A stretch of DNA of 48,477 nt from Fidelibacterota bacterium (GTDB lineage Bacteria; Fidelibacterota; Marinisomatia; Marinisomatales; UBA1611): contig JAOHKG010000007.1 of assembly GCA_028101095.1 (NCBI GenBank), forward strand, positions 1 through 48,477. The letters run 5' to 3'. The translations under genes were made by a program, and so were the position numbers. The notes beneath the pieces were generated by a model. The model was not told the origin of the DNA. It saw only the letters and a list, made by a program, of their open reading frames with translations, and searched no databases. How positions within the stretch are numbered: the first letter of the stretch is position 1; every line of letters starts with the position of its first letter. This document shows, piece by piece, positions 1 through 48,477 of the stretch.

Positions 1-85
1 TACCATTTCTTCGTGTCATCACGGCGAAGACTCCAAGCGAAAACAATACAGCTGCTATAAGTAAATAATTACTTAACTGATCCAT
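1..85 (-). CDS. nuoK: NADH-quinone oxidoreductase subunit K (partial, runs off window)
   Basis: Reverse complement from the CAT at 83-85 reads MDQLSNYLLIAAVLFSLGVFAVMTRRNG, typical NuoK N-terminus; overlaps the nuoJ stop. Confidence 0.85.
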   Translation of the reverse strand, partial: MDQLSNYLLIAAVLFSLGVFAVMTRRNG

Positions 86-573
86 CAAGTACCTTCCCTA
101 GAAAGTACTGCCGCTCCAATTAAAGCACCGAGTAGAAGAAGCGATACAGCCTCAAATGGCAATAAGTATTTAGTGAGAAGCAGTATCCCTATATCATGCA
201 CTGTACTTACTGGCTCAAAAGACTGCTTTTCCAACCATGGAGTTTTCGAGATTATCAATGACAATAAAATCAAAAGCCATATTGAAACAACACCCCCAAT
301 TCCCTGTTGCACATTAGTTTGAGATAGCCTGACTGAGGATATTCTATTTGTTAACATAATACCAAATATTATCAGAACTAATATTCCACCAATATAAACA
401 ATTAATTGAACACCCGCGATGAAATCTGCCCATAAAAAAATGTATAATGCAGCGACGCCAAACAAGGTGAACAGCAGGGCTACAGCAGAGTACAATAATT
501 GGTTATTAAGGACAACAACTAATGCAGATGCTATTGTGAAAATTGCTATAAACCAGAAAACTAAATCAGCCAT
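85..573 (-). CDS. nuoJ: NADH-quinone oxidoreductase subunit J
   Basis: 162 aa membrane protein with NuoJ-like sequence (NNQLLYSAVALLFTLFGVAALYIFL, VQLIVYIGGILVLIIFGIML); operon position. Confidence 0.9.
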   Translation of the reverse strand: MADLVFWFIAIFTIASALVVVLNNQLLYSAVALLFTLFGVAALYIFLWADFIAGVQLIVYIGGILVLIIFGIMLTNRISSVRLSQTNVQQGIGGVVSIWLLILLSLIISKTPWLEKQSFEPVSTVHDIGILLLTKYLLPFEAVSLLLLGALIGAAVLSREGT

Positions 574-584
574 TAAAGCCTACC

Positions 585-1166
585 TTAAGATTCTGCACTT
601 TTTTCACCAATATATTTGTCAAGACCTTCTTTGGTACCTGATTTTGCAAACTTATATATTAAATTATCCCTGTCCGGTTCAGAAAACTCATAATCAAGGG
701 GATGGCGACTACTGTTAGGTCCACCAGTCATAAAAATACATTCTTCAGGACAAGGATAAGTACACAGATTACAGTAACAGCACTCAGACATATCAATATC
801 AAATCTAGTAACAACCATTGCTTTTCTGGTTCCGTTGGTTGTAACTCCAACATGTTTTATCTCTTTTATATCACTGCCTCGTTCAGGAGCTTTTTCAGTA
901 ACAATTTTTATACAATCAACAGGACAAGCTCTCTCGCATTTGAGGCAACCAATGCAATCATCCATGTCAACATGTAGTCTAGTTCTAATAACATTGTAGT
1001 TATCATGATCAAAACCAATATTTCTCTCAGGTCGGGGCCACCTCTCTTCAGGATATTGGAGGGTTACATTATCTTGCCTAGCTCTAATCAGATGAATAAA
1101 AGTAATACCCATTCCACCTAAAATAGTGGTAATACTAGTCCAAATATCTGTAAAATACTTAATCAT
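585..1166 (-). CDS. nuoI: NADH-quinone oxidoreductase subunit I (2x[4Fe-4S])
   Basis: Two ferredoxin-like motifs CIGCLKCERACP and CCYCNLCTYPCPEEC; operon position. Confidence 0.92.
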   Translation of the reverse strand: MIKYFTDIWTSITTILGGMGITFIHLIRARQDNVTLQYPEERWPRPERNIGFDHDNYNVIRTRLHVDMDDCIGCLKCERACPVDCIKIVTEKAPERGSDIKEIKHVGVTTNGTRKAMVVTRFDIDMSECCYCNLCTYPCPEECIFMTGGPNSSRHPLDYEFSEPDRDNLIYKFAKSGTKEGLDKYIGEKSAES

Positions 1167-1175
1167 AATTAATAA

Positions 1176-2249
1176 TCACCCAAATAAAACTGTCCAAATT
1201 GCCACAGCAAATATATTAAAAAGACCTATTGGCAGAAAGACCTTCCAACATAAGTGCATTAACTGGTCTACTCTTAGCCTAGGTACTGTCCATCGTATCC
1301 AAATCATAATGAAAATAAGAAAAGCTGTTTTGCTAAGCATCCAAAAAACGCCCATTAAAGGAGAGTCAAGAGAGCCCGAAAAAGGACTCTGCCATCCGCC
1401 CAAAAACCCCGTAACAGCAACCACACTTACAACAAACATGTTAGCATATTCACTTAAAAAAAAGAAAGCGTATCTCATACCAGAATATTCAGTTACAAAG
1501 CCAGCAACTAATTCAGATTCTGATTCAGGTAAATCAAATGGAGTTCTGTTAGTCTCTGCAAGCGCGCTGATAAAATAGACAACAAATGCAATAGGCATGA
1601 ATGGATTATCAAATATAATCCAATTTGAAATTCCGCCTTGTTGATAAATAATAATTTCTTGCATGTTAAGACTTCCGGCAAGCATAATAACAACAATCAA
1701 TGATAAACCAGCTGGAATCTCATAACTTATAATTTGCGCAGCTGATCTCATCCCACCATAAAGGGACCATTTATTATTAGATGACCAACCAGCTAAAATA
1801 AGAGCTATAACTGCAAGGCTACCTACACCAAGAATATAGAATATCCCGATATTTAAATCCGAAACAATAATGGATCCATTGAAAGGCAGAGCAATAAAGC
1901 TAATAAAAGCGCCAACAAATATCATGAATGGCGCAAGAATGAACAAAAGCTTATTTGCACTACTTGGTATAATATCTTCTTTTGAAAGTAATTTAAGTGC
2001 ATCCGCAATTGGCTGTAGCAAACCCCATTTACCCGCATGAAGACCTACACCTTGCCCCATAGGTCCAACCTTGTCTTGTATAAAAGAAGAAACTTTAAGC
2101 TCTGCGTAAATGACTACAAGTGCATATACCGTAATAAAGCCAAATGTCGCAACCAAAGGGATCAACATAGAAATGACGAGAAAAGGATCTGTATTTTCCC
2201 AACTTGGAAAAAGACTAACAAGACTATCAAATAAAAAATCAACCGTCAT
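1176..2249 (-). CDS. nuoH: NADH-quinone oxidoreductase subunit H
   Basis: YAELKVSSFIQDKVGPMGQG...GLLQPIADALKLLSKEDIIP and ETNRTPFDLPESESELVAGFVTEYSGMRYAFFFLSEY motifs. Confidence 0.95.
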   Translation of the reverse strand: MTVDFLFDSLVSLFPSWENTDPFLVISMLIPLVATFGFITVYALVVIYAELKVSSFIQDKVGPMGQGVGLHAGKWGLLQPIADALKLLSKEDIIPSSANKLLFILAPFMIFVGAFISFIALPFNGSIIVSDLNIGIFYILGVGSLAVIALILAGWSSNNKWSLYGGMRSAAQIISYEIPAGLSLIVVIMLAGSLNMQEIIIYQQGGISNWIIFDNPFMPIAFVVYFISALAETNRTPFDLPESESELVAGFVTEYSGMRYAFFFLSEYANMFVVSVVAVTGFLGGWQSPFSGSLDSPLMGVFWMLSKTAFLIFIMIWIRWTVPRLRVDQLMHLCWKVFLPIGLFNIFAVAIWTVLFG

Positions 2250-3367
2250 CTATCTATTTCACCCAACACGATGTCAAGACTTCCCAATATTGCAAGAACA
2301 TCCGAAAGTAACCAACCGGCAGCAATTTCATCAATTACGGAAAGAGCCGTAAAAGCAGGGGAGCGCATCTTTAGCCTATAAGGTATGTTTGACCCATCAC
2401 TTTCAATGTAGTAACCCAGATCTCCGCGAGGCGACTCAGTTCTTTTATAGATTGATCCAATTGGAGGCTTTATTTTTTTTGGAAGGGATTGATGGACATC
2501 TCCATCTTTAGGCATACTCGCTAGCGCCTGCCTTACAATTTTGATACTCTCTTTCATTTCAAGCACTCTAACATAAAACCTATCCCAACAATCGCCTACT
2601 GATCCTTTACCCCCCTCACCAACAGGCACCTCAAATTCAAACTTATTATAGATGGAATATGGATCATCCCTTCTCAAATCCCACTTAAGGCCTGAAGCCC
2701 TGAGGTTTGGACCTGTTACACCATAACTGATTGCAACATCTTGCGGCATTACGCCTATATCAGCGGTTCTTTCAACAAAGATTTTATTGTGAACCAGAAG
2801 ATTAACAAACTCATCAATCTTAGGCTCAAAATAATCTAGAAACTTATAGGTAGACTCAACAAATCCAACCGGAAGGTCATGACTAAGTCCACCAATCCAC
2901 ATGTAATTATATAGAAGTCTAGCTCCACATGTCATCTCAAAAAGATCTAATATTCTTTCCCTATCACGAAGCATATGAAGGAATGGTGTGAACGCTCCAA
3001 TATCTAGACCAAAAGCCCCCAGACCAAGTAGATGACTAGCAATCCGTTGAAGCTCAGCCATGACTACTCTTATGTGCTGTACACGATCATTAACTTTAAT
3101 CTCAAGCATTTCTTCCATAGCAACAACATAACCAAAATTCATTGTCATCGAAGCGAGATAATCACACCTATCAGTAAATGGTATGACTTGTTCGTACGTC
3201 ACACTTTCACAATGTTTTTCAAAACAACGGTGCAAATAACCGATATAAGGCGTTATTGAAGAAACAATTTCACCATCGGTCCTTACCTGTAATCTCAAAA
3301 CTCCATGCGTAGCAGGATGTTGAGGTCCTATATTTAGGACCATTTCTTCACCTCGAATTATTCCCAT
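2246..3367 (-). CDS. nuoD: NADH-quinone oxidoreductase subunit D
   Basis: NIGPQHPATHGVLRL...IGYLHRCFEKHCE and C-terminal SPRGDLGYYIESDG...DIVLGEIDR. Confidence 0.95.
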   Translation of the reverse strand: MGIIRGEEMVLNIGPQHPATHGVLRLQVRTDGEIVSSITPYIGYLHRCFEKHCESVTYEQVIPFTDRCDYLASMTMNFGYVVAMEEMLEIKVNDRVQHIRVVMAELQRIASHLLGLGAFGLDIGAFTPFLHMLRDRERILDLFEMTCGARLLYNYMWIGGLSHDLPVGFVESTYKFLDYFEPKIDEFVNLLVHNKIFVERTADIGVMPQDVAISYGVTGPNLRASGLKWDLRRDDPYSIYNKFEFEVPVGEGGKGSVGDCWDRFYVRVLEMKESIKIVRQALASMPKDGDVHQSLPKKIKPPIGSIYKRTESPRGDLGYYIESDGSNIPYRLKMRSPAFTALSVIDEIAAGWLLSDVLAILGSLDIVLGEIDR

Positions 3368-4275
3368 CCTTCCTTCATCTTTGGTATAACAATACCATGG
3401 TAAGTTTCTTGTACTTCATAATTTTTTCTTAATGGCCAGCCTTCCCAATCTTCCGGTAATAAAATACGCCTTAAATCACGGTGATTTGAAAATTCTATTC
3501 CAAACATATCATATGTTTCCCTTTCAAACCAATCTGCAATTCTCCAAACCGATTCAACAGATGGTATTTTAGGGTTTTCGATTGGGACTTGAATTCTAAC
3601 TTCAGTGTAATGTTTTTTTGACATTGAATGTAAGTTATATCTAGCTTCTAAAATTTTTCCATCAATATCAAAACCCGTTTGGCATTGTAGAGAGTCAAAT
3701 AATAGATTAGAATCAGTTTTTAGCCAAATTGCAAAGTCATACCAAATACTAGGATTAATCATTAAAAAATCATCAACATTCTCATTTAATACTGAACCAG
3801 GAAATTTGGCAACCGATAAGTTTTTGATTTTTAAATTAATACTTTCTTCGTGAACAATCTTTTTGACTTCGCTTGAAGAACTAGCTACATCAGAAACCGC
3901 TTTCGGACTGTGGATCTTTTTGTATTCATCCGGGCTTTTTTTTGCTTTTACTAACGCCGCTTTTACCTTAGATCTTGTAACCCTATCTTCAATTGCGTTA
4001 ATAGAATCCATATCTCCGTCAAGGCCTTTAAGAACAAAATTTGCAATTAATTTTTGACTATCATCACTTGTAACCGTTTCTTTAACTTCATCTGCTCCCG
4101 ATCTATCTCCAGTGTTCTCAGCCCTAAACTTACCAGGGTCTTTTTTTGCCTTAAAAAGTGCAGCTTTTGCCTTAGACCTGACAACACGGTCTTCCAGAGC
4201 GTTAATAGAATCCATATTACCATCAAGGGCGCTCAAAACTAGTTCAATAATTTTATTATCCAAACCTGAACTCAT
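3358..4275 (-). CDS. nuoC: NADH-quinone oxidoreductase subunit C with duplicated N-terminal extension
   Basis: C-terminal ~150 aa is NuoC-like ([43 protein letters not shown]); preceded by ~120 aa containing two copies of a LDG(N/D)MDSINAxEDRVxRSKxKAALxKAKKxP motif. Confidence 0.92.
3922..4257 (-). repeat. Two copies of a ~44-aa motif, 68 codons apart, in the NuoC N-terminal extension
   Basis: aa 7-50 and 75-118 align strongly; exact 19-bp DNA match gcgttaatagaatccatat at ~4199 and ~3995 (204 bp apart = 68 codons). Confidence 0.9.
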
Positions 4276-4811
4276 GCCATTTTTCGCGTAAGAGGCCTTT
4301 CTTCAAGAATTTGTTCTTGTAATTTCAATAAACCTTCAATTAGAGCTTCCGGACGCGGCGGACATCCAGGGACATATACATCAACCGGTATCACGATATC
4401 GACACCTTTTAAAACATGATATCCGTGCTGCCAATAAGGGCCACCACTCGTAGCGCAACTTCCCATTGCAACTACATATTTGGGGTCAGCCATCTGTTCG
4501 TACAATTTTTTTACCCTTAGAGCCATTTTCATTGTTACTGTACCAGCAACTATCATTACGTCAGCCTGCCTAGGAGAAGATCTTGGAATCATACCGATTC
4601 TCATTAAATCATGACGGCTAGCAGCAGCAGCCATCATTTCGATAGCACAACAAGCCGTACCAAACTGAAAAAACCATGGAGAAGTTGAACGACTCCAACT
4701 CAAAAGCTTATCTAGCTTTTCTACAATTATATTATCATTAAATTTATTTTCTAATAAGCCCAAATTATTTCTCCACTTCGGTAGCAATGTTTTTGTATCT
4801 ACCAGTTCCAT
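4272..4811 (-). CDS. nuoB: NADH-quinone oxidoreductase subunit B
   Basis: [46 protein letters not shown]...[15 protein letters not shown]. Start ambiguous: the ATG gives a 47-nt overlap with nuoA; a TTG at ~4763 is an alternative. Confidence 0.93.
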
Positions 4812-5181
4812 ACCGAACCCTTCGCTTGACCCAGTCTAAATCAGATTTTACCCACACGTAAGCCAGACCAACACACAAGATTATTAAAAATATTCCCATC
4901 TCAACTAACGCCAGAAGACCCATTTCTTTAAAAACAACTGCCCAGGGAAAAAGAAAAACAACCTCAACATCAAAAATTAAAAAAATTAATGCGATAACAT
5001 AAAATCTAATATTGAACTGTAGCCAGGCAGATCCCTCAACTTCTTCCCCACACTCATATGTTTCAAGCTTTTCTCTTGTTTTATTTGAAGGTGCAATTAG
5101 CCATTGTATGACCAAAGGAGCAGCAACTAGGATTATTCCTAGAAATGTGGCAAATAATATAGTTCCAAAATCTCTGTACAT
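4765..5181 (-). CDS. nuoA: NADH-quinone oxidoreductase subunit A
   Basis: [45 protein letters not shown] is diagnostic for NuoA. Confidence 0.95.
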
Positions 5182-5336
5182 ATAATTGTCATTAAAATAT
5201 TAATAATGATATTCAAACTTACTCTTCTTGGTTTTGGAGAGTCAAATTAAACTTCAAAAAATAGTAGATAAAATTTAGAGCCTTTTTGTATCAAAACTAA
5301 CTAGTTACAATATTAACTTATTTTTAAATTACAACA

Positions 5337-6239
5337 ATGAATTATTTAAATATCTTGATAACAAAAATATTAAAACTATTACCTAAATGGTTTGCAAAAC
5401 CATTTGCAAAACCATACGTTGCAGGAGAAACAATTGAAGAAGTTACAGCTAAAATTAAAAGTTTGAATGGAAAGGGCTTTTTAGCAACAGTTGATATTCT
5501 TGGTGAGCATACGAAGAGTGAAAGAGAAGCACAGAGGATAACAGAGCAATACTGTATGCTTTATGATGAAATCTCAAGAAAAAATTTAGAATGCTCGGTT
5601 TCAGTAAAGCCATCACACATAGGCCTTGATATTTCAACCGCTCTGATAATGAAGAATCTAAGTGCAATTTTGGATAAAGCTGTGAACACGAATAATTTTC
5701 TAAGAATCGATATGGAGAGTTCAAAATCGACAGATCAAACTATTCAAATATACCAGTACTTCAGAAAGAAGTATTCAAACATTGGTACAGTGCTACAATC
5801 TTATTTGTTAAGGACTCAAACTGATATTGATCAGCTATCCGAGTTAGAGTCAAATATTAGAATTTGTAAAGGAATTTATAATGAGCCTCAAAAAATAGCA
5901 TTCAAGAGTCGAGACGACATCAAAAACAATTATATTCTATTTGCAAAAAAAATGGCCCGCAATAATCACTTCTGCGCATACGCAACTCATGATCAAGAAT
6001 TAATAGAAGATTTACTCAATTGGATTTCTAAAGAAAATATTCCAAAAGATCTTTTTGAATTTCAATGTCTGTACGGCGTTCCCATGCAGGGGCGCCTAGA
6101 AGAGCTAATTAAAGAAGGGATTAAAGTTCGGATTTATGTACCCTTTGGACCAGATTGGTACGATTATTCCATGAGAAGGTTAAATGAAAATCCAAAAATT
6201 ATAAAGTATGTTCTAGGTAATCTTTTTAAAAATGACTAA
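5337..6239 (+). CDS. Proline dehydrogenase family protein
   Basis: PRODH-like TIM-barrel sequence: SVKPSHIGLDIS, LRIDMESS, RICKGIYNEP, YATHDQELI, EFQCLYGVP, VRIYVPFGPDWYDYSMRRLNENP. Confidence 0.88.
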   Translation: MNYLNILITKILKLLPKWFAKPFAKPYVAGETIEEVTAKIKSLNGKGFLATVDILGEHTKSEREAQRITEQYCMLYDEISRKNLECSVSVKPSHIGLDISTALIMKNLSAILDKAVNTNNFLRIDMESSKSTDQTIQIYQYFRKKYSNIGTVLQSYLLRTQTDIDQLSELESNIRICKGIYNEPQKIAFKSRDDIKNNYILFAKKMARNNHFCAYATHDQELIEDLLNWISKENIPKDLFEFQCLYGVPMQGRLEELIKEGIKVRIYVPFGPDWYDYSMRRLNENPKIIKYVLGNLFKND

Positions 6240-6633
6240 TCAAAGGACTTTAAAAAAGATTTTTTCGTTTAAAACAATTGCTGTTGTAGGGCTTAGCCCT
6301 AATATAAGTCGTCCTTCTAGCTTTGTATCTGCTTACATGGAAAATAAAGGCTATAGGATTTTTCCTGTTAACCCTAGACATAATGACATCGGTAATAATA
6401 AATGCTATAAAGGATTAATCGATATTAGACAAAAAATTGATATTATCAATATTTTCAGAAAATCCGAACACGTTTTACCAATAATAGATGATTCGATTAA
6501 AATTGGAGCCAAAGCTATCTGGATGCAAGATGGAATTTTAATTGAAAATGCTAAAGAAATAGCTGAAAAAAATAATTTAATTATAGTAATGAATGACTGC
6601 ATAATGAGACAGCATCTTAGTTTCAAAGATTGA
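6232..6633 (+). CDS. CoA-binding domain protein (YccU-like)
   Basis: KTIAVVGLSPNISRPSSFVSAYMENKGYRIFPVNPRHNDI...AIWMQDGI...DCIMRQH. Confidence 0.8.
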   Translation: MTNQRTLKKIFSFKTIAVVGLSPNISRPSSFVSAYMENKGYRIFPVNPRHNDIGNNKCYKGLIDIRQKIDIINIFRKSEHVLPIIDDSIKIGAKAIWMQDGILIENAKEIAEKNNLIIVMNDCIMRQHLSFKD

Positions 6634-7415
6634 TTAAATACCTTGAATTAAAAACAGAATACCTTAAAAAAGGATATTCTATCCACAGAAACGTTATCAG
6701 TAATAGCATCGTTGAAGATATTCAAAAACACATTAAATTTTTGTTAGAATGTTTTCCCAAAACAAGACCTGAATCTTTCCACCATGATATGCTGGTGAAC
6801 GATCCTTTTATTCATCATATTTTAGATCAGAAAAAAATCAAAGAAATATCTAAATTTTATTTGGGACCAAATATTTCTCTTTTTGGAGCACATTACATCG
6901 CAAAAAGACCCTTTGACGGAAAACCTGTTGGCTGGCATCAGGATGGATCATATTGGCCATTAAAACCTATGAATGTTATTTCTCTTTGGATTGCAGGGAG
7001 TCACTCAAATAAAAAAAATGGATGTATGAGGGTCATTCCTGGATCACAAAATAAAAAATTAATTCCGCCCTCAAAAATGGAAAAGTTAGACCAAGAAAGA
7101 TATGTTTTAGATTTAGGAATAAAAAAAAGTGATATCAAAAGTAATACCGCTCAAAATATAGAACTTTCTCCCGGTGATATGTCCATCCACAACCCTAATA
7201 TCATACATGGATCAAATCCAAACTTATCTTCACATTGGCGTATTGGTTTAACTCTTAGAATAATACCATCAACAACCTTTGTTGACAGGGAAAACTGGAA
7301 ATGTATTCATATTGCTGGAAAAAAAGACAGAGCGATTAAGAACAATTATGTTGAAAAGCCCATATTTAACAAAGAGAAGCACATGGAATTTGATGGTTGT
7401 GAAAAATACAGCTAG
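6630..7415 (+). CDS. Phytanoyl-CoA dioxygenase (PhyH) family Fe(II)/2-oxoglutarate dioxygenase
   Basis: WHQDGSYWPL (HxD), SLWIAGSHSNKKNGCMRVIPGSQ, NPNIIHGSNPN...WRIGLTLR. TTG start overlaps the preceding TGA. Confidence 0.8.
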   Translation: MIKYLELKTEYLKKGYSIHRNVISNSIVEDIQKHIKFLLECFPKTRPESFHHDMLVNDPFIHHILDQKKIKEISKFYLGPNISLFGAHYIAKRPFDGKPVGWHQDGSYWPLKPMNVISLWIAGSHSNKKNGCMRVIPGSQNKKLIPPSKMEKLDQERYVLDLGIKKSDIKSNTAQNIELSPGDMSIHNPNIIHGSNPNLSSHWRIGLTLRIIPSTTFVDRENWKCIHIAGKKDRAIKNNYVEKPIFNKEKHMEFDGCEKYS

Positions 7416-7416
7416 A

Positions 7417-8301
7417 CTAATCGCTTTCCCCTCTTTTGCCCCACCCCATTTTTGTTCTTAAGTTTTGGAAATAGTCATTATCAGTGAAGCTTATTAAGTT
7501 AATTTGAAAATTAGCTTTTGAGATATTGACTTTATTCATTGAAGATAGGGTTTCATGAATTTGCCCATCTGCCGTAAATAAGATTGGGTCAATATTTTGA
7601 GAAAATTGGATATCAATACTTGCACTCGCCGGAACAACTAAAGGTCTAGAAGTTAATGTATGTGCAGCTGTAGGTGTAATTATTAATGATTCGACTTCTG
7701 GAGTTACAATTGGCCCCCCTGCAGATAATGAATACGCGGTAGACCCCGTTGGAGTTGCAATAATTATCCCATCAGCTTTATAATTACCTACAAGATGATT
7801 ATTTACAAATACAGTTGCATTCAGCATTCTATGGAATTCTGCGTTGCTTATTACAAAGTCATTTAAAGCGTTATATTTTATTAAAGTATTTTTTTTTGCG
7901 ATACTGGCCTCGATGAGCATTCTATTTTCCAGAATAAAATCTTTGGCTGCAACTTGGTCAAGTCTGTGAAAAAGATCTTTTAATGTTACTTTTGCTAAAA
8001 AACCTAAATCGCCTAAATGAATACCTAAAATCGGGGTAGTACAGTTTTTCATATTTCTTGCTAAAGAAAGAAAAGTACCATCACCCCCTAAAACTAAAAT
8101 AAAATCTAACTCATCAAGTTGCTCTTCTGTTTCAATGAGTTTGGCTTTCCTATTACTGAAATTAAGATGGTCTAATATTCTGGATGTAAGAAAGGGCTCT
8201 AGCTGCTTTTTTTTTGACCATGATAAAATTTTTGGTAAAACTTCCCAAAATATTTTTTTTTCAGTGTTACCCCATATTCCAAATGTAGCTTTTTTATTCA
8301 T
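7417..8301 (-). CDS. nadK: NAD kinase
   Basis: LVLGGDGTFLSLARN, NDFVISN, KADGIIIATPTGSTAYSLSAGGPIV. Confidence 0.93.
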   Translation of the reverse strand: MNKKATFGIWGNTEKKIFWEVLPKILSWSKKKQLEPFLTSRILDHLNFSNRKAKLIETEEQLDELDFILVLGGDGTFLSLARNMKNCTTPILGIHLGDLGFLAKVTLKDLFHRLDQVAAKDFILENRMLIEASIAKKNTLIKYNALNDFVISNAEFHRMLNATVFVNNHLVGNYKADGIIIATPTGSTAYSLSAGGPIVTPEVESLIITPTAAHTLTSRPLVVPASASIDIQFSQNIDPILFTADGQIHETLSSMNKVNISKANFQINLISFTDNDYFQNLRTKMGWGKRGESD

Positions 8302-8522
8302 TCAATGTTTTTTACGGAAAAAGAACCTTCAGCATTTTTTATTAATTCATCAATTTTTTTTTCAGAATCGTTTAATTCCATTCTGCATACTTCAATTAGT
8401 TTAATACCATCATCAAACCATTGAATATTTTCTTCTAAACTACCTTTACCTGATTCCATTTTCACAACGAGCTCTTCTAAATGAGCAATTGCAGTTTCAA
8501 TGTCTTTTTTTTCATTTTTCAT
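8298..8522 (-). CDS. xseB: Exodeoxyribonuclease VII small subunit
   Basis: DIETAIAHLEELVVKMESGKGSLEENIQWFDDGIKLI; adjacent to xseA. Confidence 0.9.
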   Translation of the reverse strand: MKNEKKDIETAIAHLEELVVKMESGKGSLEENIQWFDDGIKLIEVCRMELNDSEKKIDELIKNAEGSFSVKNIE

Positions 8523-8534
8523 ATTTATCTCGTT

Positions 8535-9737
8535 CTAAGCTTCTTTGGTCTTTTTTGCAATTAATGCCCCATTTGCAGTTTGGGCTTTAAATAGTTCACC
8601 CAATTTTAAATCAGATGATTTACGAATCACTTCATTTTCCTCAGAAAAAAGAATTGAATAGCCACGATCTAGAACCTTATTTGGACTTAGACCATTGAAT
8701 TGTTTGTAAACAGAATTTAATTCTATTGTTTTATTCTGATGGTGAGTTTTTATTTGAGAATATAACCTTTTTTGTAATTCTGTTATTTTGTTTATTTGTG
8801 ATTCAATTCTTTTTTTTGGTTGAAGGTATCGTACTTTTTCGTCTATATAATCGATTTTCAACATATATCTTTCTAAAGTTTTCTTAAGTGATTTGTAAAG
8901 TTGATCTTGAATTCGATTTAATTGGCCTAATGCGTGTTCCTGTTTTGGTGCTACTAATTCCGCTGCAGCCGATGGGGTAGGAGCTCTTAAATCTGAAGTA
9001 AAATCCGAAATGGTGAAATCTGTCTCATGACCAATACCTGTCACTATGGGGATTTTAGATTTAAATATAGACCTTGCTACCGATTCCTCATTAAAGCACC
9101 ATAAATCTTCAATAGATCCACCTCCTCTGGAAAGGATAATAACATCTACATTTTCATAGCTATTAAAATCTTCAATACCTTCAATAATAGTTCTTGATGC
9201 ATCATTTCCTTGAACAATTACAGAACGAAGAATTATTTTAACATAAGGCGCTCTTCGATTAATTACATTGCAAATATCTTTAAATGCTGCACTTGTACCT
9301 GAAGTTAAGACTCCAATCACTTTTGGATATTTGGGAATAGTTAGTTTATGAGATTGCTCAAAAAGACCTTCTGAAATTAATTTCAATTTAAGTTTTTCAA
9401 ATGCTAAAAATAAATCACCATCTCCCTCAGGTTTCATTTCAAAAACTCTAAGTTGGATTTGTCCTCTTTGTTCATAAATGGTAACAGAACAATTAATGAG
9501 CACCTGCATTCCATTATCGGGAACAAAATTTACGCTATTATTGTTACCTCTAAACATAACACATTTGATTTCACCGCCAGTATCTTTAAGGGTGAAGTAC
9601 ATGTGTCCAGATGATGGATGCAAGTGATAATTAGATATTTCACCTTTTACCCAGAGACTACTAAGATTACCCTCAACTAGATTTTTAATCTCAGAATTTA
9701 GTTTAGAAACTGTTAGATAAGACTTTTCTACTGGCAT
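8535..9737 (-). CDS. xseA: Exodeoxyribonuclease VII large subunit
   Basis: VSKLNSEIKNLVEGNLSSLWVKGEISNYHLHPSSGHMYFTLKD...LSRGGGSIEDLWCFNEE...GIGHETDFTISDFTSDLRAPTPSAAAEL. Confidence 0.95.
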   Translation of the reverse strand: MPVEKSYLTVSKLNSEIKNLVEGNLSSLWVKGEISNYHLHPSSGHMYFTLKDTGGEIKCVMFRGNNNSVNFVPDNGMQVLINCSVTIYEQRGQIQLRVFEMKPEGDGDLFLAFEKLKLKLISEGLFEQSHKLTIPKYPKVIGVLTSGTSAAFKDICNVINRRAPYVKIILRSVIVQGNDASRTIIEGIEDFNSYENVDVIILSRGGGSIEDLWCFNEESVARSIFKSKIPIVTGIGHETDFTISDFTSDLRAPTPSAAAELVAPKQEHALGQLNRIQDQLYKSLKKTLERYMLKIDYIDEKVRYLQPKKRIESQINKITELQKRLYSQIKTHHQNKTIELNSVYKQFNGLSPNKVLDRGYSILFSEENEVIRKSSDLKLGELFKAQTANGALIAKKTKEA

Positions 9738-9768
9738 TTACTAACTTTTTGCCTTTACAAAACTAATT

Positions 9769-9794
9769 AGGGCTTTAAGGTAAATAAAGCCCCT
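9769..9794 (-). terminator. Putative intrinsic hairpin downstream of the small basic protein gene (9800-9895)
   Basis: GGGCTTTA (9770-9777) pairs TAAAGCCC (9785-9792) with a 7-nt loop; on the minus strand followed only by a weak U stretch (AATTAGTTTTGT). Confidence 0.5.
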
Positions 9795-9799
9795 ATCTA

Positions 9800-9895
9800 T
9801 TAATTATCTTTCTTTTTATGACGATTTGCACGTAAACGTTTTTTACGTTTGTGCGTGTTCATCTTTTTCTTTTTTCTTTTTTTACCGCTTGGCAT
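9800..9895 (-). CDS. 31-aa highly basic AURKAIP1/COX24 (mS38-like) domain protein
   Basis: Reverse-strand ORF MPSGKKRKKKKMNTHKRKKRLRANRHKKKDN* matches the recalled pattern of FCB-group COX24-domain small proteins; below the length cutoff of the supplied ORF track. Confidence 0.85.
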   Translation of the reverse strand: MPSGKKRKKKKMNTHKRKKRLRANRHKKKDN

Positions 9896-9906
9896 TTATT
9901 TTCCGT

Positions 9907-10206
9907 TTATTTATTGATTAAATCGTTTACTTTAGATCGCATAAGCTTACTTGGTTTAAATGTTGGGACAAATCTTTCTGGCAGATAAACGGGTTCACCG
10001 GTTCCTGGATTTCGCGCTTTTTTTGGCATTCTATGCTTGATACCAAATGTTCCAAACCCCCTTAATTCAACACGCTCATTACTTGCTAGTGAATCAATGA
10101 TTGTCCCCATAACACCATTCATAACCGTCTCTGTTTCGACCTTTGTCAAACCGGTTGCTTCAGAAACTATGTCTACTATCTCTTGCTTTGTCATATTGCC
10201 TCGCAT
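9907..10206 (-). CDS. HU/IHF family DNA-binding protein
   Basis: MTKQEIVDIVSEATGLTKVETETVMNGV...VELRGFGTFGIKHRMPKKARNPGTGEPV; real start probably the internal MTKQE. Confidence 0.93.
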   Translation of the reverse strand: MRGNMTKQEIVDIVSEATGLTKVETETVMNGVMGTIIDSLASNERVELRGFGTFGIKHRMPKKARNPGTGEPVYLPERFVPTFKPSKLMRSKVNDLINK

Positions 10207-10234
10207 TGATTTACTATGCTATAACTTATGAAAT

Positions 10235-11857
10235 CTATTTGACCCATATAACTAATTTTTGTCCCGGTCTGATTAAGTGAGAACCGTATTTCATATTATT
10301 CCAACGCCTAATTTTACTCGCTCGAGTTCGAAAATTCTCTGCTATCTGCCCCAGAGTATCTCCTCGCTTAACCTTGTAGACTCGTTTAGTGTAACCAGCT
10401 GGGCCTCCGTTATCTCTTGTTCCCCAAACTCTACCGCCTTTTAAAGGTACGCTTAATTTTTGCCCAACTTTAACTTTATTTCTATTTCTAATTTTATTCA
10501 CAGCGGCTAAATCGTGAATTGAAACGCTATATTTTTTTGAAATTGTCCACAGACTTTCGCCATATTTTACTCTGTGCACAACAAATTGAGGTGCAAACCG
10601 CTCTTCTTCAGGTATTGCATTCCAAGCACTTAAGAATCTTTTTTTAACACCAAGAGGAAGCTTTAGTATATAATCTCCCTCAGCAGGAGTGGCTGACTGT
10701 CTTAATTCCGGGTTATATTCCCTTAATATGTTTGGTTTTAAACCTGCAACTCTAGCAAGCACAGCGATATCAGCACTTTTCTTTAATACAATTGTCTCGA
10801 ATTCAAAAGGCTTCACATTTTTTGGTATTTCGAATCCATATGCTTCTGGAGTTCTAGCTATAATTGCTGCAGATAAAAAGTAAGGTATATAATTTCTTGT
10901 TTCTCGAGGAAGAGAATGCATCTGCCAAAAATCGTAAGTTTGGTGAAGCTTTGAAGCTCTTAAAACACGACCTTCTCCACAGTTATACGCAGCTAGAGCA
11001 AGATACCAATTATCAAATTTGGTGTTTAGATCTTTTAAATACTTACAAGCAGCATGAGTGGCTTTTACTGGATCTCTCCTTTCATCCTTATACCAGTCTC
11101 TAGAAAGGCCATACTGTTTCCCTGTAGCTGAAATAAATTGCCACATTCCAGAAGCGTTTGCTTTACTGTAGGCTTTAGGGTTCAAACCAGACTCAATCAT
11201 AGCTAAATAAATAAATTCTTCTGGCATTTCATGCTCAGCTAGAATCGGTAGAATAAGGCCCTTATACTCTTCATGTCTTTTCAGCCATATTTGAAATTGT
11301 TTTCTGCCTTTAGTTTGAAAATAGTTGATGAATTGATCCACCTGCTTCGTTCTTACGAGTGGAATATGACCATCCCGATCATCAATAACCGTAAGGTTTG
11401 TTTCTCCCATTTCAATTTCAATAGCTTCGGTAATATCAGTCCATACCTTTTCAGCCATTACTGGAGCATTAATATTTTGGACTGTATTTAATTTGTGTGT
11501 GTACAAATCGGTAAAGGTGCCATTGAACCTGTCAAATTCTTCTTTATCTTCTAAATTCATTTCTCCAATTTGATCAGCTTCCATCATTAATTCAAAAACA
11601 CGACTAAGCAAGAAAGCCACCTCAAGTGTATCTTTATTAAAATCTGAGATAACAATCTCAGACATTAATAGTTTCGCATCTGATAAAATTTCAGGGAATC
11701 TATTTCTAGTTTCATCTATCCCTTGAATAGAACTTTTTTCAATAGTTTCGTCTGCATTTGGTGTGGGAGAAGATTTTGAGGGGATAGACGACTCTGCACC
11801 AAGTATAAGCTTGATACTGAGTAACGTAAATAATATGGCTCTAAATAGTGTTTTCAA
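10235..11857 (-). CDS. LysM-containing membrane-bound lytic transglycosylase (MltD-like)
   Basis: SLT motif EFIYLAMIESGLNPKAYSKANASGMWQFISATGKQYGL...ALAAYNCGEGRV; C-terminal LysM repeats (VKYGESLWTISKKYSVSIHDLAAVN, VKRGDTLGQIAENF). Confidence 0.92.
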   Translation of the reverse strand: MKTLFRAILFTLLSIKLILGAESSIPSKSSPTPNADETIEKSSIQGIDETRNRFPEILSDAKLLMSEIVISDFNKDTLEVAFLLSRVFELMMEADQIGEMNLEDKEEFDRFNGTFTDLYTHKLNTVQNINAPVMAEKVWTDITEAIEIEMGETNLTVIDDRDGHIPLVRTKQVDQFINYFQTKGRKQFQIWLKRHEEYKGLILPILAEHEMPEEFIYLAMIESGLNPKAYSKANASGMWQFISATGKQYGLSRDWYKDERRDPVKATHAACKYLKDLNTKFDNWYLALAAYNCGEGRVLRASKLHQTYDFWQMHSLPRETRNYIPYFLSAAIIARTPEAYGFEIPKNVKPFEFETIVLKKSADIAVLARVAGLKPNILREYNPELRQSATPAEGDYILKLPLGVKKRFLSAWNAIPEEERFAPQFVVHRVKYGESLWTISKKYSVSIHDLAAVNKIRNRNKVKVGQKLSVPLKGGRVWGTRDNGGPAGYTKRVYKVKRGDTLGQIAENFRTRASKIRRWNNMKYGSHLIRPGQKLVIWVK

Positions 11858-11917
11858 TTGAATTTAAGCAAAAAACTGCGGCAGAAAATTACTTTTGAAA
11901 TATATTTTAGACAACCC

Positions 11918-12415
11918 TTAGAGTTTACTTTTTTCAATAGAATTTGTTGTGCTGTAACCTGGGGTTAATTTGATTATTTTAACAATACCACCCCATTTAA
12001 CGATTTCTTTTGCTCCAACAATGTTCCCTTTTATGTAATCACCTCCTTTGACAAGAATATCAGGTTTTATTGTAATTATCAAGTTTAATGGTGTCATCTC
12101 CTCAAATATAATAACATCAGAAATGAATTTATACTTTAGCAAGTTCTTCTTTCTTATTTTTTGTGACTCAATTGGACGACTAACACCTTTAAGCTTCTTG
12201 ACCGATTGATCTGAATTCAAGCCAACTATTAAAATATCACCTAACTTTGAGGCATGATTTAAAAGGTCTAAGTGACCTTTGTGGAGTAGATCAAAGCATC
12301 CATTAGTAAAAACAATTTTTTTGGAGTGACTTTTCCAAAGTTTACATTTATTTACTATTTTATTTTCGAGTAATATTTTTTTTTCCATTTTGTTAATAAT
12401 TAAGAAGATTTTCAA
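11918..12415 (-). CDS. rfaE2: D-glycero-beta-D-manno-heptose 1-phosphate adenylyltransferase (RfaE2-type nucleotidyltransferase)
   Basis: VFTNGCFDLLHKGHLDLLNHASKLGDILIVGLNSDQSVKKLKGVSRPI...LVKGGDY. Confidence 0.88.
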   Translation of the reverse strand: MKIFLIINKMEKKILLENKIVNKCKLWKSHSKKIVFTNGCFDLLHKGHLDLLNHASKLGDILIVGLNSDQSVKKLKGVSRPIESQKIRKKNLLKYKFISDVIIFEEMTPLNLIITIKPDILVKGGDYIKGNIVGAKEIVKWGGIVKIIKLTPGYSTTNSIEKSKL

Positions 12416-13100
12416 TTTTTTCTTTAATTAGTATTGCAATCTCATGTTTGTTTACTTTTTTACCATTACCAATCATAATTGGTTCTCCAATTCTAAGCTC
12501 TAAAACCCCATCGCCAACTGACTTAGCGTTGTTCTTCAGCATTTCAAATGTACCCTTGCATGCTACAGGAATTATGGGGATTCCCATTTCTATTGCCATA
12601 TTTATCCCTCCTGTTTTTATTTTCAATAAATTACCATTTTCTGTACGAGTACCCTCTGGAAACAATAGAACAGATCTAGGTGATTTTTTAAGTGATTTTT
12701 TTGCATCTTCTAGAGATTTATAAGCTTTCTCTCTATTTTTTCGATCTACAAAAATATGTCCACCAGTTGACATGACCCAACCAAGAATCAAAACTGATTT
12801 TAATTCAATTTTGGCAACTGAGACTAACCAATTTGGAATCCCAGCGAAAGCTAACGGTATATCAAGAGCAGATGCGTGATTCGAGGTGAAAAAATATGGT
12901 GTCTTATTAGATTTAATATTTCTTAAACCAGTAACTGACCATTTAATACCAGAAAAAAATAAAATCGCCTTGCCCCAATTACGAGCACAAACCCCTAAAA
13001 TTTTACCTTTATCTCTTTCAAAAAAAGATGCAAAGATACCTGATAAGCCAAAAACAATGGTCCAAATTACGGTGTTAAAAATAAGCCAATAATATTTCAA
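12393..13100 (-). CDS. plsC: 1-acyl-sn-glycerol-3-phosphate acyltransferase
   Basis: FTSNHASALDIPL (HxxxxD variant), LLFPEGTRTENG, IPIIPVACKG. Confidence 0.88.
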   Translation of the reverse strand: MKYYWLIFNTVIWTIVFGLSGIFASFFERDKGKILGVCARNWGKAILFFSGIKWSVTGLRNIKSNKTPYFFTSNHASALDIPLAFAGIPNWLVSVAKIELKSVLILGWVMSTGGHIFVDRKNREKAYKSLEDAKKSLKKSPRSVLLFPEGTRTENGNLLKIKTGGINMAIEMGIPIIPVACKGTFEMLKNNAKSVGDGVLELRIGEPIMIGNGKKVNKHEIAILIKEKIENLLNY

Positions 13101-14369
13101 CTAAGCTAATTCTTTAATGCCTAAAAAGGAGGAAACTTTTTCTGGGAATCGAACTATGCCATCTTCCTCCTGATATGTTTCAATCAATGCAACCATCAAT
13201 CTCGGTGTAGCAACACCAGAGCCATTTAAAGTATGAACAAAATCTACTTTCTTATCTTTCTTTCTTCTAAATCTAATATTTCCTCTTCTGGATTGAAATG
13301 AATCAAAACTACTACAGGAAGAGACTTCTAACCATTGCTGTTCTGCTGGAGCCCATAGTTCAATGTCATAACATTTTGAAGCTGAAAAACCTAAGTCACC
13401 AGTGCATAGTTCAATAACCCTGTAATGTAATCCTAGTTTTTGTAAAACAGACTCTGCCTGCAATGTCAACCTCTCAAGTTCCTTAATTGAATCATCGGGT
13501 TGTATAAATTCTACAAGTTCAACTTTATTAAATTGGTGAACTCTTAATAGACCACGAGTATCTTTACCATAAGAACCCGACTCTCTCCTGAAGCAAGGTG
13601 TATAACCTACATATTTTATAGGTAAATCAGACTCATTTAATATTTCATCTCTGTGAAGATTTGTGATGGGAACCTCAGCCGTTGGAGCTAAATACAGATT
13701 ATCTATTTCAGTATGATACATATCTTCTTGAAATTTTGGCAATTGTCCTGTTGTTTCCATTGATTCTTTCTTCATTAAAATTGACGGTAGCATCTCGGTA
13801 AAACTGAAATTAGTGACGTGATGATCTATCATTGAATTAATTAATGAACGCTCTAACTTTGCCCCATTACCAACATACAAAGGGAATCCGCTTCCTGAGA
13901 GTTTTGAACCTCTTTTAAAGTCAAATAAATTTAAATCTTCTCCAAGCTGGATATGATTCTTGAGTTTAAAATTGTATTCTCTTTTATTACCCCATTCTCT
14001 TAAAGTGACATTACCCGAAAAATCTGAAGCTACTGGAACTGAATCTTGAGGGACATTTGGCATTTGAAAGAGGATCCTTTTCAGTTCATTTTCATTTTTT
14101 ATGAGATCTAATTCTAACTCTTTTAACTTATTCCCTAAGTCCCGGGTTTCTTTTATAGCAAATATTGAATCACCACCTTCTTTTTTTATTTTGCCAATAT
14201 TCTCTGAAGCTATATTCCTTTGTGCTCTGTATTCACTTGAACGTGTTTTCAAAGTCCTTATCTTGTCATCTAGCAATAATACTTCCTTGATATCAGTTTT
14301 ATCATTTCTTGATCGTAGTTTGCTAATTATTTCTTCAGGGTTTTCTCTTATTTTTTTTATTGAAATCAT
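13101..14369 (-). CDS. serS: Seryl-tRNA synthetase
   Basis: N-terminal coiled coil; TAEVPITNLHRDEIL, GYTPCFRRESGSYGKDTRGLLRVHQFNKVELV, LNGSGVATPRLMVALIETYQ. Confidence 0.95.
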   Translation of the reverse strand: MISIKKIRENPEEIISKLRSRNDKTDIKEVLLLDDKIRTLKTRSSEYRAQRNIASENIGKIKKEGGDSIFAIKETRDLGNKLKELELDLIKNENELKRILFQMPNVPQDSVPVASDFSGNVTLREWGNKREYNFKLKNHIQLGEDLNLFDFKRGSKLSGSGFPLYVGNGAKLERSLINSMIDHHVTNFSFTEMLPSILMKKESMETTGQLPKFQEDMYHTEIDNLYLAPTAEVPITNLHRDEILNESDLPIKYVGYTPCFRRESGSYGKDTRGLLRVHQFNKVELVEFIQPDDSIKELERLTLQAESVLQKLGLHYRVIELCTGDLGFSASKCYDIELWAPAEQQWLEVSSCSSFDSFQSRRGNIRFRRKKDKKVDFVHTLNGSGVATPRLMVALIETYQEEDGIVRFPEKVSSFLGIKELA

Positions 14370-14453
14370 TTTATTTAACTCAAGTTATTATTTAAAATTA
14401 TTTGATATTTTAATAAAAAACTAATATAATGAAATATTTTAGTATGTTGGGCT

Positions 14454-14467
14454 TTTGCCCGGGCAAA
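14454..14467. promoter_or_regulatory. Perfect 14-bp GC-core palindrome TTTGCCCGGGCAAA in the serS / polysaccharide-locus divergent intergenic region (candidate operator)
   Basis: Seen directly at 14454-14467; lies between divergent genes (serS start 14369, export protein start 14634). Confidence 0.4.
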
Positions 14468-14633
14468 TAATATTTGGAAAATCCGGTTTTATAGAATAAT
14501 TTTTGATATGACACAGAGGATTACTATCGAAATAAACTGCGCCTAGTTTAATAAAAAGGTAATATAAAAATTATTGTGTGATATGAAAAATCCACTAGTG
14601 TGTCACCAACCCTATTTACAATAAAAAAAAAAT

Positions 14634-16340
14634 ATGAAAAAAATTATTGCAGTAGCTTTAATAATACAGAGTGTTCCATACTTCCAAACTTTAGATATAA
14701 ATTCTCTAAGATTGGCTCAAAGACAAATCTCTAAATCAACTCCCCAATTGAATAATAATACAAGTAGCATGAGTAAAGAAAAGCCTTTTCTAATTGATAA
14801 ATCAATTTCACCAAAACAATATAAAGTCGGCCCGGGCGACCAAATACATATCAATATAATTTCTAGTAACGAGACCTTTGATTATAGCTTAGTGATTTCT
14901 CCTACTGGAGAATTACTTATTCCATCCGTTGGACTCATTAATACTAATAAATTAAATCTTTATGAATTAATTAAAGAAATAAAAAATAAAATTAAATCTT
15001 GGAATTCAAATGCACAGGTGAACATTGAACTTGAAGGTGTTAGGAAATTCAAGGTTTTAGTGACTGGGCAATTTGATAATGCAGGATATTTCGTTGCAAC
15101 TCCTATAACTAGAGTTTCAGATCTATATGAAAATATTTTGCAAAATTATTTTGAAGAAAAAAAGAATAATTACAGTCAATCCAACAGTAAAACCCACTCA
15201 GAGACTATTGGAATTCAATCGAGGATTGCTGTTGATGATTTGTACAAACGAAAAATGGGGGTATATCAAGAAGAAGATTCCCAAATACAATTATTATCTA
15301 AAAGAAATATTTTAATATACCGTGAATTAGATACACTAGAAGTTGATATTGAGTGTTTTAAAGTGACAGGAAACATATCAATGAATCCATATATAGAACA
15401 AGGAGATGTAATACAAATTCCGTATATAGAATCTTATTTTTATATTAATGGAGGTGTTCAAAGACCTGGTAGGTATGAATTTAAAAAAGATGAAACTCTT
15501 GAAGAAGTTATAGAAATTGCAGGTGGATTAAAATCAAATATCAAAAAGGATAACATAAGAGTTATTCATAGTGAAATGCTCAAAGAGAAACCGAAAATTT
15601 TACAACTCATAAACGATAAAAATTTTAAAATTAGACCTGAAGACAATATTATGATTCCGTTCAGCAACAACAAAAAGCCCAATGATATTATTGAAATCAC
15701 AGGTGAGATTAAATTTCCAGGGACTTATTCTATTGTACCTGGAGAAACTACGCTTGGTGATCTAATTGATATATCCGGTGGATTCACAGAAATTGCTGAT
15801 ACAAATAAAGTTTTATTTAACAATAGCAAAATATCAGAGATACCCGACCGAGAATTAGAAAGAGTTTTATTAAAAACAGAATTGAATCGCTCAATTGAAG
15901 AAAAAGCTTATATTAAAGCTCGAGTACGAACACAAAAGGGATCTTTAGAAACATCTCTCCAAGAAGTGATTGAAGATCAAAATATAATTGTTGCCCATGA
16001 TCAAATACATATTCCAAAGTACTTCCCGTATGTAGAAGTTATTGGAGCTGTTAATTTTCCTGGACGATATCCCTATTCTGTAAATAAAACAACCTCTGAC
16101 TTCATTGAGATGGCTGGAGGAATAATTAGAAATAAGAGCGGAAAAAAGTTTTTAGTCAAATCAACAACTAGCCAACGAATTAAATTAAATAACAGACAAA
16201 AATTATCAAGCGGCGATATAATATTTATAGCAGAAAAACTAGAGTATAACCAATGGTTTGCAGCAAAAGAGATTGTTACAGCTATCGGTCAGCTAGCAAC
16301 CATTGTTCTAGTCATTCAACGAATTTTAGAAACTAACTAA
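14634..16340 (+). CDS. Polysaccharide biosynthesis/export protein (Wza-like, multiple SLBB domains)
   Basis: YKVGPGDQIHINI..., repeated SLBB segments (INGGVQRPGRYEFKKDETLEEVIEIAGGL; EITGEIKFPGTYSIVPGETTLGDLIDISGGF; VIGAVNFPGRYPYSVNKTTSDFIEMAGGI). Confidence 0.92.
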   Translation: MKKIIAVALIIQSVPYFQTLDINSLRLAQRQISKSTPQLNNNTSSMSKEKPFLIDKSISPKQYKVGPGDQIHINIISSNETFDYSLVISPTGELLIPSVGLINTNKLNLYELIKEIKNKIKSWNSNAQVNIELEGVRKFKVLVTGQFDNAGYFVATPITRVSDLYENILQNYFEEKKNNYSQSNSKTHSETIGIQSRIAVDDLYKRKMGVYQEEDSQIQLLSKRNILIYRELDTLEVDIECFKVTGNISMNPYIEQGDVIQIPYIESYFYINGGVQRPGRYEFKKDETLEEVIEIAGGLKSNIKKDNIRVIHSEMLKEKPKILQLINDKNFKIRPEDNIMIPFSNNKKPNDIIEITGEIKFPGTYSIVPGETTLGDLIDISGGFTEIADTNKVLFNNSKISEIPDRELERVLLKTELNRSIEEKAYIKARVRTQKGSLETSLQEVIEDQNIIVAHDQIHIPKYFPYVEVIGAVNFPGRYPYSVNKTTSDFIEMAGGIIRNKSGKKFLVKSTTSQRIKLNNRQKLSSGDIIFIAEKLEYNQWFAAKEIVTAIGQLATIVLVIQRILETN

Positions 16341-16348
16341 GAAATCAT

Positions 16349-17545
16349 ATGAAACTGACACCCCATGAAGAGAAGATATTAGAAATAATTAAATCTAATC
16401 CTAGAATTATTTTTGACCCTGATCAAAGGGGTATAATCGCAAAAGAACATGGACTAACAGAAAAAACTCTTAGGAATAGGATTGCTGAATTAAAAAAACG
16501 TGGATTATTGAACAAAGATACTGGTAAAATAAAAGAAAGCTCGTTATCTCTAATAACGGATAATGATGAAATTAATATAAAAGCTATTTTGGATATAATA
16601 GGGAATCAGAAAACTTTTGTTTTAAAATTTTCAATTATATTTACTACAATTGGGCTTATCTATTCTCTAATAGCCACAGTTTTTTTTGAATCTAAAATTT
16701 CAATGTACCCTGCAGGAGAGAATAGTCAATCTGGAGGTATGCTTGGAGATTACCAAGGTCTAGCTAAGTCACTCGGTATTGGGAATTTAGGTAATTCACC
16801 AACATATAACATTCCCGATATAATAAAGAGCCGACGCCTCAAAAAAGATATTGTACTTAAAAATTGGAATATTGAAGAAAAAAACATTAATTTGATTTCT
16901 TATTGGAAGTTAAATAAAGAGCCTGGCTTTAATCCTTTAAATTGGATTAGAAAAATCATTTTGCCCAAACAAATATTCACGACGCCAAAAATAGGAAAAG
17001 AGATACAAGAAGCGATTCTTATTCTTGATGAATTAATCACGGTTAGAGAAGAGATATCCGGACTAATATCTGTACGAGTACAAATGCAAAATCCTAAACT
17101 TGCATCTGATATTGCCAATTATATTGCTGAATATGTTAAAAACTTTATCTCAATCGAACAAAAGCGAGAAGCGACACGAAATAGAACTTTTATTGAGAAT
17201 CAAATGACTGAGGCAAAGATAAAAACTGAAGCATCTGAAGATAAATTAACTAATTTCAGAAAAAGCAATCCTTTAAGACTTGATACCCCGACTTCTGAAA
17301 TGATAAGAGAAAGGCTTGCAAGCAGAGTTGAAGAGAATAGAACCGTTTATATTACATTGATGCAACAATTTGAGATTGCAAAGATAGATGAAGCTAAAGA
17401 AAAGTTACTTGTAAATATACTTGATATAGCGGAGCCTGCAGTGAAAAAATCTCGGCCAAAGAGAACAATTATTGTTTTACTCTCCATATTTGGGAGTATT
17501 ATTTTCTCTATTCCTTTTGCTATATATTCTGAACGTAAATCATAG
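16349..17545 (+). CDS. Wzz/GNVR-type polysaccharide co-polymerase with N-terminal winged-helix (HTH) domain
   Basis: aa 1-60 MKLTPHEEKILEIIKSNPRIIFDPDQRGIIAKEHGLTEKTLRNRIAELKKRGLL reads as HTH; then TM, coiled-coil/GNVR region (EPAVKKSRPKRTIIVLLSIFGSIIFSIPFAIYSE) and C-terminal TM. Confidence 0.85.
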   Translation: MKLTPHEEKILEIIKSNPRIIFDPDQRGIIAKEHGLTEKTLRNRIAELKKRGLLNKDTGKIKESSLSLITDNDEINIKAILDIIGNQKTFVLKFSIIFTTIGLIYSLIATVFFESKISMYPAGENSQSGGMLGDYQGLAKSLGIGNLGNSPTYNIPDIIKSRRLKKDIVLKNWNIEEKNINLISYWKLNKEPGFNPLNWIRKIILPKQIFTTPKIGKEIQEAILILDELITVREEISGLISVRVQMQNPKLASDIANYIAEYVKNFISIEQKREATRNRTFIENQMTEAKIKTEASEDKLTNFRKSNPLRLDTPTSEMIRERLASRVEENRTVYITLMQQFEIAKIDEAKEKLLVNILDIAEPAVKKSRPKRTIIVLLSIFGSIIFSIPFAIYSERKS

Positions 17546-18853
17546 ATTAAGGTAACTAAAATTTTTACTAATCGACGTCTTTATGCCGATACAGTCTATA
17601 CTGGTTTAGCTCTTTTATTCGTTGGTATTGTACCTCTTGCTTTCAACTTTTTTATAGCAAGATTTTTTGGAAAAGAGGTGCTCGGCTCTGTTAATGTGAC
17701 TCTAAGCTTTTGTCTAGTCATCACACTCATAATAACAAATTTTTTTGGAACTAGTGGTAACAAGTTTTTAGCTGAATATCGCGGGCAAAAGAATGCTGAA
17801 AATTTTATTTTAATACTTAAAATACTTATTTATGCTCCTATTACTCTGCTATCATTTATTTCTTTATCCATTTATATAAGCTGGGAAAATATTTCGAGTT
17901 ATTTTTCACTACCAGCTGATATGATAATTCCAATATTATTTTTTATCTACTTTAGAACTTCATATATCATATTACGTAGAGTTTTTTATGGTGCAGGTTT
18001 AGTAAAACAATATGCGCTTAATGAGATTATTGCAGATATAACAATGCTTTTTATTTTGATTATTGTTTGTTTTACTTATAGTAATCAATTTCTTTTACAT
18101 TGTTACATAACTAGTTATTTAATTTTCACAATTTTGAGTATAACTACCTTATATTTTAAAATACCAAAAATCTTAAAAAACCTAAAAAAAGATAGAAAAA
18201 TAGAAAAAAAATTAGTTTTATCAAAGTTTTTAAAATATGGCTTTATTAGCATGGTTGGAACAGTTGCAAGTACGGGGACAGGTTACATTTCTGTATTAGT
18301 TATCGGAGTTTATTTATCGAGTAGTCAAGCAGGTATTTATTCTTTAGTGATTACTATTGTGAGTATTTTAATGTTTATTCCGAAACTAGCAACACAGGTA
18401 TTGCTACCAGAATTCTCAAAACTTTTTGGAGAAAATAATAAAAAGGATATTTCAATTTTATTGCGAGATTCATTAAAAATCCTTGTATTTTTGGCATTTA
18501 TAATTTGTTTTCTAGTATTCTTTTTTTCGGATCAAATTCTACTTTTTTTTGGTTCTGACTTTAAAGCTGGAAGCTTATTACTTAGACTTATGTTACCCAG
18601 TGTTTTTATAAGAATAATTTCTACACCATTTGTATCTTTTTTATCAGGAACTAATTTCATTATCTATCCTAATATCGGTGGACTAATTATTTTATTTATA
18701 TCAATATTATTATGGATGATATTAGTTCCCTCATTTGAATTAATAGGTATAGTAATTGGGTATACCGCAGGAATATTGATTGGAATTGGATATCAGATTT
18801 ATATGGCAATATTAAAATTAAAAATTGAATTCTCATCATTTTTAAATGTTTAG
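17546..18853 (+). CDS. Polysaccharide flippase (Wzx/MATE-like); first TM segment lies upstream of the annotated GTG at 17678
   Basis: Frame upstream of 17678 reads IKVTKIFTNRRLYADTVYTGLALLFVGIVPLAFNFFIARFFGKEVLGSVN, a Wzx TM1 plus 'ARxxGxExxGxVN' pattern; the only in-frame stop is the Wzz TAG at 17543-17545; no ATG/GTG/TTG before 17678. Confidence 0.8.
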   Translation: MKVTKIFTNRRLYADTVYTGLALLFVGIVPLAFNFFIARFFGKEVLGSVNVTLSFCLVITLIITNFFGTSGNKFLAEYRGQKNAENFILILKILIYAPITLLSFISLSIYISWENISSYFSLPADMIIPILFFIYFRTSYIILRRVFYGAGLVKQYALNEIIADITMLFILIIVCFTYSNQFLLHCYITSYLIFTILSITTLYFKIPKILKNLKKDRKIEKKLVLSKFLKYGFISMVGTVASTGTGYISVLVIGVYLSSSQAGIYSLVITIVSILMFIPKLATQVLLPEFSKLFGENNKKDISILLRDSLKILVFLAFIICFLVFFFSDQILLFFGSDFKAGSLLLRLMLPSVFIRIISTPFVSFLSGTNFIIYPNIGGLIILFISILLWMILVPSFELIGIVIGYTAGILIGIGYQIYMAILKLKIEFSSFLNV

Positions 18854-20075
18854 CCTTAGAGTAATAATAAAATATTATATGTTTTTGTTCTTATTCATCG
18901 ATGCTTTAAGTGGATTTATTCGAGTTTACCTTGGTTTGACGAATCCAATTTTCAATATTGGATATTGGGTTCGAGGACCTATCGTCGTTCTATTTTTTTT
19001 TTATTACGGCTTTAAACTTTTAAATAAATCTAAACTTTATTTTGATGAAGCGTTATGCCTGATTATTTTTTTATTTTTTATCTTTAATGCTTTCTTTAAT
19101 TATGGAATTCATTTATCAGCTAGTATGTTGATAACAGATTTAACTTATACACTCAGGTTTCAATTTTTGTTCTTTTTATTTGTTTTTTTAAAAAATAGGA
19201 TGACTTTAAGTAATGCTCTCACACGCAGAATTATACAATTAAATTTTGCAACTTTTGTTGCAAGTTTAATGGCCGGTTTTTTCTTTGGATTTGGATTGGA
19301 ATCTTATCGATTTGAAGGTACATCTAAGGGAATGTTTCAAGGAGGTAACCCTGTATCAATTTTAAACCTTATTTTTTTCACCTACTTTTTACTAGATGGA
19401 AATCTTAGAAAAAAATTAATACCTGTATCATTCACAATATTAAATGCATTTATTATTGCATCTAAAAGTGTTTTTGGATTTATTTTTCCTATATTTTTTG
19501 CATTGAAAAGAAGGGCATTCAGCATTAATAAAATAATTACATACAATTTTATTGCAATTTTAGGTGTTTTTTTACTCGCATTTATGTTGGAAAATGCTAA
19601 AAACATGTATGAAAATCGTTTTGGACTAAATATAAACAAATCTATCGCAGCTGCAGAAAAAGTAGGTGGTTTATATAAGAATAATACAATGAATAAAATT
19701 GCCTCGATTAATTTTAGGAGGTACGCATCTTTGAATGCCCAAATGAAAGAATCTTTCTCAAAAAGTAATGTATTTTTTATTGGGACCAGTTTTTCTGGCC
19801 AGAATTTATTTTGGCAGCAGAGAGGTGAATTTTGGTTTACAAACTGCTCAATGGACTTTTTTGATTTCTTTTTTAAATACGGGCTTATTGGAAGTGTTTT
19901 ATTGGTACTATTTTTATTTAGAGGACTTATTCCATCAATGCTTAATTCTTCAGCAAAAAATAATATGGCTATTTTATTATTTTTTGGATACAGCTTTTTT
20001 GGTGGACATGTAATTGACTCTGTGACGTCAGGGTCACTTTTTTATTTTTTATTAGCAAAAATGAAATCCAAATGA
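18846..20075 (+). CDS. Putative O-antigen/polysaccharide polymerase (Wzy-like multi-TM protein)
   Basis: ~10 hydrophobic segments, position between flippase and glycosyltransferases; no specific catalytic motif. Confidence 0.6.
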   Translation: MFSLRVIIKYYMFLFLFIDALSGFIRVYLGLTNPIFNIGYWVRGPIVVLFFFYYGFKLLNKSKLYFDEALCLIIFLFFIFNAFFNYGIHLSASMLITDLTYTLRFQFLFFLFVFLKNRMTLSNALTRRIIQLNFATFVASLMAGFFFGFGLESYRFEGTSKGMFQGGNPVSILNLIFFTYFLLDGNLRKKLIPVSFTILNAFIIASKSVFGFIFPIFFALKRRAFSINKIITYNFIAILGVFLLAFMLENAKNMYENRFGLNINKSIAAAEKVGGLYKNNTMNKIASINFRRYASLNAQMKESFSKSNVFFIGTSFSGQNLFWQQRGEFWFTNCSMDFFDFFFKYGLIGSVLLVLFLFRGLIPSMLNSSAKNNMAILLFFGYSFFGGHVIDSVTSGSLFYFLLAKMKSK

Positions 20076-21013
20076 AAATATTAGTTGTTGCAAGCGGAAA
20101 TTCTAAGACTATTAGTCCTTTTATTATAGAACAAGTAGAGAGTTTAAAAAATTTAAACATCTATATCGAATATTTTTTTATCGAAGGAAAAGGATGGGCT
20201 GGTTATTTAAAAAATATATTTTATCTCAAGAGAAAAATTAGAAATAAAAATTTTAATTTAATTCACGCACATTATGGCTTATCAGGATTATTAGCAACAC
20301 TTCAAAGAAGGATACCCGTAATAATTACTTTCCATGGAAGCGATATTAATATCAGTAAAAACTATAAATGGTCATTTATTGCATCTAGATTATCCAAGAA
20401 GAATATTTTTGTTCATAAAAATCAGCCTAAAAAATTAAAAATTAGTCTAGACAATAAATATATTATTCCTTGTGGGATAAACTTAAAAATTTTCTGTCCT
20501 AAAAACAGAAAAAAAAGCAGAAATATACTTGGATGGAACCAAAACAAAGTATACATTTTATTTTCATCCTCATTTGATAATCCTGTCAAAAATATTGATT
20601 TAGCTAGGAAAAGTATACAAAATTTAAAAAATACTAAACTTGTCGAGCTTAAAGGTTATAATAAAACACAATTAGCAAACCTAATGAATGCAGCTGATCT
20701 TTTGCTAGTGACTTCATTTTCAGAAACAGGACCATTAGTTGTTAAGGAAGCAGCCGCATGCCATTGCCCCATTGTTTCAACTGATGTTGGAGATGTAAAA
20801 AAAGTTATTAGGAATCTAAAAAATAGTTATATAACTAATTATAATGTAAAAGAAATAAATAATACTATAAAAAAAATTATTAATTCTAAGAATCAGAATC
20901 AAGATAATAGGTTAGATTTATCTGATTACAGCCTTGAACAAGCTGCCAAGAAAATAAAGAAAGTTTATCAAGATAGTTTAGAGAGTCCTGCAACGCAAAG
21001 TACTAATGGATAA
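20072..21013 (+). CDS. Glycosyltransferase family 4-like
   Basis: LIHAHYGLSGLLATLQRRIPVIITFHGSDIN; NAADLLLVTSFSETGPLVVKEAAACHCPIVSTDVGD. Confidence 0.88.
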   Translation: MKILVVASGNSKTISPFIIEQVESLKNLNIYIEYFFIEGKGWAGYLKNIFYLKRKIRNKNFNLIHAHYGLSGLLATLQRRIPVIITFHGSDINISKNYKWSFIASRLSKKNIFVHKNQPKKLKISLDNKYIIPCGINLKIFCPKNRKKSRNILGWNQNKVYILFSSSFDNPVKNIDLARKSIQNLKNTKLVELKGYNKTQLANLMNAADLLLVTSFSETGPLVVKEAAACHCPIVSTDVGDVKKVIRNLKNSYITNYNVKEINNTIKKIINSKNQNQDNRLDLSDYSLEQAAKKIKKVYQDSLESPATQSTNG

Positions 21014-21022
21014 AGAATAATC

Positions 21023-22123
21023 TTGAAAATGAGAATTCTTATTTATTTAAGCCATCCCGCACAATATCTATTTTTAAGAGAAACAATAAATAGATTATCT
21101 AGTGAAGGAATAAAATTGAAAATTCTAATTAAAACTAAGGATGTTCTCGAAAATCTTTTACGGCATGATAAACAACCATTTACAAATATATTAGGAAAAC
21201 AAAGAGATAATTCTAGATTATCGATATTTATTAGTCTCCTTAAACGGATTTACATGGTACATTATCAAACATTAAAATTCAAACCAAGTATAATGCTTGG
21301 AACGGATGCAAGCATCGCTATTGTGGGAAAGATGCTTCATATTCATAGAATCACTATTATAGAAGATGATTATGAGGCTATTAAACTTTTAGGAATGATA
21401 ACATATCCTTTTACTGAAACAATCCTATGCCCAAAAGTTTGTAAAGTAGGAAAATGGGAACATAAAAAAGTGGGATATGATGGCTATATGAAGTTAGGCT
21501 ATCTGCATCCAAATATTTTTAAACTAAAAAAAGAATGTATCAAATATTATAATTTGCCTTCAAAATATGCAATAATCCGATTATCTGGATTAGAAGCGTA
21601 TCATGACAAAGGTATTAATGGAATTAATTATAATTTTTTAAATCAAATTATTCTAATACTTCAAAACCAAGAATGTCATATTTTTATATCATCAGAAACA
21701 AAGATTAATGCCAATTATGAAAAATATTTATTGAAGATTAATCCAAATGACATGCAACAAGTTCTTGCAAATTCAACAGTGCTAATAAGTGATAGCCAGA
21801 GCATGAGTGTTGAAGCTTCCTTATTAGGTATTCCATCCATCCGTATTTCAAGTTTTGTTGGTAGAATTTCAGTTTTAGAAGAATTAGAGCATCGCTATAG
21901 ATTGACCTATGGCATTGACCCAAAATATCCTGAAAAAGTTATTAAAAAATTAAAAGAAATACTTTCAAATAAAAATATTAAACCTATTTTCTTAAAACGT
22001 AGACATCAAATGATCAAAGATAAAATTGATGTCAGTTCTTTTTTAGTTTGGTTTTTAAAAACTTATCCAAAAAGTCCTCAAACAATTTCTAAAAACCCTA
22101 AATACCCATCTAAATTCAAATGA
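21023..22123 (+). CDS. DUF354-like / glycosyltransferase-fold protein
   Basis: MRILIYLSHPAQYLFLRETINRLSSEGIKLKILIKTKDVLENLL; LISDSQSMSVEASLLGIPSIRISSF. Confidence 0.7.
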   Translation: MKMRILIYLSHPAQYLFLRETINRLSSEGIKLKILIKTKDVLENLLRHDKQPFTNILGKQRDNSRLSIFISLLKRIYMVHYQTLKFKPSIMLGTDASIAIVGKMLHIHRITIIEDDYEAIKLLGMITYPFTETILCPKVCKVGKWEHKKVGYDGYMKLGYLHPNIFKLKKECIKYYNLPSKYAIIRLSGLEAYHDKGINGINYNFLNQIILILQNQECHIFISSETKINANYEKYLLKINPNDMQQVLANSTVLISDSQSMSVEASLLGIPSIRISSFVGRISVLEELEHRYRLTYGIDPKYPEKVIKKLKEILSNKNIKPIFLKRRHQMIKDKIDVSSFLVWFLKTYPKSPQTISKNPKYPSKFK

Positions 22124-23181
22124 AAATATTATCAATTGTTGGGGCTAGGCCTCAATTTATAAAACTAGGACCTCTGTCAAAAGAAATTAGAAAACAACAT
22201 AATGAAATTATTGTTCATACTGGACAGCATTTTGACAAAGAGATGTCAGCTAATATATTCTCTGATTTAAAAATTCCTAGACCTGACTATAATTTAAAAA
22301 TTCATGGCGGGAATCATGGCGAGCAAACAGGTAGAATGATGATAGATTTAGAAAAATTAGTCCAAGACTTAAGACCTGAGGCAATTATTGTATTTGGAGA
22401 TACTAATTCAACTATTGCAGGTGCAATCGTAGGGTCAAAATTAGATATACCAATCGTACATGTAGAAGCAGGATTACGAAGTTTTAATCGTAATATGCCT
22501 GAGGAGATAAATCGTATAATAACAGATCATACTTCTCAGTTGTTATTTTCTCCAACCATGACGGCTGTAAAAAATCTTGAGAATGAGGGACTAAAAAATA
22601 GGACTTTTTTTACTGGAGATATAATGGTTGATGCTTTGATGCAAAATGTGGAAAAGGTACATATTGATACGATTTTGAAACGATTAAAAATAGAAACAAA
22701 TAAATATTTTTTATTAACTTTGCATAGGCCATATAATGTTGATGATCCTTCAAGATTAAATCTTATTTTAAAAAAGCTTAGTCAGATAAAAACTTCAATT
22801 ATTTTCCCAATACATCCAAGAACAGAAAAAGTATTGTCAGATAACAAGATAAAAATTGGGGAAAACATATTTTTAATAAAACCTCAAGGGTATCTTGATT
22901 TTTTATCTTTAATAAATTCTGCAAAGAAAGTATTAACTGATTCAGGCGGTATACAAAAAGAGGCATATATACTTAAAATACCATGTCTCACCATAAGGAC
23001 TGAAACTGAATGGATTGAGACCATTAAAGGTGGCTGGAATAAGCTTATTGGCCCTGAAAACCATGATTTTATTGAACAAATTATTTCAAAAAAAGCCCCA
23101 AACAAGAATCAAAATATTTTTGGTGAAAACGTAGCAAAAAAGATGGTATCTATAATAAATAAAAACCTTGCAAAATATTAA
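22120..23181 (+). CDS. wecB: UDP-N-acetylglucosamine 2-epimerase (non-hydrolysing)
   Basis: IVGARPQFIKLGPLSKEI, HTGQHFDKEMS, VFGDTNSTIAGAIVGSKLDIPIVHVEAGLRSFNRNMPEEINR, TDSGGIQKEAYILKIPCLTIRTETEW. Confidence 0.93.
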   Translation: MKILSIVGARPQFIKLGPLSKEIRKQHNEIIVHTGQHFDKEMSANIFSDLKIPRPDYNLKIHGGNHGEQTGRMMIDLEKLVQDLRPEAIIVFGDTNSTIAGAIVGSKLDIPIVHVEAGLRSFNRNMPEEINRIITDHTSQLLFSPTMTAVKNLENEGLKNRTFFTGDIMVDALMQNVEKVHIDTILKRLKIETNKYFLLTLHRPYNVDDPSRLNLILKKLSQIKTSIIFPIHPRTEKVLSDNKIKIGENIFLIKPQGYLDFLSLINSAKKVLTDSGGIQKEAYILKIPCLTIRTETEWIETIKGGWNKLIGPENHDFIEQIISKKAPNKNQNIFGENVAKKMVSIINKNLAKY

Positions 23182-23303
23182 AACATTATGAACGATTTTA
23201 GAGTGTCGTAACTTAATTCGGAACCTTGCTTACTAATGTTGAAATAATTGGTTAAATTGAAATAAATATGATATACAATATACAATCATAAACCTAAATA
23301 TTA

Positions 23304-23322
23304 TTTAATAATGATTATTAAA
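23304..23322. repeat. 19-bp AT-only palindrome TTTAATAATGATTATTAAA in a 261-nt intergenic gap of the polysaccharide locus
   Basis: 9+1+9 perfect inverted repeat seen directly. Confidence 0.6.
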
Positions 23323-23442
23323 AATGCCCATAAAGCACTCGAACCTATACTTGGTGATTTCTAATACATTATCACTCGTCTTTAAAAAATAAATTCTCTG
23401 CTTGTATATTCTCAAATTTATTGAGCATATTTAAATGATGAT

Positions 23443-25419
23443 ATGATTAATCAAAGTAAATTAAAAAGTATATTATGGTTGCTAGATATAATCTTTCTAA
23501 GCTCTGTATATTTTATTTTGCATTTTAATAAATTTAATAAATTTATACCGCAGAATGTATATTTAAGCCTTTACCTTACATCTCTTTTTTTTTGGTCTAT
23601 ATTCTCCCTATACTACAATAAATATAATTCAGTATTTGATCAACCAGTTATATTAACTCTTCGTTTAATATTTTGGTCATCACTCATATCATTACTTTTT
23701 ATAGTAATATCAATCTCATTTTCAGATATGTGGAGTGTTTCTAGATTATTTGTTTTATCATTTATTTTTATTTTAATGTTAAGCCAAATTTCTCTTATGT
23801 TGATTTTAAATTTTATTTTTAAATTAAAAAATATTACAATTTTAGATTCAGACAAACATCAGAAGAAAAATATAGAAAACTACTTTTATATTAAATGGCT
23901 TTTTCCAGGCGGAATTTCTCTTTTTCTTGTCTATATATTTGTTAACATACTAAAAAATGGTTTTTTTGAGTATAATCTATTTCAAGAACATAACTTCATA
24001 TTATTGATTTCTTCGTGGGGACTTTCAACACTTTTAACAAATAGATATAAATCTCCGTTTACAAAGAATCATATATACGAGATTGCACCATATCTTAAAG
24101 CAGCTATTCTTTCAATTTTATTTATTAACTTTTTTTATTTTAGCTTAAGAATTGATAGTTTATCAATTAAACAATTAGTCCAAGTCATATTCATACATTC
24201 TACTATAGAAATAATTATATTTTTTTTGTATTTCTTTGGGAAAGATAAACTTGAAAGTAATACAGGATTTAACACAACACATATCGAAGAAATCAATTCT
24301 AGCCAAAAAAGACTACGCAGCAATAGTAAAAAAGCTGTCGAGCTTAATTCATATAGTAAAGGAGACTTAGAAAGCAGCCTAGGTCATATTAAGAGAAAAA
24401 GTATTAATAATGTAATAAGTTTTATTTGGGCCTCAATAAAATCAGAAAAAACAAATAAAGATAAAATATCAATTTTTAATACAAAATCATCTTCGAACAT
24501 AAAATTCTTATCAAATAATTCTAAAAACTTGATAATAAATGTTCACAAAATAAATGATATTAGAAGAATAAATGAATATTTTTTAGATGTATACTCAAAG
24601 TTAGAAAATGATGGACTCTTCATCGGCAATTTTATTCCTTTAGAAAATATGAGTAATCATCTGAGGTCTCGGATGCCTCATTTTTTATATTTTATTATTA
24701 TTCCCTTTCATTTTATTTTTTTTAGAGTTTTTCCAAAATTAGCAATAACCAAACAAATATATTTTATACTAACTGGAGGAAAAAATCGTGTTCTATCAAA
24801 GGCGGAGGTTTTAGGAAGACTCGCTTTTTGTGGTTATGAAGTAATTGAGGAAAAAATTATTGGTTACACAGCCTACTTTATATCAAGAAAAATAAATACT
24901 ATTTCAAACGAGAAATTTCCATCTTACGGACCCATAGTAAAACTTAAACGAGTTGGCTATCAAGGTAAAAGGGTTTACATTTATAAACTTAGGACAATGT
25001 ATCCTTATAGTGAATTTATTCAAGGACATATTTATAGAAAATATGATTTGGATACATCGGGGAAATTTAAAAATGATTTTAGAATTACATCTTGGGGTAA
25101 GTTCTTTAGATCTTATTTTATTGATGAAATCCCACAGTTATATAATTGGTTAATTGGTGATATAAAATTAATTGGTGTAAGAGCACTTAGCGAGCATTAC
25201 TTTGGCCTATATCCACCAGATATACAAAAATTAAGGGTTCAATCTAAGCCTGGTATAATTCCACCTTATTATGCCGATATGCCAAACTCCTTTGATGAAA
25301 TATTGAATAGTGAAAAAAAATATTTTCTTGAAAAACAAAAAAAACCTGTTTCAACTGATTTAAAATATTTAATAAAAGTTTTTTATAACATAGCATTCCG
25401 TGGAGCCCGAAGTAGGTAG
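23443..25419 (+). CDS. Polyprenyl-phosphate sugar phosphotransferase (PF02397-like C-terminus) with methyltransferase-like middle domain
   Basis: C-terminus VYIYKLRTMYPYSEFIQGHIYRKYDLDTSGKFKNDFRITSWGKFFRSYFIDEIPQLYNWLIGDIKLIGVRALSEHYF...KPGIIPPYYADMP; N-terminal TM cluster. Confidence 0.88.
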   Translation: MINQSKLKSILWLLDIIFLSSVYFILHFNKFNKFIPQNVYLSLYLTSLFFWSIFSLYYNKYNSVFDQPVILTLRLIFWSSLISLLFIVISISFSDMWSVSRLFVLSFIFILMLSQISLMLILNFIFKLKNITILDSDKHQKKNIENYFYIKWLFPGGISLFLVYIFVNILKNGFFEYNLFQEHNFILLISSWGLSTLLTNRYKSPFTKNHIYEIAPYLKAAILSILFINFFYFSLRIDSLSIKQLVQVIFIHSTIEIIIFFLYFFGKDKLESNTGFNTTHIEEINSSQKRLRSNSKKAVELNSYSKGDLESSLGHIKRKSINNVISFIWASIKSEKTNKDKISIFNTKSSSNIKFLSNNSKNLIINVHKINDIRRINEYFLDVYSKLENDGLFIGNFIPLENMSNHLRSRMPHFLYFIIIPFHFIFFRVFPKLAITKQIYFILTGGKNRVLSKAEVLGRLAFCGYEVIEEKIIGYTAYFISRKINTISNEKFPSYGPIVKLKRVGYQGKRVYIYKLRTMYPYSEFIQGHIYRKYDLDTSGKFKNDFRITSWGKFFRSYFIDEIPQLYNWLIGDIKLIGVRALSEHYFGLYPPDIQKLRVQSKPGIIPPYYADMPNSFDEILNSEKKYFLEKQKKPVSTDLKYLIKVFYNIAFRGARSR

Positions 25420-25424
25420 AAACT

Positions 25425-26813
25425 ATGAAGAACTTAACAAAAATTAATTTTCTTTTTTTATCAGGATTATTTCTTGTTGGTATTGCATATTCTAATTCTA
25501 GCCTAAATATTTATCCAGTCTTTTTCTCTACTTATAAATCTTCTGGTGGTGAATGGAATTATCAAAATAAACCCATTATTATCAATGGTTTTGGTTTAGG
25601 AGCAAAAAATATTTTTAATAATTGGATTCTTGAAGCTCAATATTTCCAAATAAATTTATTTGGGAATGTTAATAATGATATTATGAATTTTTCAAGTAAC
25701 CAGTCTTTTCCATACATAGATGGATCAAAGGATGCTGATGGATATTGGAATGAATATGCAACAGCTAAAATATCATATATAAAAAAGAATTTTAAATTTG
25801 AAGCAGGAAAATTTGATAGGCATTGGGGACCAGGCCTAAGAGGCATTCACATTTCAAATAAAGCTCCGTCTTATCCCCAATTTGGGTTTGAATGGAATAT
25901 AAAAGATAATTTGAAACTTACATATTTTCATGGCTTTTTAAATAGTAATATTCCTGACAGTAGTTTATCAGTTTATTATAAAAACAATTTTAGTAGAAGA
26001 TCACTCAATATAAATAGATCTATCGCTGCACATCGTTTAGAGTGGAATCCACTTGATAAAATAATAATTGGTCTAAATGAATCTGTTGTTTATGCGGTTA
26101 GAAGTTTAGATGTTCATTATCTTTTAGCAATTATTCCATTATACCCGATTGAAAACTATTTAGGGGATACTGATAATGTACAACTTGGTTTTGATATAAA
26201 TTATGCAATTACAAAAAAATTCTCATGGTATTTATCATTTTTTATGGATGAGTTAACGCCTGAGTGGTTATTCAAAAAAAATAATGGTAATTGGTTTGCT
26301 TGGCAGTTTGGTTTTAATTTAAAAAACATACTTTCAAAATCTGATTATTTAAAGTGTGAATATAATTGGACAGATCATCGTGTTTATAAGCACAAATACT
26401 CAATTAATGATTATTATAGCCATGATCAACCTCTTGGTTTTTGGGCTGGACCTCACGCTGAAGAATTTATTTTAAGTTATGGTATGAAGTTCAAAGAAAT
26501 AAAATTTGAATCAAAACTATTGAATGCAAAAAGAGGTCAATTAACAACTCAAATGGTAGAAGATAATTACAATTCTGTTTATTACCATCGATATACAGGC
26601 ATCGTTCCTTTTGAATCTAGAATAATATTTTCAAACCAATTAAGTAAAAATATTTGGACTAATAAAGGAGCGATAAAAATAGGTTTTCAATTAATTGATT
26701 GGAAGAATGCAGGCTTTGACCCATTTTATCCAAATACTAAAGATGTGATTCATATTAAAAAATCCTCGTTCGAGATTGGTATTACAATAAATACACCAGA
26801 ATTATTTAGATAA
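25425..26813 (+). CDS. Capsule assembly Wzi-like outer membrane protein
   Basis: Signal peptide, beta-rich barrel pattern, KFEAGKFDRHWGPGLRGIHISNKAPSYPQFGFEW; linked to export genes. Confidence 0.75.
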   Translation: MKNLTKINFLFLSGLFLVGIAYSNSSLNIYPVFFSTYKSSGGEWNYQNKPIIINGFGLGAKNIFNNWILEAQYFQINLFGNVNNDIMNFSSNQSFPYIDGSKDADGYWNEYATAKISYIKKNFKFEAGKFDRHWGPGLRGIHISNKAPSYPQFGFEWNIKDNLKLTYFHGFLNSNIPDSSLSVYYKNNFSRRSLNINRSIAAHRLEWNPLDKIIIGLNESVVYAVRSLDVHYLLAIIPLYPIENYLGDTDNVQLGFDINYAITKKFSWYLSFFMDELTPEWLFKKNNGNWFAWQFGFNLKNILSKSDYLKCEYNWTDHRVYKHKYSINDYYSHDQPLGFWAGPHAEEFILSYGMKFKEIKFESKLLNAKRGQLTTQMVEDNYNSVYYHRYTGIVPFESRIIFSNQLSKNIWTNKGAIKIGFQLIDWKNAGFDPFYPNTKDVIHIKKSSFEIGITINTPELFR

Positions 26814-26959
26814 TTCTATTTTATTTTTTTATCAATAAACACGCTTAAATCAATTTTTTAATTAAAGATATTTTTTTGTCTTGTAGAATCGGTTTTATAA
26901 AAATTTTTATTTTATATTTTAGGCATCATTTTAACAAGGAATATTAATAAATCTCCTTA

Positions 26960-27835
26960 CTATTTATTTTTGATCAAATTTCTTAGGTATTCTCCATATT
27001 CATTTTTGTATGTTTCTGCAAGTTGGAGGACCTGTTGATCGCTAATTAAATTATTTAAATATGCAATTTCTTCAATACACCCGATTTTAAACCCTTGCCT
27101 TTCTTCAACGATCTTAATGAAATTGGATGCATTCATCATCGATTCATGAGTACCGGTATCTAGCCATGCATATCCCCTTCCCATTATCTCAACGGACAAT
27201 TGATTTCGCCTCATAAATTCTTCATTTATTGAGGATATTTCTAGCTCTCCTCTTTTCGAGGGTTTAATACCTTTTGCTATTTCTATTACATCATTAGGAT
27301 AGAAATATAAACCAACAATAGCATCTTTAGATTTAGGATTTTTTGGCTTCTCTTCGATACTTTCAACATTTCCATCAATATCATAACCAACTACACCATA
27401 TCTTTCTGGATCTTTTACATTATAACCAAAAATAATCGCATTTTTTGTATTTTTTACTATTTCGACACTCTTTTTTAATAACGATGAAAATCCATGTCCA
27501 AAAAATATATTATCTCCTAAAATTAAAGATACAGAATCAGAACCAATAAATTTTTCTCCTAAAATGAATGCTTGAGCCAGACCATCAGGAGACGGTTGTA
27601 TAACGTATGATATTTTTATACCTAAATGGGCTCCGTTTTCTAATAAAAGTTCAAACCTTCCAATATCTTCGGGTGTAGAAATAATTAAAATATCTTTTAT
27701 TCCTGTAAGCATTAAAGTCGATAGAGGATAAAAAATCATTGGTTTATCATATATCGGTAAAAGTTGTTTAGAGATAACTTTTGTTGAGGGGTATAGCCTT
27801 GTTCCACTACCACCAGCTAAAATAATTCCTTTCAT
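26960..27835 (-). CDS. rmlA: Glucose-1-phosphate thymidylyltransferase
   Basis: [46 protein letters not shown]...[13 protein letters not shown]...[19 protein letters not shown] track start at 27895 is upstream of the likely ATG at 27835. Confidence 0.95.
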
Positions 27836-28887
27836 ATTTTTTTTAACCCTAATCTTTTTTGATTGTAAGTGTTTTTTTGTATTTTTTTCCACCATTCAGA
27901 ATTTTTCAAATACCAATTAACAGTTTTCTCTATACCTGATTTAAAAGACTCTTTAGGTACCCAACCTAACTCTTTCTTGATTTTATCAGAGTTAATTGCA
28001 TATCTAAAGTCATGACCCGGGCGATCTTTAACATAATCAATAAGCATTTTGTAAGATTCTTGATTTTTTCTAGGAATTTTTTTGTCAAGTATATCGCATA
28101 TTGTATTGACTATCTGAATATTTTCAATTTCATTGTTACCACCTATATTATATGTTTGTCCAATAGTACCTTTCTCAATTACTCTACTTATGGCCTCGCA
28201 ATGATCTGTAACATATAACCAATCTCTTATATTTTTACCCTTTCCATAAACAGGTAATTTATTTTCTTCAAGACAATTTATAATCATCAGTGGTATCAAC
28301 TTTTCAGGGAATTGATATGGTCCATAATTATTAGAGCAATTAGTGATTATTGTGGGTAATTGATATGTCTTATTCCATGCTCTAACAAGATGATCCGAGC
28401 TTGCTTTTGAGGATGAATATGGTGAACTAGGATCATAGGGCGTATTTTCATAAAAATAATCATTTTCCCCAAGAGAACCATAAACCTCATCAGTCGAAAT
28501 ATGAATAAATTTAAATTTTTTCTTATTTCCTAATCTAAAAAAATTAAGAGCGGCCTCTAAAAGTCTATATGTTCCCATTATATTGGTATTTATAAATTCT
28601 GTAGGATCATCTATTGAGCGATCAACATGACTTTCAGCTGCAAAATTAACAACGTAATCAAAATTAAACTCTTTAAACAGTTTTTTAAGAGTTTCCCTAT
28701 CGCAAATATCGCCTTTAATATGCCTATGAAAAGAATCTGGAAGATCAATTAAATTAGCAATATTAGCAGCATATGTAATTTTATCTAAATTAACAACTTT
28801 AAATTCCGTTGAATTTTTAAATATATATTTTATAAAATTTGATCCTATAAATCCAAAACCACCTGTAACGAGTATATTTTTTTTCAT
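27832..28887 (-). CDS. rmlB: dTDP-glucose 4,6-dehydratase
   Basis: [75 protein letters not shown]. Confidence 0.95.
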
Positions 28888-29432
28888 TTTAGTTTTGGTA
28901 ATATATTTTGTTCACTCAATTTAGGTAATAATTTATCTTTAGATGATAAATGAGGATTATCAATTTCCCAATTAATATTAATATTTGGATCATTCCAAAT
29001 AATTCCATGTTCATTTTTCATGTCGTAAATGTTTGTACATTTATAAACTACGATTGATTCTTCGGATAAGACTCCATAACCATGAGCAAAACCCTCTGGT
29101 ATATAAAGCATTTTTTTATTCTTTTCTGTTAATATTATAGAGACAGACTTTCCAAAATTTGGAGAGCCTAATCTAATGTCCACCGCAACGTCTAAAATCT
29201 TGCCAAGTACAGCACGTACTATCTTTCCTTGAGGGTTTTTAATTTGATAATGTAATCCTCTTATTGTATGTTTTTTAGATTTGACTTCATTATCTTGATA
29301 AAAATGATGTGGTATTTTATTTTCGATGAACTTATTTTTCTGATATGTTTCTAAAAAGTACCCTCTTTCATCACTGAAAACTTCAGGAATTATAACCTTT
29401 ACTTCAGGTAAGATAGTACTTTCAATGATCAT
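28884..29432 (-). CDS. rmlC: dTDP-4-dehydrorhamnose 3,5-epimerase
   Basis: PEVFSDERGYFLETYQKNKF, QDNEVKSKKHTIRGLHYQIKNPQGKIVRAVLGKILDVAVDIRLGSPNFG, YIPEGFAHGYGVLSEES. Confidence 0.94.
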   Translation of the reverse strand: MIIESTILPEVKVIIPEVFSDERGYFLETYQKNKFIENKIPHHFYQDNEVKSKKHTIRGLHYQIKNPQGKIVRAVLGKILDVAVDIRLGSPNFGKSVSIILTEKNKKMLYIPEGFAHGYGVLSEESIVVYKCTNIYDMKNEHGIIWNDPNININWEIDNPHLSSKDKLLPKLSEQNILPKLK

Positions 29433-30745
29433 TTTATATTATTCCTGCCAACATTATCAAAAATAAATCCATACTCGTTTAATTTATTGATACTAAAAAT
29501 ATTTCGGGTATCAAGAATACACGGATTTTTAAGTACTTTTTTTAATACTTTTAAATCAATTCCTCTAAACTCATTCCATTCAGTCATGATTACAACAACA
29601 TCAGCATTTTTACAGCAATCTTTCCAACTGTCAAAATAATTTATTTTGGGAAATTGTACTTTCATAGCATCATTTGCAACAGGGTCAAATGCGTTAACAA
29701 ATCCATTATTTTCTATTATCATTTTTATCATATAAATCGCGGGTGATTCCCTGACATCATCTGTATTTGGCTTAAAAGAAAGGCCTAAAATTGAAATAGT
29801 TTTATTATTCAAATTAAATTTTAATAATTTATTTAATTTATCGAACATTCTAACTTTTTGCACTTCATTTATATCAATCGCGGCATCAATTGTTTTCATA
29901 CTTATACCATGTTTTTCCGAAAGAATAGAAAATGCTTTTGTATCCTTTGGGAAGCATGAGCCACCAAATCCAGGACCGGGGTGAAGAAATTTTGAACTTA
30001 TTCTACCATCTTGTCCCATACCTATTGCTACTTGATGGACATCAGCACCAACTTTTTCACAGAGATTTGCAACTTCGTTTATATAACTTATTTTTAATGC
30101 AAGAAATGCGTTGGCAGAGTACTTTATCATTTCTGCTGTTTCAATATTTGTCAATATGATCGGTTTTTTATTTCTATAAAGAGGCTTATATATATCTTCC
30201 ATAACAGAATAAGCATCCGTGGTTCTTGCTCCAATTACAATCCTATCAGGCCATAAAAAATCTCTAACTGCAGAACCCTCTCTCAAAAACTCAGGGTTAG
30301 AAACATAATCAAACTGTATATCATTTTTTTTGTTTTGATTTATATAATTAACTATCATAGCACCCGTTCCAACTGGGACCGTACTTTTTGTACAAACTAC
30401 AACATAATTAGTGATATTTTTTGCAATAGTTTTTGCAACAGAACGAACAGAGCTTAAATCCGCTTCACCATTCTCTTTTTCTGGAGTGCCCACGGCGATA
30501 AAGACAACTTCACAATTTTGTATTGAATGTTCAATATTAGTTGAGAATTTCAACCTACCTGAGTTAGTGTTCTTTAGTATCAGTTCATCTAATCCTGGCT
30601 CATAAATAGGAATAATCCCATTTTTCAAATCATTAATTTTAGTTTTAGAAATATCAACACATGTTACCTCATTTCCAAAATCAGACAAACCTGCACCGGT
30701 AACTAGTCCAACATAACCTGTTCCAACAATAGTAATTTTTTTCAA
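29429..30745 (-). CDS. ugd: UDP-glucose 6-dehydrogenase
   Basis: ITIVGTGYVGLVTGAGLSDFGNEVTCVDIS, FVSNPEFLREGSAVRDFLWPDRIVIG, HPGPGFGGSCFPKDTKAF. Confidence 0.94.
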   Translation of the reverse strand: MKKITIVGTGYVGLVTGAGLSDFGNEVTCVDISKTKINDLKNGIIPIYEPGLDELILKNTNSGRLKFSTNIEHSIQNCEVVFIAVGTPEKENGEADLSSVRSVAKTIAKNITNYVVVCTKSTVPVGTGAMIVNYINQNKKNDIQFDYVSNPEFLREGSAVRDFLWPDRIVIGARTTDAYSVMEDIYKPLYRNKKPIILTNIETAEMIKYSANAFLALKISYINEVANLCEKVGADVHQVAIGMGQDGRISSKFLHPGPGFGGSCFPKDTKAFSILSEKHGISMKTIDAAIDINEVQKVRMFDKLNKLLKFNLNNKTISILGLSFKPNTDDVRESPAIYMIKMIIENNGFVNAFDPVANDAMKVQFPKINYFDSWKDCCKNADVVVIMTEWNEFRGIDLKVLKKVLKNPCILDTRNIFSINKLNEYGFIFDNVGRNNIK

Positions 30746-30755
30746 TTATTCTCCT

Positions 30756-32864
30756 TTATATTAAACCAATTTTCCGTCTATATAATAATTCTAATATGAA
30801 CAATACAAAAAAAATAATAAGTAGCCAACTTTTATTTATAAAATAGAATGCCATAGCATAAGAATCTTCTCTAAAACTATTATTTATTTTTTCAATTATT
30901 AAACTTCGATTTTCCCATAATTGAAAAGTACCATTAGTTTTGTTTGATAAAGTTTCTAGTGGTTTCTTATTTAAAAAAACCTTATTTAATTCAACTTGAC
31001 TTTCTTGAACTTTTATTATGCCATCGCTAATAATTGCTAGAGTATCATCAAAAAACAATTGGACTTCATATCTAAGGCTACCAGGCAATGATGCCCAGAA
31101 GCTTCCTGTGTACAGATTTCTCTCTTTATTATAATTAATTGGTTTAGAGTTAATTTTAACTCCATCATTATTAAAAATATTTATACTTCCATTTAAAATA
31201 TTTTGATTATCCTTAACAGGTTTACCAATAATTGTAACCTGTTCACCTTGCTGATAAGAATTCCTATTTGCTCTAAAATAAAAATCTTTTCCATTAACTC
31301 TCTTCATTAACCAAGAAAAAACTGGATTGAAAAGGTTTTCATTTATATCATTATCTATCAAATTTTCCGAGCTTGATTTTAGACTGTATAAATCTGGAGA
31401 TGTAAAAAGCATGCTTCTTAGAGGTGTTTTTTCTTTTAAAATAAGAAGTGGAATCTTAACGTCTGAGATTAAAAAGTTTGCCAATACGTCCACACCTAAA
31501 GTATCTACTTCCATATCAACAAATAATGGAGGTTTTTTATTTACTTTATCAACCTTATCATAGTTGTTTTTGAAAGGGAAATATTTTCCCCAGTTTTCAT
31601 TGATATACCAATCAAATTTCCCATTTAAGCCGATCAAAGATTCTTTTAAACCTATATCCATTAATTTCAAATACGACGACAGCGTTTCTTTTTCAGTATC
31701 ATAGCCCGGGAAAAAAGCAATGCTTGATTTTTGGACTAGAATTTTTTTTGCAAAAATTCTTAAAAAATCATTCCACTCATTTTTATTATTTTTAATAGGA
31801 TGATTATCAAAAATAATTAAATCATATTTAGTATCCCAAAATTGTTGAATTGGCTTGGAGTAAGAATTGGAAAGGTACACGAAGTGATCCAGACTGTAAT
31901 TCTTATTTTCGGTTAATATATTTTTTATTACTTGTGTATTAAAATTTGGAGCTCCAGTAATTATGGCAACTTTATAATTATCTTTTAAAACCTGTATTGA
32001 AAAAAATTGTTTATTATTTTCAATATTTATTTCTTCCGGAACGGTATTTACTTGCACTTTATAAACAACTTCACCCATTTCAGTTGGTGTGATTAAAAAT
32101 CTAATTTTTTCTATAATACCAAGGCCTTTTAAGGTTACAGATTTTGACCCAAGAATTTTTTTCCCATTTGACAAAGTAACATTGACTTTTTCCTTTGTAA
32201 TTCCAGTCGAAGAGACTTCAACCTCAACCTTTGCCTTACTCCCCTTTATTACAGATGGGGAGGAAATAATTGACTTAATTGCTATATCAGTAAATGATTC
32301 TTCTGTTCCTACACCGATGATATGTATTGGATTTAAATTTTCAAAGTTATCACTTGAAATTTTCTTACCAAAGTTAGCTTGACCATCCGTGATTATTAAT
32401 GACCCAGCTATATTATGATTGTTATTAAACTTAATATGAGAAATAACAGAGCCTAAGTTAGTTGAGCCATCTTTTAATGTTTGTTTCTCAAAATCCCATC
32501 CATTTTTCAGTTTGGTACCAAAATTATATATTTTTGTTTCAACGCCTTTTTTCTTTAATTTTTCTAATATTTTATTCACACCTGATATATATGATGTTGC
32601 TGAAGGTTGTTGATGGTAACTCATGCTTAAAGAATTATCGAGGTATACATTCCATTTTAATTTTGTCGTCTCCTCTGTCAAATAATTTATTTTCGGATTT
32701 AGTAAAATAAGAGAGAAAATAAAGAATAATAAGAATCTTATAATAAAAATATTTTTAATATCACTATTTTTATAAAGGTTTTTTGATAGAAAAGAAATGA
32801 CTAAAAAAACTATTGAAGCTAGTATACATATTATTGATATGATATTTTCAAAATTATATAACAC
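30756..32864 (-). CDS. VWA-like / BatA-like membrane protein of unknown function
   Basis: N-terminal TMs, VYLDNSLSMS (MIDAS-like DxSxS), SLIITDGQANFG, C-terminal TM FINKSWLLIIFFVLFILELLYRRK. Confidence 0.7.
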   Translation of the reverse strand: MLYNFENIISIICILASIVFLVISFLSKNLYKNSDIKNIFIIRFLLFFIFSLILLNPKINYLTEETTKLKWNVYLDNSLSMSYHQQPSATSYISGVNKILEKLKKKGVETKIYNFGTKLKNGWDFEKQTLKDGSTNLGSVISHIKFNNNHNIAGSLIITDGQANFGKKISSDNFENLNPIHIIGVGTEESFTDIAIKSIISSPSVIKGSKAKVEVEVSSTGITKEKVNVTLSNGKKILGSKSVTLKGLGIIEKIRFLITPTEMGEVVYKVQVNTVPEEINIENNKQFFSIQVLKDNYKVAIITGAPNFNTQVIKNILTENKNYSLDHFVYLSNSYSKPIQQFWDTKYDLIIFDNHPIKNNKNEWNDFLRIFAKKILVQKSSIAFFPGYDTEKETLSSYLKLMDIGLKESLIGLNGKFDWYINENWGKYFPFKNNYDKVDKVNKKPPLFVDMEVDTLGVDVLANFLISDVKIPLLILKEKTPLRSMLFTSPDLYSLKSSSENLIDNDINENLFNPVFSWLMKRVNGKDFYFRANRNSYQQGEQVTIIGKPVKDNQNILNGSINIFNNDGVKINSKPINYNKERNLYTGSFWASLPGSLRYEVQLFFDDTLAIISDGIIKVQESQVELNKVFLNKKPLETLSNKTNGTFQLWENRSLIIEKINNSFREDSYAMAFYFINKSWLLIIFFVLFILELLYRRKIGLI

Positions 32865-32874
32865 GCTAGTCTTT

Positions 32875-33870
32875 TTATAATTTTAGGTTTGGAAGAGAAC
32901 TAAAAGAGAAATCTTGATATTTTTTTTTAGATGCAAATTGAATCTTTATTTGACCTAGAAAACTTATCATTGCAGCATTATCAGTGCAGAAAGATAAATC
33001 GGGAAAAACAAACTCTGTTTGAGGATTTATTTCTTTTAGTTTTTTCCTTAAAGATTGATTGGCTGCTACTCCACCCGCAATAACACATCTTTGAGATTTA
33101 GTTTTTAATATTGCTCTACGTATTTTTTCACTTAAAGTCTCGATAATAGCCATTTGATAGCTAGCTATGACATCAGGTAGTTTTATATCATCAGTTTCTT
33201 CAAAATCATCTAAATAATAGAGCAGTGAAGTTTTGAGGCCACTAAAACTAAATTCTAAACTTTCACGGCCTAAGAGTATCCGTGGAAAATCAACTTTGTC
33301 TGGCCTTCCAAACTTAGCTTTATTTTCAATTAATGGACCTCCTGGATATCCAAGTCCTAGAATACGAGCACCTTTATCAAACGCTTCACCTGCAGCATCA
33401 TCTCTTGTTTCACCTAAAAGTATATAATTATCCATCTCAATAATATTCCAAATTTGCGTATGCCCACCAGAAACAAGTAAACATAAAAATGGATATTGCA
33501 GATCGGGTTTAGCTAGAAAATTTGCGTAAATATGACCTTCTAAGTGATTTATTGGAATAATTGGAATTTTTAAGGCTATTGCGAGTCCTTTAGCAAAACT
33601 AATACCTGTTAATAATGTTCCTGATAGACCTGGACCTTGAGTTACTGCAATTGCATTGACTTCAGAAAGAGTGATTTTAGCTTCTTTTATCGACTGATCA
33701 ACAACTTGATTTAATAAAAAATCATGTTCCCGAGATGCAATTTCAGGTACAACTCCTCCATATTTTTTATGGATAATTTGTTGACTAACTATGCTTGATA
33801 AAATAGTACCATTTCTGCAAACTGATGCAGCAGTTTCATCACAAGAAGTTTCAATTCCAAGTACTATCAT
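32875..33870 (-). CDS. tsaD: tRNA N6-adenosine threonylcarbamoyltransferase
   Basis: MIVLGIETSCDETAASVC, VPEIASREHDFLLNQVVDQ, INHLEGHIYANFL, LLVSGGHTQIW, GGVAANQSLRKKL. Confidence 0.95.
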   Translation of the reverse strand: MIVLGIETSCDETAASVCRNGTILSSIVSQQIIHKKYGGVVPEIASREHDFLLNQVVDQSIKEAKITLSEVNAIAVTQGPGLSGTLLTGISFAKGLAIALKIPIIPINHLEGHIYANFLAKPDLQYPFLCLLVSGGHTQIWNIIEMDNYILLGETRDDAAGEAFDKGARILGLGYPGGPLIENKAKFGRPDKVDFPRILLGRESLEFSFSGLKTSLLYYLDDFEETDDIKLPDVIASYQMAIIETLSEKIRRAILKTKSQRCVIAGGVAANQSLRKKLKEINPQTEFVFPDLSFCTDNAAMISFLGQIKIQFASKKKYQDFSFSSLPNLKL

Positions 33871-34844
33871 TGTACCTCACGAGCAACTGCAACCTCTAAA
33901 TTACGAGGTGACAAATCACGCCATTCTATGAGATCTGATGGTATAGTAACAGAGGGTTCATAAAATTGCTTATCTATAATCCAATCTTGGAAGTTTATTC
34001 TTATCTTGATTTCTTTTGGCTTTAGCTTTGCAATTCTTTGAGCTCCACCAATAACTGTTAATGAGACCGTTTGCGGTGAAGGGAAAACTCTTATTTTAGT
34101 AGGAACGTCCAATATCTCTACTGGAATATCAACAATTATTCTTTCACTAATTTGTTGGATATTTAATTTGATTTTTACAGTTTCGTTTGAATAATTAATT
34201 AGATTCCCTAAGGATTTGATACGTGTATCTAACTCGATTATACTATTTAAGCCATTTAACGTATCTTTAACTGTTTCTAGATGATTTATAAGAGCTAACT
34301 CTTCTTCAGGTCCTGCAATTTTAATAAATTCAGGTTCTAATTTTATATTTCCAACTAAAGTATATCCCGGCATTGTTATTGTAGTAATATTAGATAACAC
34401 TGGAACTTTTTTTGATTTAAACTCATCGAGACTAATCTTTATTCTATTAGGATGAATAACTTCAACAAAAGAGATATTAGAATTAAGGGGAAAAACAACT
34501 TTTTGTGGAAATTTTTCAAAGTATTCATTTAAAATGAATTCATAATCTTTTGAGATACCCTCGAGGTCTAAAACTAACTTAAAATTTGTAAAGGGTTTTA
34601 GAATGTATGTTTTAAAAAGATCTCTTCCTTCACCTCTTATTTTAACTGAAGCATATGATGGAACTTCTTCCTTATGCGCTTTTTGAACACTTAAATTTCT
34701 AGCCTCAATTGGTAGATCGATGATCATTGTGTACTCGTTCTCGGATACAACAAATACCCACAATAAAATCGACAAACCAAAAGCGCCAGACGTAAGACCT
34801 ATTTTATGTAGGAAAGTAGAGTCAAGGTTGGATTTTAATTGCAA
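33867..34844 (-). CDS. YbbR-like domain protein
   Basis: N-terminal TM (LSILLWVFVVSENEYTMIIDLPIEARNL) and repeated beta-rich YbbR-like segments (PGYTLVGNIKLEPEFIKIAGPEEEL). Confidence 0.75.
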   Translation of the reverse strand: MQLKSNLDSTFLHKIGLTSGAFGLSILLWVFVVSENEYTMIIDLPIEARNLSVQKAHKEEVPSYASVKIRGEGRDLFKTYILKPFTNFKLVLDLEGISKDYEFILNEYFEKFPQKVVFPLNSNISFVEVIHPNRIKISLDEFKSKKVPVLSNITTITMPGYTLVGNIKLEPEFIKIAGPEEELALINHLETVKDTLNGLNSIIELDTRIKSLGNLINYSNETVKIKLNIQQISERIIVDIPVEILDVPTKIRVFPSPQTVSLTVIGGAQRIAKLKPKEIKIRINFQDWIIDKQFYEPSVTIPSDLIEWRDLSPRNLEVAVAREVQ

Positions 34845-34867
34845 TAAACTACTACCTAGATCAGATA

Positions 34868-36817
34868 CTATTCCTGCTTTTCAGAAGTATTTTCTGTCTC
34901 ATTATTTTTACCATTTTCTCCATCTTTTTCAGCTTGGCTAGCAATATCTAGTAACTCTTGAGGCAATTCTAACTTTTCACCTGAATTAGTTTTCTGGTTA
35001 TTTAAGTACTGTTTCACTTCATCTGTAGCACTATTGCGTCTTCCAGCCCCAGCTAACTCCTCTTTGTAGAGTATAACTTTTTTGTCTTCTGGAGACACTT
35101 TCATTACTAGTCCGGATAAATTAGCTCCGACCTCATATTGAGCCGCAAGAGTTTTTCTATCTTTTTTAGACATTTTCCCAAATGGGATTATTCCTTCAAC
35201 TTCATTTTCAAGCTGGATAATAATTCCTTTGTCAAGTACTCTGATAATTTCACCACTTACCTCATTTCCGGCATCATATGTTGAAATGATTGCAGGCCAT
35301 GGATCCTCTAGAACTTGTCTATATCCAAGTGAGATTCTTCGGTTTTCCCTTGAAACCTCTAAAATTTTCACTTCTAATTCCTGACCTTTTTCAACAACTT
35401 CTTTCGGGTGTTTTATAACTTTTGTCCAAGATAGATCAGACACATGAATTAAGCCATCAATTCCTTCTTCTAACTCAGCAAAAGCTCCAAATTGTGTTAA
35501 ATTTTGAACCTTACATTTATGTACAGTTTCAACCATATATTTTTCTTCAATTTCATCCCATGGATCCGGAGTCAACTGTTTTACACCCAAACTAATTTTT
35601 CTCTCATTTGAATCGATAAAAAGAACCTTTGCTTCCACCTCATCACCCATAGAGTATACTTCAGCAGGATTTTTAATATGTTTTGTCCAAGAAATTTCGG
35701 ATACATGAATCAGCCCTTCAACGCCAGGTTCTAGTTCAATAAAACAACCATAATTTGTTAAACTAACAACTTTACCTTTGACTACATTACTTATTGGATA
35801 TTTAACCTCAACTTCGTCCCAAGGGTGGGGAGCAAGTTGTTTTAATCCAAGAGAGACTCTTTTCCTTTCTTCATCATATTCAATTACTTTCACGGTTATT
35901 GAATCATTCATACCTATTACCTCTGAAGGATGATTCACTCTTCCCCACGAAAGATCAGTAATATGAAGAAGACCATCAATCCCACCTAGATCTACAAAAA
36001 CACCAAAATCTGTTATATTTTTAACGCGACCTTCAAGAACTGAACCAACTTCAAGCTCTTGAAAAAGCGCTTCTCTTTGCTCTTTGAGACTATCTTCAAG
36101 GATAATTTTATGTGAAACAACTATATTTTTTCTTGCTTCATTAAATTTCACAATTCGAAGTTCTATTTCTTTATCAAGGTACACATCAAAATCCTGTATT
36201 GGGCGCACATCTACTTGAGAACCAGGTAAAAAAGCCTGCACAACTCCAAGATCAACAATGAGTCCACCTTTTATTCTTCTAATGACAGTTCCCGTAATTA
36301 AACTCTCATTTTCAAATGCATCATTTAATTCTTTCCAACGACGCATAAAGTCTGCTTTTTCTTTGGAAAGAATAGTATTCCCACTAGCATCCTCTATAAA
36401 CTCAAGGTAAACTTCAACTTGGTCACCTATGGAAGGGAGATCATCTTTTTTAAACTCTGATCTATCTATAATACCTTCTGATTTAAAACCAATATCAATT
36501 AAGACATCTCTATCATTCATACCAACAACACGGCCTTGAATAAGTGAATGCTCGGATATATCGCCAAAGGTACCTTCATATAGCGCTTCTAGCTCACTAT
36601 CAATTAGCGAACCATCGCTATTAAGATCTTTAATAAGATCAATTTCTTTGACAACTTTTACTTTATGAAAAAGCTTAGGGTTTAAGTAATCCTGAATTTC
36701 AGCTACATTAACGGCTGGGGTAGAAGATGAATTTTCTTCACTGATTTTTTCGGTTACGATATTATCTGTTCCTTCCAAAACCTCTTCAACTACCTGTTCT
36801 TTATCTTGATTAAACAT
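34868..36817 (-). CDS. rpsA: 30S ribosomal protein S1
   Basis: Multiple S1 domains (GRVKNITDFGVFVDLGGIDGLLHITDLSWGRVNHPSEVI; GKVVSLTNYGCFIELEPGVEGLIHVSEISW etc.). Confidence 0.95.
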   Translation of the reverse strand: MFNQDKEQVVEEVLEGTDNIVTEKISEENSSSTPAVNVAEIQDYLNPKLFHKVKVVKEIDLIKDLNSDGSLIDSELEALYEGTFGDISEHSLIQGRVVGMNDRDVLIDIGFKSEGIIDRSEFKKDDLPSIGDQVEVYLEFIEDASGNTILSKEKADFMRRWKELNDAFENESLITGTVIRRIKGGLIVDLGVVQAFLPGSQVDVRPIQDFDVYLDKEIELRIVKFNEARKNIVVSHKIILEDSLKEQREALFQELEVGSVLEGRVKNITDFGVFVDLGGIDGLLHITDLSWGRVNHPSEVIGMNDSITVKVIEYDEERKRVSLGLKQLAPHPWDEVEVKYPISNVVKGKVVSLTNYGCFIELEPGVEGLIHVSEISWTKHIKNPAEVYSMGDEVEAKVLFIDSNERKISLGVKQLTPDPWDEIEEKYMVETVHKCKVQNLTQFGAFAELEEGIDGLIHVSDLSWTKVIKHPKEVVEKGQELEVKILEVSRENRRISLGYRQVLEDPWPAIISTYDAGNEVSGEIIRVLDKGIIIQLENEVEGIIPFGKMSKKDRKTLAAQYEVGANLSGLVMKVSPEDKKVILYKEELAGAGRRNSATDEVKQYLNNQKTNSGEKLELPQELLDIASQAEKDGENGKNNETENTSEKQE

Positions 36818-36835
36818 ACTTTTGATGTTTCCTTG

Positions 36836-37483
36836 TTATTTGTTATTAATAATTTTTACAATTTGTTCAATTTGTTCATCCACACTCATACTTGACGTGT
36901 CAATAATAGTTGCTTCTTTAGTTCTAATTAGAGGCGAAATTTTTCTGTTAGTATCTAAAAAATCTCGTCTCTTTATTTGAGTAATTAAATCATCAAGAGT
37001 GACTGATTTATCCTGATTCGTTAATTCTTTTAAACGACGAGCAGCACGTATTTCTGCTTTTGCATCCAAATAAAATTTAAACTCTGCATTTGGAAAGACA
37101 ACTGAACCAATGTCTCTCCCTTCAATCACACAGTCAATATTTCTTGCAATCTCTCTTTGCTTTTCAACCATTTTTTTCCTTACAATTGATATAGAACTAA
37201 CTTCGCTTACCTTGGATGTAACATCCTGTTTTCTAATATCCTGTTCTACGCACAAACCATTTAACGTAATTTGATTATCCCTGTTGAAATTAATCTCAAT
37301 TTCTTTAACCAAATCGATAAAATCTTGGCTATCATAACTAATATCTAGGTATTTCAGATACTCTAAGGTGATAGCTCGGTACATAGCGCCAGTATCTAAA
37401 TGTAAAATACCAAAAAATTTTGCAACACCTTTTGCAGTTGTACTCTTTCCAGAAGCCGAAGGCCCATCTATAGCGATAATCAT
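36836..37483 (-). CDS. cmk: Cytidylate kinase
   Basis: MIIAIDGPSASGKSTTAKGVAKFFGILHLDTGAMYRAITLEYLK, VIEGRDIGSVVFPNAEFKFYLDA. Confidence 0.95.
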   Translation of the reverse strand: MIIAIDGPSASGKSTTAKGVAKFFGILHLDTGAMYRAITLEYLKYLDISYDSQDFIDLVKEIEINFNRDNQITLNGLCVEQDIRKQDVTSKVSEVSSISIVRKKMVEKQREIARNIDCVIEGRDIGSVVFPNAEFKFYLDAKAEIRAARRLKELTNQDKSVTLDDLITQIKRRDFLDTNRKISPLIRTKEATIIDTSSMSVDEQIEQIVKIINNK

Positions 37484-37563
37484 TTAATTAAATTCTCAAT
37501 AAGCCGACAAAATTAATTAATTTAAGCTTTAAATGCTACTGAAGAAAAAATAGGTTTTTTATT

Positions 37564-38268
37564 TTATCCCGCATCCCATAATTTTTTTATCTCATTATCA
37601 GTTAATTTTCTATATTCTCCTTCCTTTAAACTTCCTAGCTTTAATCCAGCATAATTAGTTCTTCTTAAGTTAAATAATTTAACTTTAATACGGTACATTA
37701 GTCGCCTTATCTCTCTTTTTTTACCATGCCTCAACCTGAGTATTAACTTAGACCTTCCTTTATTAGTTTCCTGATCTAACACTTCAGCTCTACCATATTC
37801 TTTATCACCAATATAAACACCCCTTGTTATCTTTTTAACTTGAACATCATTTATGCGCCCCTCTATTTCAAGTTCATAGTCTTTAGGAATACTATTTTTA
37901 GGGTGTGTTAAATGTTGATGTAAATCACCATCGTTGGTAAGCAATAATAATCCTGTAGTATCTTGGTCTAATCTTCCAATTGGAACTACCCTTGAAGAAG
38001 TTGCTATGATATCCAAGACTGTCCTCCTACCATGTGTATCTTTGACCGTGGTTATAATTTTGGGTGGCTTATTAAGCATTAGAACAATTTTATTAATCTC
38101 AGGTTTAATTCTTTTTCCATCATATAGAATAATATCTGTTTCTTCAACTTGATAAGCAGGATCTAAGCAAAGTAGACCATTTACTTCTGTTGTGCCCATC
38201 TGTATGAGAGTATCGGATTCTCTTCTTGAGGCTATCCCCGATTTTGATAAGTATTTATTTAAACGCAT
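37564..38268 (-). CDS. rluB: rRNA pseudouridine synthase (RluB/RsuA family)
   Basis: MRLNKYLSKSGIASRRESDTLI, PIGRLDQDTTGLLLLTNDGDLHQHLTHP, RHGKKREIRRL. Confidence 0.9.
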   Translation of the reverse strand: MRLNKYLSKSGIASRRESDTLIQMGTTEVNGLLCLDPAYQVEETDIILYDGKRIKPEINKIVLMLNKPPKIITTVKDTHGRRTVLDIIATSSRVVPIGRLDQDTTGLLLLTNDGDLHQHLTHPKNSIPKDYELEIEGRINDVQVKKITRGVYIGDKEYGRAEVLDQETNKGRSKLILRLRHGKKREIRRLMYRIKVKLFNLRRTNYAGLKLGSLKEGEYRKLTDNEIKKLWDAG

Positions 38269-38288
38269 TTTATATAAATACTTTATTG

Positions 38289-38894
38289 TTATTTATTTTC
38301 ATTTGTAAGATTTTCTATTTTATTATTTTTATCAAAAACAGCAATCTGTTCTCCTAAACGAGGATCAGATTCTAACAACTCTGTTATTTCTTTTAATTTT
38401 GGTAAGTCATAAAGAGCTTTTAGCCCAAAATACTGTAAAAACGCATCAGTAGTTTTATACAGCAGAGGTCTTCCTGGACCGTTGCTCCTTCCCTTAATTG
38501 CTACTAATTTACGATTTAATAATGTTTTAATCACCCCGCTTGAATCGACACCTCTTATAGCTTCGACTTCATGTCGACCAATAGGTTGCTTATAAGCAAT
38601 AATTGCTAAAGAATCTAAAGCAGCAGGTGATAAGTTTACTTTACCCGTTTTACTTAACATGATTCTAATATAATGTTCATATTCCTTTTTTGCTACTAAT
38701 TGATAACCATTAGCAACGAACCTAATTTCAAAAGCATGCCCACCATCACTGTAAATTTCATTTAATTCATTAACTATTATTTCTAATTCAGGTGGTTCTG
38801 GGTAGAGAACCATGTCTATTTTTTTTTGAGTCAGAGGTTCAGGACTAGCAAAAAGTAATGCCTCAATTATTTCAATATAATCTTGTTTGACCAT
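38289..38894 (-). CDS. scpB: Segregation and condensation protein B
   Basis: IIEALLFASPEPLTQKKIDMVL...LSPAALDSLAIIAYKQPIGRHEVEAIRGVDSSGVIKTLLNRKLV. Confidence 0.93.
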   Translation of the reverse strand: MVKQDYIEIIEALLFASPEPLTQKKIDMVLYPEPPELEIIVNELNEIYSDGGHAFEIRFVANGYQLVAKKEYEHYIRIMLSKTGKVNLSPAALDSLAIIAYKQPIGRHEVEAIRGVDSSGVIKTLLNRKLVAIKGRSNGPGRPLLYKTTDAFLQYFGLKALYDLPKLKEITELLESDPRLGEQIAVFDKNNKIENLTNENK

Positions 38895-38897
38895 AGA

Positions 38898-39623
38898 TCA
38901 ATCTTCTTGTATTTGAATTAAATTTAATTCACCAAAAACCTTATCTTGAACTACATAGCATACGCCTACTCGGATTAGGTCAAGAACAGCAAGAAATGTA
39001 ACAATAAGCTCTAACTTAGATTGAATTTTTTTTGTTAAATTTTTAAAACTTAGCTTTGCTTTATCATTAAAGCTCTTCATGATAAGCTCTTTTTGATGTT
39101 CTAACTTAATTGGTTCTTTACTAAGCTCAAATTGAGAAATAATGGGACGTATTTCCATCACCTTTTTAAAATATCTTGCGATATCAAACAATGTTACATC
39201 CTCCAGAACTAAATTTAAAGTATCATCCAAATCTAAATTGATTGATTGTTCAAATTGCCTTGGAGTCATCAAGCTATTTTCTTCATTCATTTGTCTTAGA
39301 AAGGAAGCTGCATCTTTAAACCTAGAATAATCAATCAATTGGTTTATCAGCTCTTCTCTTGGATCTATAGCTATTCCATCATCATCTAATTCTGGACGTG
39401 GTATAAGCATTTTTGCCTTAACTCGCATTAGTGTAGAGGCCATAACTATAAAATCTCCAGCCACAATCATATTAAGTCTTTTCCATTCACTGATTACATT
39501 CATAAAATCTTCAGTTATTTTAGAGATGGGAATATCGTAGATGTCTAACTCATCTCTGCGAATGAAATATAATAACAAGTCTAACGGGCCTTCAAAATTT
39601 TCAATTTTTATTTGATATGACAC
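38898..39623 (-). CDS. scpA: Segregation and condensation protein A
   Basis: YQIKIENFEGPLDLLLYFIRRDELDIYDIPISKITEDFM...GDFIVMASTLMRVKAKMLIPRP. Confidence 0.93.
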   Translation of the reverse strand: MSYQIKIENFEGPLDLLLYFIRRDELDIYDIPISKITEDFMNVISEWKRLNMIVAGDFIVMASTLMRVKAKMLIPRPELDDDGIAIDPREELINQLIDYSRFKDAASFLRQMNEENSLMTPRQFEQSINLDLDDTLNLVLEDVTLFDIARYFKKVMEIRPIISQFELSKEPIKLEHQKELIMKSFNDKAKLSFKNLTKKIQSKLELIVTFLAVLDLIRVGVCYVVQDKVFGELNLIQIQED

Positions 39624-40588
39624 TATTTATATTTGATTCCTGTGCAAGATCTAACTTTTTCTAAAACTTGATTAGCTGATTTTTGTGCTTTTTTTGCGCC
39701 TAAATTTAAAATATCAAAAACATCTGATGGATTTTGAATTAAACGTTCTTTGTTCTTCCTGAAAGGTTCAAAATAATCCATTATTTTATCAAATAAATCT
39801 TGTTTTATATCTCCATATCTTGCTCCAGGTGTTTCAAATCTAGATATTAATTTTTTTCTATCATCATTATTCAAAAATAAATTAAATAACTCAAAAAGCG
39901 GTGCATCAGTACTTTTTGGTTCATCAATTTCTGAAGCATCAGTAGTTATTTTCATAACTTTTTTTCGAATAAGTTTTCCGTCTTCAAAAATTGGAATGGT
40001 ATTATTGTAAGACTTACTCATTTTCTGCCCATCTGTTCCAGGAACTAACTTTACTTTCTCAAGGATATCTTCTTTCGGAATAGCAAATATTTCCCCATAT
40101 TGGTTATTAAATTTATTTGCAATTTCTCGAGTCATTTCCAAATGTTGCTTCTGATCATTTCCAACAGGTACGAGTTCACCTCCAAAAAGGAGTATATCAG
40201 CTGCCATTAAGATAGGATAAGAATATAATCCCATATTGGGTTTCAAACCTTTACCTATTTTATCCTTATAAGAGGTGGCGCGGTCAAGTAGACCTCTATT
40301 TACTAATGACGTTAGAATCCATGTTAGTTCTGTTACTTGAGGAACATCTGATTGTACCCAAAAAGTACATCTATCAGGATCTAAACCTAAAGCTAGAAAA
40401 TCACAGGCTGCATGGAAAGTATTTTCAGAAAGGTTTCTTGCATTGGGAAGTGTTGTTAAAGCATGATAGTTAGCAATAAAACAAAATAAGTCATTTTCAT
40501 TTTGATATTTTATCATCCTTTTCATCATACCAAAATAGTTACCAAGATGTAATGTTCCAGAACTTTGAATACCACTTAAAACTCTCAT
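39623..40588 (-). CDS. trpS: Tryptophanyl-tRNA synthetase
   Basis: VLSGIQSSGTLHLGNYFGMMKRMI, YPILMAADILLFGGELVPVGNDQKQHLEMTREIA, GTDGQKMSKSYNNTI. Confidence 0.95.
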   Translation of the reverse strand: MRVLSGIQSSGTLHLGNYFGMMKRMIKYQNENDLFCFIANYHALTTLPNARNLSENTFHAACDFLALGLDPDRCTFWVQSDVPQVTELTWILTSLVNRGLLDRATSYKDKIGKGLKPNMGLYSYPILMAADILLFGGELVPVGNDQKQHLEMTREIANKFNNQYGEIFAIPKEDILEKVKLVPGTDGQKMSKSYNNTIPIFEDGKLIRKKVMKITTDASEIDEPKSTDAPLFELFNLFLNNDDRKKLISRFETPGARYGDIKQDLFDKIMDYFEPFRKNKERLIQNPSDVFDILNLGAKKAQKSANQVLEKVRSCTGIKYK

Positions 40589-40607
40589 CTAATCACCACT
40601 ATATTTT

Positions 40608-41180
40608 TTAATTAATTTTAAAAGGTTCCATGAATAAATAGGGCTTCCAATCATTTTGTTTTTCTTTAACGAATCGTTGGAAATAATGTAACCTGTTTGG
40701 AGGCTTGGGCTTTTTCCTTAAACTCATATTAGCACTGGAAGGAGTTTCATTACCTTTTTTTTGATTACAGGATCTACATGCTGCAACTAAATTATCCCAA
40801 GAATCTTTTCCTCCACTCGCTTTTGGAATAATATGATCTATGGTCAAAGGCATTTTTTTTTGGCCACAATACTGGCAAGTATAATTATCTCTCTCCAGTA
40901 AATTTTTTCTATTTAAATCAACTGATAAATTATCATATCTTACATAGTCTTTTATTTTAATAATACTTGGAAGACTAACCGTAAGACTAGGACTTTTTAC
41001 AACCTCTTCATAGTTTGATAAAACTTCAACTTTATTAAGAAAGTTTAAGCATATTGCCCTCTTAGCAGTACAAATTGTCATTGGAGCATAATTTGAATTA
41101 AGCACCAAAACTCCGCGATTTAAAATGCTGCCATTAACTGAATTATAGCTTGGGGATTTCACATTAAAACTTACGTTCAA
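40608..41180 (-). CDS. HNH endonuclease family protein
   Basis: RDNYTCQYCGQKKMPLTIDHIIPKASGGKDSWDNLVAACRSCNQKKGN. Confidence 0.88.
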   Translation of the reverse strand: MNVSFNVKSPSYNSVNGSILNRGVLVLNSNYAPMTICTAKRAICLNFLNKVEVLSNYEEVVKSPSLTVSLPSIIKIKDYVRYDNLSVDLNRKNLLERDNYTCQYCGQKKMPLTIDHIIPKASGGKDSWDNLVAACRSCNQKKGNETPSSANMSLRKKPKPPNRLHYFQRFVKEKQNDWKPYLFMEPFKIN

Positions 41181-41871
41181 TAGAACAACTTAAAAGATAG
41201 ATTTCCAGCAGAGCTTTATTTACTTTTATACTTTCTTCTTTTACGCAACCTTGAGAGTGTAGAATCCATTCTCCTCCAAGAGAAAAACCAACATGACTAA
41301 TCTGGTTTTCTTTTCCAAAAAAGTGTAAATCACCAGGTTTGGAATTCAGCATAGAAATTGTTCCATTTCTAAAAAAGTCCAATTGAGCATTAGAGTCTCT
41401 AGGAGTATCTAAACCACATACCTTCAAAACTGCTTGGACTAAACCTGAACAATCAAAACCAAGTGAGCTTTTCCCACCCCACCTGTAAGGAATATCTTTT
41501 AATTTCTTAGCGGTAGGGACTATCAAATCTATATTGAGCCTTTCTTTCTTTTTTACTGCACCCTCAACCGTGCTTGAGACAATCGATCCAAATGGGTATT
41601 TAGCACTATAATTCCCTTTTGAATCAGGATTAACTACATAATACTGACTGTTGTTTCTTTTGAAATCAATAATGCCATAAAAAAGATTTACAAAACCTTC
41701 GTAATCATCATCAGTTCTAATTTTCACCCAATTTCCAACCATACTTATGATTAAGCATGATTCACCATGAACTAACTCCGTTACACATTCAGACTTAAAG
41801 GTTGATTCTAAGTAGACAGGTGCAACCCCCGCCTGATTTATAAACCACTTTTTGATATTATTTACTTTCAA
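41164..41871 (-). CDS. SH3/NlpC-P60 family cell-wall hydrolase
   Basis: PYRWGGKSSLGFDCSGLVQAVLKVCGLDTPRDSNAQ, GDLHFFGKENQISHVGFSLGGEWILHSQG. Confidence 0.88.
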   Translation of the reverse strand: MKVNNIKKWFINQAGVAPVYLESTFKSECVTELVHGESCLIISMVGNWVKIRTDDDYEGFVNLFYGIIDFKRNNSQYYVVNPDSKGNYSAKYPFGSIVSSTVEGAVKKKERLNIDLIVPTAKKLKDIPYRWGGKSSLGFDCSGLVQAVLKVCGLDTPRDSNAQLDFFRNGTISMLNSKPGDLHFFGKENQISHVGFSLGGEWILHSQGCVKEESIKVNKALLEIYLLSCSIERKF

Positions 41872-41954
41872 GATATTTTATTTTTATTGTCTGATTTTAA
41901 GAAAATTGATGTTTATATCAATTGGATAAATTCTTATAATTAATTAATGTTTCA

Positions 41955-42115
41955 TATAGATAACTACTTTAAAAGGGAAACTTGTGAAATTCAAGTACAG
42001 TCCCCGCTACTGTAATTACAGAATACACTATTCAATATGTCATTCTTGGCTTTATAGCTGAGGAGAAGGCGGAAAGTGTTGATACTGTATAAGTCAGGAG
42101 ACCTTAATTGTAGAC
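41955..42115 (+). ncRNA. Cobalamin (AdoCbl) riboswitch
   Basis: AAAAGGGAAACTTGTGAAATTCAAGTACAGTCCCCGCTACTGTAATTAC core plus B12-box-like AAGTCAGGAGACCTT; directly upstream of a TonB-dependent receptor and BtuG-like protein. Confidence 0.92.
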
Positions 42116-42146
42116 TTTTAAAAAAGTAAACTTTCGGGAGAAAAGT

Positions 42147-42221
42147 ATGAATAAAGTATTCCATTTTACCATTTTATATCATTTCCCCCTTCATAAAAGG
42201 TGGGAATATCAGTCTATCTAA
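42147..42221 (+). CDS. 24-aa ORF starting at the only good ATG after the riboswitch (leader ORF, or receptor 5' end disrupted by a frameshift)
   Basis: CGGGAG SD-like sequence then ATG AAT AAA GTA TTC ... ATC TAA = MNKVFHFTILYHFPLHKRWEYQSI*; frame is +1 relative to the receptor frame. Confidence 0.5.
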   Translation: MNKVFHFTILYHFPLHKRWEYQSI

Positions 42222-44247
42222 GTTCCTTTCTGTACTGTTCTATCTAAATATTCTCTTCAAATACATTTATGCTGAATCCATAATAGTACATGATCAAGAT
42301 AAACAGGCAGTTGAATTTGCATATGTTCTAAATATTTCAAATAATAATTGGACTGTTACTGATAATTCTGGATCTACCCAAATACCAAAAGACACAAAAA
42401 TTAATGATTCTTTAAAAATACAAAGATATGGATATCGTCCTTTAATTTGTATCTACAGAGGAGAGAATCTTTTTGCTTCCTTACCGAATAAGCCAATATC
42501 ACTTAAAAACATTGATATATTTGCAGAGAGCTATAGTAAAGAAGAAAGTTTTAAGAAAATTAATATTGAAAAAAAAATCGGTCATGAAAATATTTCGCAC
42601 AAAGAATATTTAGAACTTTTACCAGGTGTCCAAGTCAAAACATTAGGTGGACCAGGTAGTATTATCACTGTTAGTTTAAACGGTGGTCCGACATCTCAAA
42701 CTAAAGTGACTATAAACGGTTTTGATTTGACTAATATGCAGACAGGAGTTTCTGACCTTTCTCAATTACCCACAGCGTTTATCAATAAAGCAAGGGTGGT
42801 AACTAGTGGAGCTAAACTTCTTTCATCTGGGTCACAAAATGGAGTTCTAGAATTAAATACATGGAAACCAACAAACTCTTTTTCAAGCACTTTTGGTTCA
42901 TTTAACAGCAGTTCGTCAAGTTTTCAACTTGCTCTTCAATCAAAAATCTTCAATTTATCAATTATTACAGGTTTAAGTAAAAGTGACGGAGATTTTCAAG
43001 TATCATGGAGAGATGAGTCTTTTAAACGGTTAAATAATAATTTCGACCAAAATTATAGTTCATTTAACTTGATTGGAAGATTATCACCTAAACTCTTTTT
43101 TAAGGGGTTTGCTCTTATCTCTAAGCAAAAAAGGGGAGTCCCTGGACTAGTTTGGTCTCCATCAGATGCAGATCATGAAGATGAACTTAAAATTATTGCT
43201 TCAAGTTTAAATTGGTTCACAAACTTGGGTAAACGTTCCATCAATTATATTTATAAAACTTCAAATGATAGTTATGCCAATCCAACATATAACACTAAAA
43301 ATAGGAATAAGCTAACTAGTTCATCTTTGAATATTAAAAATCCAATTTTAAAAAAAGGAAAGCTATTTTCATTTTTTGAATTTGATATTCAAAATCAAAA
43401 CCTAAACAGCAATGGAATGAAATATGAAAAAAATATTTTCATACTTAGCTCATCATCAGTATATAACATCTCTTCTAAGTCAAAAATTATTGGAACATTT
43501 CAGAACAATTACTCAAAGAACTTTTTTAATACAACGACAAGATCAGTAATGATAGATTATGAAATTAAAAACGATTTAATAATAGATAAACTAAGTTTCT
43601 CATCCTCCTCTCATTTTAGACATCCAACATTTAATGACCTTTATTGGAATCCGGGAGGTAATTCTGATCTAGAATCTGAAACTGGCATAAATAATTCTGT
43701 TAATTTTTGGCTTACACCCATATATGATAATATAGTTAGTTTCAATTTATTTCATTCAAATACTGATAATTTAATTCAATGGCTTCCGCTGCAATCTTAT
43801 TGGCAAGCACGTAATATAAATAATGTTGAACGCTATGGACTTACTGGGAATTGGGTTTCTAATTCTAAATTATTTAATAGTCGTTTATCTTTTAGCTTCA
43901 TCGAATCCTATTATGGTATTGATAAAAAGCCTCTTAGGTATTCTCCCAAAAATATTGGAACTATTTTTCTAGAAAAGAATTTTAAAAAGTTCAATATCAG
44001 TACAACTACTCACTTTATAGGGGAAATGGTCTCCGCTTATAGTTATCCAAAAAATAATATTATTCCACCAAATTCTACTACATCAATTTTTATCGATCAA
44101 AAGACGCAACTTAAAAAAATAGAACTAGTAACCTCTTTTTCTGTATTAAATACATTCGATCAAGAGTATGAATCTTCAAGAGGATATCCAGAACCAGGTA
44201 GAAGTTTTAAAATAACAATAATGATAAACCAAAAAAGGAAATACTAA
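42151..44247 (+). CDS. TonB-dependent receptor (BtuB-like by context) with carboxypeptidase-regulatory-like N-terminal domain; no canonical start codon in frame
   Basis: Frame upstream of the track start (42706) encodes a signal peptide (SLSKFLSVLFYLNILFKYIYA), a CarboxypepD_reg-like segment (IVHDQDKQAVEFAYVLNISNNNWTVTDNSGSTQIPKDTKINDSLKIQRYGYRP) and the plug (HKEYLELLPGVQVKTLGGPGSIITVSLNGGPTSQTKVTINGFDL). C-terminal barrel RSFKITIMINQKRKY. Confidence 0.85.
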   Translation: MKYSILPFYIISPFIKGGNISLSKFLSVLFYLNILFKYIYAESIIVHDQDKQAVEFAYVLNISNNNWTVTDNSGSTQIPKDTKINDSLKIQRYGYRPLICIYRGENLFASLPNKPISLKNIDIFAESYSKEESFKKINIEKKIGHENISHKEYLELLPGVQVKTLGGPGSIITVSLNGGPTSQTKVTINGFDLTNMQTGVSDLSQLPTAFINKARVVTSGAKLLSSGSQNGVLELNTWKPTNSFSSTFGSFNSSSSSFQLALQSKIFNLSIITGLSKSDGDFQVSWRDESFKRLNNNFDQNYSSFNLIGRLSPKLFFKGFALISKQKRGVPGLVWSPSDADHEDELKIIASSLNWFTNLGKRSINYIYKTSNDSYANPTYNTKNRNKLTSSSLNIKNPILKKGKLFSFFEFDIQNQNLNSNGMKYEKNIFILSSSSVYNISSKSKIIGTFQNNYSKNFFNTTTRSVMIDYEIKNDLIIDKLSFSSSSHFRHPTFNDLYWNPGGNSDLESETGINNSVNFWLTPIYDNIVSFNLFHSNTDNLIQWLPLQSYWQARNINNVERYGLTGNWVSNSKLFNSRLSFSFIESYYGIDKKPLRYSPKNIGTIFLEKNFKKFNISTTTHFIGEMVSAYSYPKNNIIPPNSTTSIFIDQKTQLKKIELVTSFSVLNTFDQEYESSRGYPEPGRSFKITIMINQKRKY

Positions 44248-44249
44248 AA

Positions 44250-45533
44250 ATGAAAATAATGATAATCTGCTTTGGTCTCTCTTCAATTATATGTGGCCAA
44301 AACCTAAAACTATTTACTCTATGCGAAGGTAACTTTGGATCAGCAAATTCCAGCCTTTGGTCGAGTAGTTTAAATGGAGGGAATATGCATGATATAATAC
44401 ATTGGGATGAAAATTCTAATCCTCTTGGTGATATTGGACAATCGATGTCCATTCACGAAACAAAACTGTATCTAGTAATGAATAATTCGCATACGATTGA
44501 GGTAATGAATTTAGCTGGAGGAGCTTATTATGAAAATACACTTCAGTTACCAAACTCTAGTCCACGTTATATCACTTTTAACGAAGACAAAGGATATATA
44601 TCTTCGTGGAATTTTAATGCTATTTTAATTCTAAATTTAAATAATATGGAAATTGTTGATACCATAGAAATAGATGGGAAACCGGAGCAAATGATTAACT
44701 ATGAGAATCATTTATACATTTCAGTCCCTAATAAAAGTGATTGGACAACAAATGATAAAGTGCTGAAAATGAGGTTAAACGATAATGTAATTGTTGAAAC
44801 TTTTACCGTAGAGCCTGGTGCGAGCATGATGGCAATCCACGGCTCTTCTCTTTTTGTCACATCATCATCATATGATGATATGTGGAATAAGTATTCAGGG
44901 ACATCCAGTATCGATCTATCTAGTGGAGAAGTTTTGAGATATAATGCAGGCCAAACAACCAGTTATGGATCTGATATATTTACTTTCCAAAACAAAATTT
45001 ATCAAATATTTGATGGTGGTTTAGTACCTTTAAACGAAGATCTCTCACCAAATATATCTCAAAAAATAGGAGCTTACCCTTCTCTTTATTCTGCCGACTC
45101 ATACGAAGAATTTTTAGTTTTAGGTATTTCTGATTATGTTGCACCTGACACGGTAATCGTTCTTGATAATGAAGGAGTAGTCCTAGAAGAATTTATAGTA
45201 AGCGCTATTCCAGGTTCTTTTGAATTTTATAATTTTGACTTAGCATCAATTGAAGAGCAGAAAATAATTCCTGATATAGCTTCTATTTATAACTATCCAA
45301 ATCCATTCAATCCAACAACAATAATACAATTTAAAAATGTTTTAAACTCACCATATCGAGTTTATATCTGTGATATAAACGGGAGAAAGATAAAAGAGTT
45401 TGATATTGATAGTTATCAAATAGGTCAAAAAAAAATAATTTGGAATGCTCATAGTAATTCATCTGGAGTTTATTTTGCTGTTTTTGAACAACTAGGCAAT
45501 TCAAATATTAGAAAATTAAGTTTAATTAAATAA
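44250..45533 (+). CDS. BtuG/DUF5074-like (YncE-type) beta-propeller surface protein with C-terminal T9SS type A sorting domain
   Basis: LFTLCEGNFGSANSSLWSSSL...IGQSMSIHETKLYLVMNNSHTIEVMNLAGGAYYENTLQLPNSSPRYITFNEDKGYISSW resembles the DUF5074/BtuG family; C-terminus YNYPNPFNPTTIIQFKN...GVYFAVFE...RKLSLIK; 2-nt gap after the TonB receptor. Confidence 0.78.
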   Translation: MKIMIICFGLSSIICGQNLKLFTLCEGNFGSANSSLWSSSLNGGNMHDIIHWDENSNPLGDIGQSMSIHETKLYLVMNNSHTIEVMNLAGGAYYENTLQLPNSSPRYITFNEDKGYISSWNFNAILILNLNNMEIVDTIEIDGKPEQMINYENHLYISVPNKSDWTTNDKVLKMRLNDNVIVETFTVEPGASMMAIHGSSLFVTSSSYDDMWNKYSGTSSIDLSSGEVLRYNAGQTTSYGSDIFTFQNKIYQIFDGGLVPLNEDLSPNISQKIGAYPSLYSADSYEEFLVLGISDYVAPDTVIVLDNEGVVLEEFIVSAIPGSFEFYNFDLASIEEQKIIPDIASIYNYPNPFNPTTIIQFKNVLNSPYRVYICDINGRKIKEFDIDSYQIGQKKIIWNAHSNSSGVYFAVFEQLGNSNIRKLSLIK

Positions 45534-45536
45534 AAA

Positions 45537-47123
45537 TTAATCTTTGAAATGCCATTTAATAGTTAGGCTTTTTTGCGATCCATTTAATGGCATTTCGGGA
45601 TTAAATTGTACTTCTGTACCTTTTTTATAATAATTAAAAAGCTCAAGCATGTTAATCCAGCTATATTGAATTACAAATGAAGAAACTTTAATACCAATGG
45701 TACCATTTAAAATATTCATCTCTTGAGTTTTTATATTGTCAGTGCTGAAAATAGGAACAAACTCAATTGGGTTAAAATAAACGTTTGATAATGTTTCGCT
45801 AAAATGCTTTACATTTACTTTTAGAGTAATATCCATATAACCACTGAATGTTTTAAAATTAGATTTTAAATCTAATGCAATCCAATCGCCTAATCCTCCA
45901 GTTTGATATGTAATATATTTTTCTTTATTAAAGAATAAACCAAATTCAAAAGTTGGTAACATCGTATTAATATATTCTAAATAAATAGTCTGAGTTTCTG
46001 CTTTATTAATCCAGTTGGGATTTATTTCTTTTACTGAAGAAATTCTTGATAAAAGAGTATTCTGTTTTGATCTCCATTTTGCGGTAAATGAGTTAAATCT
46101 ATTTTTTTCAATTAGCTTTAATCGAATATCGGAGTTTTTAAAATAATAGTATGGGTGGATTGGTTTATTTTCTTCCTTAAGACAAAATATAAAATCAAAG
46201 TTTTTAGTAGATTTTTCTATATCAGCGACAAAATTATAAACATGCTTATCACCAATTGAAGCTAAATCAAAATAAATGCCAATTCCTCCGAAGCTAGTTG
46301 ATAAATAATAGTTATTCCAATTTTGATTTAAAATAGAGTCAAGTTGCAGACTTCTTTTATTTAGAATAAAACCGAGTGAATATTCTATATTATGATTAAC
46401 AGATGACTCAACCTTTCCTTGAACAGTATTTCTAGTTAAATATCGTGAATCTGAAGTCAATGCAAGTGAATGGTTTGATTTATATCTTTGTAAAAAATTA
46501 TCTAAAGAGAAAATAAAATTCAGTCTCCCTTTGGAGTGCTGGAAGTGAGTGTTTGCATTCGTTATTCTGTTACTCAAATAACTTTGATCAACTATGTCTG
46601 GAAAGCCAGAATAGGTATTGAAATGACCTATAGAAATACTTCCCAAATTATTATCTTTTTTTGAACTAAAAGTTCCTATATATGATTGCTGGATAGGTTG
46701 CAATGAGTTATGAAAGTATTGATTTTGGTTGCCAAAATAAGATCTTTTAAAACCTATTAAATCATAACTTCTATTTTTTTGTTTACTATCCAAGTGAAAA
46801 GAAAATTGATCAAGGGAGAAATCTCCTTGTTTGTAATTTATTTTTGATAGAAAAATTGATGAATCAATACTCTTTTGAATGAAATTTGGTTTAAGTTGTT
46901 CTTGAAAATTATTTTCAATATCTGCACCATACATAGTAGGATAGTTTGATAAAACACCGTCAAATAATAATTTTTTTGATTTCCAATCGGTATTGAAGAG
47001 AACTCTTCCATTTTGTTTGAATAAACCAAATTGACCTACCCAATCATAAGGAATAATTTTTATACTTCCCGAAAAAAGAGGGTGAACCATAGATAGTATA
47101 AAAAAAACTAAAAACTTATTCAT
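45537..47123 (-). CDS. Putative outer membrane beta-barrel protein
   Basis: Signal peptide MNKFLVFFILSMVHPLFSG, alternating aromatic beta-strand pattern, C-terminal QKSLTIKWHFKD. Confidence 0.65.
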   Translation of the reverse strand: MNKFLVFFILSMVHPLFSGSIKIIPYDWVGQFGLFKQNGRVLFNTDWKSKKLLFDGVLSNYPTMYGADIENNFQEQLKPNFIQKSIDSSIFLSKINYKQGDFSLDQFSFHLDSKQKNRSYDLIGFKRSYFGNQNQYFHNSLQPIQQSYIGTFSSKKDNNLGSISIGHFNTYSGFPDIVDQSYLSNRITNANTHFQHSKGRLNFIFSLDNFLQRYKSNHSLALTSDSRYLTRNTVQGKVESSVNHNIEYSLGFILNKRSLQLDSILNQNWNNYYLSTSFGGIGIYFDLASIGDKHVYNFVADIEKSTKNFDFIFCLKEENKPIHPYYYFKNSDIRLKLIEKNRFNSFTAKWRSKQNTLLSRISSVKEINPNWINKAETQTIYLEYINTMLPTFEFGLFFNKEKYITYQTGGLGDWIALDLKSNFKTFSGYMDITLKVNVKHFSETLSNVYFNPIEFVPIFSTDNIKTQEMNILNGTIGIKVSSFVIQYSWINMLELFNYYKKGTEVQFNPEMPLNGSQKSLTIKWHFKD

Positions 47124-47637
47124 AGGCTCTTTCTACAAATTTAGGAACAACAATCATAAAAATTAAAGAATTTGAAATTAAATGTAATAAAGTGAAAAAT
47201 AATCCTGCGATGCCATAAACTAAAGTTTCTTTATAGCCATAACCTGCGCTTATGGGGAAAGAAATCGTTGTGATAAAATCATACCACACTGTACACAGAA
47301 AACCAGCTATGACTGATATAAATATTCTATTTTTTGGTGTAACATAAATAATTATTTTCCCGATATAATATCCAAATAGACCAATTCCAGCCATTGCAAA
47401 TACTTGACTGAATAAAAGTGGTAGAAATGCTAACCCCGAGCCTAAAGGATTGAGAATAGAATATATCATTATAGAAGATCCTCCAACAAAAAGACCAGAC
47501 AGAGCCCCTAGATATAATCCAGATAAAAAAATAGTAACACTAATAAATTCAACATTGGGCACAAGAAGAAACATATAACCAAGCCCAATCGCGGTTGCTG
47601 CAAACACAGCTGATTTTACGGTTTTATTCAGGTTCAC
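47116..47637 (-). CDS. ECF-type transporter S component-like membrane protein
   Basis: KTVKSAVFAATAIGLGYMFLLVPNVEFISVTIFLSGLYLGALSGLFVGGSSIMIYSILNPLGSGLAFLPLLFSQVFAMAGIGLFGYYIGK; likely GTG start at 47637 overlapping the HD gene stop, not the track start at 47715. Confidence 0.75.
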   Translation of the reverse strand: MNLNKTVKSAVFAATAIGLGYMFLLVPNVEFISVTIFLSGLYLGALSGLFVGGSSIMIYSILNPLGSGLAFLPLLFSQVFAMAGIGLFGYYIGKIIIYVTPKNRIFISVIAGFLCTVWYDFITTISFPISAGYGYKETLVYGIAGLFFTLLHLISNSLIFMIVVPKFVERAYE

Positions 47638-48477
47638 TTTTTTTAAGAATTGGAATCCCAAAATAATTATATTTATTTGTAAAATCACCTTCTTCAGGAT
47701 CATTTTCAATCGCAATATTCATCAAACTCATTCTTGAATCTGAAAAACCAATTAAGTGGATTAATAATGCTTCAGGAAATGAAGGTAGCTTATGGGACTT
47801 CCACTCATATCTTCCTTGGTGAGATAAAATCACATGCTCAATTTTTTTTGAGTAATGTTCAGGAAAATCTTTTATCTTAGATATAAAATCACGAACCATA
47901 TCCCTACCAATTACATTATGCCCAAGTAAATTTCCATTACCACTGTAGCTTAAAATATATTCCGAGCTAATCTCTTCTATTTTTCCTATTTTGTGTAAAA
48001 AAACACCTGCAAGGACTAAATCTCTATCTACATCATACAGTTTTGTGATCTTTTTTGCTATATTGGACATCCTTAAAATATGTTCTAAAAAACCAGATCT
48101 ATAGTTATAGTGCATATTAACTGAGGCGGGATGATACATTATTTTTTTCTTATTTTTTTTATAAATACCAATAACTAATGCTTTTAGTTTATTATTTGTT
48201 ATTTCGTTTATAATTATATTAATGTCATTCCACATTTTCAGAGGATCTTTTTTTGACGTTGGTACAATTTTAGCAGGGTCGAATCCATATCTACTATAAT
48301 GCTGAACCGTTGCCTTATTTATCTTTTTGACATTTAATTGATTTGAATCAATAAAGTATTCAACAATACCAGATACAGCAACTGCATTCCCCGCTTTAAA
48401 CTTCTCATTATAAAGAGCCACATTATTCCAAATTTTAGCATTAATATGACCTGTAGTATCTTTTAATGCTAAGTCTA
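47624..48477 (-). CDS. OB-fold/HD domain 3'-5' exoribonuclease (YhaM-like), partial
   Basis: Frame is open to the window edge (DLALKDTTGHINAKIWNNVALYNEKFKAGNAVAVSG OB-like), HD-like segment YRSGFLEHILRMSNIAKKI...LAGVFLHKIGKIEEI...HVILSHQGRYEWKSHKLPSFPEALLIHLIGFSDSRM. Confidence 0.82.
   Translation of the reverse strand, partial: DLALKDTTGHINAKIWNNVALYNEKFKAGNAVAVSGIVEYFIDSNQLNVKKINKATVQHYSRYGFDPAKIVPTSKKDPLKMWNDINIIINEITNNKLKALVIGIYKKNKKKIMYHPASVNMHYNYRSGFLEHILRMSNIAKKITKLYDVDRDLVLAGVFLHKIGKIEEISSEYILSYSGNGNLLGHNVIGRDMVRDFISKIKDFPEHYSKKIEHVILSHQGRYEWKSHKLPSFPEALLIHLIGFSDSRMSLMNIAIENDPEEGDFTNKYNYFGIPILKKSEPE

Follow-up and report, generated by a model that had tools for sequence, protein, structure and literature searches.

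A probable BtuB-BtuG-type B12 uptake unit in Candidatus Neomarinimicrobiota with a predicted T9SS-exported BtuG and candidate leader-relay control

The closest described systems are the BtuB2-BtuG2 and BtuB3-BtuG3 pairs of Bacteroides thetaiotaomicron, in which a riboswitch-controlled BtuB receptor is paired with a seven-bladed beta-propeller (PMC10404256, PMC6143338). Nearly all Bacteroidetes BtuG homologs carry a lipobox cysteine together with an export signal, and the eLife 2018 study found no BtuG homologs outside the Bacteroidetes (PMC6143338). Bacteroides BtuG is a lid over BtuB, hinged by the N-terminal linker of BtuG, and in BtuG2 the 13 hydrogen bonds that hold B12 all come from blades 1-4 (PMC10404256). 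For the control region, the experimental precedent is the B12 riboswitch of Mycobacterium tuberculosis ppe2, whose direct target is the translated leader uPPE2 (PMC11260477).

The locus described here lies in a 48,477-nt stretch of DNA from a Fidelibacterota bacterium, which we analysed as a whole and call the window. A cobalamin riboswitch is followed by a BtuB-type receptor (about 42214-44247) and then, as the preliminary description had already noted, by a propeller ORF (44250-45533) that begins 2 nt after the receptor stop codon (44245-44247); all elements of the unit are on the forward strand. We consider it probable that the locus is a BtuB-BtuG-type unit with which this member of Candidatus Neomarinimicrobiota takes up B12, its BtuG being exported by the type IX secretion system (T9SS) and its control running through a leader relay. 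The likeness to the B. thetaiotaomicron pairs lies in the riboswitch-controlled partnership of BtuB and propeller; the locus differs from them in belonging to another phylum and in sharing only about 20% identity with BtuG chains.

The riboswitch aptamer matches Rfam RF00174 over the full model (1-189) at 41927-42119, with 81.1 bits against a gathering score of 31.5 bits (E 1.6e-18). The preliminary description was thus right about its presence and slightly late with its start, placed at 41955. Its L5 loop, CCCG at 42003-42006, has its kissing-loop partner in a P13/L13 arm (ACTTT-CGGGAGA-AAAGT, 42130-42146) that is conserved in relatives. The letters of the two loops covary, L5 CCCG going with L13 CGGG and, in thirteen loci, L5 TCGCG with L13 CGCG(A), which supports the L5-L13 pair. 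This is the only RF00174 match in the 1.22-Mb, 60%-complete genome. Among the Neomarinimicrobiota loci with sufficient upstream sequence, a cobalamin riboswitch precedes the propeller gene in 53 of 53, the window included, and the linkage persists where BtuB is absent. A survey of related genomes found the unit of riboswitch, TonB receptor and propeller across the order, so the pairing is not missing from relatives; with dozens of genomes showing this arrangement, it is not due to chance.

The gene after the riboswitch, previously read as a TonB-dependent receptor, proves to be one of the BtuB type by both profile and fold. Its open frame spans 42151-44244 and contains a Plug domain (PF07715, E 3e-8). 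The NCBIfam TonB-B12 model TIGR01779 matches at E 8e-20, with a score of 70.9 bits that falls below the equivalog cut-off of 599.7 bits and so marks the receptor as a distant member of BtuB. A PDB search with a profile built from 16 orthologs ranked Bacteroides BtuB2 and BtuB3 at the top, followed by E. coli BtuB, and the AF2 model (pLDDT 85.6) retrieved BtuB structures at every one of fold-match ranks 1-14 in the PDB. The exact start is uncertain, since position 42214 reads CTA, which is no canonical start codon; the nearest relative has TTG there. In the Bacteroides receptor, loop EL8 acts as the B12 ejector.

The downstream ORF encodes 427 residues, and phmmer, AF2 and Foldseek all point to a BtuG-like seven-bladed beta-propeller over residues 18-329 (44301-45236). 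Residues 21-324 match Bacteroides BtuG PDB chains in phmmer (E 6e-14), and a profile search against BtuG chains reaches E 2.5e-29. The AF2 model is a beta-propeller with pLDDT mostly above 90, and Foldseek ranks 1-16 in the PDB are all BtuG chains, mostly from B12-bound entries. The preliminary description had seen a resemblance to DUF5074/BtuG in the N-terminal half; the similarity is real, and "half" understates it, as homology to BtuG extends over the full length of the propeller. DUF5074 itself (PF16819) matches residues 22-140 at E 8.5e-6 with 25.5 bits, just short of the 27.2-bit gathering score, and is found at E <= 1e-3 in 20 of 26 family members. Linkage to btuB and to a cobalamin riboswitch adds genomic context, and we conclude from the sequence comparisons and the predicted model that the propeller is a relative of BtuG.

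The predicted binding face is also partly conserved. To place residues on BtuG2 numbering, we located nine residues given in PMC10404256 on the PDB chain, all of which fit a single offset. E55, G56, L88-G89-D90, N107-N108-S109, P132-R133, W149, E180 and W194 do not vary among 16 relatives and are the same in BtuG2, W194 being a pocket-lining residue in the wall of the upper-ligand cavity; Y335 is retained in 15 of the 16. The invariant residues shared with BtuG2 cluster in the N-terminal blades, and the likeness to B. thetaiotaomicron BtuG comprises both the fold and core motifs of the B12-binding blades. The BtuG2 pocket residues W272, Y316 and Y239 fall in stretches of the propeller that cannot be aligned. 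We infer that the predicted propeller binds B12, and capture of the vitamin by the propeller-receptor unit as a whole is well supported by homology.

What sets the protein apart from Bacteroides BtuG is the way it is predicted to be held, a C-terminal T9SS sorting domain taking the place of the N-terminal lipid anchor and hinge linker. The preliminary description had called for both a T9SS tail and the lack of a convincing lipobox, and both readings hold. The type A sorting domain occupies the extreme C-terminus (residues 349-423 of 427; 45294-45518) and scores above the curated cut-offs of PF18962 (Por_Secre_tail; 32.5 bits, cut-off 27) and TIGR04183 (28.7 bits, cut-off 23). At the other end, sequence comparison indicates a putative signal peptide, MKIMIICFGLSSIICG (44250-44297), followed by QNLKLF; in the motif SSIICGQ, Cys15 follows Ile with no G, A or S ahead of it and so lies outside any lipobox. 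The window's protein is therefore a BtuG-like variant and not a canonical BtuG lipoprotein. In its Sec-like signal peptide, its YNYPNPFNPTT...GVYF sorting domain and the accompanying machinery genes it resembles T9SS type A cargo (PF18962/TIGR04183), differing in that the cargo here is the predicted vitamin-binding partner of a TonB receptor.

The two anchors exclude each other throughout the family. Twenty proteins, including the window's, have the C-terminal T9SS domain and neither a lipobox cysteine nor an N-terminal linker, their signal peptides ending a few residues ahead of the first propeller strand. By contrast, a lipobox cysteine and a linker of about 12-22 residues, without a tail, are found in 34 relatives from Neomarinimicrobiota and 19 from Bacteroidota. 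The division is thus 20 against 53, with no protein showing both features or neither; the count covers the full alignment and the named set, and one protein of the tree (L022), cut off by a contig edge, could not be assigned. Given that the linker is the hinge in Bacteroides, the tail-type proteins have lost the hinge together with the lipid. Parsimony on a propeller-only tree requires 4 anchor changes; an AU test does not reject a single tail clade (p 0.28), so that we do not claim multiple independent swaps.

The host carries T9SS machinery. In the window's genome, which is 60% complete, SprA scores 364 bits, over the cut-off, and T9SS tail domains number 37; a search for PorU gave no match there. 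Across the order, SprA exceeds the cut-off in 55 of 61 members and PorU does so in 43 of 61, one of them a genome of the same genus (G001). Both genes occur almost universally across the order, also in genomes with a lipobox BtuG, and we therefore rejected the presence of T9SS as the determinant of anchor type. Taken together, the BtuG fold, the recurrence of the unit and the either/or of tail and lipobox make a differently anchored BtuB-BtuG system, as first suggested for this locus, the best reading.

Under B12 scarcity, the riboswitch would permit synthesis of the BtuB receptor and of a surface-exposed, B12-binding BtuG. BtuG would leave the cytoplasm by Sec and then cross the outer membrane by T9SS through its C-terminal domain. 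It would most likely stay linked to the surface at its C-terminus, attached to lipopolysaccharide by the sortase PorU, and from there capture B12 and hand it over to BtuB; the lipid and linker that provide anchor and hinge at the N-terminus in Bacteroides are missing from the tail-type BtuG. The main rival to this C-terminal anchoring, which we regard as unlikely, is that the tailed BtuG is released to the medium or onto vesicles and works as a soluble B12 scavenger and not as a lid on BtuB. T9SS cargo may indeed be released as well as attached, and all tail-type proteins lack the N-terminal linker by which BtuG2 is held on BtuB; yet every tail-type locus with an upstream gene in the sequence also encodes BtuB, many members of the order have PorU, the sortase that attaches type A cargo, and a freely lost protein would be costly for a planktonic cell with a small genome. 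A C-terminal T9SS link remains the likely means by which the propeller is held.

Two further readings fare much worse. The propeller could be a generic YncE/PQQ-type protein that does not bind B12 and stands beside BtuB by chance, and a weak match to the NCBIfam PQQ_ABC_repeats model (E 8e-4) points that way; with the best structural and sequence matches all to BtuG, and a strict linkage to the riboswitch even in loci without BtuB, we find this very improbable. Least credible is that Cys15 still makes the protein a lipoprotein, its tail being extra or vestigial, as a cysteine near the end of the signal peptide might suggest, for Ile and not Gly, Ala or Ser precedes this residue, a cysteine is missing at that place from all nineteen of the other complete tail-type proteins, and the 12-22-residue linker of lipobox relatives is missing.

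Our attention to the region between riboswitch and receptor identified a candidate leader ORF of 24 codons, MNKVFHFTILYHFPLHKRWEYQSI* (42147-42221), which overlaps the receptor start region and is conserved in position, frame and stop-to-start offset. In all 23 main-type loci, the window included, an ORF 24-27 codons long opens with ATG or GTG directly after the L13 arm; it lies in the +1 frame relative to the receptor and overlaps the receptor start with its end. The arm that pairs with L5 also carries the Shine-Dalgarno-like GGGAG of this ORF. A receptor GTG, TTG or ATG stands exactly 5 or 8 nt before the leader stop in 22 loci; the window keeps the spacing, with CTA as the codon at -5. This geometry is seen in 23 of 23 loci, against 8.6 of 23 expected after shuffling the interval, a comparison that is indicative and not a strict probability because the loci are related. 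Judged by geometry, the position of the leader ORF is tied to the main start codon at every one of the 23.

Within the leader lies a hairpin, TTTCCCCCTTCATAAAAGGTGGGAA (42182-42206), which in the window is weak (folding z -0.75) and has no U-tract; we accordingly do not claim a terminator in the window's own leader. Over the 23 loci the mean folding z is -2.8, and in many relatives the hairpin is terminator-like. In another group of loci (e.g. L110, L125 and L151) the receptor itself starts at the leader position and the hairpin falls within signal-peptide codons, and in the lone-BtuG loci L046-L050 it is BtuG that starts at the same ATG. As in M. tuberculosis ppe2, the L13 region adjoins the place where a short ORF is initiated, and the stop codon of that ORF overlaps the main start. 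The present case differs in its unrelated phylum, in having BtuB-BtuG as target, in its fixed -5/-8 offset and leader length, and in the terminator-like hairpin within the leader of many members.

By analogy with ppe2, the riboswitch may act through a leader relay, in which the leader ORF would be translated. With B12 bound, L13 would dock on L5 and hide the ribosome site of the leader. Without B12, the leader would be translated and ribosomes would traverse its internal hairpin, after which they may restart at, or couple to, the receptor start. A bolder proposal, to which we give somewhat less than an even chance, is that the lid still functions after its anchor has shifted from the N- to the C-terminus, the pedal-bin hinge of Bacteroides being inessential to B12 hand-over, and that the riboswitch directly targets nothing but a leader whose translation is obligatory, both to melt a terminator within it and to bring ribosomes to btuB.

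The propeller is encoded in 33 of 61 genomes of the same order. Its named relatives belong to Candidatus Neomarinimicrobiota (Fidelibacterota), and weaker matches are BtuG-like lipoproteins of Bacteroidota. The unit occupies a fixed chromosomal address across families, with scpB, scpA, trpS, HNH and NlpC/P60 genes on one flank and a 528-aa gene, an ECF-type gene and an HD/YhaM-like gene on the other; the gene at 45537-47123 has no Pfam or NCBIfam match. Several genomes have a lone lipobox BtuG with its riboswitch at the same address and no receptor. BtuB-like matches were found in 0 of 15 such genomes, which carry 7-26 plug-domain TonB receptors, none of them BtuB-like. We also sought another receptor there by way of the riboswitch, and none of these genomes has more than one riboswitch. 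One genome (G025) has a tail-type BtuBG operon, with BtuG cut before the tail, and other genomes of its genus code (g10) have the lone form. A T9SS-carried BtuG was not found in the literature searched, which does not prove its absence elsewhere. We conclude that the locus encodes a BtuB-BtuG-like unit whose anchor has been exchanged, in a phylum not previously reported to have BtuG.

In summary, BtuG has previously been described as a lipoprotein exclusive to Bacteroidetes, with an N-terminal linker that serves as lid hinge. Its occurrence downstream of cobalamin riboswitches throughout a phylum abundant in the sea would carry the capture of B12 at the cell surface beyond the gut into the ocean, a setting in which B12 is scarce. 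The two alternative anchors may offer a natural experiment on the need for a hinge. Further, the fixed geometry of the leader ORF would provide a second candidate for a riboswitch that acts through translation of a relay peptide.

The loop of the P13 arm (L13), which in the window lies directly upstream of a leader ORF, covaries with its kissing-loop partner L5 across all the Neomarinimicrobiota cobalamin riboswitch loci (CCCG/CGGG versus TCGCG/CGCGA); in the window the two loops are at 42003-42006 and 42135-42141. The leader ORF (42147-42221) occupies the interval between riboswitch and btuB and has a fixed frame and stop-to-start offset. In 23 of 23 loci of the main type, namely the window, L022-L030, L032-L038, L095, L098, L100, L102, L121 and L133, the frame is constant, the ORF comprises 24-27 codons and the offset is -5 or -8.

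ATG, GTG and TTG are all absent at the expected start of the window's receptor (42208-42216). The start position is occupied by CTA, against TTG in the nearest relative, and an in-frame ATC lies 6 nt upstream. The CTA may reflect an assembly error, a rare start codon or a damaged gene.

A lipobox-type BtuG stands alone under riboswitch control at L039-L053, and no BtuB-like receptor was found in the 15 genomes that carry these loci (G003, G009, G010, G011, G013, G018, G019, G020, G024, G026, G028, G030, G031, G032 and G051).

Convergent to the window's BtuG, the minus-strand interval 45537-47715 encodes an ECF-transporter S-component-like protein and a secreted-looking 528-aa protein with no family match in Pfam or NCBIfam; both genes recur at the same address in many relatives. 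Also on the minus strand, between trpS and an NlpC/P60 gene, is an HNH protein gene (40608-41180) conserved order-wide. Among NCBIfam models it is closest to the IscB HNH region, scoring well under the cut-off (E 2e-21), and the product is probably an ordinary HNH nuclease.

At ten loci (L094, L103, L105, L110, L111, L113, L116, L117, L125 and L151), there is no separate leader: the L13-adjacent ATG opens a frame continuing into BtuB, whose signal-peptide codons enclose a terminator-like hairpin. Where it is separate, the leader ORF is a candidate translation relay under riboswitch control.
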